Origin: Reichenbachiella agarivorans
GTDB taxonomy: Bacteria; Bacteroidota; Bacteroidia; Cytophagales; Cyclobacteriaceae
DNA length: 64,000 nt
Reading direction: 5' to 3'
Assembly: GCF_025502585.1 (NCBI RefSeq)
Contig: NZ_CP106679.1
Span: 3,069,501-3,133,500, forward strand
Below, piece by piece: positions 1-64,000 of the stretch (position 1 is the first letter of the stretch; the number at the start of each line of letters is the position of its first letter). The notes under the pieces are model-generated. The model did no database searches. It was not told the DNA's origin and worked only from the letters and a program-made list of their open reading frames with translations. A program made the position numbers and the translations under genes.

Positions 1-234
1 TGGAATGACATGCAGAGTGGAGGACTAAGCATAGGCCAATCACTGGTGATACATGGAGAGGGACGACCGTTCGAATTGGCGCCTGCTCAGGTGGATTTTC
101 ATGTCGTAGGACCAGGTGATACTATGTATAGTATCTCAAAGAAATATGGTATTTCGATAGATAAGTTGCTTACTATTAATCAAAAAGATAATTTTGCACT
201 TTCGATAGGCGAGAGAATAAGAGTAAAGGAATAG
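1..234 (+). CDS. LysM domain protein, 3' end only
   Basis: The frame is open from the first base of the window, so the gene starts upstream and only the last 77 residues are seen. They hold one LysM module: a VGPGDTMYSISKKYGIS core, an asparagine in LLTINQ, and the closing LSIGERIRVKE. A preceding stretch ending in LSIGQSLVIHG looks like the end of another LysM repeat, so the whole protein probably has several. LysM modules bind the N-acetylglucosamine backbone of peptidoglycan, which suggests an envelope protein. The next gene begins on the base after this stop codon, so the two are probably co-transcribed. The N-terminal part and any enzymatic domain cannot be judged. Confidence 0.8.
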   Translation, partial: WNDMQSGGLSIGQSLVIHGEGRPFELAPAQVDFHVVGPGDTMYSISKKYGISIDKLLTINQKDNFALSIGERIRVKE

Positions 235-630
235 ATGGGGGATTATAGATGTGAGCTTGCGTTGCTAATCGACAACAACGCAACCGACAATTTTGCTCAC
301 AGAGTAGCGATCGTAGAGTCACATTTGGCTCAGCAAGTCAAAGTGGTGACTAGTGGAAAGGAAGCTATTGCTTTTTTAAAAAAGGCGAAGGACAAGCTGC
401 CGCAACTTATTTTGTTTGATGTACACATTCCAGTCCTCGAAGGGCAGGTGTTCCTACATGAGTATGCTGGACTGACACATTTTGACAAGGATGATGTCAA
501 GATTGTGATATTGACTTACAAAGACAAAGCGGCCTACTTGGAGAGATTGCTCATCAACAATGAAATTTCTAAAATAGAAATCAAACCACTGACACTTGAA
601 AGCTGCGAGCGACTAGGGGAGTTGGTTTAG
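235..630 (+). CDS. Single-domain response-regulator receiver protein
   Basis: A 131-residue protein with the layout of a CheY-like receiver domain and nothing else. The acidic pocket is LLIDNN (D13, with N14 in place of the second acid), the likely phosphoacceptor is D62 in LILFDVHIP, the switch threonine is T94 in IVILTY and the conserved lysine is K117 in EIKP. Phosphorylation is therefore plausible, though the D-to-N change may weaken Mg2+ binding. There is no output domain, so it would act through a partner protein, as CheY or Spo0F do. The ATG follows the stop codon of the LysM gene without a gap, which implies translational coupling. No kinase lies next to it in the window. Confidence 0.8.
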   Translation: MGDYRCELALLIDNNATDNFAHRVAIVESHLAQQVKVVTSGKEAIAFLKKAKDKLPQLILFDVHIPVLEGQVFLHEYAGLTHFDKDDVKIVILTYKDKAAYLERLLINNEISKIEIKPLTLESCERLGELV

Positions 631-662
631 GTAATTCTCAACAGTCGACCGTTGACTGTCTA

Positions 663-1271
663 TTAAAACTCCGTATCCAATCCCAATTGATCCCTTAGTT
701 TGAATACATTGGGGTTCTTCTTGGCCATGGCCGCAAAGATCTCTGTGCTGGTATAGGGTCTTCTTTCTTCTGGATTGTCAGAGTATTTGTATCCGACTTG
801 TATCATTGAGTTACGCAATTCTTTTCTGAAAAACTCCAGCATTTCTACTTCATTCTTCTGTATCATAGAAGTCTCCACTTTGTTGGAGATAGGGAATTCA
901 ATCGTCAGGTCGTTGAGTACAAAGGGTTTGTTTAGGATGTTTTTGACCGAGACTGAGGGGTTGAATTTGTCGATGTAGTTGCGAATCGTGATCCCAATGG
1001 CCTCTTTGGTGACAGGTTCACTGAGCTCGACTATAGGTTCTTCTATTTGAGTTGTTTCTGTTTTGACTTCTTCCTTTTTGGATTGGAAGATGTTTTTCAG
1101 GTTAGGCGTTTCCTTTGCCACTGGAGTGGTAGAGGATGCTGGGGCAGTTCGTGCAATAGGAGCAGTAGAAGGAACTGCTGCCACAGGCTTACTGCCCGCT
1201 ACTGGAGTAGGTTTGGCAACTTGTTCCTGAACTGGTGCAGGAGTTTTTTCGACTAATTTGCCGTCATCACT
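663..1271 (-). CDS. dnaX: DnaX tau C-terminal part, read after a -1 frame change
   Basis: This frame is open from the A-run at 1271-1280 to the stop at 663 and adds 202 residues to the DnaX ATPase part, giving a tau-like product of about 570 residues. It begins with a Pro/Ala/Thr-rich linker, continues with an acidic stretch, and ends in a compact domain that finishes in LRDQLGLDTEF. Bacteroidota tau proteins have this kind of linker and tail; in E. coli the tau C-terminus binds the polymerase alpha subunit and the helicase. There is no plausible ATG start of its own: the first usable codon is a GTG at 1184, inside the linker. I therefore read it as the second half of dnaX. An indel in the homopolymer (assembly error) is the alternative. 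Confidence 0.8.
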   Translation of the reverse strand, partial: SDDGKLVEKTPAPVQEQVAKPTPVAGSKPVAAVPSTAPIARTAPASSTTPVAKETPNLKNIFQSKKEEVKTETTQIEEPIVELSEPVTKEAIGITIRNYIDKFNPSVSVKNILNKPFVLNDLTIEFPISNKVETSMIQKNEVEMLEFFRKELRNSMIQVGYKYSDNPEERRPYTSTEIFAAMAKKNPNVFKLRDQLGLDTEF

Positions 1272-2374
1272 TTTTTTTTTAGTGGCGACTCCTGTCCGTT
1301 GGCCAATTGGAATGCTTGTTTGAGGTAGCCCAATTTCATCAATGCCAATTCTACATGCAATCTCTGATTCTTGCTAGATTTGTATTGCAGGTCTGCCTGA
1401 TTGAGGATATTGAGTCCAGACATCAAGAAAGACAAACTGGTTGCTTTGGCTTGTTCGATGTATTTCTGCTCGATGCTTTTAGATACGTTGAGCAATTTGA
1501 CAGTTTCTGGGTCTTTGCAGACCATCAAGTTTCTAAAATGCTCGGTGAGCCCCACTACAAAATTGTGCCCATCAAATCCATTCCTCAATATCTCGTCATA
1601 GATCAATAGTGCAGACGATACTTCCTCGTTGTACAGACTGTCTGTCAATTTGAAGAAGTAATCATAGTCTAGTACATGGAGATTCTTGATCGTGTCTTGA
1701 TAGGTGACTTTGTTGCCTGATGAGAAGGTGACGATCAAGTCAAATATGGACAAGGCATCCCTCAGCGCACCGTCTGCCTTTTGAGCAATCAGGTGCAATG
1801 CTTCTTCCTCAGCTTCAATTCCTTCGCTGCTTGCGATTTTTTTCAGCTGGTAGGTGATGTCATCGATTTCTATCCTGTTGAAGTCAAAAATTTGGCATCT
1901 TGATAGGATCGTAGGGATAACTTTGTGTTTTTCAGTAGTTGCTAGGATGAAAATCGCATAAGATGGCGGCTCCTCCAAGGTCTTCAAAAAAGCATTGAAG
2001 GCTTGGTTGGACAGCATGTGAACCTCATCTATGATATATACTTTGAAAGTACCCTGTTGAGGAGGGTATCGTACCTGATCAATCAGGTTTCTAATGTCTT
2101 CCACGGAGTTGTTGGAGGCGGCATCTAGTTCATAGATGTTCAGCGCATTGACTGCCGAGATGTTGTCTGGATCATCAAATTTGTTGACCATTCGTGCCAA
2201 AATCCTTGCGCAGGTTGTTTTTCCTACTCCACGAGGACCACAAAATAACAAGGCCTGAGCCAAGTGATTGTTGTCTATGGCATTTTTAAGTGTGGTCGTG
2301 ATGTGGCCTTGTCCCACCACTTCATCAAAGCCTAAAGGTCTGTATTTTCTCGCCGATACCACGAAATTCTCCAT
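1253..2374 (-). CDS. dnaX: DNA polymerase III subunit gamma (DnaX ATPase part)
   Basis: A 373-residue clamp-loader ATPase. It loads the beta sliding clamp at primer ends as part of the DnaX complex. Walker A is GPRGVGKTT (about residues 45-53), Walker B is YIIDEVHM, sensor 1 is ILATTEKHKV and the arginine finger is in LSRCQ. The AAA+ part and the collar region (to about residue 360) are complete. In frame 0 the protein ends in KKK plus five residues, directly after a run of ten A, which would give a gamma-like short form. The zinc-binding cysteine cluster normally found between Walker A and the ELDAASNN motif is missing; that segment is shortened. The gene stands alone on the minus strand, convergent with the receiver gene. 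Confidence 0.93.
   Translation of the reverse strand: MENFVVSARKYRPLGFDEVVGQGHITTTLKNAIDNNHLAQALLFCGPRGVGKTTCARILARMVNKFDDPDNISAVNALNIYELDAASNNSVEDIRNLIDQVRYPPQQGTFKVYIIDEVHMLSNQAFNAFLKTLEEPPSYAIFILATTEKHKVIPTILSRCQIFDFNRIEIDDITYQLKKIASSEGIEAEEEALHLIAQKADGALRDALSIFDLIVTFSSGNKVTYQDTIKNLHVLDYDYFFKLTDSLYNEEVSSALLIYDEILRNGFDGHNFVVGLTEHFRNLMVCKDPETVKLLNVSKSIEQKYIEQAKATSLSFLMSGLNILNQADLQYKSSKNQRLHVELALMKLGYLKQAFQLANGQESPLKKKVMTAN
1271..1280 (-). other. dnaX: A10 slippery run in dnaX, candidate programmed frameshift site
   Basis: On the coding strand ten consecutive A follow codon 364. Frame 0 stops five codons later, while the -1 frame stays open for 202 codons and encodes a tau-like C-terminus. 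An AGGAG sequence lies 8 bases upstream of the run, comparable to the Shine-Dalgarno-like stimulator of E. coli dnaX. Thermus thermophilus makes gamma and tau by transcriptional slippage on an A9 run, E. coli by -1 ribosomal frameshifting on AAAAAAG. Either mechanism would fit; a homopolymer sequencing error would look the same. Confidence 0.7.
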
Positions 2375-2522
2375 GGCTGCAATTTAATCATCCAAACCAA
2401 ATAATGGCAGTTTGTCTTGTAATATTCTGATCATTTTATCTCTACTTTTTTGGAGGAAAGGCTAATGGAATGACCTGTGCAGAAGTATCATTATTCGAAT
2501 GATAAATTGTGAATAATTAACA

Positions 2523-2552
2523 TTGCAAGACTGGGTTTATGTATTAATTTAG
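2523..2552 (+). promoter_or_regulatory. Putative promoter of the small secreted protein gene
   Basis: TTG at 2523-2525 is followed after 19 bases by TAATTTAG at 2545-2552, which differs by one base from the Bacteroidota -7 consensus TAnnTTTG. The start codon is at 2591, giving a leader of about 30 bases. Confidence 0.4.
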
Positions 2553-2590
2553 CGAATCAAAACAAGCTATAGTAATCAAATTCAACAGTT

Positions 2591-2899
2591 ATGTCAAAAA
2601 AATATTTAATTCTAACCATTCTCATGATGTTGTTCTGTTTTGCAGCGATGTGTCAGGACAGTGCCCAAGGAAAGGGTACAACCAAGGATGATGCAAAGAA
2701 AGAGCAGGCTTTTCATATTCATCAGCATGTGATGGTCACTATGTCAGATGGCAGGCAGGTAGAAGCTGTGGTACATGGTCACATTTCCAAAAATAAATAT
2801 TGGGTGAGAGAATACCACGGAGGCAAGCAAGGCAAGGTAAAGGCGAAGTACATGAGACCTATGTCAGAGCAAGAGGTTGCCGATTTGAAAAAGAAGTAG
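2591..2899 (+). CDS. Small secreted protein of unknown function
   Basis: A 102-residue protein I do not recognise. Residues 1-21 form a Sec signal peptide (KK, then LILTILMMLFCFAAMC, cleavage probably before QDS). The mature part is charged: a Lys/Asp/Gly-rich linker is followed by a compact segment with HIHQHVMVTMSDGRQVEAVV and a basic C-terminus ending in KKK. The sequence around HGHISKNKYWVREYHGG resembles a small SH3-like beta fold (inference only). A putative promoter stands upstream and a strong terminator directly downstream, so it is probably a monocistronic unit. The product is expected in the periplasm or at the cell surface. Confidence 0.75.
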   Translation: MSKKYLILTILMMLFCFAAMCQDSAQGKGTTKDDAKKEQAFHIHQHVMVTMSDGRQVEAVVHGHISKNKYWVREYHGGKQGKVKAKYMRPMSEQEVADLKKK

Positions 2900-2911
2900 T
2901 CCTAAATGATG

Positions 2912-2943
2912 AAAGCAAGAAGACCTAACTTCTTGCTTTTTTT
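2912..2943 (+). terminator. Rho-independent terminator
   Basis: An 11-bp perfect stem (AAAGCAAGAAG, 2912-2922, with its complement at 2929-2939), a 6-base loop and a run of T. It ends the transcript of the small secreted protein. Confidence 0.85.
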
Positions 2944-3041
2944 ATATCCAAAACGGATTTACCAAACAATATTTTAATCCTTGGACGTTTACTGCTAAAT
3001 TGCCATTTGACTCAGTGAACCATTAAACCAATTTAACCATC

Positions 3042-4025
3042 TTGAGAAAACAATTATTTGTGATCATCCTGTGTCTTGCAGGGTTGTTAGCAAGCCACGA
3101 ATCCAACGCGCAAGGTTGCAGTGATGCAGGATTCTGCACCATGGGTGCCATGAAACCTGATCAATACTACAGCAAAAAAGTCAATGTGAAGCTTCGTTCT
3201 GTCGAAATCAATGCCTATCGAGGTTCTACCACATTGAGTCCCATCATATATGTATTGACCGCAGACATGACTTTTGCGATTACCGACAGACTGTTCATCC
3301 AAGGCAAAATACCCTATCAAGCGGTGGAAGGGAATTTGGGGAAAACCAGTGGGCTTGGGGATATTTCATTGAGTTTGACACAAAATCTCACAACCTTGAA
3401 GGGAGGAATGCTCAGTGCTACTCTGGGTACTAAGTTGCCTTCCAACAATTCTGACCTAGAAAAGCAGGATAATGAGTTTCTCTCAAAGGGTAGCGATTTT
3501 CCTATGTACTATCAGGTAAGTTTGGGATCATATGATTTGATTTTTGGAGGATCGTGGATCAATGAAAAATGGATGCTGGCGACAGGTGTACAAATCGCCT
3601 TGACTGAAAATCAAAATGACTTTAGATGGGGACAATGGCCTGGATATCCAGATGGGCAGGCGGATGGTGAGATAGACCCTTATATCGAAAAATATGCCTT
3701 GGCCAATAATCTCAAACGTGGCATTGATGTGATGTTTAGGGTTGAACGCAATTTTAGGTTTACCAATTTTAATTTTAACATTGGTCTGCTACCAATCTAT
3801 CGAATCACTCACGATGAGCGACTAGATTTCAATACAAACGAACGAATCAAAGTGGAAGGTACGACGGGTTTGGCATTGTCAGCATTGGCAGGAGTAGGGT
3901 ACAGTTTTGATGTGAAGAACAGCATTAAATTCATTTATGGACAAAAAATAATGGATAGAGAAGTGAATCCAGATGGTCTCACCAGACATGTAGTAACTAG
4001 TTTGAGCTATGTTTATAGATTTTAG
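3042..4025 (+). CDS. Outer-membrane beta-barrel protein, transporter-like
   Basis: A 327-residue protein starting at a TTG codon with a Sec signal peptide (hydrophobic stretch LFVIILCLAGLLA, cleavage probably after SNAQ). The mature protein starts with a Cys-containing segment (GCSDAGFCTMGAMKP) and then shows alternating amphipathic beta strands, such as KINVKLRSVEINAY-like and FNFNIGLLPIYRI segments, ending in the aromatic YVYRF typical of outer-membrane barrels. The substrate is unknown. It resembles the broad group of Bacteroidota transporter-family or phenol-degradation-meta-like barrels, but I cannot assign a family firmly. Its last 17 bases overlap the start of the TPR-CHAT gene, which implies coupled translation and a shared envelope role. 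Confidence 0.75.
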   Translation: MRKQLFVIILCLAGLLASHESNAQGCSDAGFCTMGAMKPDQYYSKKVNVKLRSVEINAYRGSTTLSPIIYVLTADMTFAITDRLFIQGKIPYQAVEGNLGKTSGLGDISLSLTQNLTTLKGGMLSATLGTKLPSNNSDLEKQDNEFLSKGSDFPMYYQVSLGSYDLIFGGSWINEKWMLATGVQIALTENQNDFRWGQWPGYPDGQADGEIDPYIEKYALANNLKRGIDVMFRVERNFRFTNFNFNIGLLPIYRITHDERLDFNTNERIKVEGTTGLALSALAGVGYSFDVKNSIKFIYGQKIMDREVNPDGLTRHVVTSLSYVYRF

Positions 4026-6684
4026 AACTTGGCTCATAGTATTGAGCATTTCCTTTTTGTGGGTATATCCTTCCCAGTCCCAAAGTATTAGTAGTGCTGA
4101 TGCCTTGTTTGTACAATCAAAATACGATGAAGCATACCAAGCGTATCATGCGGTGGCCGAGACATATTTTTCTAACAACCAACTGGATGAATATGTAGGC
4201 TGTCATCTCAAAATGGCTGAATGTCTCATCAGTCGAGGCAAGGTTGATGCGGGGATTCAAAGCGCAGAAAGTACCATTCAGTTTATCCATAAGAATGTAA
4301 GTGATACTGTCACTTGGACTGCCCATGCTCGTATGGTCGTAGGCAATGGCTACCTGCACATTGGACGAAATGACCTTGCTATAGAGCAGCTGTTGCTCGC
4401 CGAGCCCAGTTTGGTGGACGGTACACTCGAATTGGCGGAATGCTTCGAAAATATAGGGATTGCATATTGGAACAATGGGAATCAATACTTGGCGCTGCAG
4501 TACCACGAAAAGGCACTTTCTATCCGCAACAAACAAAAGGCAGCTGATGTGTTGTTGGGAGATTCGAACAACAATATAGGATTGGTTCGACTCAAAGACC
4601 AACCCCTACAAAGTATCATTTATTTTAACAGAGCTCTGACTTTTTACGAATCTGATTTGGAGGCCAATCGCCGTAAAATTGCGCTGTGTTATGCCAATAT
4701 AGCTTTTGCCTCTGCTGAGTTGTCCAACTATCAAGATGCACTACAGTATTTGGATAAAATGGAAGCGATTTGGGCGACCATTCACCAAGGTGATCACGCC
4801 AACAAGGCTTTTGTGATCAGTAGCCGTGGGAGGATTTATGAGATGAAAGGCGAGTTTGATCAAGCACTGGTGTATCAGCAGCAGGCTTTGAAAATGTATT
4901 TGAATCTACATGGTGAGAAGCACCCAGATGTGGCGAATACTTATTTTTTGATAGGACAAGTGTATCAAGAGAAGAGCGACTACAAGATGGCAGCTGAGAG
5001 CTATCAACAATCTATCTATGCCAACCTGTTTGATCAAGAAGAAGTCGATTTGTACTCGTTGCCTGTTATTGAGAATTATTACAATGCAGACATCTTGTTG
5101 TCATCCTTACAAGCCAAAGCCAAGGCATTGGAAGCCTATCATTTTGAGAAAACATTGAAATTGAGAGACATCAATGGAGCCTTGAGTGCTTATATTCTTT
5201 GTGATCAACTGATCAATGAGATTCGTCAAACTCGTATCAATGAGGCAGATAAGTTGCGTCTGTCAGTAATAGCGGCAGATGTCAACGAAAATGGCATCAG
5301 TATTTCTAAATACCTCAGTGAAAATACATTCAGGAAGAAGCATTACTTGGAATTGGCATTTGAGTTTGCGGAACGGAGCAAGGCAGCCGTATTGTTGAGT
5401 GCTATCAACGATACCAAAGCCAAGCACTTTGCAGGTATTCCTGATTCAGAACTGGCCATAGAGGATAGTTTGAAAACAGAAATTGATTATTTGGAGCAGA
5501 TGCTTTTGCAAGAGATTTCGGATGAAGACAGACTTGCTTTTAAAGAGAAGTTGTTTGACTATCAGTTGTCTCTCAGAGAGTTTGTCAAGGAATTGGAAAT
5601 CAATTATCCGCAATATTATTCGCTCAAGTACAACACGGAATTGGCGTCTGTCTCAGAGTTGCAAGCCGAATTGCAAGCAGATCAATTGGTGCTATCTTAT
5701 TTTGTGGGTGCAGACAAGTTGTATGTGTTTTCTATCTCCCAAAACAAATATGAATTGCTGGAAGTGGCGAAAGGTGAAAAATTCGAAAACAAAGTATTGG
5801 GGATGAGAAATGCCATCAAATACAGGATGCAAGATTCTTTTGAGCCCATTTCTTCAGAATTGTATGGGTTGTTGATTCCTAAGTTTTCTAGTCAGGTCAA
5901 AGAGATAACTATTTTTCCTGACGGTATTTTGTCCACCGTACCGTTTGAAAGCTTGGTGAGTGAGACGAGCCCTACGACCAGATACTTGATACAGGATGTG
6001 GCGATCAATTATGACTATTCAGCTACGTTGTATTTGCAGAAGAGAGGTAGTTTTATCAACAATGGCAAAGCTTTGCTCATCGCACCTGTAGCGTTTTCTA
6101 CGAGCTTTGGAATGTCGGATTTGCCTGCCACCAAAGAGGAAGTACGGGAGATCAAATATTTGTTTGATGGGAATCAAATGGGGGTGGAAACGATCGTCGA
6201 TGACAATGCCAACGAAATGAATTTCAAGAAGAAGCTGGAGTCTGGGTATAAATATTTGCATCTGGCCACACACGGCGTAGTAGATGAATCTAACCCCTCT
6301 TTGTCTCGGATTTTTCTCGCTCCTAGAGGAGATGAAGATGGTAGTTTGTATTGTGGTGAGATATACAACTTGAAGATCAATGCTGATTTGGTATCGCTCT
6401 CTGCATGCGAAACAGGCTTGGGTAAAATATCAAAAGGAGAAGGGGTCATTGGTTTGAGTCGTGCCTTGAAATATGCAGGAGCACAAAACCTGATGGTGTC
6501 ACTTTGGACTGTCAACGATCAATCGACCTCTGATTTGATGATCTCGTTTTACAAGAATCACTTGATTCACAGTACTTCGTCAGGATTTACCAGAGATTTG
6601 CAAAAGGCCAAACTGGAAATGCTCAACTCTGAGAAGTACTCCATGCCTTACTATTGGGCACCATTCGTCTTGGTTGGGAAGTAA
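4009..6684 (+). CDS. Secreted TPR protein with C-terminal CHAT (caspase-like) domain
   Basis: An 891-residue protein. Residues 1-25 form a signal peptide (WLIVLSISFLWVYPSQSQ), so the protein is exported. A series of TPR-like helical repeats fills about residues 28-400, and a helical linker leads to a CHAT domain in about residues 600-890. The predicted caspase-like dyad is intact: H755 in LATHG and C800 in SACETG, followed by KGEGVIGLSRA and ending in YYWAPFVLVGK. CHAT domains belong to peptidase clan CD; many cytoplasmic ones act in defence, but this one would work in the periplasm or outside. The ATG lies inside the end of the barrel gene. A second protein of this kind is encoded at 32.0-36.2 kb. 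Substrate unknown. Confidence 0.9.
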   Translation: MFIDFRTWLIVLSISFLWVYPSQSQSISSADALFVQSKYDEAYQAYHAVAETYFSNNQLDEYVGCHLKMAECLISRGKVDAGIQSAESTIQFIHKNVSDTVTWTAHARMVVGNGYLHIGRNDLAIEQLLLAEPSLVDGTLELAECFENIGIAYWNNGNQYLALQYHEKALSIRNKQKAADVLLGDSNNNIGLVRLKDQPLQSIIYFNRALTFYESDLEANRRKIALCYANIAFASAELSNYQDALQYLDKMEAIWATIHQGDHANKAFVISSRGRIYEMKGEFDQALVYQQQALKMYLNLHGEKHPDVANTYFLIGQVYQEKSDYKMAAESYQQSIYANLFDQEEVDLYSLPVIENYYNADILLSSLQAKAKALEAYHFEKTLKLRDINGALSAYILCDQLINEIRQTRINEADKLRLSVIAADVNENGISISKYLSENTFRKKHYLELAFEFAERSKAAVLLSAINDTKAKHFAGIPDSELAIEDSLKTEIDYLEQMLLQEISDEDRLAFKEKLFDYQLSLREFVKELEINYPQYYSLKYNTELASVSELQAELQADQLVLSYFVGADKLYVFSISQNKYELLEVAKGEKFENKVLGMRNAIKYRMQDSFEPISSELYGLLIPKFSSQVKEITIFPDGILSTVPFESLVSETSPTTRYLIQDVAINYDYSATLYLQKRGSFINNGKALLIAPVAFSTSFGMSDLPATKEEVREIKYLFDGNQMGVETIVDDNANEMNFKKKLESGYKYLHLATHGVVDESNPSLSRIFLAPRGDEDGSLYCGEIYNLKINADLVSLSACETGLGKISKGEGVIGLSRALKYAGAQNLMVSLWTVNDQSTSDLMISFYKNHLIHSTSSGFTRDLQKAKLEMLNSEKYSMPYYWAPFVLVGK

Positions 6685-6772
6685 GGATGGTTTGACTGGT
6701 TTGACTGGTTTGGCTAGTTTTCTGGTTGGCTAATTTTACTTGTTGATTTGTACTTTTCTGCAATATGTGGAC

Positions 6773-6819
6773 AAAAAAAGAGAGTCAAGAACCAAGACAA
6801 ATCTTGATTCTTGACTCTC
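6773..6819 (-). terminator. Terminator of the SIMPL gene, minus strand
   Basis: A long hairpin with outer arms GAGAGTCAAGAA / TTCTTGACTCTC and inner arms CAAGA / TCTTG, with one internal mismatch region. Read on the minus strand it ends in a run of seven T, so it terminates the SIMPL-domain gene. It may also slow transcription from the CHAT gene on the other strand. Confidence 0.8.
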
Positions 6820-6861
6820 GCAATCTAGTTTCTGTTTTGACCTTTATCGGTCTAGGTTTGT

Positions 6862-7578
6862 TTACTTGGTCAAAAGGTAGGATACGTTGACTTCATCAGA
6901 CATCGTGATTTCTGTGGGTTCGTATTGCGATACATTGCCACTATCCGCCATGGTTTTCATCATGGCAAACTCTACATTTCTACCCATTGGGGGTAGTGAG
7001 GTATTTACACCATGTCTGATTTCTTTGACACCAGCTACTTTATAGCCTTCTTGATTTGCCAAAATTTGTGCTTTGGATTTGGCATCCTTCATGGCGGCAA
7101 TCATCAGACTTTCCTGTGTTTTTTTCTTTTGTGCATCTGAGAGTTCAAACGAAATAGACAAGTTGGGTGCAGACGCTTCTTCCGTGGTTTGGTTGAGAGA
7201 AGAAAGCATTTTCTTCTTGTCAAAAGTGAATTTTACGACCAGTGATTGCGTAGCAATGTACTCATCACCAGCTTCCTGACCTTTGTTGTAGATTTTGCTT
7301 TTTCGTATATTGAAGTGAGAGGTCTTGATCTCTTCCGAAGCAAATCCAGCTTTTTTCAAATCACTCAACAGGCTGTTGACGCGGGTGTTGAGCTGGTTGA
7401 CAGCTGTTTCATAGTTTTTGTGATTTGAATGGACGCTGTAGTTGAATACTACGATCTCTGGATTGACAGATAGTTCAGCTTGACCTGAAACATGGATCAT
7501 GGATTGTTCTTGTCCCAGTGAGACAAAACCAATCATGAGTAGTGCTAGTGCTAATGTGTATGTTTTCATGTTTTTCAT
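6862..7578 (-). CDS. SIMPL domain (DUF541) periplasmic protein
   Basis: A 238-residue secreted protein. The signal peptide covers residues 1-22 (TYTLALALLMIGFVSLGQ). The mature part matches the SIMPL/DUF541 pattern: a first strand with IHVSGQAELSVNPEIVVF, the alternation of strands with the helix TAVNQLNTRVNSLLSDLKKAG, a middle SFELSD segment and the helix KDAKSKAQILANQEG, ending in VNVSYLLTK. The family (E. coli YggE, Brucella BP26) forms ring-like periplasmic oligomers and has been linked to oxidative stress; the biochemical role is not established. It has its own terminator and is separated by 42 bases from the ABC permease gene upstream on the same strand, so it may share that transcript. 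Confidence 0.88.
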   Translation of the reverse strand: MKNMKTYTLALALLMIGFVSLGQEQSMIHVSGQAELSVNPEIVVFNYSVHSNHKNYETAVNQLNTRVNSLLSDLKKAGFASEEIKTSHFNIRKSKIYNKGQEAGDEYIATQSLVVKFTFDKKKMLSSLNQTTEEASAPNLSISFELSDAQKKKTQESLMIAAMKDAKSKAQILANQEGYKVAGVKEIRHGVNTSLPPMGRNVEFAMMKTMADSGNVSQYEPTEITMSDEVNVSYLLTK

Positions 7579-7620
7579 TACGAATGATTCGATCCGCTGG
7601 ATACAATAACTGTTCCTGTT

Positions 7621-8424
7621 TTACAAATCTCTTTTGGTCAACATAAAATAGGCCAACCCAATGAAACCAATAATCCATGCCAAGGCAATGCCCAGTTCGC
7701 CCATCTCGACAGTCTCTTGTACTGCATCTGGATCCATCAAATTGATGGGAGATTGGATTAAATTATCCAAAGCGTTGATAGGAAGCAGGTTGATGAGCCA
7801 TCCATCACTGCCCAATATGACCCAGCCAAAGAAAGGCTCAAAAAGAATGCTGTATGCGAGAACAAACATGATACTCATTCCAGATTTTTTGATCCAAAGC
7901 GTGATGAACAATGCAAAGCATAAGTATCCAAAAATCTCTATAAAATAAGCTCCTATAAAATCTAGATTAGAAAACATGGTGTCAACTTCTTGTGTGATAG
8001 AATAGGTGAGTCCGAAGTACATACTGATTACAAAAAGTGTGATTGTCGCTACTGTAGCTAGTAGGACGATGAAGATCAATTTTGATTTTAAAAAAGATTC
8101 AACACTTAGGCCGTCTATGATATTTTGACGCAGTGTGCGGTAAGAGATCTCATTGCTGATGTTGACAATGACGATGATGGCTAGTAGTATCCTGACGAAG
8201 GATCCAATGTAGCTCATGTTGTGCCAGATACCTGGGAAGTCGTAGATGGTGATCTGCGGGAAATCTTGCGTTTCCTGATTGGAGGTAAATTCGTAAGTGG
8301 CATTCATCAAAATAGTGCCTGTAGATAGGATGACGTAGGTAGCTGCGATGTACACCGCCATCAGTATCCAAAATGTGGGATTGGCTTTGTTTTTTATCCA
8401 TTCGAGTTTGATAAGACTATTCAT
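7621..8424 (-). CDS. ABC-2 type transporter permease
   Basis: A 267-residue membrane protein with about six hydrophobic segments. The first (FWILMAVYIAATYVILSTG) is followed by a long extracytoplasmic loop, and the rest are in the second half, ending with IALAWIIGFIGLAYFMLTK. The pattern and the N-terminus NSLIKLEWIKNKANPTFW are typical of ABC-2 permeases that associate with one ATPase as a half-transporter pair. Its start overlaps the end of the ATPase gene by 8 bases, so the two are translationally coupled and form one exporter. The substrate (drug, lipid, peptide) cannot be read from the sequence. Confidence 0.85.
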   Translation of the reverse strand: MNSLIKLEWIKNKANPTFWILMAVYIAATYVILSTGTILMNATYEFTSNQETQDFPQITIYDFPGIWHNMSYIGSFVRILLAIIVIVNISNEISYRTLRQNIIDGLSVESFLKSKLIFIVLLATVATITLFVISMYFGLTYSITQEVDTMFSNLDFIGAYFIEIFGYLCFALFITLWIKKSGMSIMFVLAYSILFEPFFGWVILGSDGWLINLLPINALDNLIQSPINLMDPDAVQETVEMGELGIALAWIIGFIGLAYFMLTKRDL

Positions 8425-9313
8425 TGTCAGCTAGTATTTTTAAAAATTGTTGTTCGAGGTTTCCTTGTTTTTTGAGCAGATGGCTCGGCGTGATGCCTTT
8501 GGCGTGCAGGTGTTGCATGATGTACTCCGTGGTGACTTCATGCTCTACCTCTAGTCGATAAAAGTCGCCGTCTTGGAGGATATTGCGTATGCCTTTGAGC
8601 TGATCGAGGGTTTCTCTGAGCAAAATCATGTTGCTCGCGCCCACTTCGATGGTGGTTTTCTCTTGTTCGATATCATGGATGCTGCCTTGATGGAGTAACC
8701 TGCCAGCTTTGAGTACTGCAAAGTGCGAGCAGACTTTTTGTACTTCGGAGAGCAAATGGCTTGCGAGAATGATGGTTTTGCCTGTCTGGGCAATCTTTTG
8801 TATGATCTCACGAATCTCCACGATACCCGCTGGATCCAGTCCATTGGTAGGTTCGTCGAGGATCAACACTTGGGGATCAGCCAATAGGGCAGAGGCGATG
8901 GCAAGTCTTTGTTTCATTCCTAGAGAATAGGTCTGGAATTTGTCATACTTTCGATCCAGTAGACCTACTTCCTTTAATGTTATGTCGATTCGGTTGTAGC
9001 TGCATCCTTTGATTTCGGCGACAGCTTTGAGGTTGTCCGTGGCGGTCAAGTAAGGGTAGAAGCAAGGCGTCTCTAGGATTGCACCTATGCGTTTTCTGCT
9101 TTCTGCGGAGGCGGGTTGATCAAACCAAGTGAAGTCCCCAGCGCTGGGTCGCAGCACACCGAGCAACATAGCGAGTGTGGTGGTTTTGCCACTGCCATTG
9201 GGGCCGAGCAGCCCGAATACCTGACCCGCTTCTATTTGTAGATCGATGGCATTGACTGCCGTCCGAGATCCAAAATGTTTGGTGAGTTTTTTTACCTGTA
9301 AAATAGACATCAA
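8417..9313 (-). CDS. ABC transporter ATP-binding protein
   Basis: A 298-residue nucleotide-binding subunit with all motifs intact: Walker A GPNGSGKTT (residues 37-45), Q-loop region near ILETPCFYPYLT, signature YSLGMKQR, Walker B VLILDEPTNGLDP and the H-loop ILASH. The C-terminal 80 residues form the extra domain often seen in ABC-2 exporters of the CcmA/NatA type. It energises the adjoining permease, with which it overlaps by 8 bases. The start may be either of two successive ATG codons (9313 or 9310). Transport direction is probably export. Confidence 0.93.
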   Translation of the reverse strand: MMSILQVKKLTKHFGSRTAVNAIDLQIEAGQVFGLLGPNGSGKTTTLAMLLGVLRPSAGDFTWFDQPASAESRKRIGAILETPCFYPYLTATDNLKAVAEIKGCSYNRIDITLKEVGLLDRKYDKFQTYSLGMKQRLAIASALLADPQVLILDEPTNGLDPAGIVEIREIIQKIAQTGKTIILASHLLSEVQKVCSHFAVLKAGRLLHQGSIHDIEQEKTTIEVGASNMILLRETLDQLKGIRNILQDGDFYRLEVEHEVTTEYIMQHLHAKGITPSHLLKKQGNLEQQFLKILADNE

Positions 9314-9408
9314 TGATATTTTTGTGTTTAGTCGTTATGAAAGCTAAGATATTACAAGCTAAAGGAACAATTCTCGCTTTGAATTGTTTTAAGTAAAAAT
9401 GTATAGAA

Positions 9409-10119
9409 ATGAAAAAGGAAATGAATTGTGAAGATGGGGTCTGTGAGGTACCGAACTTGTCCCAAGAGGAAAATCTTAATTTAACAACAGCTCCAACTGA
9501 GAAAGCTACATTGATGTATTTTGGTGATCCCATGTGCTCTTGGTGCTGGGGGATCACCAATTACCTGGATCGTATCAAGACAGAGTACAAAGAGACTTTC
9601 GATTTTGAGTTGGTGTTGGGTGGTTTGCGTCCAGGTGGTGGAGATGCATGGACAGAGGAGTTTAGGGAGATGCTCAAGTCTCATTGGGGACATGTGCATG
9701 ATGCGTCTGGACAGCCTTTTGATTATTCGTTTTTTGACCGCAAGGAATTTAACTATGATACCGAACCTTCTGCGCGAGCGGTGAGAGTCATCAGAGATGT
9801 GGCTCCCGACAAAGAATGGGCTTTTTACAAGACCCTGCAAAGACTGTTTTATGCAGAGAACAAGGATATTCAGGATTTGAATGTTTTGGAAAGCGTCTGT
9901 ATCGAGTTGAATATTGATTACCAGTCTTTTGAGCCACTCTTTCTTTCAGAAGGGTACAAGAAGCTGACCTATCAGGATTTTGTCAAGTCACAACAAATGG
10001 GCGTAAGAGGCTTTCCTTCTGTGGTGATTCATAAAGGAGAAGAGTACATAGCTGTCACAATGGGTTTTGCTGATTATGAAACGATGAAGCAAAGAATTGA
10101 CAACATAATGGCCGATTGA
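9409..10119 (+). CDS. DsbA-family FrnE-like thiol oxidoreductase
   Basis: A 236-residue cytoplasmic protein (no signal peptide) of the DsbA/FrnE group. The active site is YFGDPMCSWCWG with the redox pair C43/C46, and the cis-proline loop is GVRGFPSVVI. The inserted helical domain lies between (about residues 75-170). A second cysteine pair near the N-terminus, C7 and C12 in CEDGVC, is unusual and could serve as an extra redox or metal site. FrnE-type proteins reduce or isomerise disulfides and have been linked to oxidative stress tolerance in Deinococcus. The gene is divergent from the ABC exporter and is closed by a strong terminator. Confidence 0.87.
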   Translation: MKKEMNCEDGVCEVPNLSQEENLNLTTAPTEKATLMYFGDPMCSWCWGITNYLDRIKTEYKETFDFELVLGGLRPGGGDAWTEEFREMLKSHWGHVHDASGQPFDYSFFDRKEFNYDTEPSARAVRVIRDVAPDKEWAFYKTLQRLFYAENKDIQDLNVLESVCIELNIDYQSFEPLFLSEGYKKLTYQDFVKSQQMGVRGFPSVVIHKGEEYIAVTMGFADYETMKQRIDNIMAD

Positions 10120-10151
10120 TTTTGCATAGCGGGTCAAATTTATAAAATTAC

Positions 10152-10177
10152 AGGAGCTCTATAGAGCTCCTTTTTTT
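10152..10177 (+). terminator. Rho-independent terminator
   Basis: A perfect 20-bp palindrome centred on TATA (AGGAGCTCTA and its complement) followed by seven T in total, ending the DsbA-like gene just before the mscS gene. Confidence 0.9.
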
Positions 10178-10199
10178 GAACTATTAAACTAATCTAACA

Positions 10200-11018
10200 A
10201 TGAACATCGAAGAAATTATTTCGCAATTGTACGCCAAAGGGATAGACTATGGCCCTAAACTCCTAGGTGCTCTCTTGGTACTACTGATTGGCTCTTGGGT
10301 CATCAAGTTGCTCATGTCTGGATTGTCGTCCATCATGAACAAGAGATCCTTTGATCCCTCGCTGAAGACATTTGTAATGAGCCTAATTTCTATCGTACTT
10401 AAGGCGATGCTGATCATCAGTGTACTCGGAATGATAGGAATAGAAATGACATCTTTTGTAGCGCTACTTGGTGCAGCGGGTGTGGCAATTGGATTGGCGC
10501 TGTCTGGTACTTTGCAAAACTTTGCAGGAGGTGTGATGATCTTGCTGTTCAAACCTTACAAGGTGGGCGACTTTTTGGATGCACAGGGCTATATGGGTAC
10601 CGTGTCTGCCATTCAAATCTTCAATACCATATTGAAGACGCCAGACAACAAGACCATCATCATTCCAAATGGTGGTTTGGCTACAGGGTCGATGACCAAC
10701 TTCTCCACAGAGCCTCGTAGAAGAATTGACTTCACCTTTGGGATCGGATATGGTGATAGTGTAGACAAGGCAAGAGAGGTTTTGCTCAAATTGGCTAATT
10801 CTGAGGGTAAAATCTTGCAAGAAGAAGGGTTAGCACCACAGGTGATGGTTGACTCCTTGGGAGACAGCTCGGTCAATATGTTGCTTCGTGTGTGGGTGGA
10901 ATCTGTGGACTATTGGGATGTGCATTTTGGGATGAACGAAAACGTGTACAAGACTTTTGCCATCGAGGGGCTCAATATTCCATTCCCACAAATGGACGTG
11001 CATGTGCATAATAAGTAA
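10200..11018 (+). CDS. Small-conductance mechanosensitive channel MscS family
   Basis: A 272-residue channel protein. Three membrane helices are visible: about residues 18-40 (LLGALLVLLIGSWVIKLL), 60-82 (FVMSLISIVLKAMLIISVLG) and the pore-lining TM3 at about 86-112, rich in Gly and Ala (ALLGAAGVAIGLALSGTLQN). The beta domain follows with FKPYKVGDFL and TIIIPNG, and the C-terminal alpha/beta domain ends in FPQMDVHVH, all standard MscS marks. It opens on membrane tension and releases solutes during hypo-osmotic shock. The gene is short and of the E. coli MscS size. It lies alone between a terminator and a convergent thioesterase gene. Confidence 0.93.
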   Translation: MNIEEIISQLYAKGIDYGPKLLGALLVLLIGSWVIKLLMSGLSSIMNKRSFDPSLKTFVMSLISIVLKAMLIISVLGMIGIEMTSFVALLGAAGVAIGLALSGTLQNFAGGVMILLFKPYKVGDFLDAQGYMGTVSAIQIFNTILKTPDNKTIIIPNGGLATGSMTNFSTEPRRRIDFTFGIGYGDSVDKAREVLLKLANSEGKILQEEGLAPQVMVDSLGDSSVNMLLRVWVESVDYWDVHFGMNENVYKTFAIEGLNIPFPQMDVHVHNK

Positions 11019-11175
11019 TTAGATGTTAGGTACTAGATGTTAGATTCACGAATTGAGAACTAAGATCTAGTATCTATTCATTCTTATTGAATTGCTGTTT
11101 TTTCAAGTTTCTTGTCTAGTACAGTGACTCTTTTGGTTTCTCCGATACCAACTTTACCTCCGGACATCAGCATCT

Positions 11176-11616
11176 TTATTGATGCTTTAAGATACTTACT
11201 GGTTTTTTGTTCTCATCGATTGCGACAAAGGTGAACTCACCAGTGATGGCTTTTTCTCTTTCGTTGCTGTACATCTGCTCTACAAATATATCTACACGGA
11301 CTTTCATACTGGTATTGCCTATGTGAGAGACATTACCAACTAGTTCCATCAGTGTGCCTACTTGGATAGGATGAGTAAAGTCAATGCGGTCACTGCTGAC
11401 GGTTACCATTCTTTGCCGGGAGAAACGTGTTGCCGTGATGAAGGCTACTTCGTCCATGAGCTTCATGGCGGTACCACCAAAGAGGGTATCGTAATGGTTG
11501 GTAGTATTAGGAAATACAGCTTTGAAAATGTGAGTTTCAGATCCTTTGATCTGTTCTTCGAGGGTCATAGAGACGTTTTTATGATTGATTACTTGTTTTG
11601 GTCCATCAAGTACCAT
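11176..11616 (-). CDS. Acyl-CoA thioesterase, hotdog fold
   Basis: A hotdog-fold protein of up to 146 residues. The family motif is HYDTLFGGTAMKLMDE with its helix, followed by ATRFSRQRMVTVSSDRIDF and a closing strand EFTFVAIDE. It hydrolyses acyl-CoA to free fatty acid and CoA, as YciA and the BACH family do; chain-length preference is unknown. The ATG at 11616 adds 16 residues; an internal ATG at 11568 (giving MTLEEQIKGSETH) fits the usual family length better and may be the real start. No signal peptide, so cytoplasmic. The gene stands alone, convergent with mscS. Confidence 0.87.
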   Translation of the reverse strand: MVLDGPKQVINHKNVSMTLEEQIKGSETHIFKAVFPNTTNHYDTLFGGTAMKLMDEVAFITATRFSRQRMVTVSSDRIDFTHPIQVGTLMELVGNVSHIGNTSMKVRVDIFVEQMYSNEREKAITGEFTFVAIDENKKPVSILKHQ

Positions 11617-11837
11617 GTGGCAGCTAGATGTCTAGTACTGTCGTTTCTTTCATGTCATCACATTTGAGCAAATCACCTCAGCCAAAATGATACTGCAATC
11701 TAGACAACTTAGAGGATTGCTTGGCATCATGTTGTCTGTAGATTTGGATCCAGTGATACAAATCATGGATTGATCGATGTGAATAGGTTGCTACACGGGT
11801 AGACTTCAATAGATTACAGGTTCAGAGTCATTGGAGT

Positions 11838-13169
11838 TTATTTTGACCTGTACAATAGCCCCATCAGTGAGCCTATCAAGACCAAGATCGCCAGCGTAGG
11901 TTGTGCGCCAAAGGCAAGTAGTCCGATGAGCAAACCTAGTACTCCACCTACTGCACTGCCCATGAATCTTCCGCTGTTTTTATATCCTAGGATTGCATAG
12001 ATCATGGCAACAGCTATGGTCATACGCAACGCCGCACCGACAATGGTGATGTCTACGATGCTTCGCCAAAATAGCGCAACTAAAAATGCCAAGACAACCG
12101 TGAGAATGGTCGCATAGCGTACATGTTTTACTTTTTGCTCAGGAGAAGTCTGCCGTATGAGGTGAGAGGCTACTGCAAAAATCGAGCTGTCGGCTGTACT
12201 CATCAGTCCAGCAAAGAACAGCACCAGCAACAGTGGCAACCAAGAAACATCCATGATGTTTTGGGTCGCATAGACGAAAACCATGTCAGGATCGAGTGTC
12301 GTGTCTAGTGTATAAACATGTAGCCCCAGCAGCAACAGCAAAAAGGCAATGAGTAGTACAGGTACAATCGCCAAACCCATGCCGCGCTTGAGTGACTTTT
12401 CATCCTTGGCTGCATAACAGAGCTGGTAGCGATCTGCCAGTCCAAAGACAGACAGTCCACCATACAGTACCAAACCTACGATGCTCCCTAGGGTGACTTT
12501 ATTATCTGTGCTCGTACTGACCAGTGAGTCTAATTCTTGGATATCCAGCATAGCATAGACTAGCATACTGAGGAAAAATAGAATGATGATGGCTTGCACC
12601 ACATCTGTGATCACTACTGCTTTGAATCCTGAAAACAGGACATAAATCATCACGACCGAAGTGGTGATCAGTAAGGCAATCTCATAGGAAAACAGGCCAA
12701 AATAGGAGATGATTTTGGCACCACCAGCTAATGACAGTACAATCCAAAAGAACTGAATCACGATGGTGATGCCATTCGTGAGGTGAGAGGCTCTTTGGCT
12801 GCCAGTGACGTATCTTGGCAAATCTCCCTGGGTGTAGAACTGTCCCTGCAGGGACAGACGTTTGATCCTTGGAGCTGCCCAGAGTGCAAAGAGCATGTAG
12901 CCTACCACTGCACCGATCAGCATCCCAAACATCCCCAGTCCAAACTGATAAGCATAGCCTGTGTAGCTAATCAATGTACTGACCCCAATCGCCCCAGCAA
13001 ATTTGGAGAAGAGGATGGTCCAACCGCTTCTGTTGCGGCCACCGATGAGGAAGTCCTCTGGCGAAGATGTCTTGGAGAGGTACACAGACAGTCCAACAAG
13101 CAACAAAATATAGGTAACGAGATAGATGAGCATAGCGGTCAGAGTTTCAATTGACGTGAAAATAATCAT
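11838..13169 (-). CDS. Sodium:solute symporter (SSS family)
   Basis: A membrane protein of up to 443 residues with about 12-13 hydrophobic helices. SSS-family marks are the N-terminal DFLIGGRNRSGWTILFSKFAG segment, the VVITDVVQA stretch after FSGFKAV, and LFFAGLMSTADSSIFAVASH, in which the serines of the second Na+ site are visible. It imports a solute with sodium; the substrate (sugar, amino acid, carboxylate) cannot be read. The start could also be the ATG at 13133 (MLIYLVTYI), which places the first helix at the N-terminus. It is the last clear core gene before the accessory island, and no partner gene is next to it. Confidence 0.88.
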   Translation of the reverse strand: MIIFTSIETLTAMLIYLVTYILLLVGLSVYLSKTSSPEDFLIGGRNRSGWTILFSKFAGAIGVSTLISYTGYAYQFGLGMFGMLIGAVVGYMLFALWAAPRIKRLSLQGQFYTQGDLPRYVTGSQRASHLTNGITIVIQFFWIVLSLAGGAKIISYFGLFSYEIALLITTSVVMIYVLFSGFKAVVITDVVQAIIILFFLSMLVYAMLDIQELDSLVSTSTDNKVTLGSIVGLVLYGGLSVFGLADRYQLCYAAKDEKSLKRGMGLAIVPVLLIAFLLLLLGLHVYTLDTTLDPDMVFVYATQNIMDVSWLPLLLVLFFAGLMSTADSSIFAVASHLIRQTSPEQKVKHVRYATILTVVLAFLVALFWRSIVDITIVGAALRMTIAVAMIYAILGYKNSGRFMGSAVGGVLGLLIGLLAFGAQPTLAILVLIGSLMGLLYRSK

Positions 13170-13313
13170 GCTTACTTTAAATACTCAAAAGAATGGAATA
13201 AAAGTACAGAAATGTGAAGCGTAAGAGAAAGAATGGCTGTGACGGTATCCCTGTATTACCTTTTGTAGGCAAGGAGGGTGATTGTTGGGTTATGCAGTTT
13301 TATAGTTGATCGC

Positions 13314-13365
13314 AGGGCGACAAGGAATGCCTAGGTATCAGCACAGCCTGTCTGATGGTTCGAGT
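13314..13365 (+). repeat. Dispersed repeat, copy 1 (partner at 17496-17547)
   Basis: AGGGCGACAAG (13314-13324) and a 29-base block (13337-13365) recur at 17496-17506 and 17519-17547 in the same order, orientation and spacing (12 divergent bases between). The 29-base block contains an imperfect stem ATCAG...CTGAT. It resembles extragenic palindromic repeats of other bacterial genomes. Confidence 0.8.
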
Positions 13366-13480
13366 TTCTGTGCAGAATTGGTTGGATATATAGATGCGCA
13401 CGATGTGGTCGTTGGCTCCTTTGGATATGACAGTTTCTATGAGCCCTACCTGCTGGAACTGAAAGGGGAACAAACTGAGA

Positions 13481-13513
13481 AGTAGCGAGATTACGCCAAG
13501 TAATCTCGCTACT
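13481..13513. repeat. Perfect 14-bp inverted repeat (stem-loop)
   Basis: AGTAGCGAGATTAC at 13481-13494 and its exact complement at 13500-13513 enclose a 5-base loop. No T run follows on either strand, so it is not a standard terminator. No gene reads into it clearly. Confidence 0.75.
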
Positions 13514-13857
13514 GTAGTGGGTTTGATTAGTCCTTGACTAAGTAAATGGGCATGCTAGCCTTAATGTTGCTGTTTCGATACGATAGACTTGCTAAATGAT
13601 AAAGCAGGATCTTGTATTGGTTTGAGGTACAATAGCCTCTACTTACCGCATGTTTGACCAAAAAGATATATGTCTTATTGAAAAAAGACTTATATCTTTT
13701 TACTTAAGGATAAGTACAATGAAAATGAAGGTTGCTTATCGAGAGGGCATAGTCAAGTCACAAAGACGGCAAAGTAAAGTTAACTAGGTACTAACCTATA
13801 CTGATCACAACCAAAAGGCAACAGAGTGAGGCAGTAAGGGGTGATTGCTTCTACTGA

Positions 13858-13892
13858 CAAACCTATAAGGTTTTTAAAACCTTATAGGTTTG
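13858..13892. repeat. Near-perfect 35-bp palindrome (AAACCTATAAGGTTT type)
   Basis: CAAACCTATAAGGTTT and its complement are placed back to back with almost no loop. A single half of it recurs at 17624-17638. Palindromes of this kind are scattered between genes in many Bacteroidota genomes. Confidence 0.8.
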
Positions 13893-14119
13893 AGGTATCT
13901 GCCTCGCAATCTCCTCCCTATATCTGGGTATTTTTCACTAGGAGAATGACTTTTGGGATGGGATGTTGGTATTTAATCGTGGAGAATGATTTATTCTTGG
14001 GGGAATCGACATGAGACAGGGTTTTGGTGAACTTTGTTTTTGAATGAGTATATCTGTTCATAAACTGTTAGAATGGAGAGAGTTTGCCATAATCTTTTAT
14101 TATCAATTATATATGCGAA

Positions 14120-15322
14120 ATGAAAAGTGAGGAAGTAGAAGATCTCTTTGAAAAAAAAGGATTTAGCAATCGTGTAAAGCTGATTAATTCTAAAGATTTA
14201 GAATTTGAAATCTCAGAAGAAAATTCAGTAAAAATCGCAAACACGATAAGAGATCTTAATTATTGTTTTGATGGAAAAAAGAAAATTTTTGTAAAGAGTG
14301 CTTTGGACTTATCGAAAAGTAATAACTCTGGACTAGACCTTTCTTATTGTATTTTCGAGAAACAGGTTTCGATAAATAATTCAAACCATGAGTATGAAAT
14401 GTATTTAATTAATTGTGAATTTAGACAAGGAGTTAACTTCAGCAAAGCCATTTTTAAGAACAATGTGCGATTTCATAACTCCAAATTTTATGGCAAAACA
14501 GACTTTACTAATACTAGTTTTAAGAAACTAGTAGATTTCTATTTTGCTGAATTTATTGAAGACCAACAATTTCACCTTACAGATTTTGAAGGGACAACAA
14601 TATTTTCAAATACTACATTTCACAAATCAATTCAATTTTTACACAACAAAGTTGTACCCAATAGTTATATAAGCTTTGAAAATGCAATTTTTCACAACGG
14701 CTTAGATATTTCTCGCTCAAACTTTTGGTGTACAATTCAATTTTGGGGCGTTAATTTCGATAAGACGCAGTTAAATAAATTACAAGAGAGCAATCTCTAT
14801 CAAAATGATCTATTAACAGTTTCAGGGTCTCAAAGCAATGTTAGTGCTTTGAAAAGGGTTAGAGAAACCTTCAGATTAATAAAGCATGAGTTTAGAAAGC
14901 AAGGAAATAATATAAATGCGCAATTATTTCATCGATTGGAAATGAAAGTTTATTCTGAAGAAATAAAGGTAGATACGGGTCGATTGGGGGAGAAAATACT
15001 CTTGCTTATGAATGGTATTTCCAATAAGCATGGTCAAAGTTGGTCTAGAGCACTTGGGTTTACTTTAGGAGTAACGGTTATTGCTTATTGCATTTTCCTT
15101 TTGACAATTCGCGACTCCATTGTATTTGCTCAATCTTGGGAGGATGTTGGATATACCATGAAATACTTTCTTCAGCTGCTTAACTTGACTTACTGGGACT
15201 ACATGCCATTTGGAGAGCCGAATGAACCTGAGGGTTACTTAATTCTTTTTATAAGCAGACTTTTTATTGGATATGGATATTATCAGTTTATCCAATCATT
15301 TCGTAAGTATGGAAAAAATTAA
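14120..15322 (+). CDS. Pentapeptide-repeat protein with C-terminal membrane domain
   Basis: A 400-residue protein. From about residue 70 to 205 it shows pentapeptide-type repeats with F or L at every fifth position, for example NCEFRQGVNFSKAIFKNNVRF and NAIFHNGLDISRSNFW, which predict a right-handed quadrilateral beta helix. A helical region with RVRETFRLIKHEFRKQGN follows, then one clear membrane helix (LGFTLGVTVIAYCIFLLTI, about 305-323) and a further C-terminal hydrophobic stretch (YLILFISRLFIGYGYYQF) that resembles the pore region of small ion channels only loosely. The gene is clearly more AT-rich than its neighbours and lies between repeats and an IS element, which suggests horizontal gain. 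Function unknown. Confidence 0.8.
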   Translation: MKSEEVEDLFEKKGFSNRVKLINSKDLEFEISEENSVKIANTIRDLNYCFDGKKKIFVKSALDLSKSNNSGLDLSYCIFEKQVSINNSNHEYEMYLINCEFRQGVNFSKAIFKNNVRFHNSKFYGKTDFTNTSFKKLVDFYFAEFIEDQQFHLTDFEGTTIFSNTTFHKSIQFLHNKVVPNSYISFENAIFHNGLDISRSNFWCTIQFWGVNFDKTQLNKLQESNLYQNDLLTVSGSQSNVSALKRVRETFRLIKHEFRKQGNNINAQLFHRLEMKVYSEEIKVDTGRLGEKILLLMNGISNKHGQSWSRALGFTLGVTVIAYCIFLLTIRDSIVFAQSWEDVGYTMKYFLQLLNLTYWDYMPFGEPNEPEGYLILFISRLFIGYGYYQFIQSFRKYGKN

Positions 15323-15392
15323 TGCCCCCACTGGTCTTAATGTTCGCTAAGACAGGAGGAGGAAAGTGAGTCTAACTGTAAGCTTCCCATTT

Positions 15393-16277
15393 TTAGGACA
15401 GCTGTAATTTATAATTATTGTCTAATACTTCAACCTTCAGAGAGTCCAAGAGGGTACCCTCTTGGACTCTCTGAAGGTTTTCTCCGAACATTTTTGGAGT
15501 AATCCTACCAAGGCTATCATGCGGGCGATGGTTATTGTAATCTTCCATCCACTTATCTACTTCTTCTCTGGCCTGGTCGATGTGCTCAAATACAAACGCA
15601 TCAAACACGCCCCGGCGCAGAGAGCCATTGAACCTTTCGATGTAAGCATTCTGCGTGGGCTTGCCTGGTTGGATGTAACAAAACTCAATTTCTTGCGCAT
15701 AACTCCATGTTTGGGTCATTAAGGCTATGAATTCTGGCCCATTATCCATCCTGATGCGCTTTGGTTTTCCTCTCCTATTGATCAGGTGGTTCAGTACCCA
15801 GATCACTCGACTGCTTTTTAGTGAAAAATCTACTTCTATATGCAATGCCTCTCTGTTTGCATCATCCATTACGTTGAAACTTCTGATTTTTCGACCATTT
15901 ACCAATCTATCCTGCATAAAGTCTATTGACCATGTATGATTAAGGTGATTCGGAGCCTCAAGATGCTGCTTGGACCTAGCGGGGAGACGTTTCTTCTTCT
16001 TGACCCTTAAGGATAGCCCCAGAGCTTTGTAAACCCTATATACCCTTTTATGATTCCAATGCTTGCCCTCTAGTCTAAGGCGGCCATAAGCCTTCCAAAA
16101 ACCTTCTCTGGGAAATTGTGCAGCCTTATCATTCAAAGCCACTTCAATCGGGGTGTCATCCTTTTGGGGTTTATAATACATCACCGACCTAGACACATCC
16201 ATTACACGGCACGCCCTGTTGATACCGTATTTAGGCAGCTCTTTACTAATCCTACGCTTATCACAGGGCTTTAGAGC
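15393..16277 (-). CDS. IS3-family transposase OrfB (DDE integrase part)
   Basis: The catalytic part of the transposase. It is read after a -1 frameshift from OrfA on A AAA AAG, giving a fused OrfAB of about 381 residues; the first internal ATG is at 16202. The rve-type integrase core has the three catalytic acids in [14 protein letters not shown] and NAYIERFNG, with the usual D-D-35-E spacing. An N-terminal HTH_21-like segment ([12 protein letters not shown]) precedes it. It cuts and joins the IS ends. The last 30 codons contain a perfect 48-bp DNA palindrome. The stop lies inside the IS, 16 bases from its end. Confidence 0.92.
15432..15479. repeat. Perfect 48-bp palindrome inside orfB
   Basis: The 24-base arm AACCTTCAGAGAGTCCAAGA plus GGGT is followed without any spacer by its exact reverse complement. 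It lies in the 3' end of the transposase gene and is translated as the segment around [16 protein letters not shown]. The mRNA would form a very stable hairpin on both strands. Confidence 0.95.
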
Positions 16278-16537
16278 TTTTTTTCTATGATCTCTTTGGC
16301 CATCTGGTGATCCAATGCCAGCTCAGCATACATACGCTTTAGTTTGGCATTCTCCTCCTCCAGAGCCTTCAAACGCTTCAGGTCTGAGGCTTCCATGCCG
16401 CCATACTTCTTGCGCCAATTATATAGCGTGCCTTGGCTTATACCATGATGGCGGCATACCTCTTGTGCCGATTTACCTTGTTCAAATTCCTTGAGAATCT
16501 TAACGATTTGCTGGGGACTAAATGTACTCTTCTTCAT
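16271..16537 (-). CDS. IS3-family transposase OrfA (HTH part)
   Basis: An 88-residue protein with the HTH_Tnp_1 pattern: [42 protein letters not shown] in outline, followed by a leucine-zipper-like helix ([21 protein letters not shown]) used for multimerisation. It binds the IS ends. The frame contains A AAA AAG at 16284-16277, just before its stop, the standard slippery heptamer for making the OrfAB fusion. The start is the ATG at 16537, 56 bases inside the IS end. Confidence 0.92.
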
Positions 16538-16781
16538 TTCTACAGTTTAAATCTATTCATTTTTAAACTGTCCTGTTTTTGGGGAAGCTTACATAACCAG
16601 TGCAAAGAACCCCTGACCCACAAAATAAGTCTAAGTATATTTTAGGGACTTGAGAGAAATAGTTTTAAAAGTATACTTAATAATACTTTTAAAGCCCTAA
16701 AGATGTTAGAGTGGAGGCAGGAACTAAATATTTAGTATAAATGATAATACTATTAGTATAAGAATTGTTTACTTTGTAAAA

Positions 16782-16817
16782 CCAACAAATACTGAACAGT
16801 TGTTCAGCATTTGTTGG
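16782..16817 (-). terminator. Terminator after the small AT-rich ORF, minus strand
   Basis: CCAACAAAT-A-CTGAACA and TGTTCAG-C-ATTTGTTGG pair with one mismatch around a 2-base centre. On the minus strand it is followed by TTTT. It lies 6 bases after the stop of the ORF at 16824-17063 and supports that ORF as a real gene. A second AT-rich hairpin is at 16664-16693. Confidence 0.65.
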
Positions 16818-16823
16818 AATAAC

Positions 16824-17063
16824 TTATCTAGTAGCAGTTATGAGTAGCTCAAGTATTGCAAGTACTTCGTTAGGATCAAGCTCTAGATCACCATTAAAAC
16901 AAATCAATTGCAGTAGGTACACCAATACAAATCTGCAAAAGAATTTTACAAACCCTTTCCATTTCAGGAAGGGGTTTATTTTTCCCGGCACTTCCTCCGG
17001 ATCGGAATCATCTCCATCACCATCTGTGAAGGTTACTGAACCTTTAAATTTAATTTTAACCAT
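16824..17063 (-). CDS. Small hypothetical protein, possibly membrane-associated
   Basis: A 79-residue protein from the ATG at 17063; an in-frame ATG at 17117 would add 18 residues. I do not recognise it. The N-terminus is basic and beta-prone (MVKIKFKGSVTFTDGDGDDSDPEE), with an acidic Asp-rich patch. The middle KWKGFVKFFCRFVLVYLLQLICFNG is hydrophobic and could form one membrane helix. The end DPNEVLAILELLITATR is an amphipathic helix. Upstream lies a TAnnTTTG box and downstream a hairpin with T run, which together suggest an expressed gene. It belongs to the AT-rich island next to the IS element. Confidence 0.5.
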   Translation of the reverse strand: MVKIKFKGSVTFTDGDGDDSDPEEVPGKINPFLKWKGFVKFFCRFVLVYLLQLICFNGDLELDPNEVLAILELLITATR

Positions 17064-17125
17064 TTTTATTAAATCATAATTGATAATAATTTTAGTTGTA
17101 CATCCAGTATGATTCACTTTGACTT

Positions 17126-17133
17126 CAAAAATA
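17126..17133 (-). promoter_or_regulatory. -7 box of the small AT-rich ORF
   Basis: On the minus strand TATTTTTG matches TAnnTTTG exactly, about 60 bases upstream of the ATG at 17063. No convincing TTG lies at the -33 position, so this is a partial promoter match. Confidence 0.35.
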
Positions 17134-17495
17134 CTAATAAAATTCGTATTTTTTTGATTGAGTTTTCCACATACAACTATACATTATAAGCTAGAATTCC
17201 ATATTGTTTAAAACCTATTAGAAATAAATGGACACCTTCGTGATGATAGAGCCTGTCTGCGGAAGGAAAGTCAGATCAATTGCAAATAGCTGATCTCGTA
17301 TGAGGTTCTTTCTACCCATCACTATAGGATAAATACATTCTTCAAAACACCAACGACGGGCGGATCTACCTACCGACAGCAGGCCCCTTGAATATTTTAG
17401 GTCGTGGCGGAGGTTAAGACCAGAAGGTGGGAGCTTCGTCTACATGACATACGACTAGAACCTGAAAACCCTCCTTGTCATCCTGAGTTTATCGA

Positions 17496-17547
17496 AGGGC
17501 GACAAGCAGTACTGCAACATCAGCACAGCCTGTCTGATGGTTCGAGT
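17496..17547 (+). repeat. Dispersed repeat, copy 2 (partner at 13314-13365)
   Basis: Same blocks, order and spacing as copy 1. Here the left block is part of a larger REP-like stem that starts near 17475. Together with copy 1 it brackets the pentapeptide gene, the IS and the small ORF as a direct repeat. Confidence 0.8.
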
Positions 17548-17623
17548 GCCTCACCATGACAGGGAGAGAGTGGTTGTGATGGATTTCAATTGCTATGAGT
17601 TTGTGATCGGAGGCTAATTAAAT

Positions 17624-17638
17624 AAACCTATAAGGTTT
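17624..17638 (+). repeat. Half of the AAACCTATAAGGTTT palindrome
   Basis: Fifteen bases identical to one arm of the palindrome at 13858-13892. It lies downstream of repeat copy 2, as the full palindrome lies downstream of copy 1. Confidence 0.6.
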
Positions 17639-17690
17639 ATGAAACTGGCACATTGAGAAAATATCAAAGAGGATTTAACCCCCCAAAGCA

Positions 17691-19202
17691 GTGAGCTACA
17701 ACAATGCCGTCTTTTACGAAATATTTGTGCAGTCCTTTGCCGATTCTAATGGCGATGGAGTAGGAGATATCCCTGGTATGACAGCCAAGTTGGATTATTT
17801 GGTAGACTTAGGGATCACAGCGATTTGGCTTATGCCTATGTCTCCATCACCGAGCTACCACAAGTATGACGTGACCGACTATGTGGGCATTCATTCAGAT
17901 TATGGCACGATGGAGGATTTCAAAACTTTCATTCATGAGGCTCACGCCAGAGAGATCCGAGTGGTGATGGACTTTGTGATCAACCACAGTTCGTCGGAGC
18001 ATCCATGGTTTGTGGATGCAAAGACAGGTAAGGATGCCAAATACAGAGATTATTATGTGTGGGCTGACAAAGACTCCATCGCTCAGGAGATTGCCAAGAA
18101 GGAGACTTCATTCGACTCGGACAACATCCGACAGTGGCACCCAGTGACGGAAGAGGATACAGTTTCGGAGCATTACTATGGTTTTTTCTACGGAGGAATG
18201 CCTGATTTCAATTACGACAATCCCGCAGTTCGCAAGGAGTTTTATGATGCAGGTAAGTTTTGGTTGTCTCATATTGGGGTAGATGGCTTCCGATTGGATG
18301 CGGCCAAGCACATCTATCCAGATGACCGTGCGGTGGATAGCCATGCTTTTTGGAAGGAATTCAAATCAGAGATGCAAAAGGTCAATCCTGATGTATATCT
18401 CATGGGGGAAGTTTGGTCTGATGCCAAAAATGCATCTCCATACGCAGCTGGTTTTACGTCTCTTTTCAATTTTGACAGAGCTTTTAGTATCCTAGAGTCT
18501 ATCAATGCTGGCGAACAAAAAGCAGCGAAGATAGCAGGACACGGGTACGAGATGAATGCAGATGTACATATCGCTGACGTGATCAACGAGTCCTTGCCAT
18601 GGTTCAAGTCATACAATCCTGACTTCATTGAGGCTAGTTTTTTGAGCAATCATGACCAAAACAGAGTGGCTTCTGTTTTGGGAGGGAAAAGTGATAAGAT
18701 AAAATTGTCTGCTGCTATTTTGTTTACACTGCCAGGTACACCATATATATACTATGGAGAGGAGCTAGGCATGCTAGGGATGAAACCAGATGAAAACATT
18801 CGCGAACCGATGCTTTGGGATATAAGTAGCAAAGACGCCCAGAGAACGGAATGGATGAAGTCAAAGTACAGCACCGATAGCACAGTAGTGCCAGCCAAAC
18901 AACAGATGGCTGATGGTCAATCTATATACAATACTTACAAGGAATTGATCGCATTGAAAAAGACTAGTCTTTTTTCTCAAGGAACGATCGCTAAGATTTC
19001 GTCAGAAGAGCCAGCGCTGCTCGCATACAGTAGATCGTATGGTGATAGCCATGCTATGATTTACCACAACTTGTCAGCGAAAGAGATCATTGTCAATGTA
19101 TCAGCAGAAGGTTACAAAATCGGTTATGAAAATGGTGACGCGGTATTGACAGGTGGTTACTTGACTTTGGGGTCAAGAGCAAGTCTAATTCTTATCAAGT
19201 AA
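17691..19202 (+). CDS. GH13 alpha-amylase family glycoside hydrolase
   Basis: A 503-residue GH13 enzyme that cleaves alpha-glucosidic bonds of starch or maltodextrins. The (beta/alpha)8 barrel starts at once (VFYEIFVQSFADSNGDGVGD). Catalytic residues are in the expected strands: nucleophile Asp in GVDGFRLDAAKHI, acid/base Glu in LMGEVWSD and the transition-state Asp in LSNHDQNR. The SPSYHKYDVTDY motif fits bacterial alpha-amylases with a calcium site. The C-terminal beta domain ends in GSRASLILIK. The frame opens only four codons before the GTG at 17691, so there is no signal peptide. Related Bacteroidota enzymes are often secreted lipoproteins, so either this one is cytoplasmic or its 5' end was lost at the island border. 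Confidence 0.9.
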   Translation: MSYNNAVFYEIFVQSFADSNGDGVGDIPGMTAKLDYLVDLGITAIWLMPMSPSPSYHKYDVTDYVGIHSDYGTMEDFKTFIHEAHAREIRVVMDFVINHSSSEHPWFVDAKTGKDAKYRDYYVWADKDSIAQEIAKKETSFDSDNIRQWHPVTEEDTVSEHYYGFFYGGMPDFNYDNPAVRKEFYDAGKFWLSHIGVDGFRLDAAKHIYPDDRAVDSHAFWKEFKSEMQKVNPDVYLMGEVWSDAKNASPYAAGFTSLFNFDRAFSILESINAGEQKAAKIAGHGYEMNADVHIADVINESLPWFKSYNPDFIEASFLSNHDQNRVASVLGGKSDKIKLSAAILFTLPGTPYIYYGEELGMLGMKPDENIREPMLWDISSKDAQRTEWMKSKYSTDSTVVPAKQQMADGQSIYNTYKELIALKKTSLFSQGTIAKISSEEPALLAYSRSYGDSHAMIYHNLSAKEIIVNVSAEGYKIGYENGDAVLTGGYLTLGSRASLILIK

Positions 19203-19252
19203 ATGGGTTTTGATGGTATGGAGAGGATACGTTCTTTCTATACCATATTATA

Positions 19253-21046
19253 TCAGGCCAAACTGAGCTTGACGGTAAAGGTAGTACCTACACCTGGTTC
19301 TGAATCACATTCTAGTTCTCCACCTAGCAGCCCAATGTATTTGTTGACAATCGATAAGCCAAGACCTGTGGATCGCTCACCAGCAGTAGCTTTGGCACTC
19401 AATACTTGGAATTTCTTAAACATGTTCTTTTGATCAGCAGCGGTCATCCCAGGGCCTTCATCTTTGATTTTGACGAGAGCCAGATGGTTTTGAGCCGTGA
19501 GGTCGATAAAAACCTTCTTTTCATGTGGAGAGAACTTGATTCCGTTGGATACTAGATTTTCTATCACATGGAATAGGTACTGCTCATCTCCCAGTACCTC
19601 CACATCGGGTAGTAGGTTGGTGATGATTTCAATTTTTTTAGCACTGGCATGCGTAATATTTGTTTCTACGACATGTTGTACGACTTTTGTCAAGTTAATT
19701 CTTACGAATTGCTCAGAGGTTTTGGATTCGATCTTTTCAATGTCCAGGATCTTGGTTACCATCTTATTGAGCCTCATGGACTCGTTGGCTATATGGTTGA
19801 TCATTCTACTTTGCTCTTCGTTGAGATCCTCTGGATTCATATTCAATATGTTGGCCAAAGCAGTGATGTTGTTGATCGGAGCTCTTAGGTCATGGGAGAG
19901 GATGTGGATGAAGTTATTCTTTTCTTCGTCTCTACTGACCAAGTCTTCGTTTCTTCTAGATAGCAGTGCATTTTGCTGCTCTATCATCTGCCTGTGTTTG
20001 GTTAGGATTTCGTTTGCCTTGGACTTGACTCTGTTGCTATTGAAGAGAAAATAGGTGATGGTCAATGCCAAGATGATCGATATCAGCAAGATGTTTTGGA
20101 TATAGCTTTGTTCTTGCGCTTGTTTTTCCTTGGAATGAAGCTCTTCGTTCATGTAGCTCTTTTCCCTTTGGAGCAAAACTATTTCTTCATTTTCGCCTTC
20201 AGCGATGTGTGATATCAGTTGATTGACATCATATCCGAGATACTTTTGAACGGATTTGGTTCTCAATAGCTCAAATTCCTTGCTTGCGAGGAATTCGTTG
20301 AGGGGAATATTCCAATCACTATCCAAACTGAAAATCATGCAGTAGCCAAAGCCTTTTTTGGAGAGCAGGTTCTGTCTTTTGATCTTCTTGTTTTTGTTGA
20401 GTGCCAAGATGTAGTTGGGCAAGTCCACATAACCAAACGTCATTTCGTTGGATTCTATGTATCTAATGATGTCATTGCTAGAGCGGATGTGCTGTAGCTC
20501 AAACTCCATTTGTTGACTTTTCATTAGTTCTCGGAGGTAGATGTCATAGGTAGTACCCTCGACAGATACCGCAGTATAGTCCTCAAACATCTCTGCAAAA
20601 TCCTTGATGGACTCTATGGTTGGTGCACTTCTGTTGGTGATGAGTACCTGAATGTCTGGGAAATAGGGGGCTGAAAATTTGACTTCTTTTTCTCTCTCTG
20701 GTACTTTGGATATGATATCAAGTCCTATATCACCTACTTTAGAGTGGTCTTTGATTTGAGAGTAGATGTCTCCAAAACTTCTTTTCAATTCCCAAGTCAG
20801 GGTCAGATCATATCCATATTGATTGAGGAGATAATATTTGAAACCCATGAGCATTTCGTACTCGAGACCTTCGAGGGTACCCTGCTCGGTGATGATTAAA
20901 AAAGGGTCAGAATGACGGTAGTAGATTGTGATTTCTCCACGTTTATTCTTTTGCAATTGTGCCCAAGACAAGTCAGTCGCTACTGATGAAAAAGAACACA
21001 ATATCAGTACAATACAACCCCAAACTATAATAGTACTTTTTATCAC
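19253..21046 (-). CDS. Sensor histidine kinase with periplasmic solute-binding (SBP_bac_3-like) sensor
   Basis: A 597-residue hybrid-layout sensor. A signal peptide (about 1-24) leads to a periplasmic domain of about 260 residues with SBP_bac_3 features: EITIYYRHSDPFLI, LEGLEYEMLMGF, DIGLDIISKVPEREKEVKFSAPYF and AVSVEGTTYDIYL. A coiled-coil and a membrane helix (YIQNILLISIILALTITYFLF) follow. The kinase core has H-box SHDLRAP, N-box HVIENLVSNGIKFS, G1 DEGPGM and G2 STGLGLSI. It probably senses an amino-acid-like ligand outside and phosphorylates a response regulator, but no cognate regulator lies nearby. It is divergent from the SiaB-like kinase gene, which suggests a functional link. Confidence 0.9.
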   Translation of the reverse strand: MIKSTIIVWGCIVLILCSFSSVATDLSWAQLQKNKRGEITIYYRHSDPFLIITEQGTLEGLEYEMLMGFKYYLLNQYGYDLTLTWELKRSFGDIYSQIKDHSKVGDIGLDIISKVPEREKEVKFSAPYFPDIQVLITNRSAPTIESIKDFAEMFEDYTAVSVEGTTYDIYLRELMKSQQMEFELQHIRSSNDIIRYIESNEMTFGYVDLPNYILALNKNKKIKRQNLLSKKGFGYCMIFSLDSDWNIPLNEFLASKEFELLRTKSVQKYLGYDVNQLISHIAEGENEEIVLLQREKSYMNEELHSKEKQAQEQSYIQNILLISIILALTITYFLFNSNRVKSKANEILTKHRQMIEQQNALLSRRNEDLVSRDEEKNNFIHILSHDLRAPINNITALANILNMNPEDLNEEQSRMINHIANESMRLNKMVTKILDIEKIESKTSEQFVRINLTKVVQHVVETNITHASAKKIEIITNLLPDVEVLGDEQYLFHVIENLVSNGIKFSPHEKKVFIDLTAQNHLALVKIKDEGPGMTAADQKNMFKKFQVLSAKATAGERSTGLGLSIVNKYIGLLGGELECDSEPGVGTTFTVKLSLA

Positions 21047-21179
21047 GGCTTAAAGATAGAAATTAAGTAAAAATACTGAGGTATATTGCGAATAATATTA
21101 GTTCAGAAAATATATGAAACAGATTTTGACATCATATGGTCGATTTCTTAATCTTTTTAATAATTTAGATATTATCTTA

Positions 21180-21187
21180 TATTTTTG
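21180..21187 (+). promoter_or_regulatory. -7 box upstream of the SiaB-like gene
   Basis: TATTTTTG matches TAnnTTTG exactly, 38 bases upstream of the ATG at 21225. The surrounding region is very AT-rich and no clear TTG is at -33. Confidence 0.4.
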
Positions 21188-21224
21188 TACTTTTAAAGGA
21201 TAGTGGATTTTTCTCCCGTTCGAT

Positions 21225-21902
21225 ATGAATGATATATCACAAAGCATGCTTGGGGCGTTTGACGAATGGAAAGAGGAACAACGGAAAAAAACAGAAATGA
21301 TCGATCAGGCAAAAAAAGGGACTAAGTCCAGTGAAGAGGTCAATAGTGTCAGTAGTTTTGATTTATACAACAGGATATACAATGAGAATATTCTGTTGAT
21401 GTACAAAGGCGCGATTACGTTTGACTTGGTGACATCAGTGATAGAGACTCTTGACCGCAAAGTAGCGCAGGTAGAAACTGATAAAAAAGTGCAGAAACTG
21501 TTTTACAGCGCTGCAGTGGAAGTGGTACACAACCTGTATCATCACATGGACGAAATCAAAGGACAGTTCGATGGCGTATCAGATTATGATGCAAAATCTG
21601 GATTGATCACCGTGCTAGCCAAAGAAAAGTACTACAATATCTTGACTGGCAATTTTATTCCTACCAAAAACACCTATGATCTGAAAGCCAAAATTGATGA
21701 GGTCAATACCACTGACAAGGATGGTTTGAGAGCCCTGTATAAGGAAACGCTCAGCAATGGACAATTCTCTGACAAAGGAACGGCTGGCCTAGGACTGATT
21801 CAATTGGCTCGAAAAACAGGAGAAAAATTGAATTATAAGTTTGACAAGGTAAACAGTGAATACTCATATTTCACTTTTCAAATTAAGATCAACAGATTTT
21901 AG
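21225..21902 (+). CDS. SiaB-like (DUF6272) partner-switching protein kinase
   Basis: A 225-residue protein with the pattern of the SiaB / DUF6272 group, which has a GHKL ATPase fold. Visible marks are ENILLMYKGAITFDLVTSVIE, the N-box-like helix AAVEVVHNLYHH and a G2-like loop GTAGLGLIQLARKTG near the end. In Pseudomonas SiaB phosphorylates the SiaC switch protein to control c-di-GMP signalling and aggregation; here the partner is not in the window. The first 45 residues are charged and probably disordered. It is divergent from the SBP-sensor kinase gene 178 bases away and ends at a strong bidirectional terminator. Confidence 0.75.
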   Translation: MNDISQSMLGAFDEWKEEQRKKTEMIDQAKKGTKSSEEVNSVSSFDLYNRIYNENILLMYKGAITFDLVTSVIETLDRKVAQVETDKKVQKLFYSAAVEVVHNLYHHMDEIKGQFDGVSDYDAKSGLITVLAKEKYYNILTGNFIPTKNTYDLKAKIDEVNTTDKDGLRALYKETLSNGQFSDKGTAGLGLIQLARKTGEKLNYKFDKVNSEYSYFTFQIKINRF

Positions 21903-21924
21903 ATAAAAAAATGAAAGCATTGAT

Positions 21925-21960
21925 AACAAAAAGACCTGAATTAATTCAGGTCTTTTTGTT
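21925..21960. terminator. Bidirectional terminator
   Basis: A perfect 36-bp palindrome with arms AACAAAAAGACCTGAATT. It has A runs on the 5' side and T runs on the 3' side of the GC-containing stem, so it can stop transcription from both strands: the SiaB-like gene and the convergent oxidoreductase gene. Confidence 0.85.
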
Positions 21961-22010
21961 TGATAGTCATGGTATGGTCATCACATTGGTTCTTTGATCT
22001 ATTCGACCTC

Positions 22011-23498
22011 TTATACGAACTCTACATCTCTTACTTCGCCGTTTTCACAACTCGTGCATCGCATGGCGTGTCTGAGTACACCAGGTTTTAGCATGGATTT
22101 ATTGAGAAGCATGCGTACACACTCTTGGATACCTTCTATAATGGACGGGTGAGGGTGGATTAGTTCTGCCAGTTCTTCGATTCCTTTGCCCATAGAGATG
22201 AGCAAAGCAACAGCCTCGATGGCACTGGATGCATGTTCGCCGATTACGCGCATGCCTAATATGCGCATTTCTTCATCTTTGGATACGATGATCTTGATGA
22301 AACCATTGGTGTTGCGCATGGCAATTGCTCGTGAGATACAGCTATAGTCCAAGCAGACCATTTTGTAGGGGATGCCCAGTTCTTTGGCTTTTACCTCGTT
22401 GATACCCACGCCTGCTACCTCTGGAGCCAAAAACATTATTGTAGAGATGTTTTCGTAGTTTAAGGGACGTTTAGGGTGTCCAAATATTTTTTCCACAGCA
22501 TATCTACCTTCTAGTTCTCCTACATTGACCAAAGCGATATCAGCAGTGATATCGCCTACGGCATATATGTTGGGGATTGATGTCTGGGTGAGTTCATCTA
22601 TGATGCCTCTGTTGTCTTTGTCAATATGGATCGATCCAGAAATCAGGTTTTCATAATTGGGCAATCGACCCACTGAAACCAAAGCTTTTTCGACATGAAA
22701 AATTTCTTTGGACCCGTTGTTGTACTCTAGCGTATAGACGACCATGCCATTTTCAATCTTCATGTCAATCAACTGAGAGTTTCGGTGTATGGTCACGTCT
22801 TTGCTTTCCAGATTTCTTTCGATGATACTTACGACATCTTCGTCTTCAAAGGGTAGGATTCTATTGCCTTTGTCTATCATGTACACTTTGGTCTGTCCAA
22901 AGTTGGAGAAGATCGTCGCGTACTCACACCCGATCACGCCAGCACCCACGATTACCATGCTTTTTGGAAATTCCTTGAGGTTTTCGATCCCGTCACTGGT
23001 CAGGATGATTTCTTCATCGATTGGGATGTTGTCAAGTTTCCTAGGTCTACTGCCAGTGGCCAAGATGATGTTGTCAGCTTTTATTTCTAGGTCTTCGCCA
23101 TCGTTTTGCTGAATAGAGACAATGTTTGGTCCCACTACTTTGGCTAGTCCACGTTTGAAATGAAAATACTCATCGCTGCTATTGACATTGATGTTGTGCA
23201 TATGGTGCTCTAGTAATTCACGTCGGCCATCGATGGCTTTGTCCACTTCGGCTTTTAAGGTTTGGAAATTGTAGCTAGGGATTGGTAGACTGGTTGTTTT
23301 GCAATGGGAACGGAGTGCAAGTGCTTCCCTAGATAGTTCCCACCAGGTTTTGCTCGACAAGGCTCCATTGTGAAGTCCTACTCCTCCAATCTTATGCTTT
23401 TCTACTAATAATACTCGCTTTTTGAAATCAACAGCTCTCATCGCCGCTGCGTATCCAGCGGGTCCCCCGCCTATAACACAGACATCATATTTCTCCAT
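22011..23498 (-). CDS. Lipoamide-dehydrogenase-like FAD oxidoreductase without the redox disulfide
   Basis: A 495-residue class I pyridine nucleotide-disulfide oxidoreductase by fold. FAD binding is VCVIGGGPAGYAAA (residues 6-19), NAD(P)H binding is MVIVGAGVIGCEYA, and the second FAD motif is NIYAVGDIT. The dimerisation domain contains the base motif HPHPSIIE. The active-site segment that normally reads GGTCLNxGCIPSK is GGVGLHNGALSSK, so both redox cysteines are replaced (G41, A46). A CTSC motif (C481, C484) is present 12 residues from the C-terminus. It cannot work as a standard dihydrolipoamide dehydrogenase. It may be a transhydrogenase-like or quinone-reducing flavoenzyme. It forms a single-gene unit. 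Confidence 0.85.
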   Translation of the reverse strand: MEKYDVCVIGGGPAGYAAAMRAVDFKKRVLLVEKHKIGGVGLHNGALSSKTWWELSREALALRSHCKTTSLPIPSYNFQTLKAEVDKAIDGRRELLEHHMHNINVNSSDEYFHFKRGLAKVVGPNIVSIQQNDGEDLEIKADNIILATGSRPRKLDNIPIDEEIILTSDGIENLKEFPKSMVIVGAGVIGCEYATIFSNFGQTKVYMIDKGNRILPFEDEDVVSIIERNLESKDVTIHRNSQLIDMKIENGMVVYTLEYNNGSKEIFHVEKALVSVGRLPNYENLISGSIHIDKDNRGIIDELTQTSIPNIYAVGDITADIALVNVGELEGRYAVEKIFGHPKRPLNYENISTIMFLAPEVAGVGINEVKAKELGIPYKMVCLDYSCISRAIAMRNTNGFIKIIVSKDEEMRILGMRVIGEHASSAIEAVALLISMGKGIEELAELIHPHPSIIEGIQECVRMLLNKSMLKPGVLRHAMRCTSCENGEVRDVEFV

Positions 23499-23673
23499 TC
23501 GAATTTGCTTTTTGTTTTAGGTCGTATATCAGCTAGTTGATAGTTTAATATTAACCAATAATTACCTAATTGTTGAATTAAATCAGCCGTTAATTGATTC
23601 CTGCACGATCACGCTAGGATTATTCTTATAATTAGTATTATTGTGTGTATAAAATAAATTGACACCACAACAA

Positions 23674-24168
23674 ATGCTCAAACGAAACATTGTAGCACTA
23701 GTCTTGACGATCATTTCGTTGGCGATACTCTACCCAGGTCTTACTTTTCCAATTTTGCAAATTACAGTTTCTGCAGATTTGCCAATTCTGGGGAAAACTA
23801 CCTTTTACGAACAGACTCAAAGCATACTTCAGACTGTAGAGACTTTGTATAAGACGAACAATAAATTTGTAGCGTCTTTGATTTTTTTATTCAGTGTGGT
23901 GGTACCAGCTACCAAGGGGGTGATTGTATTGTCGGTATTGCTGATCAAAGATTTTAAACTGAAATACAAGCTGTACAAGTTTGTCCACTCGATAGGGAAG
24001 TGGTCGATGGCTGATGTGTTTGCTGTGGCTGTTTTTATGGCCTTTCTATCAGCACAGTCCAATAGCTCAGTAGAGGCAGTCTTGCATCAGGGATTCTTTT
24101 ACTTTGCTTCCTACTGTTTGATCTCACTTTTGGGACTGCAGTTTATCAAAATAGCTGAGCCTGCCTAA
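23674..24168 (+). CDS. PqiA-domain (paraquat-inducible protein A) membrane protein
   Basis: A 164-residue protein from the ATG at 23674 (a TTG at 23659 is possible). Four hydrophobic segments are seen: NIVALVLTIISLAILYPGL, FVASLIFLFSVVVPATKG-VIVLSVLL, SMADVFAVAVFMAFL and FYFASYCLISLLGL. The sequence KWSMADVFAVAVFMAFLSA after a basic loop is the core PqiA signature. E. coli PqiA has two such domains with zinc ribbons and works with PqiB/PqiC in lipid transport across the envelope; this is a single-domain version without CxxC motifs and without MCE partners next to it. Role therefore uncertain. Confidence 0.75.
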   Translation: MLKRNIVALVLTIISLAILYPGLTFPILQITVSADLPILGKTTFYEQTQSILQTVETLYKTNNKFVASLIFLFSVVVPATKGVIVLSVLLIKDFKLKYKLYKFVHSIGKWSMADVFAVAVFMAFLSAQSNSSVEAVLHQGFFYFASYCLISLLGLQFIKIAEPA

Positions 24169-24332
24169 GTAGTTAGAATATCGGATGTCTTTAGGATTCC
24201 GTTATGGATGATCTATATTTGTCGCTACACGAGGAGGATTGTGGTTGATTTCAACAAAACGTGAGATTGATATTAATATGTTCAACGAAAGTTTGATATT
24301 GTTGAAATTGTTATCACTTTTGAATTTCAATT

Positions 24333-24770
24333 ATGTCTACGGTGAAAAGGCTTAAACTACATACAAATTATAGTTTTGACTTCCATCTGATTGGCATAAT
24401 TTCAAAATCCAAAGAATACACAGTCTCCTGGGCTATCAATCAAGCTTTGGGCATTGTGCTAAGAAAAGAAGTGGATTTAGAGATAGAGATGAAAAGTAGT
24501 GGCGTGATGCGCGTGTCGAATTATACCTACGAAAATGAATTGTTGAAATTCTCATTGCTATCCAATACACTGATTACTGGACCAATGGCGACCCAAAAAC
24601 TACTTGTTCCGTCACTAGGAAGCTTTGATTATTTATTGAAAATAGAAGAACTGGAGGAGATTTCAGACTTGGATGTGATATTTAATCAACTGAGGAATAC
24701 CGACAAGATTGATTCCTTAGTGAAATTGGACGTGAACAAGATTAAAGAAAAGGAGAGTTTTTTATTTTAA
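24333..24770 (+). CDS. IPExxxVDY-family-like protein
   Basis: A 145-residue protein that precedes pyk by 14 bases, the place where Bacteroidota carry the IPExxxVDY family. The overall pattern fits: KRLKLHTNYSFDFHLIGIIS at the start, a central WAINQALGI and the late motif. That motif here is VPSLGSFDY instead of the family-defining IPExxxVDY, so the conserved glutamate and valine are changed. Function of the family is unknown. The short spacing suggests transcription with pyk. No signal peptide or membrane helix. Confidence 0.75.
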   Translation: MSTVKRLKLHTNYSFDFHLIGIISKSKEYTVSWAINQALGIVLRKEVDLEIEMKSSGVMRVSNYTYENELLKFSLLSNTLITGPMATQKLLVPSLGSFDYLLKIEELEEISDLDVIFNQLRNTDKIDSLVKLDVNKIKEKESFLF

Positions 24771-24784
24771 CTAAACAGGAATTG

Positions 24785-26209
24785 ATGCAATCAAAAAGGG
24801 CAAAAATCATCGCTACTTTAGGGCCGGCGAGCCAAGACAAGGAAACGATCAAAAAGCTAATTCATGCTGGAGCGGACGTTTTTAGGTTGAACTTCTCTCA
24901 TGGTACTCACCAAGATCACCTTGAAAGAATCAACACGATTAATGAAGTCAATGAAGAGTTGGGGACGAATGTATGCAAGTTGCAAGATTTGCAGGGTCCT
25001 AAAATTAGAATTGGTGAAATGGAGAATGGAGGTGCTGAGATAGTACCGGGTCAAAAATTAACCATTATTACCGAAGATATCTTGGGTACTAGCGAGAGAG
25101 TAAGTACGACTTACAAGCCGCTAGCAACCGATGTGGTCAAAGGTGATTACATCTTGATTGATGATGGAAATCTACAAATCCGAGTTTTGTCTACTGATGG
25201 CAAGGAAGTAGTCACTGAAGTAATCCACGGGGGTATGTTGAAATCTCGAAAAGGAATCAACTTGCCAGATACAGCTATTTCTTCTCCCTCTCTTACAGAG
25301 AAAGACAGAGAAGATCTAGAGTTTGGATTGGATCATGATGTGGAGTGGGTAGCCTTGTCTTTCGTGAGAAATGCCAAGGATATCGAAGAACTCAGAGAGA
25401 TCATCACCAAGAGAGGTAAAACTACTAAGATCATCGCAAAGATAGAGAAACCAGAGGCAGTAGCAGATATCGATGCGATCATCGAAGCAACAGATGCCAT
25501 CATGGTAGCGCGTGGAGATCTAGGAGTAGAAGTCCAAATGGAAGATGTGCCTCCAATCCAAAAAAGCATTGTCAGAAAATGCAACAATCTAGGGAAACCT
25601 GTAATCGTGGCTACTCAGATGCTGGAAAGTATGACTGATAATCCTCGTCCTACAAGAGCAGAAGCCAATGACGTGGCAAATTCTATCTATGACGGAGCAG
25701 ATACTGTGATGTTGTCAGCAGAGTCTGCATCAGGTAAGTTTCCGGTAGAATCTGTTCAAAGTATGGCTAAGTGTATTGCAGCTATCGAAAAATCATCTGA
25801 TTTTGTATTCAATAAGTACTGGGAAGATTCAGGAAGAAAGGATTTAGGAGCAAATAGTCTTTTGGTGAGTTCGGCTTGTAGATTGAGCAAGGCGGTTGGA
25901 GCTAAAGCAATCATCGGCATGACCAAATCAGGATATACAGGGTTGAGTTTGGCGAAAAACAGACCAGAAGCTGATATCTATATTTTCACTGATGACAAGC
26001 AAATGTTGAGAACACTCAACTTAGTTTGGGGTATCAAAGGGTTTTATTATGACTCTCAACACCCGATTGATGTGACATTTGATGACTTAGTCAATATTTT
26101 GAAAGAAAAAGGACATTTGAAAACAGGTGATACTTATATCACGACAGCTTCTATGCCATTGCATTGGCAGTCCAAAACAAATACAATGAAAGTCGATGTG
26201 GTAAAATAA
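24785..26209 (+). CDS. pyk: Pyruvate kinase
   Basis: A 474-residue enzyme that transfers phosphate from phosphoenolpyruvate to ADP, the last step of glycolysis. Marks from N to C: KRAKIIATLGPAS, RLNFSHGTHQDH, DLQGPKIRIG, the B domain to about residue 165, and the active-site segment AKIEKPEAV...IMVARGDLGVEV with the catalytic lysine and metal-binding acids. PTRAEANDVANSIYDGAD follows, then the C-terminal domain. Length is normal for bacterial type II enzymes. The ATG at 24785 is chosen over a TTG one codon upstream. It follows the IPExxxVDY-like gene as an operon partner. Confidence 0.97.
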   Translation: MQSKRAKIIATLGPASQDKETIKKLIHAGADVFRLNFSHGTHQDHLERINTINEVNEELGTNVCKLQDLQGPKIRIGEMENGGAEIVPGQKLTIITEDILGTSERVSTTYKPLATDVVKGDYILIDDGNLQIRVLSTDGKEVVTEVIHGGMLKSRKGINLPDTAISSPSLTEKDREDLEFGLDHDVEWVALSFVRNAKDIEELREIITKRGKTTKIIAKIEKPEAVADIDAIIEATDAIMVARGDLGVEVQMEDVPPIQKSIVRKCNNLGKPVIVATQMLESMTDNPRPTRAEANDVANSIYDGADTVMLSAESASGKFPVESVQSMAKCIAAIEKSSDFVFNKYWEDSGRKDLGANSLLVSSACRLSKAVGAKAIIGMTKSGYTGLSLAKNRPEADIYIFTDDKQMLRTLNLVWGIKGFYYDSQHPIDVTFDDLVNILKEKGHLKTGDTYITTASMPLHWQSKTNTMKVDVVK

Positions 26210-26290
26210 TTTACCACAATTGATAGATTGCCAAAGCCAAATTTTATAGTTTTAAGCCGTTTTATTTCATACAAATAACCCTCCGGCTTG

Positions 26291-28114
26291 ATGCGACTTA
26301 TAAAGTTTGGCTTTATTTTTTTTATACCTCTTCTATTCTCAACACGCGTAGTATTAGCGCAAGACGAACAAACTACTTATCTCAAAGCTAAGGAGTACTT
26401 CCAAGAGGGTGAATACACCTTTGCTATGGAGTATTTTAGACAATTGTCAGCTAGTAGTTCATCCAATCCATTCAAGGAGTACGCTTCGTTTTATTATGGT
26501 CTATCTGCTTATAAAGCGGGTGATCTCAAAGCAGCAAAATCCATGTGGCTACAGATGACCATCAAAAACAAGGGATGGAAAAATATTTCTGAAGTTAACT
26601 ATTGGTTGTCCGAGTTGTATTTTCAAGAAAAGGATTATGCCAATGGAGTATTGTATGCCAAGAAATCAGGTGTTGATGTGAGTATGGATTTGATGCGGAT
26701 CAAGTTGGCAGAAGTAGAGGACGTTGAGACTTTAGAAAAGCTATTTTATCAGTTCCCCAATGACGAAATCGTGGCAGAGGCATTGGCTAGCCGCATAGCA
26801 GCATTGCCACTCTCATCCAGAAATACAGAATTGCTTGATAATGTGGTTGACAAGTTCGAACTAGATGCTGCTGAGTTGGGATTACATACTTTAGGCGAGA
26901 GCAAAATGAAGAAGACTTATAAAATTGCAGTTTTATTGCCTTTTATGTTTGATGGATTGAATGATCCACGCCGTACCGTCAGAAACAAATTCATCATGGA
27001 TATCTATCACGGGATGGAAGAAGCAGCAGAGATGCTGAATCAAAAAGGAACAAAAATACAGCTGTTTGCCTATGATACCCGACGTGATTCTACAGTGACA
27101 GCAGCTTTGCTAGCCATGCCAGAGATGAAAAGCATGGATCTTTTGGTTGGCCCCTTGTTTCCGATCCCAAGTCAGTTGGTGTCAGATTTTAGCTACAACA
27201 ACAAAATCAATATGATCAACCCAATATCCAATAGTACAGAGGTCATAGGAAACAACCCCTATTCCTTTTTGTATGGGCCTAGTGTAGAGTCCCAAGCATT
27301 GGCTGCAGCTGTGTTGGCAAGTGAGAAAGTCAACAACAAAAATGCAATGGTATTTTATGAAGACAACAAAAAGGATTCAATAAGTGCTTATACCTATGCA
27401 CAAAAGATCATGGAGAATGGGTTCAAGGTTTTGTATTTAGAGAAAGTGAGAGATACTACCGTTATAGCCTCTTATGATTTGCTGACTAAAAAATATGAAG
27501 TGCGTTATTCAAAGGAAAGGGCAGACACAATCAGAGCTAATAATCCATCAAGAATTATCAAAGAAAAGAAATCGATCAAAGAGAAAGATGTAATTGTATA
27601 TTATGAGGAGAGATTCGCTATCGCACCAGATAGTATCGGTCATATCTATGTAGCGTCATCCAAAACTTTGTTTGCTTCCAATTACATTTCAGCAGTGGAG
27701 ATTAGAGCGGATAGTACACAGATAATTGGTCGTGCCGAGTGGCAAAATACAGAAACACTTACTTTCGAGGAGATGGAGAGGCTAGGGGTTTATTTTGTGG
27801 ACCCATGGTACGTGGATAATACAAAGGGTTCTTACCAGTCATTCAGAAAAAAGTACATCAATAAGTACAATGATATACCTAGCCAAAATGCCATGATAGG
27901 ATATGATATGACGATGACAATTGGAAAGATGATGATTAAAAACGGTCATTATTTCCAGTCCGCAGATAATAGTAAAAAATTTATGGTTGGTGAAATATTT
28001 GAAGGTGTGTCCTTTGATGGGGGCAATTCCAATCAATATGTACCAATCACACGATTTGAAGATTCACGGTTAAAAGTAGTCAACAGCAGGAAAGATGGAA
28101 AAGGGGAAGAGTAA
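26291..28114 (+). CDS. Secreted TPR plus periplasmic-binding-protein-like (LivK/LppC type) protein
   Basis: A 607-residue exported protein. Residues 1-24 form a signal peptide (FGFIFFIPLLFSTRVVLAQ). About residues 28-190 carry TPR-like helices (KAKEYFQEGEYTFAMEYFRQL and similar). From about residue 210 a type I periplasmic binding fold begins: YKIAVLLPFMFDG, a MDIYHGMEEAAEML helix, LLVGPLFPIPSQLVSDF and INMINPISNST. This resembles LppC/LpoA and LivK-type receptors, and the family is common in Bacteroidota. In E. coli LpoA activates a penicillin-binding protein; a similar envelope role is only inference. Its end overlaps hemL by 20 bases. The ATG at 26291 is used. Confidence 0.82.
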   Translation: MRLIKFGFIFFIPLLFSTRVVLAQDEQTTYLKAKEYFQEGEYTFAMEYFRQLSASSSSNPFKEYASFYYGLSAYKAGDLKAAKSMWLQMTIKNKGWKNISEVNYWLSELYFQEKDYANGVLYAKKSGVDVSMDLMRIKLAEVEDVETLEKLFYQFPNDEIVAEALASRIAALPLSSRNTELLDNVVDKFELDAAELGLHTLGESKMKKTYKIAVLLPFMFDGLNDPRRTVRNKFIMDIYHGMEEAAEMLNQKGTKIQLFAYDTRRDSTVTAALLAMPEMKSMDLLVGPLFPIPSQLVSDFSYNNKINMINPISNSTEVIGNNPYSFLYGPSVESQALAAAVLASEKVNNKNAMVFYEDNKKDSISAYTYAQKIMENGFKVLYLEKVRDTTVIASYDLLTKKYEVRYSKERADTIRANNPSRIIKEKKSIKEKDVIVYYEERFAIAPDSIGHIYVASSKTLFASNYISAVEIRADSTQIIGRAEWQNTETLTFEEMERLGVYFVDPWYVDNTKGSYQSFRKKYINKYNDIPSQNAMIGYDMTMTIGKMMIKNGHYFQSADNSKKFMVGEIFEGVSFDGGNSNQYVPITRFEDSRLKVVNSRKDGKGEE

Positions 28115-29387
28115 AAAGATATTTGAACAAGCACAGTTGAGTATTCCAGGTGGTGTCAATTCCCCTGTGCGGGCATTTAGAGCCGTTGGTGGAGAACCTG
28201 TTTTTATGGAATCTGCTCAGGGTGCTTATATGACAGACATTGATGGTAACAGTTATATCGACTTGATCAATAGCTGGGGGCCGATGATTTTAGGTCATGG
28301 CAACCCTTTGATTGCTGATGCAGTAACAGATGCTGTCAAGCGGTCTTTATCCTTTGGTACGCCTACTGCTGCTGAGGTGACGATGGCAGAACTAATCTGC
28401 TCTATGGTACCTTCGATGGACAAAGTAAGAATGGTCAATTCTGGAACAGAAGCTACGATGTCTGCAATCAGGGTTGCGAGAGGCTATACAGGCCGTGATA
28501 AAATTATCAAATTCGAAGGATGCTACCATGGACATGGTGATTCATTTTTGATTGCGGCAGGCAGTGGTGCAGCAACCATGGGTGAGCCAGATAGTCCAGG
28601 TGTGACCAAAGGCACTGCTCGGGATACCCTGACTGTGCCATACAACAATCTCGAAAAATTACAGGAAGTAGTCCATGAGAATAAAGACCAAGTTGCAGCG
28701 ATTATTTTAGAACCAGTAGTAGGCAATATGGGTTGTGTACCACCTATAGACGGCTACCTTCAGGGATTGAGGCAGATTTGTGATGATCACGGTATTGTTT
28801 TGATATTTGATGAGGTCATGACAGGTTTTAGATTGGCGTCAGGCGGAGCGCAAGAATTGTACGGCGTGAAAGCTGACATGACTACTCTAGGCAAGATCAT
28901 CGGAGGGGGGATGCCAGTCGGAGCTTATGGAGGAAGAGCTGATATCATGGATATGGTCTCACCTAAGGGACCAGTCTATCAAGCAGGTACTTTGTCTGGC
29001 AATCCGGTAGCTATGGCGGCTGGATTAGCCATGTTGGGCTACTTACATGACAACAGAGGTCTCTATGTCCAGTTGGAATCTGTCCAACAGATCATCACTG
29101 GTGGGATCAGAACCAATATGAAAAGGCTTGGTTTGAACTATCAAATCAATGCGGTAGGCTCGATGTTCTCATTGTTTTTCACAGAGACGCCCGTGGTAGA
29201 TTTTGAGACTGCCAAAACCAGTGATTTGACGATGTTTGGCAAATACTTCAATGCGATGCTGAATAGGGGAGTGTATTTGGCTCCTTCACAGTATGAGACC
29301 TTGTTTTTATCCACAGCAATCGGAGAAGCAGAGATGGAAAAAATCATAGCTGCCAACTACGAAGCTTTACAGGAAATCCACAGTTAA
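28095..29387 (+). CDS. hemL: Glutamate-1-semialdehyde 2,1-aminomutase
   Basis: A 430-residue PLP enzyme of the aminotransferase class III fold. It converts glutamate-1-semialdehyde to 5-aminolevulinate for haem synthesis. Marks are PGGVNSPVRAF near the N-terminus, NSGTEATMSAIRVAR, KFEGCYHGHGDSFL, the aspartate in LIFDEVMTGFR and the Schiff-base lysine in TTLGKIIGGGMP. Length and motifs are complete. The ATG lies 20 bases inside the preceding gene, so translation is probably coupled. hemL-type C5 pathway genes elsewhere are not in the window. Confidence 0.97.
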   Translation: MEKGKSKKIFEQAQLSIPGGVNSPVRAFRAVGGEPVFMESAQGAYMTDIDGNSYIDLINSWGPMILGHGNPLIADAVTDAVKRSLSFGTPTAAEVTMAELICSMVPSMDKVRMVNSGTEATMSAIRVARGYTGRDKIIKFEGCYHGHGDSFLIAAGSGAATMGEPDSPGVTKGTARDTLTVPYNNLEKLQEVVHENKDQVAAIILEPVVGNMGCVPPIDGYLQGLRQICDDHGIVLIFDEVMTGFRLASGGAQELYGVKADMTTLGKIIGGGMPVGAYGGRADIMDMVSPKGPVYQAGTLSGNPVAMAAGLAMLGYLHDNRGLYVQLESVQQIITGGIRTNMKRLGLNYQINAVGSMFSLFFTETPVVDFETAKTSDLTMFGKYFNAMLNRGVYLAPSQYETLFLSTAIGEAEMEKIIAANYEALQEIHS

Positions 29388-29392
29388 TTTCA

Positions 29393-31909
29393 TTGAGTCA
29401 ACTGGAGCTAAATAGCGATGTAGAGGGCGATTTCGAAGAACTCGTCACTTACTTTGCTGATGTTATTTTGCCTATTCCCCTTCCTGGGAGTTATACATAT
29501 CGTGTCCCTCTGGATCTCAAGGGAGTCATTCAAGTAGGCTGTCGGGTGATTGTTCAGTTTGGTAAACAAAAGATTTACACAGGGATAGTTACTGCCCTGC
29601 ACACTACTGCTCCCAAAGTCTATGAGGCCAAATTGATCATGGATTGCTTGGATGTTCATCCATCTGTCAACTCTTTTCAACTCAAGTTGTTTACTTGGAT
29701 GGCAGAGTACTACATGTGCACAATTGGAGAAGTGCTCAATGCAGGACTGCCTAGTGGGCTCAAATTGAATAGTGAATCCTTCATACAGTTGAATCCTGAT
29801 CGTGAGGAGCAAGTAGATTATTCCGATAAGGAAGAAAAAATCTTGGAGGCATTGAAAAGCAACGATCGCCTATCCTATCAGGATATATCCGAGGTGCTAG
29901 GAATCAAAATGATTCATCCTGTCTTGAAATCCCTCATACAAAAAGGAGCAATCCTACTTTATGAACAGGTCAAGGATAAATACAAGCCCAAGACCAAAAA
30001 GGTGCTGTGGCTCGATGAAAAATACCTAGTGGATCCAGTTCAAATGGAGCAATTGTTTGAAGAATTGGAAAAGCGTCCAAAACAACTGGAAGTATTGCTC
30101 AAATACCTCAGTTTGATCAGGATGGATGAGGGTACTACTAGAGCGGTCAAAGTGGATAAATCGGTTGTCACAGAGGCTGGTGTTTCTGCTTCTGGATTGA
30201 AGACCCTGCTCAAGAACGGGATTTTCTACGAGAAGGAAATCATCGTATCTCGAATAGAAGCGACAACAACCGCATCAGTTCATCAAGGAGATTTATCTGA
30301 TTCGCAACAGGCCGCTTTGATGGAGGTAATAGAAGGGTTTCAGGCCAATAAACCTGTATTGCTGCACGGTATTACAGGTAGCGGAAAGACCGAAATTTAT
30401 ATAGAGTTGATCAAACAGGCATTAGAGAGTGGAGGGCAGGTACTTTACTTGCTGCCTGAGATTGCTTTGACTACTCAAATAGTAGCTCGGTTGCACAAGG
30501 TATTTGGGAGTAGTTTGGGTGTTTATCATTCCAAATACTCTGACAATGAACGTGTAGAAATATGGAATCAGGTGAGCGAAGGCAAAGTCAATTTGGTGGC
30601 GGGAGTGCGGTCTTCCTTGTTTTTGCCATTCAATGATTTGTCTCTGATCATCATTGATGAAGAACATGAGTCTTCGTTCAAGCAGTATGAGCCAGCACCG
30701 AGGTACCATGCCAGAGATTCTGCCATTTGGCTATCCCAGATCCATCAAGCCAATGTGTTGATGGGTACGGCCACACCTTCTCTGGATAGCTATCAAAATG
30801 CCCTAGAGGGCAAGTATCATTTGGTCGAGCTGCATGAGCGATTCGGGTCTGGTAGCCTGCCCAAGTTCACATTGGCTAATATTCTCAATGCGAGAAAGGC
30901 TAAACGGATGCATGGAGATTTCACTCCAGAGCTACTTGAAGCGATAGGTTCAGCCCTAGAGAAGAAAGAACAGGTGATCTTGTTTCAAAACCGGAGAGGA
31001 TACTCTCCCTACTTGATATGTCATGATTGCAATCATGTGCCAAGATGCCAGAGTTGTGACGTGAGTTTAACTTTTCACATGCACTCCAATCACCTGATAT
31101 GCCATTATTGTGGGTACAAAGAGTCTGTTCCAGCGGTGTGTGAAGCATGCGGATCTACAGCCATTCGTACCGTTGGCGTTGGAACGGAGAAAATAGAAGA
31201 AGACTTGAAAATATTATTTCCAGAGGCGCATGTTCAGCGCATGGATCAAGATACAACAAGGAGTAAATACGGTTATCAAAACATCATTGACAGATTCCAA
31301 AATGGAGAAACTGATATTTTGGTTGGAACCCAGATGTTGAGCAAGGGGCTGGATTTTGATAAGGTTTCGTTGGTAGGGGTGTTTGATTATGACAGAATCG
31401 TCCATTTTCCAGATTTTCGCTCTCATGAGCGGGCATTTCAGTTGATCACTCAAGTCAGTGGGAGAGCAGGTAGAAAAAATGACCAAGGCCAAGTAGTGAT
31501 ACAAACAGGAGAACCCGAGGGAGGTTTGTTGCAACTTATCTTGAGAGGGGATTACAAAGGGTTTTATCAGCAGGAGATATTAGAGAGAGGTAATTTTAAT
31601 TATCCTCCTTTTTATCGCATGATCAAAATCATCCTCAAGCACAAAGAGCCACAAGTGTTGCAAAATGCTGCTGTGGATTATAGTGCCTTACTGGTAGGTG
31701 AACTAGGGAAGCGCCGTGTTTTGGGACCTCAAAAACCAGTGATTGGTCGGATTAGAAATTTGTATATTGAAGAAATTTTCCTGAAAATAGAAAAGAAGGG
31801 GGTGAGCATCAGCAAGGTGAAAGAGCTGACATACCGTTTGAATCTTGATTTGAGGAAGAAAAAAGAATATGCCTCGCTCAGAGTTTATTTTGATGTAGAT
31901 CCAGTATGA
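29393..31909 (+). CDS. priA: Primosomal protein N' (PriA helicase)
   Basis: An 838-residue superfamily 2 helicase that restarts stalled replication forks by unwinding and loading the replicative helicase. The 3'-DNA-binding domain is at the N-terminus (ADVILPIPLPGSYTYRVP). The helicase core has Walker A GITGSGKTEIY, DEEH box IIIDEEHE, and TATPSLDSY. The zinc-binding domain has eight cysteines in pairs (CHDCNH, CQSCD, CHYCGY, CEACGS). The C-terminal lobe contains GTQMLSKGLDF and QVSGRAGR. The start is a TTG five bases after the hemL stop; no ATG is available near the domain start. Confidence 0.96.
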   Translation: MSQLELNSDVEGDFEELVTYFADVILPIPLPGSYTYRVPLDLKGVIQVGCRVIVQFGKQKIYTGIVTALHTTAPKVYEAKLIMDCLDVHPSVNSFQLKLFTWMAEYYMCTIGEVLNAGLPSGLKLNSESFIQLNPDREEQVDYSDKEEKILEALKSNDRLSYQDISEVLGIKMIHPVLKSLIQKGAILLYEQVKDKYKPKTKKVLWLDEKYLVDPVQMEQLFEELEKRPKQLEVLLKYLSLIRMDEGTTRAVKVDKSVVTEAGVSASGLKTLLKNGIFYEKEIIVSRIEATTTASVHQGDLSDSQQAALMEVIEGFQANKPVLLHGITGSGKTEIYIELIKQALESGGQVLYLLPEIALTTQIVARLHKVFGSSLGVYHSKYSDNERVEIWNQVSEGKVNLVAGVRSSLFLPFNDLSLIIIDEEHESSFKQYEPAPRYHARDSAIWLSQIHQANVLMGTATPSLDSYQNALEGKYHLVELHERFGSGSLPKFTLANILNARKAKRMHGDFTPELLEAIGSALEKKEQVILFQNRRGYSPYLICHDCNHVPRCQSCDVSLTFHMHSNHLICHYCGYKESVPAVCEACGSTAIRTVGVGTEKIEEDLKILFPEAHVQRMDQDTTRSKYGYQNIIDRFQNGETDILVGTQMLSKGLDFDKVSLVGVFDYDRIVHFPDFRSHERAFQLITQVSGRAGRKNDQGQVVIQTGEPEGGLLQLILRGDYKGFYQQEILERGNFNYPPFYRMIKIILKHKEPQVLQNAAVDYSALLVGELGKRRVLGPQKPVIGRIRNLYIEEIFLKIEKKGVSISKVKELTYRLNLDLRKKKEYASLRVYFDVDPV

Positions 31910-31935
31910 TATACAATCATTGCAGAACTTACACG

Positions 31936-31966
31936 TTGACTATTTGATACCAAGTAGATATTTTTG
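31936..31966 (+). promoter_or_regulatory. Promoter of the large TPR-CHAT gene
   Basis: TTG at 31936-31938, a 20-base spacer, then TATTTTTG at 31959-31966, an exact TAnnTTTG box. The predicted start site near 31973 leaves a leader of about 37 bases before the ATG at 32010. Confidence 0.5.
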
Positions 31967-32009
31967 ATATTTATAGAATTGAACCCATTTTGTACAAACA
32001 TAACATAGT

Positions 32010-35000
32010 ATGAGAATTGTAAAAACCTACCTTTTCCTCATGATCGTGCTTTCAGCTTTTTCGGTCAGCGCACAGACGAAATACGATAAAAAACTAGAGA
32101 AAGCAGATGAGGCTTATGAACTAGGGCAGTACAATAGCGCACGTGCTGAAATAGAAAAGATAAAAAAGCAGTCCACCAAAAAATTGGGAGCAACCAATGA
32201 CTTCCTGCCGATTGCATACATCAAAGAAGCAAAGTATGACGTGGCACTTGGGATGTTGGGAAATATCGATGCATCCGTTACCAAGGGGTTGGAGTTGAGT
32301 GCTACGATCAACGGCGAAGAGAGTGAAGTGCACGCTTTGTTACTCAAAGAAGCTACCGAAGTGATGATACAGTATGGTAACTATGTCACAGCTAAAAAAT
32401 ATTTGGACTTGGCAAAGCCTATTCTCAGAGGAGCTGGTATGGATGAGGATTTGGCAGCCAGTATGGATGTATTAGAAGCACAAATATTGGTAGGTAGGGG
32501 CTTCTATACAGAGGCTATCAAATTGATCAATGAGAAAATGCCATTCTATCTCCAGCGAGCCCTAAATGAAGAAGGTAGAAGAAGTGCCGTTCGTGAAAGA
32601 AAGAGGGAGTTGGCGCGTATGATGATCTTTAAAGGGAATGCTTACAGACAAATGGGTAACTACCTCAGTGCAGATTCCTCTTTTGTTTATGCAGACACTT
32701 GGATCAACAAAAATTTGGGGAAGGCTGACATCCTTTATTCAGAGAATCAATACTGGAATACATACTTATTAGAAGAAAATGGGCTTGAAATTGGTTCTGT
32801 TGTAGACTTATATGAAAAGGCATATACACATACCATTAGAAAATATGCTCCTTCACATTATGTGACAATAATGATTCAAGAGAGGTTGATCAAGAGCTAT
32901 ATTAAGAATGGTAATTCTGGCAAGTTAAAAACACAAGAAGAGTTGTTTAGAAAAACGATAAAAGCGGAATATGGCAAAAACAGCATGAATAGTTTGATGC
33001 TCAAAACATTGAATTATGATGTGTTGATGGGAGGGAAAGATGTAGGACTAGAGAATGATGTAGCTACTATACTTAATAGTGAGTCATTGATCCCTAAATA
33101 CCACCCCAAGAGGATTGAAATGCTAGAGTTTGCCAACAAAATTGCATTGATCAATGGCAGAAATGACAATTCTTACATGTATCTGAAAAATATCGCTCAG
33201 ATCAAAGAAGTGCTGTATGGTAAGGAATCTCCTCAATACAATCTTACCATGGTACACATGGCCAATTACTATGTGGACTATACAGAAAAGTTTGCCGAGG
33301 CATTAGACATCTATTCTACTAGCTGGGATCAGATCGTCAAGAAAGAAATAACCGAAGGGCATTTGGATTATGTGGATATTTTGGATCACCAAGCGATCTT
33401 TTATGAAGAAAATGATCAGTACGATAAGGCGTCTGAGATATTAGATATTGCCTTGGAGGCATCAAGGAGAAAATATGATAACCAAGATCCAGCTTATGCT
33501 TTGGAATTGGACAAAATAGCTAACCTACAGTACAAAATAGGAAAATATGCAGAAGCAGAGAAGAATATAGAGATTGCGATTGCCATTTTGAAGAATTCAG
33601 ATACGGATTTTGCTCCAGCATATTATGCACAATCATTGATTACACAGGCTACACTGTTGGCCATCAAAGGGGAGTATGATCAGGCAGAAGAAAACATCAA
33701 TAGATCCGAAAAATTGCAAAGTCAAGGAGTACGTACTGTTGAAACTTCAGGGATTGAAATTGCAGATGAACTGGCAGAAGTGTTTTTGGATATCGGTAGG
33801 TACAAAGAAGCAGAGAAGTTGATTGATGAGGATCTGAAAAGAAAAGAAAGAAGATTTGGAACCAACTCTCGTCATTTGGATGATCCATTGGTTTTAAAGT
33901 CAAGAATTAAAATGACCTTGGGTGATTATACACAAGCAGAGCAATTTGCCCAACGAGCCAATGACATCACAACAGGTATTTTTGGTAAGGAGTCTTCTAA
34001 GGTCACGAATAGCATGATGGCTTTGGCCAAAGTAAATACATTGGTCGGTGACTATGAAACGGCCATTGATATCTTAGAAAAGGTCGTAGATATCAGAGAA
34101 ACACAATTCGGTAGAGACCATATAGATGTGGCTCGTGCCGTTTCTGAACTGGCATTGGTCAAGTTTTACAACAATGAACCGCTGGCAGAAGTAGAGGACT
34201 TGTTTTTGAGAGCAGAAAAGATAATAGGAAAAAAATTGGGTGCATCAAACCCTACCTATGCTACCATTCTAAAAAACCTAGCAATTCTGTACATCGCAGA
34301 TGGTAGATACAATTCTGCCATCAGTTTCCTTGATGAAGCAGGTGCTATATGGAGCAAGAAAATCGGTGTAAGAAATAATGTGAACGCTGCTAGTATCAGC
34401 GTACTCAAAGGAGATATCTTCTACAACAAAAAGGAATATAGCAAAGCGGATAGTTACTATGAAGAAGCCAAGAAAATGTATTCTAAATTCTTCAGTACCA
34501 GCCACCCTGAGTATGTCAAGGTTCAATCAAAACTGAGCAAGACCTATTTCATGAATGGAGATATCAAGAGGTCTCAAGTAGCATTGGAAGATGTATTGAG
34601 CAATTATTCGCTATTTATCCAAGAGTACTTTCCTGCTTTGAGTGAACGTGAAAAGGCAAAATTCTGGAATACGATCAAGTCAGATTATGAATTTTACAAT
34701 ACACTCGTGATCAACTACAACAGAAAGAATGATGAAATGATAGGTAATCTTTACAACAATGCGCTATTGACTAAGGCCTTGTTGTTGAGTTCATCAATCA
34801 AAATTCGTCAAAGAATTCTTTCTTCTGGAGACGAGGAGCTGAAGGCGATTTATCAAGATTGGGAAGCCAAAAAGGACTTGTTGACCAAAGTATTGTCCAT
34901 GAGCTCGGATCAATTGATGCAGGCAGGGATAGATGGCCCATCGCTTTTGGGTCAAGTAGAAGATTTGGAGAAGAGGTTAAGTGAGAAGTCGGAGGACTTT

Positions 35001-36224
35001 AGTAGTGGATTTGAGAAAAGAACAGTCACCTGGCTGGATGTAAAGAACTCATTGAAACCCAATGAGGTGGCATTGGAAATGATCAGATTTAGAGTATTTG
35101 ACCATACTTTTTCTGATGATTCTATCATGTACGCTGTGTTGTATATCAAGAATGAAGGAAAGAGAAGTGCTCCAGGTTTGATTCTCCTCAAAAATGGTAA
35201 GGACTTGGAAACCAAATATTTGAAATACTATAGAAATAGTATTCGATACAGAGTGGATGATCCTAAGTCTTATGAAAATTTCTGGAAACCAATTCAAGAT
35301 GTGGTAGGTAATCCAGGTAAGATATACTTGTCGGCGGATGGTGTGTATAATCAGATCAATCTGGAAGCGATCAAACTAGAAGATGATAGTTATGTGTTGG
35401 ATAAATCAAACATTATTTTGATCAGTAACACCAAGGATTTGTTCTTTGATAAAGTCACAACAAGGATTACGCAACAAGCCAATACAGCGTCAATGTTTGG
35501 AGACCCTAAATACTACGTGGCTACCTCTCCAGGAGAGTGGACAGGACGAGCTGCAATGCGTGGAGGTAACCCTGATGTAATAGGTAGGCTATATGGTACC
35601 GCAGAAGAGGTAGATGGCCTCAAGGGTATGCTCAGACGAGATGGATGGGTGACTGAGGAATTCAAGCAAGAAAAGGCCACTGAACAGGCCGTCAAGGACA
35701 TGAATAATCCTAAGATATTCCATATTGCTACCCATGGTTTCTTCCAGCCAGATGCTAACTTGACTGACGAAGACATCGCATTGAATGAAAATGCTGCTGC
35801 ACAAAACCCTCTGTTGAAAACAGGTTTGTTAATGGCTGGAGCAGGAGATATCTTGAATGAAACCAAGTCTAATTTTAACATCGAGGATGGTATTCTTACT
35901 GCCTATGAGGCAATGAACCTAAATTTGGATAAAACGGATTTAGTGGTTCTTTCTGCCTGTGAGACAGGGCTAGGGGAAATAGAGGCAGGTGAAGGTGTCT
36001 ATGGTCTACAGAGAGCCTTTCTAGTGGCTGGAGCGAGGACAATCATCATGTCACTGTTCAAAGTGTCTGATGAGGCAACTCAGAAGCTAATGGTTAAATT
36101 CTACTCCAAATGGTTGACTACTGGAGACAAGAGATCAGCCTTCATAGAAGCGAAGCAAGAAATCAGAGATGAATACAAAGACCCTATTTTCTGGGGACCA
36201 TTTATTATGATTGGGTTGGATTAA
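32010..36224 (+). CDS. Large secreted TPR protein with CHAT (caspase-like) domain
   Basis: A 1404-residue exported protein, among the largest in the window. The signal peptide is residues 1-21 (YLFLMIVLSAFSVSAQ). About residues 25-880 are helical TPR repeats, with well-formed units such as YAEAEKNIEIAIAILKNS and YDQAEENINRSEKL. The CHAT domain occupies about 1060-1404. Its predicted dyad is intact: H1242 in IATHGFF and C1317 in SACETG, with EIEAGEGVYGLQRAFLVAGA after it and the end DPIFWGPFIMIGLD. Like the protein at 4.0-6.7 kb it would act as a protease or scaffold outside the cytoplasm. It has its own promoter and terminator, so it is expressed alone. No neighbour suggests its substrate. 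Confidence 0.9.
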   Translation: MRIVKTYLFLMIVLSAFSVSAQTKYDKKLEKADEAYELGQYNSARAEIEKIKKQSTKKLGATNDFLPIAYIKEAKYDVALGMLGNIDASVTKGLELSATINGEESEVHALLLKEATEVMIQYGNYVTAKKYLDLAKPILRGAGMDEDLAASMDVLEAQILVGRGFYTEAIKLINEKMPFYLQRALNEEGRRSAVRERKRELARMMIFKGNAYRQMGNYLSADSSFVYADTWINKNLGKADILYSENQYWNTYLLEENGLEIGSVVDLYEKAYTHTIRKYAPSHYVTIMIQERLIKSYIKNGNSGKLKTQEELFRKTIKAEYGKNSMNSLMLKTLNYDVLMGGKDVGLENDVATILNSESLIPKYHPKRIEMLEFANKIALINGRNDNSYMYLKNIAQIKEVLYGKESPQYNLTMVHMANYYVDYTEKFAEALDIYSTSWDQIVKKEITEGHLDYVDILDHQAIFYEENDQYDKASEILDIALEASRRKYDNQDPAYALELDKIANLQYKIGKYAEAEKNIEIAIAILKNSDTDFAPAYYAQSLITQATLLAIKGEYDQAEENINRSEKLQSQGVRTVETSGIEIADELAEVFLDIGRYKEAEKLIDEDLKRKERRFGTNSRHLDDPLVLKSRIKMTLGDYTQAEQFAQRANDITTGIFGKESSKVTNSMMALAKVNTLVGDYETAIDILEKVVDIRETQFGRDHIDVARAVSELALVKFYNNEPLAEVEDLFLRAEKIIGKKLGASNPTYATILKNLAILYIADGRYNSAISFLDEAGAIWSKKIGVRNNVNAASISVLKGDIFYNKKEYSKADSYYEEAKKMYSKFFSTSHPEYVKVQSKLSKTYFMNGDIKRSQVALEDVLSNYSLFIQEYFPALSEREKAKFWNTIKSDYEFYNTLVINYNRKNDEMIGNLYNNALLTKALLLSSSIKIRQRILSSGDEELKAIYQDWEAKKDLLTKVLSMSSDQLMQAGIDGPSLLGQVEDLEKRLSEKSEDFSSGFEKRTVTWLDVKNSLKPNEVALEMIRFRVFDHTFSDDSIMYAVLYIKNEGKRSAPGLILLKNGKDLETKYLKYYRNSIRYRVDDPKSYENFWKPIQDVVGNPGKIYLSADGVYNQINLEAIKLEDDSYVLDKSNIILISNTKDLFFDKVTTRITQQANTASMFGDPKYYVATSPGEWTGRAAMRGGNPDVIGRLYGTAEEVDGLKGMLRRDGWVTEEFKQEKATEQAVKDMNNPKIFHIATHGFFQPDANLTDEDIALNENAAAQNPLLKTGLLMAGAGDILNETKSNFNIEDGILTAYEAMNLNLDKTDLVVLSACETGLGEIEAGEGVYGLQRAFLVAGARTIIMSLFKVSDEATQKLMVKFYSKWLTTGDKRSAFIEAKQEIRDEYKDPIFWGPFIMIGLD

Positions 36225-36250
36225 ATTCTGATTTGATCAGGTTATATAAA

Positions 36251-36296
36251 AAGCAAGAGGCTGTCTCAAAAGTATGAGACAGCCTTTTGCTTTTTA
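36251..36296 (+). terminator. Terminator of the CHAT gene, GGCTGTCTCA type
   Basis: GGCTGTCTCA (36259-36268), a 6-base loop and the complement (36275-36284), flanked by AAAGCAAGA/TTTTGCTTT that extend the stem, with a T run. The same 10-bp stem recurs at 49479-49504. Confidence 0.88.
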
Positions 36297-36512
36297 TAGC
36301 TAGCTTGCATCGAGCAGAGCACAATAGCTATTAGAATGAAAATAGATAGCGATACAAGTGATTAGATATTTCTCACAGTGTTTTGTTATCAGTAGAGAGG
36401 GTCAATGTGATTCAAACATGCAAAAATATTTTACACATTGAATAAACTGAGTTCGATTTTAAATAGCCCTTGAAGGGTTTTCTGCTCCTTTTATTTTGCT
36501 CTCTCTTAGCCT

Positions 36513-36550
36513 ACAAAAATAGCATCAGGATGCTCCTGATGCTATTTTGT
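36513..36550. terminator. Hairpin, probable terminator of the lipoprotein gene on the minus strand
   Basis: AGCATCAGGA and TCCTGATGCT pair around a 3-base loop, extended by ACAAAAAT/ATTTTGT with one bulged A. It can work on both strands. The minus-strand lipoprotein gene ends about 100 bases before it. Confidence 0.7.
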
Positions 36551-36656
36551 GTTATGTACTTCTTAATCTGACAACTGATAGATAGATACTAGCGCCGCGT
36601 ATCTAATAATGCAAAAAGTGCTGTCGATTAATTTCACACTGAGGTGAATTCATACA

Positions 36657-38120
36657 TTACAATTCTGAATGATCTGCAGCTAGTGTCGTGTAACTACCAA
36701 TTAGAGCTCCTCCTTCGGTGGTTATATTAAAAGTGACCGTATAATCTCCATTCTCAATGCTCAACTCTATACTGCCGCCTGTTGCATAGTAACGATGCTG
36801 TCCGTTACACGTTGCTACTTCAGTTGTTTCATTATTAAATGAAAGCGTTTCACCATTGAATGCATAGGTTCCAGAGATAATTTCTTCTGTAGATAATAGT
36901 TCAATATTGATGTTAAAATCCTGTACATCACCATTGTGTCTATGTAAGGAAATAATAAGATAGCTGATTCCTTCAAAATCATAAGACATAGAACTAGCTC
37001 CACTGATTTCGTACTCGGCACTATTGAAAGTCACCGTTGGGACAGGTTCAGTGACTGTTACTATGAGCTCACCTATGATGCCTGATCCGTCATTGGCAGT
37101 AGCCGTGATCTTGCAGGTTCCTGCTGATACACCTGTTATGAGACCGTCGGTTGTTACGGTAGCATTGTCGTTTTCAGCAGTCCAGGTTACTGTCATGTCA
37201 GTCGCATCTGCTGGCAGTACTGTAGCTGATAGCTGTGTAGTACTACCTACTTCTACCGTTTCTGTGCCTGTGAGAGTGATGTCTGTTACCAGGTTTGAAA
37301 CCAGTGTCACTTCTCTAGGAGTACTATAAACATATTCACCATCTTGTATGGCATAGGCGAAGACATAGTAAGTCGAATTGGTAGTTAAGTCTGTAATTGT
37401 CACGTCAAAATTATCAGCATCATCGTCAGATGCAATATGAACTCTGTCTGCAGAGCCTTTCTTGATATAGGCCACTCCATATTCAGTAGCTTCAGGATCA
37501 CCTCCCAGAGCAGAGTTTCCTACCACGGTAAAGGAAGTAGCAGTCTGCTCTGTTATTTCCGTACCGATATTGACGGCTACTGTCTTTAACCCTTCTTCTT
37601 CCTCTTCGGATATCCCTTTCTTAACATCTTCTCCTTTTATTTCTTGAGTAGCATCTGCACAGGAGGAATAGGTCAAAACAACACTTTCAATTGCAAATGA
37701 TTTAACCAAGTCTTTTATTACATCTCCATCTTGAGTTGCTTGAAAAAGAATTTTAGATTGAGTGCCATGATCACCTTTTTTGATTTCGAATTCGACTCTA
37801 TCCGTCTTTTTTTCCGTAGGCTCATAGTTACCTTCTTCATTAGCAATTAGTTCCTCAAATGAATAGGTTGCAGTAACTAGCACATCACGATCAAAAGTTG
37901 ACTTTGCCGCATAATAGGAATCACCATAATAAGAATAGTTATCATATACTGCTCCTCCGGCATATACATATAAAATGTAGCTTGTTGAATTATCTCCTAT
38001 TGTAACCTCATCATTAAGATTGCTGCAATTTGATTCTGAACCCACTTTATCTTCATCCCAACAGCTCGTCAGTATTGTTAAGGGAATTATAAATAGAAGA
38101 TTTAATGCAAATTTTTTCAT
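36657..38120 (-). CDS. Big_2-type Ig-like surface lipoprotein
   Basis: A 487-residue lipoprotein. The signal peptide ends in a lipobox (LTILTSC), with the acylated cysteine followed by WDEDK. An acidic run right after the cysteine resembles the lipoprotein export signal of Bacteroidota, so surface exposure is likely. About residues 30-170 are a domain I do not recognise, about 185-275 resemble a fibronectin-like module (TEYGVAYIKKG, STYYVFAYAIQDG), and about 280-355 form a Big_2 Ig-like domain (VEVGSTTQLSATVLPADATD, WTAENDNATVTTDG-LITGVSAGTCKITAT). The C-terminal region is a further beta domain. Adhesion or structural role is possible. Monocistronic on the minus strand. Confidence 0.82.
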   Translation of the reverse strand: MKKFALNLLFIIPLTILTSCWDEDKVGSESNCSNLNDEVTIGDNSTSYILYVYAGGAVYDNYSYYGDSYYAAKSTFDRDVLVTATYSFEELIANEEGNYEPTEKKTDRVEFEIKKGDHGTQSKILFQATQDGDVIKDLVKSFAIESVVLTYSSCADATQEIKGEDVKKGISEEEEEGLKTVAVNIGTEITEQTATSFTVVGNSALGGDPEATEYGVAYIKKGSADRVHIASDDDADNFDVTITDLTTNSTYYVFAYAIQDGEYVYSTPREVTLVSNLVTDITLTGTETVEVGSTTQLSATVLPADATDMTVTWTAENDNATVTTDGLITGVSAGTCKITATANDGSGIIGELIVTVTEPVPTVTFNSAEYEISGASSMSYDFEGISYLIISLHRHNGDVQDFNINIELLSTEEIISGTYAFNGETLSFNNETTEVATCNGQHRYYATGGSIELSIENGDYTVTFNITTEGGALIGSYTTLAADHSEL

Positions 38121-38344
38121 TCCAGTATAGTATTAAAGTTTATGATTTCGATGAAATCCGGTTTAAAAATTGAGTAATAAATAAGGGATTGAATAGTGAT
38201 ATTCTACAGAGGGGATAGGCAAAATTAGATAGCTTTATTGAAAAATAAATTATTCTTATTTCACCTGCTGAGAAAAAATGATAAGGAATTCGATCAATGC
38301 TGTTTTTTGATCGATTAATGAAATTCTTGTCAGATTATGTGAGT

Positions 38345-41300
38345 CTAAGCCAGTTCTTTCAAATCCACAGGGACGACTCTGGATACACCTTGTTCTACCA
38401 TAGTGACACCATAGATGATGTCTGTAGTAGACATGGTGCGTTTGTTGTGTGTGACGATGATGAACTGCGACTCACCTGAGAAATCTCGGATGATGTTGTT
38501 GAACTTGTCGATGTTGGCATCATCGAGTGGTGCATCGACCTCATCGAATATACAGAACGGTGCTGGTTTGATCAAGTAGATTGCAAACAGGAGCGAAGTG
38601 GCTGTCAACGTTTTCTCTCCTCCAGAGAGTTGGTTGATGGATAGTGGTCTCTTGCCTTTTGGTTTTGCAACTATCTCGATAGAAGAGTCCAAGGGATTGT
38701 CAGGATCAGACAGGAAGAGGTCGCACTGATCTTCATCTGTAAAGAGCGATCTAAATACCCTGATAAAATTGGTTTTGATGCTCTCAAAAGCCTCTAAGAA
38801 GGTCACCTTGGCTACATCATTGATTTCATCTATGGTGGACATCAGAGATTCTTTGGCTTTGGTCAAATCATCCTTTTGTGCGGTGATGAAATCATGTCTT
38901 TGCTTGATCTCTTCATACGCTTCCATCGCCATTGGATTGATTGGACCCATGGTTTCCAATCGATTTTTGAGCTTATCTACCCTGTCTCTTAGTTCAGTTT
39001 CATCTAGGCCTTCTACCTTTTTGAGATTTTCATTTTCTTCTTCACTGTCGATGAGCAATTGGTCTATATCTACTTTAAACTCTACAGAGAGTCTTTCTTT
39101 GATTCCACTCAGTTCTAGGCGCGTCTCGTTGAGCGAATTTTGAATCATCATGATTCGTTCGTCATTGTTTTCTCGTTCACGTTGCACTTCGCGGGTTCCT
39201 TTTTCGACGGTTTCTATTTGCTCACGCTCTGCATAGTATTGTTTTTCAGCTTCTGTGACACCCAGTTCTATACTTTCCTTTTCCTCATACATTTCGATCA
39301 ATTGATCGTCATTGGAGTCGGTTTTTTCTATCAGTTGTCTGATCTCTTCATCGGTCATCTTGAGGTCGCTTTGGTTTTTGGCGATTCTCTCCTTAGATGA
39401 TTCCAGGGTCGAAGTTTTGTGTGCAATCTCTTGCGTGATACTTGATACCTTATTTTGTTGCTGATGAAAGACTATGTTTTCTTGATTAAACGCGGAAGAT
39501 TTTTCGTTGAGTAAGTCATTGAAAGACGCAATCTCTTCTTTGAAATTGTAGTTTTTTGACTCCAGCTCGTTCAAAATTTTCTGCTCGGAGATTTGTTTGG
39601 GTTCCAGTTCTGCAATTTCGTCTTGTAAAGCAGAGATTTTGTCAAGGATGTCTTCACTTTTGAGCTCATTCTCAGATAGGAGAGTGGAGTATTGCTCTTG
39701 TTTGGTAGTGAGTGAAATGTACTCCTCGTTGACTTTGTTCAAGTCATACTGTACCAGTTCGAGTTCTTCACTATAACTGCTCGCTTTGAATCTTTCTAAG
39801 TCTCCTGTTTTTTCCTCTAGGTTTTGTTTTACCTCGTCAAGTTTACTCGTGAGGTTTTTGATTGTAAGGGATAATTTTTCGAGGTTTTTTGCTCGTCCTA
39901 TTTTCTTGCCTTCAAACAATCCAATAGAACCTCCAGAGATGCTGTAGTTGCGGTTGATGATCTTTCCACTTTTGGTGATGAGGACAGCGTTTTTACTCTC
40001 TACCTTTCCACTCTCATTGGTCGTGATATAGACATTGTCCAAAATATGGCCTATGAGCTTTTTGTATTTTTGATCATACTCAACCACTTCAGTGGCTGGA
40101 ATGGCATTTTCTAGTAGTTCGGACTGGCTGGGATGGAAGTTTTCGAATCGATCCAGAATGAAGAAATGCGCCTTGCCTTTGGCTGCATCACTGAGGATGT
40201 TGACTGCTTTGAAGGCTTCTGCTTCTGTCTCCACAATGTAGTAGTTCATGTACGGTTCGAGGTAGTTTTCGACCGTGACTCTGTACTCTTCTGGACAAGT
40301 CAATACATCAGAGAGGAGGGGCGCATTTTTGCTCCATCCTTTTTCCTTTTTGAGGAACTTGATGGCTTCTGGAAAACCCTCAAGGTTGTCTACCAAAGAT
40401 TTGGTCAGACTGTATTCGTTTTGCGAGGCGTCTAGCTTGCGGTTGACTTGCTGGAGTTCTTCGCGGATTACTTCTACGGTTTTTTCCGAATGTTTGATTC
40501 TGTTTTTGAGTTCCTCATCTTTTGACTTGAGGTACTCGTACTCCTCTTGTTTGATTTTTTTCTGACTTTCTACTTCCTTGATTCGATGCTCGAACCCTCG
40601 GAGATTTTCAGTCCTAGAGCTGCTGTCATTGGTAGCTTTCTCCAGTTCTTGTTTGAGTGTACTGAGCTGGATGTTTTTGATCTCCAGCGATTTGCTTAGT
40701 TGGTAGACTTCTTCCTTTTTTTGGATGAAATTTTCATTGAGAATTTCACCTTGTTTTTTTAGTTCAGCATTGGTTTCTTTTTCCTTCTCGTATTCACTTT
40801 GCAGTGTATTGAGTTTGTAGGTGATTTCGTTAAGAAGCTTTTCCGAAGTAGATCTTTCGTTTTCGAGACTGGCTATACTGAATGCTGACCTTTCACTGCT
40901 TTTTCGGTCTTGCTCAATGAGTTCCTTGAGGTTGTCACTTTTGTCATTGAGGAATCTCAACCTCTCGTTTTTGATTTTTTTCTCACTCTCGTACGATCTG
41001 ATTTTTTGTACGTGTTCGTTAAGTGTTTTTTGGCGTGTAACGAGTAATTTTTCTTTGACGATCAGTTCTGCTTTTGCTTTTTCGAGCAAGGCGTCTTTTT
41101 CAGAGAGTTGCTTGTTGAGACTGATTTTTAGGTCATTGCATGTTTGAATTGATTTGTTGAGCTCGCTCAAACGGTTTTTTTGGTGATGGACTGTTTTTTT
41201 GGCCAGCTCGACACTGAAGACCTTGTAGTCTTCTTTGATCTCATAATATTTTTCAGCTTGTTTTGCCTGTTTTTCTAGCGATTTGAGGTTTTTTTCAATT

Positions 41301-41890
41301 TCGAACAGCAAGTCTTCTACACGTTCCAAATCTGCATCTGTGTCACTCAGTTTTCGCATGGTTTCTTTTTTGCGAATCTTGAATTTGGAAATCCCAGCTG
41401 CTTCTTCAAACAGCCCTCTGCGTGAGTTGTCCTTGTCATTGAGGATATTGTCTACCATACCTAGCTCAATGATCGCATAGCTGTTGGATGCGATGCCTGT
41501 ATCAAGGAATAGGCTTGTGATGTCCTTGAGTCGGCAAGTGACCCCATTGAGTTGGTATTCACTTTCACCTGATCGGTAGTATCGTCTGGTGATGGTGACA
41601 TTAGAGTATTCTGTAGGGAGTAGATTTTTGGTGTTTTTGAACGAAAGAGAGACCTCAGCCATCTGGGTAGCCTTTCGGTTTTTGGTGCCGTTGAAAATGA
41701 TGTTCTCCATCTTTTCAGATCGGAGAGACTTGACTTTCTGCTCTCCCAAAACCCAGCGTATAGAATCTACCACATTGGATTTTCCGCAACCATTTGGTCC
41801 TACGATTCCAGTGATTCCTTCGTCAAAATTGATAACTACTCTGTCACCAAAACTTTTGAACCCCTTGATCTCTAATTTGGTTAATTGCAT
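38345..41890 (-). CDS. smc: Chromosome segregation protein SMC
   Basis: An 1181-residue SMC protein that compacts and organises the chromosome as an ATP-driven dimer with ScpA and ScpB. The N-terminal head has FKSFGDRVVI and Walker A GPNGCGKSN (31-39). Long coiled coils run from about 165 to 500 and from about 665 to 1010. The hinge is at about 510-650, with LLSDVLTCPEEYRVTVENYL. The C-terminal head has the signature LSGGEKTLTA and Walker B FCIFDEVDAPLDD, and the end TTDIIYGVTMVEQGVSR. Length is normal. No scpA or scpB is next to it. The gene starts its own transcript, divergent from a membrane-anchored protein gene. Confidence 0.97.
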   Translation of the reverse strand: MQLTKLEIKGFKSFGDRVVINFDEGITGIVGPNGCGKSNVVDSIRWVLGEQKVKSLRSEKMENIIFNGTKNRKATQMAEVSLSFKNTKNLLPTEYSNVTITRRYYRSGESEYQLNGVTCRLKDITSLFLDTGIASNSYAIIELGMVDNILNDKDNSRRGLFEEAAGISKFKIRKKETMRKLSDTDADLERVEDLLFEIEKNLKSLEKQAKQAEKYYEIKEDYKVFSVELAKKTVHHQKNRLSELNKSIQTCNDLKISLNKQLSEKDALLEKAKAELIVKEKLLVTRQKTLNEHVQKIRSYESEKKIKNERLRFLNDKSDNLKELIEQDRKSSERSAFSIASLENERSTSEKLLNEITYKLNTLQSEYEKEKETNAELKKQGEILNENFIQKKEEVYQLSKSLEIKNIQLSTLKQELEKATNDSSSRTENLRGFEHRIKEVESQKKIKQEEYEYLKSKDEELKNRIKHSEKTVEVIREELQQVNRKLDASQNEYSLTKSLVDNLEGFPEAIKFLKKEKGWSKNAPLLSDVLTCPEEYRVTVENYLEPYMNYYIVETEAEAFKAVNILSDAAKGKAHFFILDRFENFHPSQSELLENAIPATEVVEYDQKYKKLIGHILDNVYITTNESGKVESKNAVLITKSGKIINRNYSISGGSIGLFEGKKIGRAKNLEKLSLTIKNLTSKLDEVKQNLEEKTGDLERFKASSYSEELELVQYDLNKVNEEYISLTTKQEQYSTLLSENELKSEDILDKISALQDEIAELEPKQISEQKILNELESKNYNFKEEIASFNDLLNEKSSAFNQENIVFHQQQNKVSSITQEIAHKTSTLESSKERIAKNQSDLKMTDEEIRQLIEKTDSNDDQLIEMYEEKESIELGVTEAEKQYYAEREQIETVEKGTREVQRERENNDERIMMIQNSLNETRLELSGIKERLSVEFKVDIDQLLIDSEEENENLKKVEGLDETELRDRVDKLKNRLETMGPINPMAMEAYEEIKQRHDFITAQKDDLTKAKESLMSTIDEINDVAKVTFLEAFESIKTNFIRVFRSLFTDEDQCDLFLSDPDNPLDSSIEIVAKPKGKRPLSINQLSGGEKTLTATSLLFAIYLIKPAPFCIFDEVDAPLDDANIDKFNNIIRDFSGESQFIIVTHNKRTMSTTDIIYGVTMVEQGVSRVVPVDLKELA

Positions 41891-41915
41891 GCGGTTTTTA
41901 AAAATTCAGAATCGA

Positions 41916-41923
41916 CAAATTTA
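41916..41923 (-). promoter_or_regulatory. -7 box of smc
   Basis: TAAATTTG on the minus strand matches TAnnTTTG exactly, 26 bases before the smc ATG at 41890. The expected start site would leave a short leader of about 18 bases. No good TTG at -33. Confidence 0.4.
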
Positions 41924-41946
41924 AATTAATTCCTTAGATTTGGTTC

Positions 41947-42513
41947 ATGGATGATTCTAATATTTTATACTACATTGTATTGGGTGCTATTTACCTTCTT
42001 TCTCGATTTTTGAAGAAAAAGAAACCAGAAGATGTAGCACAGGAATCTACAGAAGATACCCAACAACCAACGCCTTCTTCACGTCCCAAAGATCAGCCTT
42101 CTTTCGAAGACTTGTTCAAACAAATTACGGGAGAAAGTTATGTGCCTGTCAAGGAAAGGTCTGCCCAGGAACGCAACGTGATTGAACGCCAAGTTGAGGC
42201 ACGTCAAGCCGTAGTAGAGGCAGAACGTCATGTCAAAGAGCAAACTGTATTGTCAGAAGTCGTCAAGCCTGTATCAAAACCGAGGACGTTTCAGGATAGA
42301 GCGGTGGCTCAACCTCAAAAGCATTTTGCTAAACCTAAGACCTTTGAAGAGAGAACCGATCGTGACAAACCGATAGTTTTTGCTAGATCTGAGAAATTTG
42401 CAATTCAACAAGAAGACGATGAATTCAGAGAAGATTTGTTGGATATGCTGGCAGAAGAAGACGGTGCAAAAAAGGCCTTCGTTTTGGGGGAGATATTTGA
42501 TCGCAAGTACTAG
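41947..42513 (+). CDS. Small membrane-anchored hypothetical protein
   Basis: A 188-residue protein I cannot assign to a named family. One N-terminal membrane helix (ILYYIVLGAIYLLSRFL) is followed at once by KKKK, so the rest faces the cytoplasm. The body is polar and repetitive, with PQ-, E- and KP-rich stretches such as the two related segments KPRTFQDR and KPKTFEER. The C-terminal end (FREDLLDMLAEEDGAKKAFVLGEIFDRKY) is compact and is the part likely to be conserved in Bacteroidota. It diverges from smc and shares its stop codon bases with nadE (convergent overlap at 42510-42513). Confidence 0.75.
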   Translation: MDDSNILYYIVLGAIYLLSRFLKKKKPEDVAQESTEDTQQPTPSSRPKDQPSFEDLFKQITGESYVPVKERSAQERNVIERQVEARQAVVEAERHVKEQTVLSEVVKPVSKPRTFQDRAVAQPQKHFAKPKTFEERTDRDKPIVFARSEKFAIQQEDDEFREDLLDMLAEEDGAKKAFVLGEIFDRKY

Positions 42514-44363
42514 AGATTTCGGAGGTCTTCTATTTCCTTTTTGAATCCACTTGTAATGATTGGAAATCTACACCAAGTCTTGGGGTCAACATTGAAATCA
42601 TCCAAATGAAAAGAAGGAGCCAGTCTTTCTCTTTTCCATTGATTGATTGACCATAGTCTGTAAAATTTGATAATGTAAGACTTGAGGGTTTCTTGAGGAA
42701 TAGATGAGGTTTTGTTCAGGATTAGGAATACCTGTACAGGATTTTGTCTTTGTGCAATCGCAAGTCTTTCGATGGCTACCATCAGTGTGTAGGGCATGAG
42801 ATCATCCTCGTCCGTCTGTGTATATTCTTGGGGTCGTAGTTCGGCGGTAGGGGTGAGTTGGTTCACATATTTCAAACCTGTGTATCCCAATTCCTTCTCG
42901 GCATACTTTAACCATTGGAGTACAAATGGTTTGTCTACACCTGCAATTGGCGCGAGACTACCGCTGGTATCTCCATCCATGGTTGTGTAACCCACATCAC
43001 CTTCGCTGCGGTTGGAGGTAGTCAATAGTATTTTGTTTTGTAGGTTGGCGATCATCCATATCAGTGGAGAGCGCGTTCTCGCTTGGATGTTTTGTAGCGC
43101 AATGTCATCTGTTTCCCATGACAGTTTGCGACCGATGGCTTCTTCGGCGATGCGATGGGCGTTGAGGACACTTTCGTCAATGGTCCATGCGCGAAATTGT
43201 GCACCAAGAGATTCAGCTAGGTTTTGAGCGGACTCTAGTGTCTGGGTGGATGAATTTTTGGTTCCTTGATAAGCTGTGAAAAGAATCTGTTGCGTGATTT
43301 GTTTGGCAGCTTGATCTTCGTCCGAATTGAGAAGAAGAGAAGAATCGAGGTGAATGGCTTTTGCAAGCGCATCTATCCCCAGCTCCTTGATTCCTATCCT
43401 GACCATGTGAGCCACCAATACAGCAATAGAAGAGGAGTCGGCACCACCGCTCAAAGACAGTACATAGCCATTGATATAGGTCTTACGCATGTAGTCAAAC
43501 AATGCCAAAGCACCTGCCTGTGCAAACTCTTCTTGACTCGTACGAAAATCGTCGATGATCTTAGCTTCTTGTCTTGAGTGAATGTCATAAAAATGAAGTT
43601 CAAAGGGCTTGAAAGTCAATCTCCTGTTCTTGATAAGAAATCTCCCTTCATGCGCCAGTAATACATCTCCATCATAAATTACCCTGCCAGATTCATTCCC
43701 TAGTTGATTGACATACAAGTAGTGACAGTGAAAATTTTGACTGCTTGTTAGTACCAGTTCATCGCGCAATTGTTTTTTCTCAAATGAGAAGTGACTAGCG
43801 CTGGGGTTGAGAATGAGATCAACGCCCTTTTCGTACAAGCGACAAGCAGGTCTGTCAGTTCTCCACGCATCTTCGCAGATTTCTATTCCGACCAAAAGGC
43901 CTTCTATATCAAAAGTGAGGTCACCGATTGGATAGTTTTTGTCCTGTATCGTGATGTTGTCTACGGTATTCCTTGGCCATGAACTAAACCAGCGTTTTTC
44001 ATAATGAATTCCATCGTTGGCTAGTGATTGTTTGGCATAGAAGCCTTTGATTTCCTGATTGGAAATGATACAAGTGCAGTTGTACGTATTGTGTTGATGC
44101 TGGATAGGTAGCCCTACTGCAACTGTGATATCTTGACAGTAATCTTGGAGTGAAAGGAGTTGGTTTATCGCCTCTTCAGGTACCCAATTGCTTAGGAAGA
44201 GATCTTGACATCCATATGCAGTGATGCAAAGCTCTGGAAGACATAGGATTTTGACTTGGTTCCTTTTGGCAGCGTCAATCGCTTGTTTGATGTTACGAAT
44301 GTTGTTTTCCCAATCAATGGGCGTTTGGTTGAGACAAGCCCCTCCAATTCTCACTTGATTCAT
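42510..44363 (-). CDS. nadE: Glutamine-dependent NAD+ synthetase
   Basis: A 617-residue two-domain enzyme making NAD+ from deamido-NAD+, ATP and glutamine. The N-terminal nitrilase-type glutaminase (about 1-270) shows the triad: Glu in CLPELCI, Lys in GFYAKQSL and Cys in GIEICEDAW. The synthetase domain (about 285-617) has the P-loop VLSLSGGADSSS, the TSNRSEGDVGYTTMDGD substrate motif and YVNQLTPTAELRP. Ammonia made in the first domain is passed to the second. It starts 16 bases after rnc, so it is the last gene of the acpP-fabF-rnc-nadE operon. It overlaps the convergent gene by 4 bases. Confidence 0.97.
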   Translation of the reverse strand: MNQVRIGGACLNQTPIDWENNIRNIKQAIDAAKRNQVKILCLPELCITAYGCQDLFLSNWVPEEAINQLLSLQDYCQDITVAVGLPIQHQHNTYNCTCIISNQEIKGFYAKQSLANDGIHYEKRWFSSWPRNTVDNITIQDKNYPIGDLTFDIEGLLVGIEICEDAWRTDRPACRLYEKGVDLILNPSASHFSFEKKQLRDELVLTSSQNFHCHYLYVNQLGNESGRVIYDGDVLLAHEGRFLIKNRRLTFKPFELHFYDIHSRQEAKIIDDFRTSQEEFAQAGALALFDYMRKTYINGYVLSLSGGADSSSIAVLVAHMVRIGIKELGIDALAKAIHLDSSLLLNSDEDQAAKQITQQILFTAYQGTKNSSTQTLESAQNLAESLGAQFRAWTIDESVLNAHRIAEEAIGRKLSWETDDIALQNIQARTRSPLIWMIANLQNKILLTTSNRSEGDVGYTTMDGDTSGSLAPIAGVDKPFVLQWLKYAEKELGYTGLKYVNQLTPTAELRPQEYTQTDEDDLMPYTLMVAIERLAIAQRQNPVQVFLILNKTSSIPQETLKSYIIKFYRLWSINQWKRERLAPSFHLDDFNVDPKTWCRFPIITSGFKKEIEDLRNL

Positions 44364-44379
44364 AAGCGACCAGGTTTTG

Positions 44380-45093
44380 CTATATATTCAGCTTTTGACA
44401 AGTTTTTTCAGCAGCATCTTGTTCGGCTTTTTTCTTGCTGAGTCCATGTCCCACACTAATTTCCTTTTTGCCGACAAATATCTTGGCTTCAAATTTTTTG
44501 AAGTGCTTTTGACCATCCAATTCTACCACCTCAAAGGTCAGAGGCTTGTTTTCCTTTTGTGACCACTCAATCACCCTACTTTTAAAATTGGTATCCGTTG
44601 AGATAATCATGTCAATATCTACATGGGGGATGATCAGTTTTTTGAGAATGAAACTCTTGGTAAACTGATGACCTTTGTCTAGATATACTGCTCCTACGAG
44701 TGCTTCTAGTGCATCTCCATAGATAGATTTAAAAGATTGTTTGTTTCCTTTGAGATGACCATTGTACTGGATGATTTCTTCCAGACCTATCTTCTTAGCC
44801 AACTGATTAAGGTTTTCACGGTTGACTATACGTGATCTTACCTCGGTCAAGAATCCTTCGTCCTTGAAAGGGTATTTGTTGAATAGGTATTCTGCCACAA
44901 TGAGCCCCAATACCGCATCACCAAGATATTCTAACCTCTCATTAGATTCGACAAAACCTTCTCGTTTCTCCTTGGCTGCAGAGGTATGTCTCATTGCCAG
45001 ATAATAGAGATCTATATTGGAAGGTTTTCCTCCAATGATTCGTCTTAGAAAGCTCGAATATGTATTGTCCTTAGATTTTTTGAATAGAAACAG
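44380..45093 (-). CDS. rnc: Ribonuclease III, start codon non-canonical
   Basis: A double-strand-specific ribonuclease. The catalytic domain signature is ERLEYLGDAVLG with the second metal site in GDALEALVGAVYLD, and the C-terminal dsRNA-binding domain is at about the last 70 residues (ending KKKAEQDAAEKTCQKLNI). The first ATG in frame is 44994, which would remove the first helices: the residues before it (IDLYYLA, KPSN) clearly continue the domain. Going upstream, the frame is open to a stop at 45106, yet it has no ATG, GTG or TTG. A CTG at 45093 (giving about 237 residues and MFLFKKSKD-) is my best guess. It follows fabF by 23 bases. Confidence 0.9.
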   Translation of the reverse strand: MFLFKKSKDNTYSSFLRRIIGGKPSNIDLYYLAMRHTSAAKEKREGFVESNERLEYLGDAVLGLIVAEYLFNKYPFKDEGFLTEVRSRIVNRENLNQLAKKIGLEEIIQYNGHLKGNKQSFKSIYGDALEALVGAVYLDKGHQFTKSFILKKLIIPHVDIDMIISTDTNFKSRVIEWSQKENKPLTFEVVELDGQKHFKKFEAKIFVGKKEISVGHGLSKKKAEQDAAEKTCQKLNI

Positions 45094-45116
45094 ACTCGTT
45101 AAACTTTAGATCCAAA

Positions 45117-46370
45117 TTATGACTCAAATTTACGGAATATGATGGAAGTATTGTGACCACCAAATCCAAATGTATTGCTTAATGCAACATTAATGTTTCT
45201 TTTTTGAGCTTTGTTGAATGTAAAGTTGAGCTTGTTGTCAAATTGCTCGTCATCCGTGAAGTGGTTAATTGTCGGAGGAGCCACCTGATTTTGGATGGCC
45301 AATATGCAGGCTGCCGCTTCAATCGCACCAGCTGCTCCCAACAAGTGACCAGTCATAGACTTAGTCGATGAGATATTCAAATTGTATGCGTGATCTCCAA
45401 AGACCTTTTTGATCGCCGAAGACTCACTCAAGTCACCGAGTGGAGTGGAAGTACCATGTACGTTGATATAGTCAACCTCACTAGGAGAGATGTTTGCATC
45501 CCTAAGTGCGTTTTTCATCACGTTGGTTGCTCCGATTCCTTCTGGGTGTGGTGCAGTCATGTGGTAAGCGTCCGCAGACATCCCTCCACCTATTAGTTCT
45601 GCATAAATTTTTGCGCCTCTCGCTTTGGCATGTTCCAATTCTTCTAGAATCAGACAAGCGGCTCCTTCACCTAATACAAACCCATCTCTGTCTTTGTCAA
45701 AAGGTCTCGATGCTGTTTCTGGGGAGTCATTTCTTTCTGAGAGGGCTTTCATGGCATTGAAACCACCCACGCCAGATTCTGTTACTGCTGCTTCTGATCC
45801 TCCACTGATAAATATATCTGCCATACCCAGCCTGATATAATTAAAGGAATCTAGCAGTGCATTGGTGCCAGAGGCACAAGCACTCACAGTCGTGAAGTTC
45901 GGTCCACGAAAACCGTATTTGATTGAGATCATACCAGGGGCAATGTCTGCAATCATCTTAGGGATGAAAAATGGGTTGTATTTAGGTGTGCCATCTCCAG
46001 CAGCGAAATTCATCACTTCGTCTTGGAAAGTTTTGAGACCACCAATACCAGCTCCCCATATCACACCAGCTCTGTCAAGATCAATTTTTTCCAGATTCAA
46101 TCCTGAATCCAATACCGCTTGGTCTGCTACTATATGAGCAAACTGTGTGAATGGATCCATTTTGCGTGCATCTTTTTTGTCAAAGTGATCGAATGGATCA
46201 AAGCCTTTGACTTCACAAGCAAATCTGGTTTTGAATTTTTCCGCGTCGAAACGGGTGATAGGCGCAGCGCCACTTACACCAGTAGATAATCCTTCCCAAT
46301 ATTCTTTAGGATTGTTACCTATTGGTGTAAGAGCCCCAAGGCCGGTAACTACAACTCGCTTTAATTGCAT
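45117..46370 (-). CDS. fabF: 3-oxoacyl-ACP synthase II
   Basis: A 417-residue thiolase-fold condensing enzyme that elongates acyl-ACP with malonyl-ACP in fatty acid synthesis. The catalytic cysteine is in TVSACASGTNAL, the two histidines in NVHGTSTPLGD and SMTGHLLGAAG, and the lysine in the segment just before (STKSMTG). Length and order are standard for FabF. It follows acpP by 35 bases, and rnc comes next, the gene order usual in Bacteroidota. The acyl carrier it uses is therefore encoded next to it. Confidence 0.97.
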   Translation of the reverse strand: MQLKRVVVTGLGALTPIGNNPKEYWEGLSTGVSGAAPITRFDAEKFKTRFACEVKGFDPFDHFDKKDARKMDPFTQFAHIVADQAVLDSGLNLEKIDLDRAGVIWGAGIGGLKTFQDEVMNFAAGDGTPKYNPFFIPKMIADIAPGMISIKYGFRGPNFTTVSACASGTNALLDSFNYIRLGMADIFISGGSEAAVTESGVGGFNAMKALSERNDSPETASRPFDKDRDGFVLGEGAACLILEELEHAKARGAKIYAELIGGGMSADAYHMTAPHPEGIGATNVMKNALRDANISPSEVDYINVHGTSTPLGDLSESSAIKKVFGDHAYNLNISSTKSMTGHLLGAAGAIEAAACILAIQNQVAPPTINHFTDDEQFDNKLNFTFNKAQKRNINVALSNTFGFGGHNTSIIFRKFES

Positions 46371-46405
46371 CTTTGTAAGTTCCCTGATTTAGGTATGATT
46401 TAAAA

Positions 46406-46642
46406 TTATTTTGCGTTCGCTTCCAAGTAAGAGATAGCTTGTCCAACAGTTCCGATGTTTTCAGCCTGATCGTCTGGAATAGAGATGTTGAATTCTTTTT
46501 CGAATTCCATGATCAACTCTACTGTATCAAGTGAATCAGCACCAAGATCGTTTGTGAAGCTTGCTTCTGCGTTTACTTCAGACTCCTCTACTCCTAATTT
46601 GTCGATAATAATTGATTTTACTTTTTGTGCTATATCAGACAT
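46406..46642 (-). CDS. acpP: Acyl carrier protein
   Basis: A 78-residue acidic four-helix protein that carries the growing acyl chain. The phosphopantetheine serine is in [12 protein letters not shown] and the family ending is a short helix ([14 protein letters not shown]). The start is the ATG at 46642 ([12 protein letters not shown]). An upstream ATG at 46675 would add 11 residues that are not family-like. It is the first gene of the operon with fabF, rnc and nadE, with a good -7 box 63 bases upstream. Confidence 0.97.
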
Positions 46643-46704
46643 TATTATTATTGTTTGGTTTAAAAATCTGTGCAAAGAAATGAATTAAAAGCATTAAAGC
46701 CAAA

Positions 46705-46712
46705 CAAATTTA
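46705..46712 (-). promoter_or_regulatory. -7 box of the acpP-fabF-rnc-nadE operon
   Basis: TAAATTTG on the minus strand, an exact TAnnTTTG match. It lies 63 bases upstream of the acpP ATG. The -33 position has only CTGAT, a weak match. Confidence 0.5.
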
Positions 46713-46876
46713 TTCAATCTTAAATCGGAAAATCAGGGGTGATATATCAGCGATCTTAAGTACTGAATGATGAGTGAGTTATACTTATATTTCTCTGAGT
46801 ATTTTTTATACCTAGGAATTAGTTCTAATTTCGAGGAATAAATAAGGCAATATCGGTTTATTACTTAAGGTAAAAA

Positions 46877-46906
46877 TTGCTTTTATATAAGAAAAGCCGA
46901 TATTTG
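46877..46906 (+). promoter_or_regulatory. Promoter of infC-rpmI-rplT
   Basis: TTG at 46877-46879, a 19-base spacer, then GATATTTG at 46899-46906, one base off TAnnTTTG. It lies 38 bases upstream of the ATC proposed as the infC start. Confidence 0.45.
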
Positions 46907-46943
46907 CACTTCGAAAATTCTTGAAACATAAATTTTACACAAA

Positions 46944-47504
46944 ATCGCTAAACAAAAATTTCAGAGAAGGGGTCCGAGAGGCAGAGTTGAGGAACCTTAC
47001 AAAGTAAATGATAAGATAACTGCTCGCGAAGTGAGAGTTGTGGGTGAGAATGTAGAAGTCGACGTGTATTCGTTGAGTGCTGCATTGAATCTAGCGAGAG
47101 AGCAAGGTCTTGATCTTGTTGAGATTTCTCCTAAAGCTGTTCCGCCTGTTTGTAAGATCATTGATTACTCAAAGTTCAAATACGAGCAGAAGAAGAAGCA
47201 AAAGGAAATCAAATCCAAGGCACATAAAACAGTGTTGAAGGAAATTCGATTTGGTCCTAATACTGACGATCATGATTTTCATTTCAAACTAAAGCATGCA
47301 GAGAAGTTTCTTGAAGAAGGAGCTAAAGTAAAGGCTTATGTTCATTTTGTAGGAAGAACAATCGTTTTTAAAGAGAGAGGGGAGATTTTATTGTTGAAAT
47401 TTGCTCAAGCTCTGGAGGAATATGCTAAGGTGGAACAATTGCCAAAACTAGAGGGAAAAAGAATGTTCCTCTTGTTGTCCCCAAAGCCGGTAAAGAAGAA
47501 ATAA
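46944..47504 (+). CDS. infC: Translation initiation factor IF-3, AUC or AUU start
   Basis: IF-3 prevents premature 50S joining and rejects weak start codons and non-initiator tRNAs. The protein has the N-terminal domain with [41 protein letters not shown], a basic linker and the C-terminal domain ending [11 protein letters not shown]. The first canonical in-frame start is a GTG at 47031, which would cut off the N-terminal [13 protein letters not shown] segment. The frame is open upstream to a TAA at 46929 and offers only ATT (46932) and ATC (46944). I choose ATC, as it gives a Met-Ala-Lys start (186 residues). The E. coli infC uses AUU for autoregulation. First gene of the operon with rpmI and rplT. 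Confidence 0.92.
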
Positions 47505-47521
47505 ATAGTTAAGTAAATAAA

Positions 47522-47716
47522 ATGCCAAAAGTTAAAACTAAATCAGGAGCGAAGAAACGTTTCAAATTGACTGGAAGTGGTAAGATCAAAAGAAAGCATG
47601 CTTTCAAAAGCCACATCTTGACCAAAAAGGAAACGAAACAGAAGAGAAATCTGACTAAAATGGGCTTGGTCCACAAGACAGATCTTCCTAACGTTAAAGA
47701 GATGCTCAACATTTAA
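47522..47716 (+). CDS. rpmI: Ribosomal protein bL35
   Basis: A 64-residue very basic protein of the large subunit. It starts with [21 protein letters not shown] and contains KSHILTKKE, both family marks. It lies 17 bases downstream of infC and before rplT, the standard operon order. Confidence 0.97.
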
Positions 47717-47812
47717 TCACGCCTAGGGCGAGATTAGGTTCAAATTTTCACCAGAGGGTTGGTATTAAGATTCATCACAAGTGAACGCCAATAATCAAAA
47801 AAGTTAAAAATT

Positions 47813-48157
47813 ATGCCAAGATCAGTAAACACTGTAGCTAGTAGAGCTAGAAGAAAAAAGGTTCTGAAATTAGCCAAGGGTTATTTCGGAAGAAGAAAAA
47901 ATGTATGGACGGTAGCAAAGAATGCCGTTGAGAAGGGCTTAGGCTATTCTTACAGAGACAGAAAGGTTAAGAAAAGAGAGTTTAGAAAACTGTGGATTCA
48001 AAGAATCAACGCAGGAGCCAGAGAGCACGGCATGTCTTACTCTCAGTTTATGGGCAAAATTTCTGCTGCTCAAATCGAATTGAATAGAAAAGTATTGGCG
48101 GATTTAGCAATGAATCACCCAGCTGCTTTCAAAGCAGTAGTGGATACCTTGAAGTAA
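47813..48157 (+). CDS. rplT: Ribosomal protein bL20
   Basis: A 114-residue basic protein that binds 23S rRNA early in assembly. Marks are [55 protein letters not shown] and the HGMSYSQFM segment. In many bacteria bL20 represses its own operon by binding the mRNA; the 96-base spacer before it could carry such a site but I see no convincing motif. It ends at a strong terminator. Confidence 0.97.
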
Positions 48158-48180
48158 TCACTACTCAATAAAGAAGTAAG

Positions 48181-48210
48181 AACCCTGACTGGTGTAGTCA
48201 GGGTTTTTTT
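48181..48210 (+). terminator. Terminator of the infC operon
   Basis: AACCCTGACT and its complement pair around a 5-base loop (48181-48205), followed by a T run. Confidence 0.92.
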
Positions 48211-48256
48211 GTGCCTATTATTTAATAGTTTTAGCCCTGATATAAAGGACGGGAAT

Positions 48257-49309
48257 ATGAATCGAAGAAAATTTATAGGGAATACGGCATTGTTGACTGG
48301 CGCAAGTATGTTGACCTATTGCACTACTGAAGCCAAGAGTGAAGGGAAAAAGGCAACGGTGATCAAACCTATGGGATTGAAAAAAGGCGATACTATCGGT
48401 TTGATTACACCAGGTAGTGCCTTGATAGGAGATGCTGAACTGAGAGCAGTTCGTAACATGGAGAGTCTGGGGTTTAAGGTAGTCAAGTCTAAGAATTTCA
48501 ACATACGGACAGGGTTTGTGGCTGGTACCGATCAACAGCGTGTGGATGATTTGCATGCCATGTTTGCCAATCCTGAAATTAACGCAATCATTTGTGCACG
48601 TGGAGGCTATGGTACGGGTAGACTGTTGCAGCTGCTTGATTATGAATTGATTCGAAACAACCCCAAGATACTATTGGGGTTTAGTGATATCACGGCACTG
48701 CATTACGCTATTTTTCAGCAAACGGGATTGGTATGCTATCATGGGCCTGTGGCTTCTTCTGAATTCACACCGCATACCACTTTTGGGGTGCAGGACGTGC
48801 TCATGTCAACCAAGCTCGCCAAGATAGCTAGGCCAGTAGCATGGCAAACGAAATCCGCAGAGTCCTATCAATACATGAGTTTAGTGAAGGGAGTGAGTGA
48901 AGGACAATTAATTGGAGGTAATTTAAGTATCATGTGTTCATTATTGGGTACTCCATATGATGTTGATTTTGTAGGTAAAATTGTTTTCATAGAGGAGGTA
49001 GGAGAATCGCTCTATCGTGTAGATCGGATGTTGACTCAGTTGTTGAACTCTGGTAAATTGGATAATTGTGCTGGAGTTGTACTGGGGATATTTGATAGCT
49101 GCACAGCTAAATCTGGTGGAGTAGATGATGATAATTATGTAACCCTCACAAAGGTGCTCAAAGATCGTTTGGGACGATTGGCGATTCCAGTGATGTATGG
49201 CCTGCCAATCGGACACATAGATGACAACAGTACACTTCCCATTGGAATTAGAGCAAGAATGGATACAGACAGGCAGACTTTAGAATTGCTGGAAACAGCA
49301 GTAGTGTGA
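48257..49309 (+). CDS. LD-carboxypeptidase (peptidase family S66)
   Basis: A 350-residue enzyme that removes the terminal D-Ala from murein tetrapeptides during peptidoglycan recycling. Two domains: the nucleophile serine is in LLGFSDITALH after ARGGYGTGRLL, and the C-terminal domain has GGNLSIMCSLLGTPYD, the glutamate segment IVFIEEVGE and the histidine in GLPIGHIDDNSTLPIG. The ATG at 48257 (MNRRKFIGNTALLTGASML-) gives a signal peptide with a twin-arginine-like motif and a possible lipobox (LTYC), so the enzyme is exported. The ATG at 48209 lies in the upstream terminator and is unlikely. Its transcript ends at 49473-49510. Confidence 0.92.
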   Translation: MNRRKFIGNTALLTGASMLTYCTTEAKSEGKKATVIKPMGLKKGDTIGLITPGSALIGDAELRAVRNMESLGFKVVKSKNFNIRTGFVAGTDQQRVDDLHAMFANPEINAIICARGGYGTGRLLQLLDYELIRNNPKILLGFSDITALHYAIFQQTGLVCYHGPVASSEFTPHTTFGVQDVLMSTKLAKIARPVAWQTKSAESYQYMSLVKGVSEGQLIGGNLSIMCSLLGTPYDVDFVGKIVFIEEVGESLYRVDRMLTQLLNSGKLDNCAGVVLGIFDSCTAKSGGVDDDNYVTLTKVLKDRLGRLAIPVMYGLPIGHIDDNSTLPIGIRARMDTDRQTLELLETAVV

Positions 49310-49472
49310 ACGATTTAATTGATCATAAAACGAAATCTTCAATGGCTTGAGTTTATTACCTAATGTATAAACCTTGACTCTCTTGCTTGGTTTTTATGTA
49401 TCATATTAGTTTTTGCAAAGGAGATTTACCTTGAGAGCAAGTGCTTAGGTTGATCGATTAAAATTATGATAT

Positions 49473-49510
49473 AAAAAAGGCTGTCTCATGCTTTTGAGAC
49501 AGCCTTTTTT
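49473..49510. terminator. Bidirectional terminator, GGCTGTCTCA type
   Basis: AAAAAAGGCTGTCTCA, a 6-base loop and its complement ending in TTTTTT. It serves the LD-carboxypeptidase gene and the convergent DUF1573 gene. The stem matches the one at 36259-36284. Confidence 0.9.
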
Positions 49511-49531
49511 GTGATTTTCTCACTCTTAATC

Positions 49532-49945
49532 TTACGAATCTCCTTCTGTTTTTGGAAGTATATTCGTGACGATTTTTACCCTTTCAGGATTGTTGGTAGC
49601 ATTGCTTGTGATGGTAATTACTTTGTTTTGGTGGCCAATTTTGCCAGTACTGTTGAAAGTAACCTCAATCTTGCTAGATGCTCCTGGTGCAATGGGTTCT
49701 CTTGGCCAGCTAGAGGCAGTGCAACCACATGTGGTTTGTACATTGGAGATAATTACTGGTGCGTTTCCATCATTGACAAATTCAAAAGTATAGTTAACCT
49801 TGTCACCTTGTGTGATGTCACCAAAGTCATAAGAAGAGGTAGCAAATTTGATATGTGGGCCTGAGGGGATGATTTCCGCACCTTCTTGTGCAAATACTCC
49901 AATACTGCTAAGTAGTATTGAGAGGATTAGAAGTGTCTTTTTCAT
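49532..49945 (-). CDS. DUF1573 secreted protein
   Basis: A 137-residue exported protein. The signal peptide is the first 20 residues from the ATG at 49945 (KKTLLILSILLSSIGVFAQ). The mature part is an Ig-like beta sandwich of the DUF1573 type: YDFGDITQGDKVNYTFEFVNDGNAPVII, TTCGCTASSWP and APGASSKIEVTFNSTGKIG. The CGC motif is typical for the family in Bacteroidota. Function is unknown; related domains occur in surface and gliding proteins. It is next to the helicase gene but has its own short upstream spacer. Confidence 0.9.
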   Translation of the reverse strand: MKKTLLILSILLSSIGVFAQEGAEIIPSGPHIKFATSSYDFGDITQGDKVNYTFEFVNDGNAPVIISNVQTTCGCTASSWPREPIAPGASSKIEVTFNSTGKIGHQNKVITITSNATNNPERVKIVTNILPKTEGDS

Positions 49946-49983
49946 AGTGATCATATATAGTTTAATGTAACCTAAACGTAAGT

Positions 49984-51381
49984 TTAAAAGAATTTGCTGT
50001 CAAAATTAACTAGAAATAATTCGTTTTTTGCTCTGGTCATGGCAGTATATGCCCATCTGATGAAATCATTATCATCATAATCTTCACCTAAATACCCCTG
50101 ATCTGCAAAAACGGCATCCCATTGTCCACCTTGAGATTTATGACAGGTGAGAGCATAGGCATACTTGACTTGTAGCGCATTCAGGTATTTGTCTGCTTTG
50201 ACGGCTTCTTTTTGCTGTTTTTTTGGTAAGTCAGCGTAATCAAGTAATACGCTCTTGTAGAGTTCTTGATTCTGCTCTTTTGTCATAGCTGGACTATAGC
50301 TATGCAGACCATCCAATATAATTTTAACCTCAAAAGAATTGACGTCAGGATAATCAACCAATCGGATTTCAATATCCGCAAATCGTAATCCATGGAGTTC
50401 TTCATCTTTCTTGATCTTCAATACTTCCATAAAATCCCCGTTTGCTAAGAAACCTGATGGAACTTCTTCGGTAGCAAAGTTGTAGTTATTGCGAGCGATC
50501 ATCAACAAGTCTCCCGCTTCTAGCTCTTCCTCTTTGTACAAGAGGTTGGTACGGATGTAATGATTGTACATGACTGCATTTTTATTGGATCGACAGATAA
50601 CCAGCGTATTTTCAATCCCATACTTGTCATGAGCATAGCGTAGGCCGTCCTCTAGTTTTTCGGAAGTCATGCGATAGATATCCTGGTGAGTCTTGGTTTT
50701 AAATTTAATCACAGGATCTTTTTGGTTGAGCACATCTCTCAGTAGAGTCGCATTGACCAATATACCACTGTCAGCTGCTTGACGAGTGATCTCGGTCAAG
50801 GTGCTGCCAAATACCGTTAGTTTGTACACATCTCTTAGGTAGCTTTGATCCAAGGCCAGGCTTGTAGATTGATTGATTGGAGGTAACTGTGCAGTATCTC
50901 CAATTAATATGAGTTTGTTGTTTTCTTTTTCAAAGACATAATCTATTAGGTCGTTGAGCAAGCTATTGCTCTTGTACTCTGCCTCCGAGCTGATCATGGA
51001 GGCTTCATCTACAATAAAAATGGTATTGTCTTGGTAATTGCTGATTTTACTAAAAACAGGGCCAGCATCATCTGCATCACTCTTTGTTTTATAAATTCGT
51101 TTGTGAATGGTAAAGGCATTGCGCTTGGAGTATTGGCTGATGACTTTGGCTGCTCGACCTGTGGGAGCTAGCAAGACAAATTTGTAATTGAATAATGGAA
51201 GGATCTTGACCAAAGCACCAACGATAGTGGTCTTGCCTGTGCCTGCATACCCTTGAAGCACAAAAGTTGGTTTGGCTTCTTTGGAGGCAATGAACTGATC
51301 AAATTGTGCGAACATAGCCAATTGACTGACCGTAGGTTCATGTTCAAACTTATTTTTTAAAATTTCTGAAGGTAGCGGCAA
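49984..51381 (-). CDS. RecD-like AAA-type DNA helicase
   Basis: A superfamily 1 helicase of about 465 residues. Walker A is LQGYAGTGKTTIV, motif Ia LLAPTGRAA, Walker B FIVDEASMIS, motif III LIGDTAQLPP and motif VI WAYTAMTRAKNELFLV; TCHKSQGGQWDAV is the UvrD-C-2/RecD2-like motif. It probably unwinds DNA in repair, but without RecB and RecC nearby. The frame extends to 51504, into the NUDIX gene on the other strand; no ATG is at the domain start, and I take the TTG at 51381 (LPSEILKNKF follows) to avoid the overlap. The start is uncertain. Confidence 0.88.
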   Translation of the reverse strand: MPLPSEILKNKFEHEPTVSQLAMFAQFDQFIASKEAKPTFVLQGYAGTGKTTIVGALVKILPLFNYKFVLLAPTGRAAKVISQYSKRNAFTIHKRIYKTKSDADDAGPVFSKISNYQDNTIFIVDEASMISSEAEYKSNSLLNDLIDYVFEKENNKLILIGDTAQLPPINQSTSLALDQSYLRDVYKLTVFGSTLTEITRQAADSGILVNATLLRDVLNQKDPVIKFKTKTHQDIYRMTSEKLEDGLRYAHDKYGIENTLVICRSNKNAVMYNHYIRTNLLYKEEELEAGDLLMIARNNYNFATEEVPSGFLANGDFMEVLKIKKDEELHGLRFADIEIRLVDYPDVNSFEVKIILDGLHSYSPAMTKEQNQELYKSVLLDYADLPKKQQKEAVKADKYLNALQVKYAYALTCHKSQGGQWDAVFADQGYLGEDYDDNDFIRWAYTAMTRAKNELFLVNFDSKFF

Positions 51382-51427
51382 TTTGATATGTTTATTTTTG
51401 GAAACACAATAATAAGAATCGAGTGCT

Positions 51428-51919
51428 ATGCGTGAGGGAGAAATCAAAAGTATTTTTGGGAATAAAGTGAGGGTACGTGTCATGGGGCTTTTTCGTCGAG
51501 ACAATCAGATTCTTTTGATCAATCATCGGGGACTCAATACACACGATGAATTATGGTTGCCACCAGGTGGAGGAGTAGATTTCGGGGTAGGAATAGAGGA
51601 AACTCTTCGGCAAGAATTTAAAGAGGAATTGAATGTAGAAATTACTGTTGGAGACTTTCTTTTCTTGAGTGAATTCAGGTCTTTGGACTACCACGCAATT
51701 GAGCTATTTTTCGAAATTAAGACAATCAAAGGAGATTTGAAACTAGGGTTGGATCCAGAACTCGAACATGATCAAATCTTGCAAGAATGGCAGTTTTGGT
51801 CTTTTGACCAAATAAATAAAATACCTCAAAACCGCTTTCATGCTGTGTTTCAGAACCTTCGTGATTTGGATGAATTATTCTGTTGTCGGGGATTTTTTAA
51901 TGTTGGAAATATTGTCTAA
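51428..51919 (+). CDS. NUDIX hydrolase
   Basis: A 163-residue protein with the NUDIX fold. The box GGGVDFGVGIEETLRQEFKEEL keeps the catalytic glutamates but differs from GX5EX7REUXEEXGU: the first Glu, the Arg and the second Gly are replaced by V, Q and N. The core strand GNKVRVRVMGLFRRDNQILL precedes it. NUDIX enzymes cleave nucleoside diphosphates linked to other groups; the substrate is unknown and the box deviations may affect activity. It is divergent from the RecD-like helicase with a gap of about 45 bases. Confidence 0.85.
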   Translation: MREGEIKSIFGNKVRVRVMGLFRRDNQILLINHRGLNTHDELWLPPGGGVDFGVGIEETLRQEFKEELNVEITVGDFLFLSEFRSLDYHAIELFFEIKTIKGDLKLGLDPELEHDQILQEWQFWSFDQINKIPQNRFHAVFQNLRDLDELFCCRGFFNVGNIV

Positions 51920-51985
51920 AATAGCAATTGTTTAAAAGCACATTTACTCTAAAAATATTTATACTTGCAAAAAATTGAATTTCGG

Positions 51986-52579
51986 ATGGATAAAACTAGA
52001 ATCATCGCTATTGTATTTCTTTTTGTGTCCTTAGGACTTGCGTATTTCTTAGGAAGTAGGATTTATAAGTCTATAAATGACGCCAATAGAATCGAAACGA
52101 TGGAAAAAAGAGTGATCGATAAATTGTCAATGATTAGAGAGGCTCAAATCGCCTACCAATCTGTAAATGGTAAATACACCAGTGATTGGGGTAAATTGAA
52201 AGCCTTTGTTGATTCAGGTCAATTTTATCTTGTCGATAAGATAGAACATATCATGACCATGGATTATGGTGCTGACAGTGTATATATCGAAATTGATACA
52301 TTAGGTACTATTTTGGTTAAAGATTCTATTTTTTCACCTAAAAGATATCCTAATTTTAAAACTGAAGATCTTTCAAAAGTCCCTGGTTCTACCAAAAATG
52401 CTGAGTTTGGCATGTGGGCTGATGAAATTGATAAAAGTGGTGTGAAAATTGACGTGGTTGAAGTATGGGATACTGACCCTGTCAATCCTATGCGTAACGA
52501 GAAAAACGAATCACGTACTAAGAAGCCACTTAGATTTGGTTCTAGAACTAACGTAACAACCGCAGGAAACTGGGAGTAA
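51986..52579 (+). CDS. Membrane-anchored hypothetical protein
   Basis: A 197-residue protein from the ATG at 51986. One N-terminal membrane helix (IIAIVFLFVSLGLAYFLGS) follows three charged residues; the rest is likely periplasmic. The segment after the helix (ETMEKRVIDKLSMIREAQIAYQSVNGKYTSDW) resembles the helix of pseudopilins and of periplasmic proteins with this arrangement, but no pilin-processing motif is visible. The C-terminal half is polar. It lies six bases upstream of the DUF3822-type gene and probably belongs to its operon with coaD. Confidence 0.75.
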   Translation: MDKTRIIAIVFLFVSLGLAYFLGSRIYKSINDANRIETMEKRVIDKLSMIREAQIAYQSVNGKYTSDWGKLKAFVDSGQFYLVDKIEHIMTMDYGADSVYIEIDTLGTILVKDSIFSPKRYPNFKTEDLSKVPGSTKNAEFGMWADEIDKSGVKIDVVEVWDTDPVNPMRNEKNESRTKKPLRFGSRTNVTTAGNWE

Positions 52580-52585
52580 GCAACT

Positions 52586-53476
52586 TTGGAGACAACAAAA
52601 TCCACCTCATACAAATTAGTATCAAGGATAAAAGACAGTAGGTTTGATGTAGATAGACTACACGACTATTGTCTTTTATTGCAAATCGGTCTGCGCGATA
52701 TTCAAATATGCGTAACCGACACCAGGGATGATTCTTGTCTCTTGGTGGAGGATTTCTTGTTGCTAGAAATCAAAACTGTGAACTCTCGTTTGCAGGCTCT
52801 GAATGCTCTTTTTGAGAATCATCATTTGCTGACAGCTGGTTTTTGGGATTCAGTCAAGCTTTCATTGAAAAGCCATAAGTTTTCGTTGGTACCCTCTTCT
52901 CATTTTATTCCAGACTCTATCAGTGAATATTTGAAACTCAACTGTGTGGTCAATCCTAATGTAGAAGGTGAATATTACTACCAGCACAAGTCATCCAATG
53001 TCGTCAATGCTTTTGCAGCAGACAAGCGATTGATCAATTGGGTGAAGTCTTTGTATCCTTCTAAGGATATCATCATCATGCATCAAGGTAGTGCTTTGAT
53101 AGAAGCAGTTTTGCGTCAAAAGGTACAGGGTGAGGGCAAGGGAGTGTTTTGCATCTTGGATCGAAATGTGCTCCATGTGTTTGTCTCTCACAACAATCAA
53201 TTACATTATTACAATCAATTCTCTATTAAATCAAGTCAAGAGATGTTGAAGTATGTAATGTTGGTGTTCAAGGAGTTTGGATTAGATCAACGTACTCAAC
53301 CAGTAGTGTTTTGGGGTAGTTTGTCTGAGAAAGGTGAGGCGCTGCAATTGTTGCGCAAATATATTCGCAACATTACTTTGGGCAACAAACCTTCTTTCTT
53401 GAAATTCAATTACATGTTTGATGAGATTCCTGATCATCATCTTATCGATTTGTTCAGCATGCATCTTTGCGATTAA
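52586..53476 (+). CDS. DUF3822 family protein
   Basis: A 296-residue protein of the DUF3822 type, by its location before coaD and its actin-like or ASKHA-like pattern: LLLQIGLRDIQICVTD, KSVKLSLKSHKFSLVP-like strand pairs, VFCILDRNVLHVFVSHNN and a late PVVFWGSLSEKGEAL. The function is unknown. The start is a TTG at 52586, six bases after the preceding gene. No signal peptide or membrane helix. Operon partner of coaD. Confidence 0.8.
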   Translation: METTKSTSYKLVSRIKDSRFDVDRLHDYCLLLQIGLRDIQICVTDTRDDSCLLVEDFLLLEIKTVNSRLQALNALFENHHLLTAGFWDSVKLSLKSHKFSLVPSSHFIPDSISEYLKLNCVVNPNVEGEYYYQHKSSNVVNAFAADKRLINWVKSLYPSKDIIIMHQGSALIEAVLRQKVQGEGKGVFCILDRNVLHVFVSHNNQLHYYNQFSIKSSQEMLKYVMLVFKEFGLDQRTQPVVFWGSLSEKGEALQLLRKYIRNITLGNKPSFLKFNYMFDEIPDHHLIDLFSMHLCD

Positions 53477-53486
53477 AGCATAGATT

Positions 53487-53945
53487 ATGTCTGCTAAAAA
53501 AATAGCGCTATTTCCAGGTTCTTTTGACCCTTTCACCAAAGGACATCTTGATATTGTTTTGAGGGCTGATGGGATGTTTGATGAAATCATCATTGCGATT
53601 GGGCACAACTCCCAGAAAAAGCGGTATTTCGATATTGAATATATGATTGAAAAGATCGAAGGAATATTTGCAGACAACGACAAGATAAGTGTCATCACGT
53701 ACAATGAACTAACTGCTGTCTTGGCAAAAAAGGTGTCTGCTAATTATCTTTTGAGAGGATTGAGGAATACAACTGATTTTGAATATGAAAATAGTATCTC
53801 TCAGGTCAATAGATATCTGAATACGGAATTAGAAACTGTTTTTCTGATTACATCTCCAGAGTTTGCTCACATCAGTTCTACCATCATTAGAGAAGTGCAC
53901 AAATATGACGGTGATATCAGTGCTTTCGTGCCTTACGCGATCTGA
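53487..53945 (+). CDS. coaD: Phosphopantetheine adenylyltransferase
   Basis: A 152-residue nucleotidyltransferase that adenylates 4'-phosphopantetheine in coenzyme A synthesis. Marks are ALFPGSFDPFTKGHLDI (with the HIGH-like GHLD), NSQKKRYF, NYLLRGLRNTTDFEYE and HISSTIIRE. It starts 10 bases after the DUF3822-type gene. Its last 13 bases overlap the convergent NUDIX gene. Confidence 0.97.
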   Translation: MSAKKIALFPGSFDPFTKGHLDIVLRADGMFDEIIIAIGHNSQKKRYFDIEYMIEKIEGIFADNDKISVITYNELTAVLAKKVSANYLLRGLRNTTDFEYENSISQVNRYLNTELETVFLITSPEFAHISSTIIREVHKYDGDISAFVPYAI

Positions 53946-54628
53946 TTTTTCACTTCTTCTCCTATTATCATTTCACGGTGTTTTTTGATGACTTCTTTGA
54001 TGGTCTTGTAGGAGTGATACATGGCGATGTCTACTTCTGATGTGCCCATCCAAACTACTTCATCAATATTTTCAGATTTTTGAGGTTTGATATTGCTGTC
54101 GTCTTTGCAGGTCATTCGGTACCAGTGAGTCTTTTTGATGACGTATTTATGGTTCATGAGGTAGGTGTGCCACGTCGAACCAATTTTGCTGATGATTTGT
54201 ACTTTGGCACCTGTCTCTTCTTCCACCTCTCTGACAGCACAGTCTTTTGGTTTTTCTTTTTTCTCCATTTTTCCTTTGGGGATATCCCAAAGATCATGAC
54301 GAAGAATCATCATTACTTTATCTTCCTTTTCGACCAGCCCGCCAGCAGCTTCGATCAGGTTAAAATGTGAGATGAGGTATTCTTTTGCTTTGAGCTTGCT
54401 TTTCACTACGATTTCCACACTTTTAATTTTGTGGTGTTTCTTGTTCGTCATGATTTTGAGCAACTTATCGATGGCCATGAAGGTCTTGTTTTCTATCAAA
54501 ACGTGACCTTTGAGTTTTGCCAATGGAATCAGAATGTCTGTGTCGTCCAAACGAAGATCGTATTCCTTCTCGTCTTTGCGTCTGCTATCTCGTATCCTTA
54601 CTGGAATGTCGTTAATATAGATCTTCAT
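53933..54628 (-). CDS. NUDIX domain protein
   Basis: A 231-residue protein. The C-terminal NUDIX domain has a complete box GKMEKKEKPKDCAVREVEEETGA and the strand VMMILRHDLWDIPKG. The N-terminal 90 residues are a separate beta-rich domain (MKIYINDIPVRIRD, HVLIENKTFMAIDKLL) that I do not recognise. Substrate unknown; possibly a nucleotide or diadenosine polyphosphate. It is convergent with coaD with a 13-base overlap at the stops and divergent from pyrE. Confidence 0.85.
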   Translation of the reverse strand: MKIYINDIPVRIRDSRRKDEKEYDLRLDDTDILIPLAKLKGHVLIENKTFMAIDKLLKIMTNKKHHKIKSVEIVVKSKLKAKEYLISHFNLIEAAGGLVEKEDKVMMILRHDLWDIPKGKMEKKEKPKDCAVREVEEETGAKVQIISKIGSTWHTYLMNHKYVIKKTHWYRMTCKDDSNIKPQKSENIDEVVWMGTSEVDIAMYHSYKTIKEVIKKHREMIIGEEVKNQIA

Positions 54629-54713
54629 GTTTGAATAAGCTCATTGCGCAATAATAGAAAAGTCTCAAGTATATATGTAACAGAATGGTTTAAAATATTG
54701 CTATTTTCGCAGC

Positions 54714-55364
54714 ATGAGTAACCAAGGATCCAACATCGCACTCCGATCGCGCATCGCATCGGAACTTTTGAGAATCAAGGCCATCAAACTGAGCCCAAAC
54801 GAGCCATTCAAATGGAGCTCTGGATGGAATTCGCCTATTTATTGCGACAACAGACTCACCTTGTCTTATCCAGATTTGAGGACCATGATTAAGAATGCCT
54901 TTGTACAAGATATCAAATTGAGATACCCTGATGCCGAGGTGATTGCAGGAGTGGCTACTGCGGGTATTCCGCAAGGAGCTATTATTGCCGAAGCGATGAA
55001 TTTGCCATTTATCTATGTGAGAGACAAGGCCAAATCTCATGGTATGACCAATAGAATAGAAGGCCAAATTCAACCTGGAAAGAATGTCGTGGTAATCGAA
55101 GATTTGATCTCAACGGGAGGGAGCTCTATCAGAGCCATAGAGGCACTCAGAGAGGTAGACATGAAGGTGTTGGGACTTGCGGCGATCTTTTCTTATGGCT
55201 TTCCAGATGCTGACAAAAATTTCGAAGCTGCTGAGGTAGATTATTTTACTTTGTCAGGTTATGATGTGCTATTGGATATTGCTATCCATGAGAAGTATAT
55301 AGAGAAGGAGGTGTTGTCATCTCTGTCTGCATGGAAAGATGATCCAGCCAGCTGGAAAGTATGA
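54714..55364 (+). CDS. pyrE: Orotate phosphoribosyltransferase
   Basis: A 216-residue enzyme that joins orotate and PRPP in pyrimidine synthesis. The PRPP loop is VVVIEDLISTGGSS and other marks are FKWSSGWNSPIYCDNR and AGVATAGIPQGAIIAE. Length and order are normal. It stands as a single gene; other pyrimidine genes are not in the window. Confidence 0.96.
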   Translation: MSNQGSNIALRSRIASELLRIKAIKLSPNEPFKWSSGWNSPIYCDNRLTLSYPDLRTMIKNAFVQDIKLRYPDAEVIAGVATAGIPQGAIIAEAMNLPFIYVRDKAKSHGMTNRIEGQIQPGKNVVVIEDLISTGGSSIRAIEALREVDMKVLGLAAIFSYGFPDADKNFEAAEVDYFTLSGYDVLLDIAIHEKYIEKEVLSSLSAWKDDPASWKV

Positions 55365-55434
55365 TTGGATTGATTGATCGGTTACAAATCCATTTTTGTA
55401 CTTTTCTTCACACGGAGTGTGTCAAGCAGCTTTT

Positions 55435-56199
55435 CTAAAACTTCTCGATCACACCTAAACCAAATAGGGCAAAGTCATATTTGACTGGGTCATATGGGTC
55501 TAATTGTCGTAGTTGCTGGGTCAATTCAGAGGCAGTTTGCCAATCACTTTGTTCGCGTTGTAGCAGATTTAGTTTGATCGCGGTTCGCTGTACATGTACA
55601 TCCAGTGGACAGATCAGACTCGCAGGAGATAGGTTCTTCCAAATGCCGAAATCTACACCCTGATCGTCTTGCCTCACCATCCATCGCAAATACATGTTGA
55701 GTCTTTTGCATGCAGATTTGCGTGCAGGTGTTGAAACATGCTTCTTTGTTCGGTCTGGTGCATATTCTAAGCTGAAAAATCGATCATGGTAGTGTTTGAG
55801 ATTGGTGTATGTATCATTGGGCAAAGAAGAAATGAACGCCTCTTCCAATGAATCATGTTGGGTGTAGTGGTGTTTGAGATAGGCAATGAAATAGAGGGTG
55901 TCGGTGGCATTGAACGTGCGGTGCTTGAATGCAGTAAGTGCTTTGAGATCTGAGTCGGTATGGTTTAGCACAAAATCATGAGGAGCATTGTCCATGGTGG
56001 CTAACAGTTCTTTGCACTTGTTGATGATCGTTTTCCTCAGTCCCCAAGCCAAAGTGGCCGCAAAAAGACCAGCAATCTCAATGTCCTGTTTTTTTCTAAA
56101 AGCATGAGGAATACAGATGGGGTCTTCTGGAATGAAATTAGGCTGATTGTATAGCTCTACTTTCTGATCTAAGAAATCTTTGAGTCTATCGGTGATCAT
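55435..56199 (-). CDS. TIGR02757 family protein
   Basis: A 254-residue protein of the TIGR02757 (DUF2400) family. Visible family segments are DPICIPHAFRKKQDIEIAGLFAATLAWG, HRTFNATDTLYFI and the late CPLDVHVQRTAIKLNLL and DPYDPVKYDFALFGLGV. An HhH-type DNA-glycosylase-like helical fold has been suggested for such patterns, but a function is not established. It starts 4 bases inside the end of the LysM gene, so it is translated with it. Confidence 0.85.
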   Translation of the reverse strand: MITDRLKDFLDQKVELYNQPNFIPEDPICIPHAFRKKQDIEIAGLFAATLAWGLRKTIINKCKELLATMDNAPHDFVLNHTDSDLKALTAFKHRTFNATDTLYFIAYLKHHYTQHDSLEEAFISSLPNDTYTNLKHYHDRFFSLEYAPDRTKKHVSTPARKSACKRLNMYLRWMVRQDDQGVDFGIWKNLSPASLICPLDVHVQRTAIKLNLLQREQSDWQTASELTQQLRQLDPYDPVKYDFALFGLGVIEKF

Positions 56200-57281
56200 T
56201 CTTTGGTGTATTGCGTGAGCACAGGGATCTTGGAATCTATTCCTCCCAAACCAACAAAGGCAGCATGAGAGATGCGCATCATCACATTTTTATTCAACCC
56301 TGTTTCTGGCAATGCCCCCACTACACGTACATATACTTTTTTGCCATTCATTTGATTTTGTACGAGGATCAAGGTGCCTACAGCAGCTTGTTTGTGTAAG
56401 GCGAGGTATTTGGAGGTATGATCTGTGTCTTCTATCTCCATCACGAATCCCTCTTGTTTGATCTCTGTTTTCCCAGCCTCGTTGACACTAGATTTGGTTT
56501 TGATATCTGAATTGTCCGTCTTGACATAGATCGTGTCAAGCGCAAATTTCTTTTTCTTGGGAATAAGGAGAGGGTCCTTGGTTTCAGCTTTTTCTTCCCG
56601 TGGTACACCACTTGCCACGATGAGTTTTTGCCCAATACTGAGATTGTAAGATTGAAGCTGGTTCCATGTCGTTAATTCATCTAGTGTGACTCCATATTGC
56701 TTGGAAATACCAAACATGGTCTCTTGTGGTTGTACGATGTGGTAAGTCGCCGTATTGAGAGGAAGTGTATTGACTTCTGCTGTTTTTGGAACGGGTTTGA
56801 TTGATTTTTCGGGTTTCAGCAATAAGGTATCACCAATGCCAATGTTGTTGGAGGTGAGATGGTTGTATCGAATAATTGAATCAATCGGGATTTGGTAGTT
56901 TCTAGAAATAGCGAAGAGTGTTTCACCTGTCTTGACAATATGAGTACTTGACTGATTTGAGGGTTGAGGCGCTGAAGTCTTGCTTTCAGACAAGTCTGTG
57001 TCCGTGCTATCTTTTTTCTTCTTGGTATAGGGGATGGTTAATTCATCGTACATCTTGAGACCAGTGATGATGGATGGATTGTACTTTTCTATTTCGGATA
57101 TTTCTACGTCATATCGTTTGGAGATTGAGTAGAGGGTTTCTTTGGGCTCTACTCTGTGAATGATGAATTTTTTTCCTTTGATTTTTTCCATCCTCAAACT
57201 ATCTAGCGAACTGCTATAACCTAGTAAGACCATAGAAATGAAAAGTATCGTAAAGAGAAGTGTTTTATAATTCAATGACAT
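56196..57281 (-). CDS. Secreted protein with three LysM modules and a DPBB-like end
   Basis: A 361-residue exported protein. The signal peptide is in the first 25 residues. Three LysM modules follow at about 42-86 (RVEPKETLYSISKRYDV), 112-155 (VKTGETLFAISRNYQI) and 181-222 (VQPQETMFGISKQYGV), joined by polar linkers. The C-terminal 85 residues form a compact domain with NGKKVYVRVVGALPETG that resembles the double-psi beta barrel of RlpA-like proteins. The protein likely binds peptidoglycan. It overlaps its neighbours on both sides (17 bases upstream, 4 downstream). Confidence 0.88.
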   Translation of the reverse strand: MSLNYKTLLFTILFISMVLLGYSSSLDSLRMEKIKGKKFIIHRVEPKETLYSISKRYDVEISEIEKYNPSIITGLKMYDELTIPYTKKKKDSTDTDLSESKTSAPQPSNQSSTHIVKTGETLFAISRNYQIPIDSIIRYNHLTSNNIGIGDTLLLKPEKSIKPVPKTAEVNTLPLNTATYHIVQPQETMFGISKQYGVTLDELTTWNQLQSYNLSIGQKLIVASGVPREEKAETKDPLLIPKKKKFALDTIYVKTDNSDIKTKSSVNEAGKTEIKQEGFVMEIEDTDHTSKYLALHKQAAVGTLILVQNQMNGKKVYVRVVGALPETGLNKNVMMRISHAAFVGLGGIDSKIPVLTQYTKE

Positions 57282-58038
57282 TCAGTGTTTGTTTTCCTGT
57301 AATAAAAATCAAATGATTGTGGCAAATGAAAAAGGTGTATTTGCCAATTCCTTTCAGTCCTTCGGCTAGCAAATACCTGTCCAATACCTCGCCTTTTGAA
57401 TCCAAAATCACCAAATGATTGGATACCTTTTGATTTTCAATCACATAGTATGATATCAGTATCGTATTGCCTTGTTTCAGGTATTCACAAGACTTGACAG
57501 GCGTATGACCCAGCCGTTTGAGTAGCTTCTCAAACCATGAAAAGTACGGTGTCTCATTGGAATAGGCAATTGGGTAGCGTACATCTGAGGATGGTGGGAT
57601 TGGCTCATATTCATTTTCTGTACTGGCACCAGTATTCAAATCAATCGTCACGGTCTTACCTACAAACATCGAATGAGGAACTTTGATCCAGTGGTCTCCG
57701 TGATCCAATATTTGTGAATGGGTCAGTGTTATATATGGTTCTGCTGCACCCCATCTAAAACAAAATATCTCTACCGAGTTGGGGTTGTTTTGGTCAGAGA
57801 AACGCTGCGTCAATACATAATCCTCCCCAAAATCTTTGAGTACAATGTTTTTGTATTCAGTTGTGACCGTGAGCTCGTTAGTGATTTCTTTTTGATCAAG
57901 ATCTATGAGGTAAAAAGCAGGCAAATCATGGTGTAAAAACTCAATCAGCAATTGTCGACCCTCCGCATCAGGTTGGAGGTAGAGAATAGGGCCAGGAAGT
58001 TCTAGTTCGAGGGGTGTGAGGTTCGTAGCTGAGGACAA
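57265..58038 (-). CDS. Hypothetical protein, DUF4905-like
   Basis: A 257-residue protein with a beta-propeller-like or beta-rich pattern: GPILYLQPDAEGRQLLIEFL, PAFYLIDLDQKEI, and late strands NHLVILDSKGEVLDRYLL and YTFFICHNHLIFI. It looks like the DUF4905 family known in Bacteroidota, but this is my impression from position and length, not a confirmed match. No signal peptide, so cytoplasmic. It is the first gene of the minus-strand operon and overlaps the LysM gene by 17 bases. Confidence 0.65.
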   Translation of the reverse strand: MSSATNLTPLELELPGPILYLQPDAEGRQLLIEFLHHDLPAFYLIDLDQKEITNELTVTTEYKNIVLKDFGEDYVLTQRFSDQNNPNSVEIFCFRWGAAEPYITLTHSQILDHGDHWIKVPHSMFVGKTVTIDLNTGASTENEYEPIPPSSDVRYPIAYSNETPYFSWFEKLLKRLGHTPVKSCEYLKQGNTILISYYVIENQKVSNHLVILDSKGEVLDRYLLAEGLKGIGKYTFFICHNHLIFITGKQTLNVIEL

Positions 58039-58128
58039 AATATTCTCCGAATTAAATTAAAGTCACAAATTAGGGGATAAATGAATATTATTGCCAAAAC
58101 ACAGATTCAAAATCAAAAATTACTTGAA

Positions 58129-59475
58129 ATGAAACTTCGGCCTATCTACTTTATCCTATGGGGATGCTTACTCTTTTCTGCTTTACAAAGTTACGGGCAA
58201 TCGGACAGTACTTTGGTTTTTTTGATCAAACTACAATCTGAAATCGACCCACGAACCAATCGCTATACAGAACTGGCGCTGGACAAAGCGAACGAGCTCA
58301 ATGCTGACTATGTAGTCATCGAAATGGATACATATGGAGGGGCATTGACGGATGCCGATGACATACGTACCCGAGTTTTGGAATTCGAAAAACCGATCTA
58401 CGTGTATATCAACAAGGATGCAGCATCTGCTGGAGCTTTGATCTCGATCGCTTGTGATAGCATCTATATGGCTGCAGGTGCGTCTATTGGGGCGGCAACT
58501 GTAGTGACCCAAGATGGTAGTGCAGCTCCAGATAAGTACCAATCTTATATGCGCTCCATTATGCGCTCAACCGCCGAGGCAACAGGTCGAAATCCATTGA
58601 TCGCAGAAGCGATGGTGGATCAAACCATCGAGGTAGATAGCATCTCTACCAATGGTAAGGTGATTACTTTCTCTACGACCGAAGCGATCAAATATGGGTT
58701 CTGTGAAGCACAAGTCAAAAACATCGATGAGATCATGAAAAGATCAGGTGTGAGTGATTATGAAGTGCATGAGTTTGAATTGAGTACTGCTGACAAGATT
58801 ATAGCGATCTTCATCAATCCTTTTGTGAGTGGAATCCTCATTTTGGTGATATTGGGAGGGATCTATTTTGAACTGCAAACTCCTGGAGTTGGGTTTCCTT
58901 TGCTGGCAGCTCTGCTGGCCCTGATCCTTTATTTTGTACCCTACTACATGAATGGTCTGGCGGAGTACTGGGAGATCTTGATCTTTTTTGTGGGGGTAAT
59001 ACTGATTGGGTTAGAGATTTTTGTGATTCCAGGATTTGGTGTAGCAGGAGTCTCTGGAATTATCTTGTCGGCTGGTTCTTTGGTACTGATGATGATCAAC
59101 AACGATTTCTTTGACTTTTCATTTGTACCAGATGGAGAGATTGCTACAGCATCATTGACGACTTTTGTGGCTGTACTAGGTGCAGTGGTACTGATGTTTG
59201 TTGGAGGAGCAAAATTTACAGAATCGCGTGCGTTTAAGCGGATCGCGTTGCAAACTGTTTTGGATTCTAAGCAAGGGTATTCGGCTAATTTTAAGAAGGA
59301 ATCATTGATTGGGAAGGAAGGGGTGGCTTATACGATTTTGAGACCCAGTGGAAAGGTCATGATCGATGATACCTTGCAAGACGCATCTAGTCGTGGAGAA
59401 TACATTGACAAGGACGCCAAAATAGTGGTGATAGGAGAGGAGGGTAATTACTTAAAAGTAAAAGCAGTTGTATGA
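58129..59475 (+). CDS. NfeD-type membrane-bound serine protease
   Basis: A 448-residue protein from the ATG at 58129 (an ATG at 58081 adds 16 residues that are not family-like). After a signal peptide (YFILWGCLLFSALQSYGQ) the ClpP-fold protease domain follows, with the catalytic Ser in KDAASAGALISIA and the Lys in KYQSYMRSIMRSTAE, as in the 1510-N/STOPP group. Four membrane helices lie at about 230-370, and a C-terminal NfeD OB-fold domain ends in DAKIVVIGEEGNYLKVKAV. Homologues act with stomatin-like proteins; no stomatin gene is next to it. It overlaps the next gene by 4 bases. Confidence 0.92.
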   Translation: MKLRPIYFILWGCLLFSALQSYGQSDSTLVFLIKLQSEIDPRTNRYTELALDKANELNADYVVIEMDTYGGALTDADDIRTRVLEFEKPIYVYINKDAASAGALISIACDSIYMAAGASIGAATVVTQDGSAAPDKYQSYMRSIMRSTAEATGRNPLIAEAMVDQTIEVDSISTNGKVITFSTTEAIKYGFCEAQVKNIDEIMKRSGVSDYEVHEFELSTADKIIAIFINPFVSGILILVILGGIYFELQTPGVGFPLLAALLALILYFVPYYMNGLAEYWEILIFFVGVILIGLEIFVIPGFGVAGVSGIILSAGSLVLMMINNDFFDFSFVPDGEIATASLTTFVAVLGAVVLMFVGGAKFTESRAFKRIALQTVLDSKQGYSANFKKESLIGKEGVAYTILRPSGKVMIDDTLQDASSRGEYIDKDAKIVVIGEEGNYLKVKAVV

Positions 59476-59927
59476 AAAGGATGTTTTTAGTATCACTGTT
59501 GTTCATCTTGACGATACGTTCTTATGGCCAAGAGAAGGAAATCGGGCAGTTACTCAATAAGTGGCATTTGGCGGCAGCCCATGCTGATCTAGAGGCCTAT
59601 TTTGAATTCATGGCAGACGATGGGTATTATTTGGGAACAGATCAATTTGAGGTTTGGACAAAGGATGAGTTTTATGGTTTTTGTAAACCCTATTTTGATC
59701 AGAAAAAGACTTGGGATTTTACTGTAGAGAGACGCAAGATTTTTCTTACTGAAGACAAGAAGACGGCTTGGTTTGAAGAAGTATTGTCTACATGGATGGG
59801 GTCTTGTCGTGGCTCTGGTGTGTTGGTACTGACAGAGGAAGGATGGAAGTTGAAACAATACAATTTGGCAGTATTGGTATCTAACGACGATATTCAAGAC
59901 TATTTGAAAATATTAAAAGAGAAGTAA
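59472..59927 (+). CDS. NTF2-like (SnoaL-type) secreted protein
   Basis: A 151-residue protein with a signal peptide (FLVSLLFILTIRSYGQ) and an NTF2-like alpha+beta fold: LLNKWHLAAAHADLEAYFEFMADDG, then KDEFYGFCKPYFDQKK, and strands VERRKIFLTEDKKTAWFEEVL and GVLVLTEEGWKLKQYNLAVL. The pattern fits the SnoaL_3 family, whose members often bind small molecules without a known enzymatic role. It overlaps the NfeD gene by 4 bases and precedes a small membrane protein by 2. Confidence 0.85.
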   Translation: MKRMFLVSLLFILTIRSYGQEKEIGQLLNKWHLAAAHADLEAYFEFMADDGYYLGTDQFEVWTKDEFYGFCKPYFDQKKTWDFTVERRKIFLTEDKKTAWFEEVLSTWMGSCRGSGVLVLTEEGWKLKQYNLAVLVSNDDIQDYLKILKEK

Positions 59928-59929
59928 GG

Positions 59930-60109
59930 ATGAATAAGAAAACAGTGTTGATGGTGCTGTATTGGGTTTTGTTTTCAGGGGCGATATGGGCGTTTTATGT
60001 GGGCTTACGCTCGACAACTCAGCAGTTGGAGTACACTGGCTTGGCTTTGGTAATTTGGTTGGCTGCCTTTGGTGTAAACTGGTACATGAAAAGGATGAAG
60101 AATCACTAG
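59930..60109 (+). CDS. Small membrane protein with two helices
   Basis: A 59-residue ORF starting with ATG two bases after the NTF2-like gene. It has two hydrophobic segments (TVLMVLYWVLFSGAIWAFYV and YTGLALVIWLAAFGVNWYM) joined by a short polar loop, and a basic end KRMKNH. The tight spacing and clear membrane pattern support a real gene, although it is short. Function unknown. It probably belongs to the NfeD transcript. Confidence 0.7.
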   Translation: MNKKTVLMVLYWVLFSGAIWAFYVGLRSTTQQLEYTGLALVIWLAAFGVNWYMKRMKNH

Positions 60110-60168
60110 AAGTAGTGAGTAATTAAGGACTTAGAATAGCTAACTTTATATAATCAACCTTATAAATT

Positions 60169-60744
60169 ATGAAACAAAGTTTTACTAGAATTAGGGGTCA
60201 AGTTTTTTACTGTAGTCTGCTTAGCCTGTTTTTTATAGCTTGTGCAGAAGAATTTGATCCCCCAACTTTTGATGTAGAGCAAATAGAGGGATATCAGCCC
60301 ATTTATGATGTAGAGCAGTTAGAAATTGATTTAACTGATCCCATAGATTATGTGGCACCTCGAAATGTAATCAAGTATCAGAATTTTCTATTCATCTCAG
60401 AGTTGGCTGGTGGGTTTCATGTACTCAACAATACCAACCCTGCCAGCCCAGTGAAGATAGGTTTTTTCAGCATTCCCTCGAATGAAAATATTGCAGCCAA
60501 GGGCAACGTAATTTATGCCGATTCAGGTCCACATCTTTTAGCCATGTCTATCGAGCAGGATGGTAGTATAGATGTGAGACGATTGGAAAATGTGTTTCAA
60601 TATGGGAAGAGACGAAACAGAGAGTTTGATTTGACTATTGTACCTCCTAAGTCAGGCTACTATTTCGACTGTGTTGAAGATGAAAAAGGCGCAGTTGTCG
60701 GTTGGAAGAAGGTTATTTTGAACAATCCTCAATGCTATTTTTGA
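60169..60744 (+). CDS. Surface lipoprotein with LVIVD-type repeats, short form
   Basis: A 191-residue lipoprotein with lipobox FFIAC after a 23-residue leader. The mature part has a DPIDYVAPRNVIKYQNFLFI segment, one LVIVD-like repeat (FHVLNNTNPASPVKIGFFS) and KGNVIYADSGPHLLAMSI. It ends in CVEDEKGAVVGWKK and a short tail. LVIVD repeats form beta-propeller blades, but this protein is too short to close a full propeller alone, so it may pair with the longer lipoprotein next to it. The next gene begins one base after its stop codon. Confidence 0.8.
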   Translation: MKQSFTRIRGQVFYCSLLSLFFIACAEEFDPPTFDVEQIEGYQPIYDVEQLEIDLTDPIDYVAPRNVIKYQNFLFISELAGGFHVLNNTNPASPVKIGFFSIPSNENIAAKGNVIYADSGPHLLAMSIEQDGSIDVRRLENVFQYGKRRNREFDLTIVPPKSGYYFDCVEDEKGAVVGWKKVILNNPQCYF

Positions 60745-60745
60745 T

Positions 60746-61495
60746 ATGAAGAACCTACTAAAATATATCGTATTGTCAATGCTATCTGTAGTGATGGTTT
60801 CTTGTGAGGATGGCGACATTGGCTTTGAGTTTGATGACCAAGATGTGTCCACGAGTGGATCGATAGCCAAGTTTTACATCGACCAGACACACCTGTATGT
60901 GATTGAAGAGAACTCATTATCAGTGTTTGATATTACTGATTTCGAAAATATGCAAGTGAAGGCTCAAGTAGATATCAACCGTGAAGTGGAAACTATTTTT
61001 CGTCTGGGAGATGTTTTGTATTTGGGTACCACCACTGGTGTGTTGTTTTATGATATCAGCGATCCTAATCTACCAAGCTACCTATCTTCTTACAATCATT
61101 TTACAGGGTGTGATCCTGTGGTCTCTGATGGTCAGTATGCTTATACAACCTTGCGCAGCAATGCTGGTTGTGGCGGAGGGACCAATGTATTGGATGTAGT
61201 GGACATGTCAAATCTAGATAACCCAGTGTTGGTTAAGTCTTATGAAGTGGCATCACCTTATGGTTTAGTGCTATTCGATGACTATTTGTTCCTTGCTCAA
61301 GGAAGCAATGGAATGAAAGTCTTCGATATTTCAGATGTGAGCAACGCTATCGAAGTAGGCGCTTATAGCGATATCAAAGCTTTAGATTTTATCAGAGATG
61401 GCCAAAATATAATCATCAGAACTGAGTCAGGCATCACTCAAATCGCGGTAAATGCAGATGCTAGTTTCTCAGTGTTAAGCCAAATCAACTACTAA
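60746..61495 (+). CDS. LVIVD-repeat surface lipoprotein
   Basis: A 249-residue lipoprotein with lipobox MVSC followed by EDGD, an acidic patch like the Bacteroidota lipoprotein export signal, so surface display is likely. Four LVIVD repeats are visible: SVFDITDFENMQVKAQVDI, LFYDISDPNLPSYLSSY, DVVDMSNLDNPVLVKSY and KVFDISDVSNAIEVGAY. They form propeller blades. Binding or scaffold role is possible. It begins one base after the preceding lipoprotein and overlaps the outer-membrane protein gene by one base. Confidence 0.85.
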   Translation: MKNLLKYIVLSMLSVVMVSCEDGDIGFEFDDQDVSTSGSIAKFYIDQTHLYVIEENSLSVFDITDFENMQVKAQVDINREVETIFRLGDVLYLGTTTGVLFYDISDPNLPSYLSSYNHFTGCDPVVSDGQYAYTTLRSNAGCGGGTNVLDVVDMSNLDNPVLVKSYEVASPYGLVLFDDYLFLAQGSNGMKVFDISDVSNAIEVGAYSDIKALDFIRDGQNIIIRTESGITQIAVNADASFSVLSQINY

Positions 61496-62331
61496 TGAAT
61501 TACTACATCAAACCCACTCTTGCAGTATTGTTTTTTTCAATGATGGTACGCATGGTTGCCGCACAAGAGAATCAACCCACTAAGGAAGTCCCAATAAAGG
61601 AAGCTCCTATGCAGGAAACCTCTGTAAAACAAGAAGCCTCGAACCCAGAGCAGGCCAATACTATACTAACTGCGTCAGATCCAATCCATGGTGTCTCTGT
61701 AGGGATGGCAGTGAACCTGTTCTCTCTTTTTGGCAACTATAATACATTCATGATGTCTGGCAATGTCGTGTTTAATGAGCAATTAGGAGTAGAAATAGGG
61801 GGTGGTCCTGTATTGCAATCTGAAGTGTGGACAAGATATATGCGCGACAATCAAAACACCTTTGCACCACATATTGGGATGTTCTTTGATATTTTAGGAA
61901 TGGATAATGCTGAGAAGGGAATAGAGCAGCACCAAGGATATTCACTATTTGGAGAATTTAAATACTATGTTGTTCCAGGTCGCCATCAACCGTTTTTTGG
62001 TTTGGGTTATTCCTACCTTAACTCAAGATATACTACGAGTTATGTGGTAAAAATGAATCAAAGTCAAAAATATTATAGAAATGTAAAGCAAGATTATCAA
62101 TCCATTGTCAATACTTATTATCTCATGATAGGTTACAGAGTGACTTTTGCTCAAGAGAAATTATTCTTAGAAGTGGGGGTCAATTTTAGACGGGTTTACA
62201 AAGAAGTGAGTCCTGAATTTGATAATCTAATAGGTGAAGTAGTGACGAACGAAGGCTTCGTCAAAGACATTGACAAGTATCCCTTGCCAGTTTCATTGGA
62301 TTTGAAAATTGGATTGAAGGTATTTAATTGA
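61495..62331 (+). CDS. Outer-membrane beta-barrel protein
   Basis: A 278-residue exported protein. The signal peptide is residues 1-22, followed by a Pro/Glu/Gln-rich linker with repeated KE(V/A)P segments. From about residue 65 alternating strands appear (VSVGMAVNLFSLFG, YSLFGEFKYYVVPG, QPFFGLGYSYLNSRY), ending in LDLKIGLKVFN, the aromatic end of outer-membrane barrels. Some resemblance to outer membrane protein beta-barrel (OMP_b-brl) families. The start overlaps the lipoprotein stop (TAATG), so the three genes form a translationally coupled cassette. Confidence 0.82.
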   Translation: MNYYIKPTLAVLFFSMMVRMVAAQENQPTKEVPIKEAPMQETSVKQEASNPEQANTILTASDPIHGVSVGMAVNLFSLFGNYNTFMMSGNVVFNEQLGVEIGGGPVLQSEVWTRYMRDNQNTFAPHIGMFFDILGMDNAEKGIEQHQGYSLFGEFKYYVVPGRHQPFFGLGYSYLNSRYTTSYVVKMNQSQKYYRNVKQDYQSIVNTYYLMIGYRVTFAQEKLFLEVGVNFRRVYKEVSPEFDNLIGEVVTNEGFVKDIDKYPLPVSLDLKIGLKVFN

Positions 62332-62993
62332 TGAAGCGAAAGCTTTCTGAGCCATTTGAGGCAATACTTTTTGATATGGATGGTGTTATCATTGACAGTG
62401 AGCCTATATGTCGTACTGTCATTGCCGCCATGTTGAAGGATCGTGGGCATGTAGTAAGCGTTGAATTACAAAATCAGTATGTAGGTAGGAAGACTTCTGA
62501 GATGTGGGCAGATTTTATTACGACATTCGATCTTGCCGAACCTGTATCAGCCCTCACTGCACAATCCGATAATCAATACCTTGAGTTGATCAAACATAGT
62601 GAGATGCAGCCAATCTCGGGGCTTATACCTCTACTGGACTATTTTCAATCCCTTAACAAAAAAATGATCGTAGCTTCTTCAGCTACTGCTTACAATATTC
62701 ATTTAGTTTTAGATAAATTTGCCCTCTCTCACTATTTTGAAGGGCATGTAAGTAGCGATGAGGTCAAACAGGCAAAACCCAATCCTGATATTTTTTTGCT
62801 AGCAGCCAAAAAACTTGGTGTAAACCCAACGGACTGTTTGGTGATTGAAGATTCGAGAAATGGTATTCTCGCAGCTCGTGCTGCAGGTATGTCATCTGTC
62901 GGGTATCAAAATCCCCATTCGGGCAATCAGGATTTACAATTAGCAGATGCTGTAGTACATTCATTGAGCGAGATCATTGCTCTCGTCAACTAA
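62331..62993 (+). CDS. HAD-IA phosphatase, beta-phosphoglucomutase-like
   Basis: A 220-residue HAD hydrolase. Motif I is ILFDMDGVIIDSEP with the nucleophile Asp, motif II is VASSATAYNI, the lysine is in VKQAKPNPD and motif III/IV is LVIEDSRNGILAA. The cap domain of type C1 is at about residues 18-85. Substrate could be beta-glucose-1-phosphate or a sugar phosphate; not determined. The start overlaps the barrel gene stop (TGATG), and pgi follows after 31 bases, so it may share a sugar-phosphate role with pgi. Confidence 0.9.
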   Translation: MKRKLSEPFEAILFDMDGVIIDSEPICRTVIAAMLKDRGHVVSVELQNQYVGRKTSEMWADFITTFDLAEPVSALTAQSDNQYLELIKHSEMQPISGLIPLLDYFQSLNKKMIVASSATAYNIHLVLDKFALSHYFEGHVSSDEVKQAKPNPDIFLLAAKKLGVNPTDCLVIEDSRNGILAARAAGMSSVGYQNPHSGNQDLQLADAVVHSLSEIIALVN

Positions 62994-63024
62994 GATTGAT
63001 TAATAAATAAACTTGAATACGAAT

Positions 63025-64000
63025 ATGTTTCCAAAAGTAAATCCTGCGCTAACCGATTCATGGTCTGAACTAGAAGAGCACTATGAAAAAATATCTGGTG
63101 AACCGATCATCGATATGTTCAAAAATGACCCAGAGCGCTTCTCAAAGTTTTCGATCCAATGGAAGGAGTTTCTGGTGGATTACTCAAAAAATATCATCAA
63201 CGATGAATCCATGTCGCTGCTGATGAAGCTGGCCAAAGAATGCGAACTGAAAGACGCAATCGAGGCGATGTTTACAGGAGAAAAAATCAACGAAACAGAA
63301 GACAGAGCAGTATTGCACACCGCTTTGAGAAGCAACAGTACTGAGCCGTTGAAAGTGGATGGTCAAGACATCAGACCTCTGATCCAAACTGAGTTGAAGA
63401 AAGTAGAATCTTTCGCTAATAAATTTCATGCTGGGGAGCTCAAAGGTTATTCTGGGAAGAAATTAAACACCATCGTCAACATTGGGATTGGTGGTTCTGA
63501 TTTGGGCCCATATATGGTGACAGAGGCATTGAAACCATACAGCGTAGAAGGTATCAAAGCCTATTTCGTATCCAATGTGGATGGATCTCACCTGCATCAA
63601 GTACTCAAGCAAGTAAATCCAGAAGAAACTATCTTTATCGTGGCTTCTAAGACATTTACGACACAAGAAACGATGACCAATGCGCAGTCTGCCAAGGATT
63701 GGTTCTTGGGACATGCTAAAAATGAAGCGGAAATTGCGAAGCATTTTATCGCATTGTCTACTAACAAAGCATCTGTAGAAGCGTTTGGTATTGATTCCAA
63801 AAACATGTTTGAGTTTTGGGATTGGGTAGGAGGTAGATACTCTCTATGGTCATCGATCGGGGCGTCTATTGCTTTGACAGTTGGATTCAAAAACTTCAAA
63901 GAACTTCTAAATGGTGCAGAAGCAATGGATCTTCATTTCAGGGAAACTCCATTTGATAAGAATTTGCCTGTGATCATGGCTTTGTTGGGGATTTGGTACA
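63025..64000 (+). CDS. pgi: Glucose-6-phosphate isomerase, 5' part
   Basis: The first 325 codons of an enzyme of about 545 residues; the rest lies beyond the window. It interconverts glucose-6-phosphate and fructose-6-phosphate. Marks are the N-terminal [56 protein letters not shown] and [15 protein letters not shown], which form part of the sugar-phosphate site. The start is the ATG at 63025, 31 bases after the HAD gene. Glycolytic role next to pyk further upstream is coincidental. Confidence 0.96.

Follow-up and report, generated by a model that had tools for sequence, protein, structure and literature searches.

The window, which is the whole stretch of 64,000 nucleotides analysed from Reichenbachiella agarivorans, encodes a flavoprotein built on the dihydrolipoyl dehydrogenase (LPD) scaffold, in which both redox-active cysteines have been replaced. 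The orthologues of this protein share the loss and form a conserved bacterial family incapable of the LPD reaction by the known mechanism, yet the catalytic base of that reaction is retained. We tentatively regard them as a distinct subfamily of the flavoprotein disulfide reductase superfamily, in which disulfide chemistry has been permanently lost; this is one part of an overall explanation considered possible and somewhat short of probable. The label dihydrolipoyl dehydrogenase is given almost automatically to enzymes of this superfamily, and the family flags a likely misannotation. A literature search found no description of such a family in Bacteroidota. The gene has an intact frame and lies at the coordinates given in an earlier note on this DNA, which did not state the strand (Table 1).

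Table 1. Position of the gene and of its characteristic elements in the window
Feature	Position	Strand	Basis
LPD-like flavoprotein CDS, cysteine-free at the redox site, 495 aa	22011..23498	-	orthologues, purifying selection
Degenerate redox site GGVGLHNGALSSK, codons 38-50	23349..23387	-	G41 and A46 at the two cysteine positions; aligned to E. coli Lpd, SthA, Gor and the LPDs of the same genome
Second dinucleotide motif MVIVGAGVIGCE, codons 181-192	22923..22958	-	alignment
HPHPSIIE, codons 448-455, catalytic dyad His450/Glu455	22134..22157	-	conserved in 93/93; aligned with the LPD dyad
C-terminal extension, codons 474-491, predicted beta-hairpin (strands 479-485 and 488-491)	22026..22079	-	AlphaFold; LPD structural matches stop near 471-473
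CTSC, codons 481-484	22047..22058	-	C481 in 85/93, C481+C484 in 23/93

In silico analysis of the protein revealed the following features of the superfamily: (i) the Pfam domains Pyr_redox_2 (179 bits) and Pyr_redox_dim (88 bits); (ii) the FAD motif GGGPAG and the NAD motif GAGVIG, together with ATGSRP and AVGD; (iii) the dyad His450/Glu455; (iv) an LPD-like three-dimensional fold, the AlphaFold model (pLDDT 91) matching LPD structures at an rmsd of 1.7-2.0 over 452-461 residues (for example 1.7 over 457 residues for 2qae). Comparison with the aligned E. coli proteins Lpd, SthA and Gor bears out the proposal of the earlier note that the FAD, NAD and His-Glu base motifs are kept while both active-site cysteines are replaced. 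Within GGVGLHNGALSSK, residues 41 (Gly) and 46 (Ala) occupy the positions of the redox cysteines in the E. coli Lpd segment GGVCLNVGCIPSK.

The best NCBIfam model for the protein is that of dihydrolipoyl dehydrogenase (TIGR01350), at 366.7 bits against a curated cut-off of 408.8. Fold, length, FAD and NAD motifs and the dyad (HxHPTxxE in LPD) are common to both, whereas the family described here lacks CxxxxC, falls under the cut-off and carries an additional C-terminal hairpin. Two other full-length relatives, both canonical LPDs with the redox motifs CLNVGC and CLNWGC, are encoded elsewhere in the genome, and the LPD-like protein is therefore not the E3 of R. agarivorans.

Conservation has been evaluated in 93 non-redundant, full-length orthologues, 46-84% identical, from Cytophagales, other Bacteroidota and genomes labelled Kapabacteria and SAR324. 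Positions 41 and 46 are Gly/Ala in 81 of them, Gly/Val in 8 and Ala/Ala in 4, so that a cysteine is found at neither position in any member (0/93). His450, Glu455, Lys50, Ser49 and Trp53 are present in all, although the scan of species genomes employed peptide patterns including HPHPSI and GAGVIGCE, and the share keeping these residues may be inflated. The same invariance, including the cysteine loss and His450/Glu455, has been observed in a set of 18 members (A1) obtained from whole-genome protein searches in which no motif patterns were used. At the genus level, dN amounts to 0.03-0.15 with synonymous sites saturated, which corresponds to strong purifying selection. Since all 93 relatives share the loss under such selection, it is not a product of chance or sequencing error; a pseudogene is likewise ruled out by the intact frames, the purifying selection and the same replacement in all orthologues.

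The gene occurs in all eight Reichenbachiella genomes searched, the copies of the seven other species being 80-84% identical. It was found in 45 of 291 genomes of the order and, sparsely, in 8 of 395 across the phylum. The family is delimited by a clear identity gap, as orthologues in the order searched are at least 51% identical and the next homologues, ordinary LPDs, reach about 32-33% or less. The scan of species genomes yielded 80 loci with identity down to 46-48%, mainly in Bacteroidota, with some labelled Kapabacteria, SAR324 or Proteobacteria, not all of these taxon labels of MAGs being reliable. The plasmid search gave no match at E 1e-70, and phage records gave matches of about 31% identity only. 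If the gene was inherited vertically, the catalytic base has been retained since at least the split of Cytophagales and Crocinitomicaceae.

In LPD, the cysteines lie at the si face of the isoalloxazine and the His-Glu pair of the partner subunit faces the same site. On this geometry, loss of the two cysteines would open the si face, with His-Glu still facing it. The best explanation, offered tentatively, is an NADH-dependent FAD enzyme whose si-face pocket is open and which directly reduces a non-disulfide acceptor, a quinone-type compound being the best guess, with the partner His-Glu as proton donor. The enzyme would be a homodimer in which NADH reduces FAD from the re face and the small residues at positions 41 and 46 keep the si-face pocket accessible. 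A small acceptor, most likely quinone-type, would then take the hydride directly from FADH2, and the proton would be supplied to it by His450-Glu455 of the partner subunit. The proposal of a previously undescribed bacterial oxidoreductase family, in which the LPD scaffold and the His-Glu acid/base are reused so that FADH2 passes its hydride directly to a specific new metabolite without thiols, is considered unlikely. The family provides a clean test of the role of the His-Glu dyad in an enzyme that has lost the disulfide.

Menadione, ferricyanide and DCPIP are artificial acceptors, reduced by many flavoproteins. As its acceptors are of this kind, Irc15p of Saccharomyces cerevisiae is a weak precedent on physiology. 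Irc15p is an LPD homologue with Tyr and Ala at the two cysteine positions and an intact His-Glu dyad; the enzyme binds FAD, is reduced by NADH at 250 per s and reduces menadione, ferricyanide and DCPIP, and no disulfides (PMC6296175). Compared by its published description, Irc15p thus resembles the present family in the replaced cysteines, the retained dyad and the presence of a canonical LPD encoded alongside it. It differs as a yeast paralogue tied to microtubules with Tyr/Ala, whereas the family described here is bacterial, widespread and carries Gly/Ala. The suggestion of the earlier note that the protein may be a thiol-free flavoenzyme of the quinone or transhydrogenase type is supported in outline, in view of the family-wide cysteine loss with the dyad kept and the behaviour of Irc15p.

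Among quinone reductases, the NAD(P)H-quinone dehydrogenase LpdA/Rv3303c (NF005883, PDB 1xdi) shares the LPD fold (Z 40.7), an incomplete cysteine pair and the character of a non-disulfide reductase. The His-Glu dyad and one of the cysteines are missing from LpdA (PMC6296175), whereas the family studied here keeps the dyad and loses both cysteines, and its score for the LpdA model is 252.6 bits against a cut-off of 479.

The main rival, judged unlikely, is a soluble transhydrogenase (STH)-type enzyme, in which FADH2 formed from NADPH or NADH would give its hydride to NAD+ or NADP+. The full redox disulfide is missing from SthA as well, and the NAD-domain motif GAGVIGCE[YF]A[ST]IF is closer to E. 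coli SthA than to E. coli LPD (29% against 21% identity), but a canonical LPD-B group equals SthA in this closeness (29%). An acidic residue, D209, stands at the end of the beta-2 strand of the NAD domain in 88 of the 93 orthologues and is followed by an invariant Lys/Arg; this arrangement, counted for a transhydrogenase, suggests from sequence that NADH is favoured with NADPH still possible. SthA has CxxxxT and, at the position of the dyad His, a Tyr (YxxxxE), and its C45A variant loses about 90% of the activity, a roughly tenfold cost, and leaks H2O2 (PMC9460512). Both hallmarks are missing from the present family, in which GxxxxA/V or AxxxxA and the dyad His are found in 93/93, and the score with the NCBIfam STH model, 277, stays below the cut-off of 465.

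Replacement of the membrane transhydrogenase has also been considered. In the family-level group of R. agarivorans, PntB is less frequent in genera bearing the gene (6/15 against 18/19, Fisher p 0.0015), the genera being hand-counted from listed rows with shared ancestry uncontrolled. The anti-correlation vanishes across the order (7/27 against 34/89 genera, p 0.36), and the R. agarivorans genome has both genes. The family-level signal, which by itself would favour the transhydrogenase reading, is probably due to shared ancestry; the counts do not decide for that reading, and the replacement has been rejected.

The quinone-type reading, being purely thiol-free, does not explain why Cys481 is conserved in 85 of the 93 orthologues. 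The CTSC noticed near the end of the protein is present, followed by 11 residues. It is located in an extension which two AlphaFold models (built on 18 and 65 sequences; pLDDT 84 and 91) fold into a beta-hairpin, an addition absent from LPDs. In mercuric reductase (MerA) and the high-Mr thioredoxin reductases, proteins of related fold, an inner CxxxxC reduces a conserved C-terminal cysteine pair. By analogy, C481, either alone (forming a sulfenate or a mixed disulfide) or together with C484, might swing to the flavin of the partner subunit and replace the lost disulfide. The persistence of C481 in an otherwise fast-evolving tail speaks for this idea, as does the use of C-terminal pairs by MerA and thioredoxin reductase, but the inner CxxxxC on which those pairs depend is missing here and C481 itself is absent from 8/93.

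The pair, moreover, is not a family trait: C481 and C484 occur together in only 23/93 orthologues and in none of the seven congeners (CASF, CASY, CTSF, CACF, CTSY, CTSY and CRSF), and C484 has been gained and lost repeatedly on the tree (19 changes by parsimony, with shuffled labels giving a mean of 22.2 and a minimum of 17). The two cysteines, at i and i+3 of one predicted strand (pLDDT about 90), would face opposite sides, and a simple CxxC disulfide is therefore unlikely. A C-terminal redox relay is thus decidedly improbable, and the earlier proposal of a substitute redox centre of the MerA or thioredoxin reductase type is not supported. Gly487 is kept in 79/93, beside C481. It is more likely that the hairpin with its usually single Cys481 serves as a lid, a structural or an interface element.

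Alternatively, the protein might be a degenerate LPD that persists as a pseudo-enzyme with an NADH-sensing or structural role, signalling by a shape change dependent on the flavin redox state. Irc15p does alter its shape on prolonged exposure to NADH and O2 (PMC6296175), and conserved pathway context was not found around the orthologues. The invariance of His450-Glu455, Lys50 and all dinucleotide motifs is, however, that of a working catalyst, and such a pseudo-enzyme is held to be improbable.

Each neighbour family is limited to at most 11 of the 80 loci, those occurrences fall mainly in one clade, and no pathway is named by them. In two SAR324-labelled MAGs (L065:4334-8918 and L067:4337-8921), the orthologue is closely flanked by the genes of a ThDP enzyme and of pyruvate kinase, at intervals of 23 and 45-48 bases, which is likely an operon; this arrangement was not found at other loci. 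In the window, a DUF6272 gene (21225-21902, plus strand) is convergent with the LPD-like gene, and members of its family are also found close to the orthologue in L043, L094, L102, L110 and L113. A histidine kinase gene is present at 19253-21046 (minus strand), the N-terminal part of its product resembling a periplasmic solute-binding domain (SBP_bac_3, just below the cut-off). An ORF at 15393-16202 (minus strand) resembles an IS3-type transposase (integrase core), as judged by eye from its translation.
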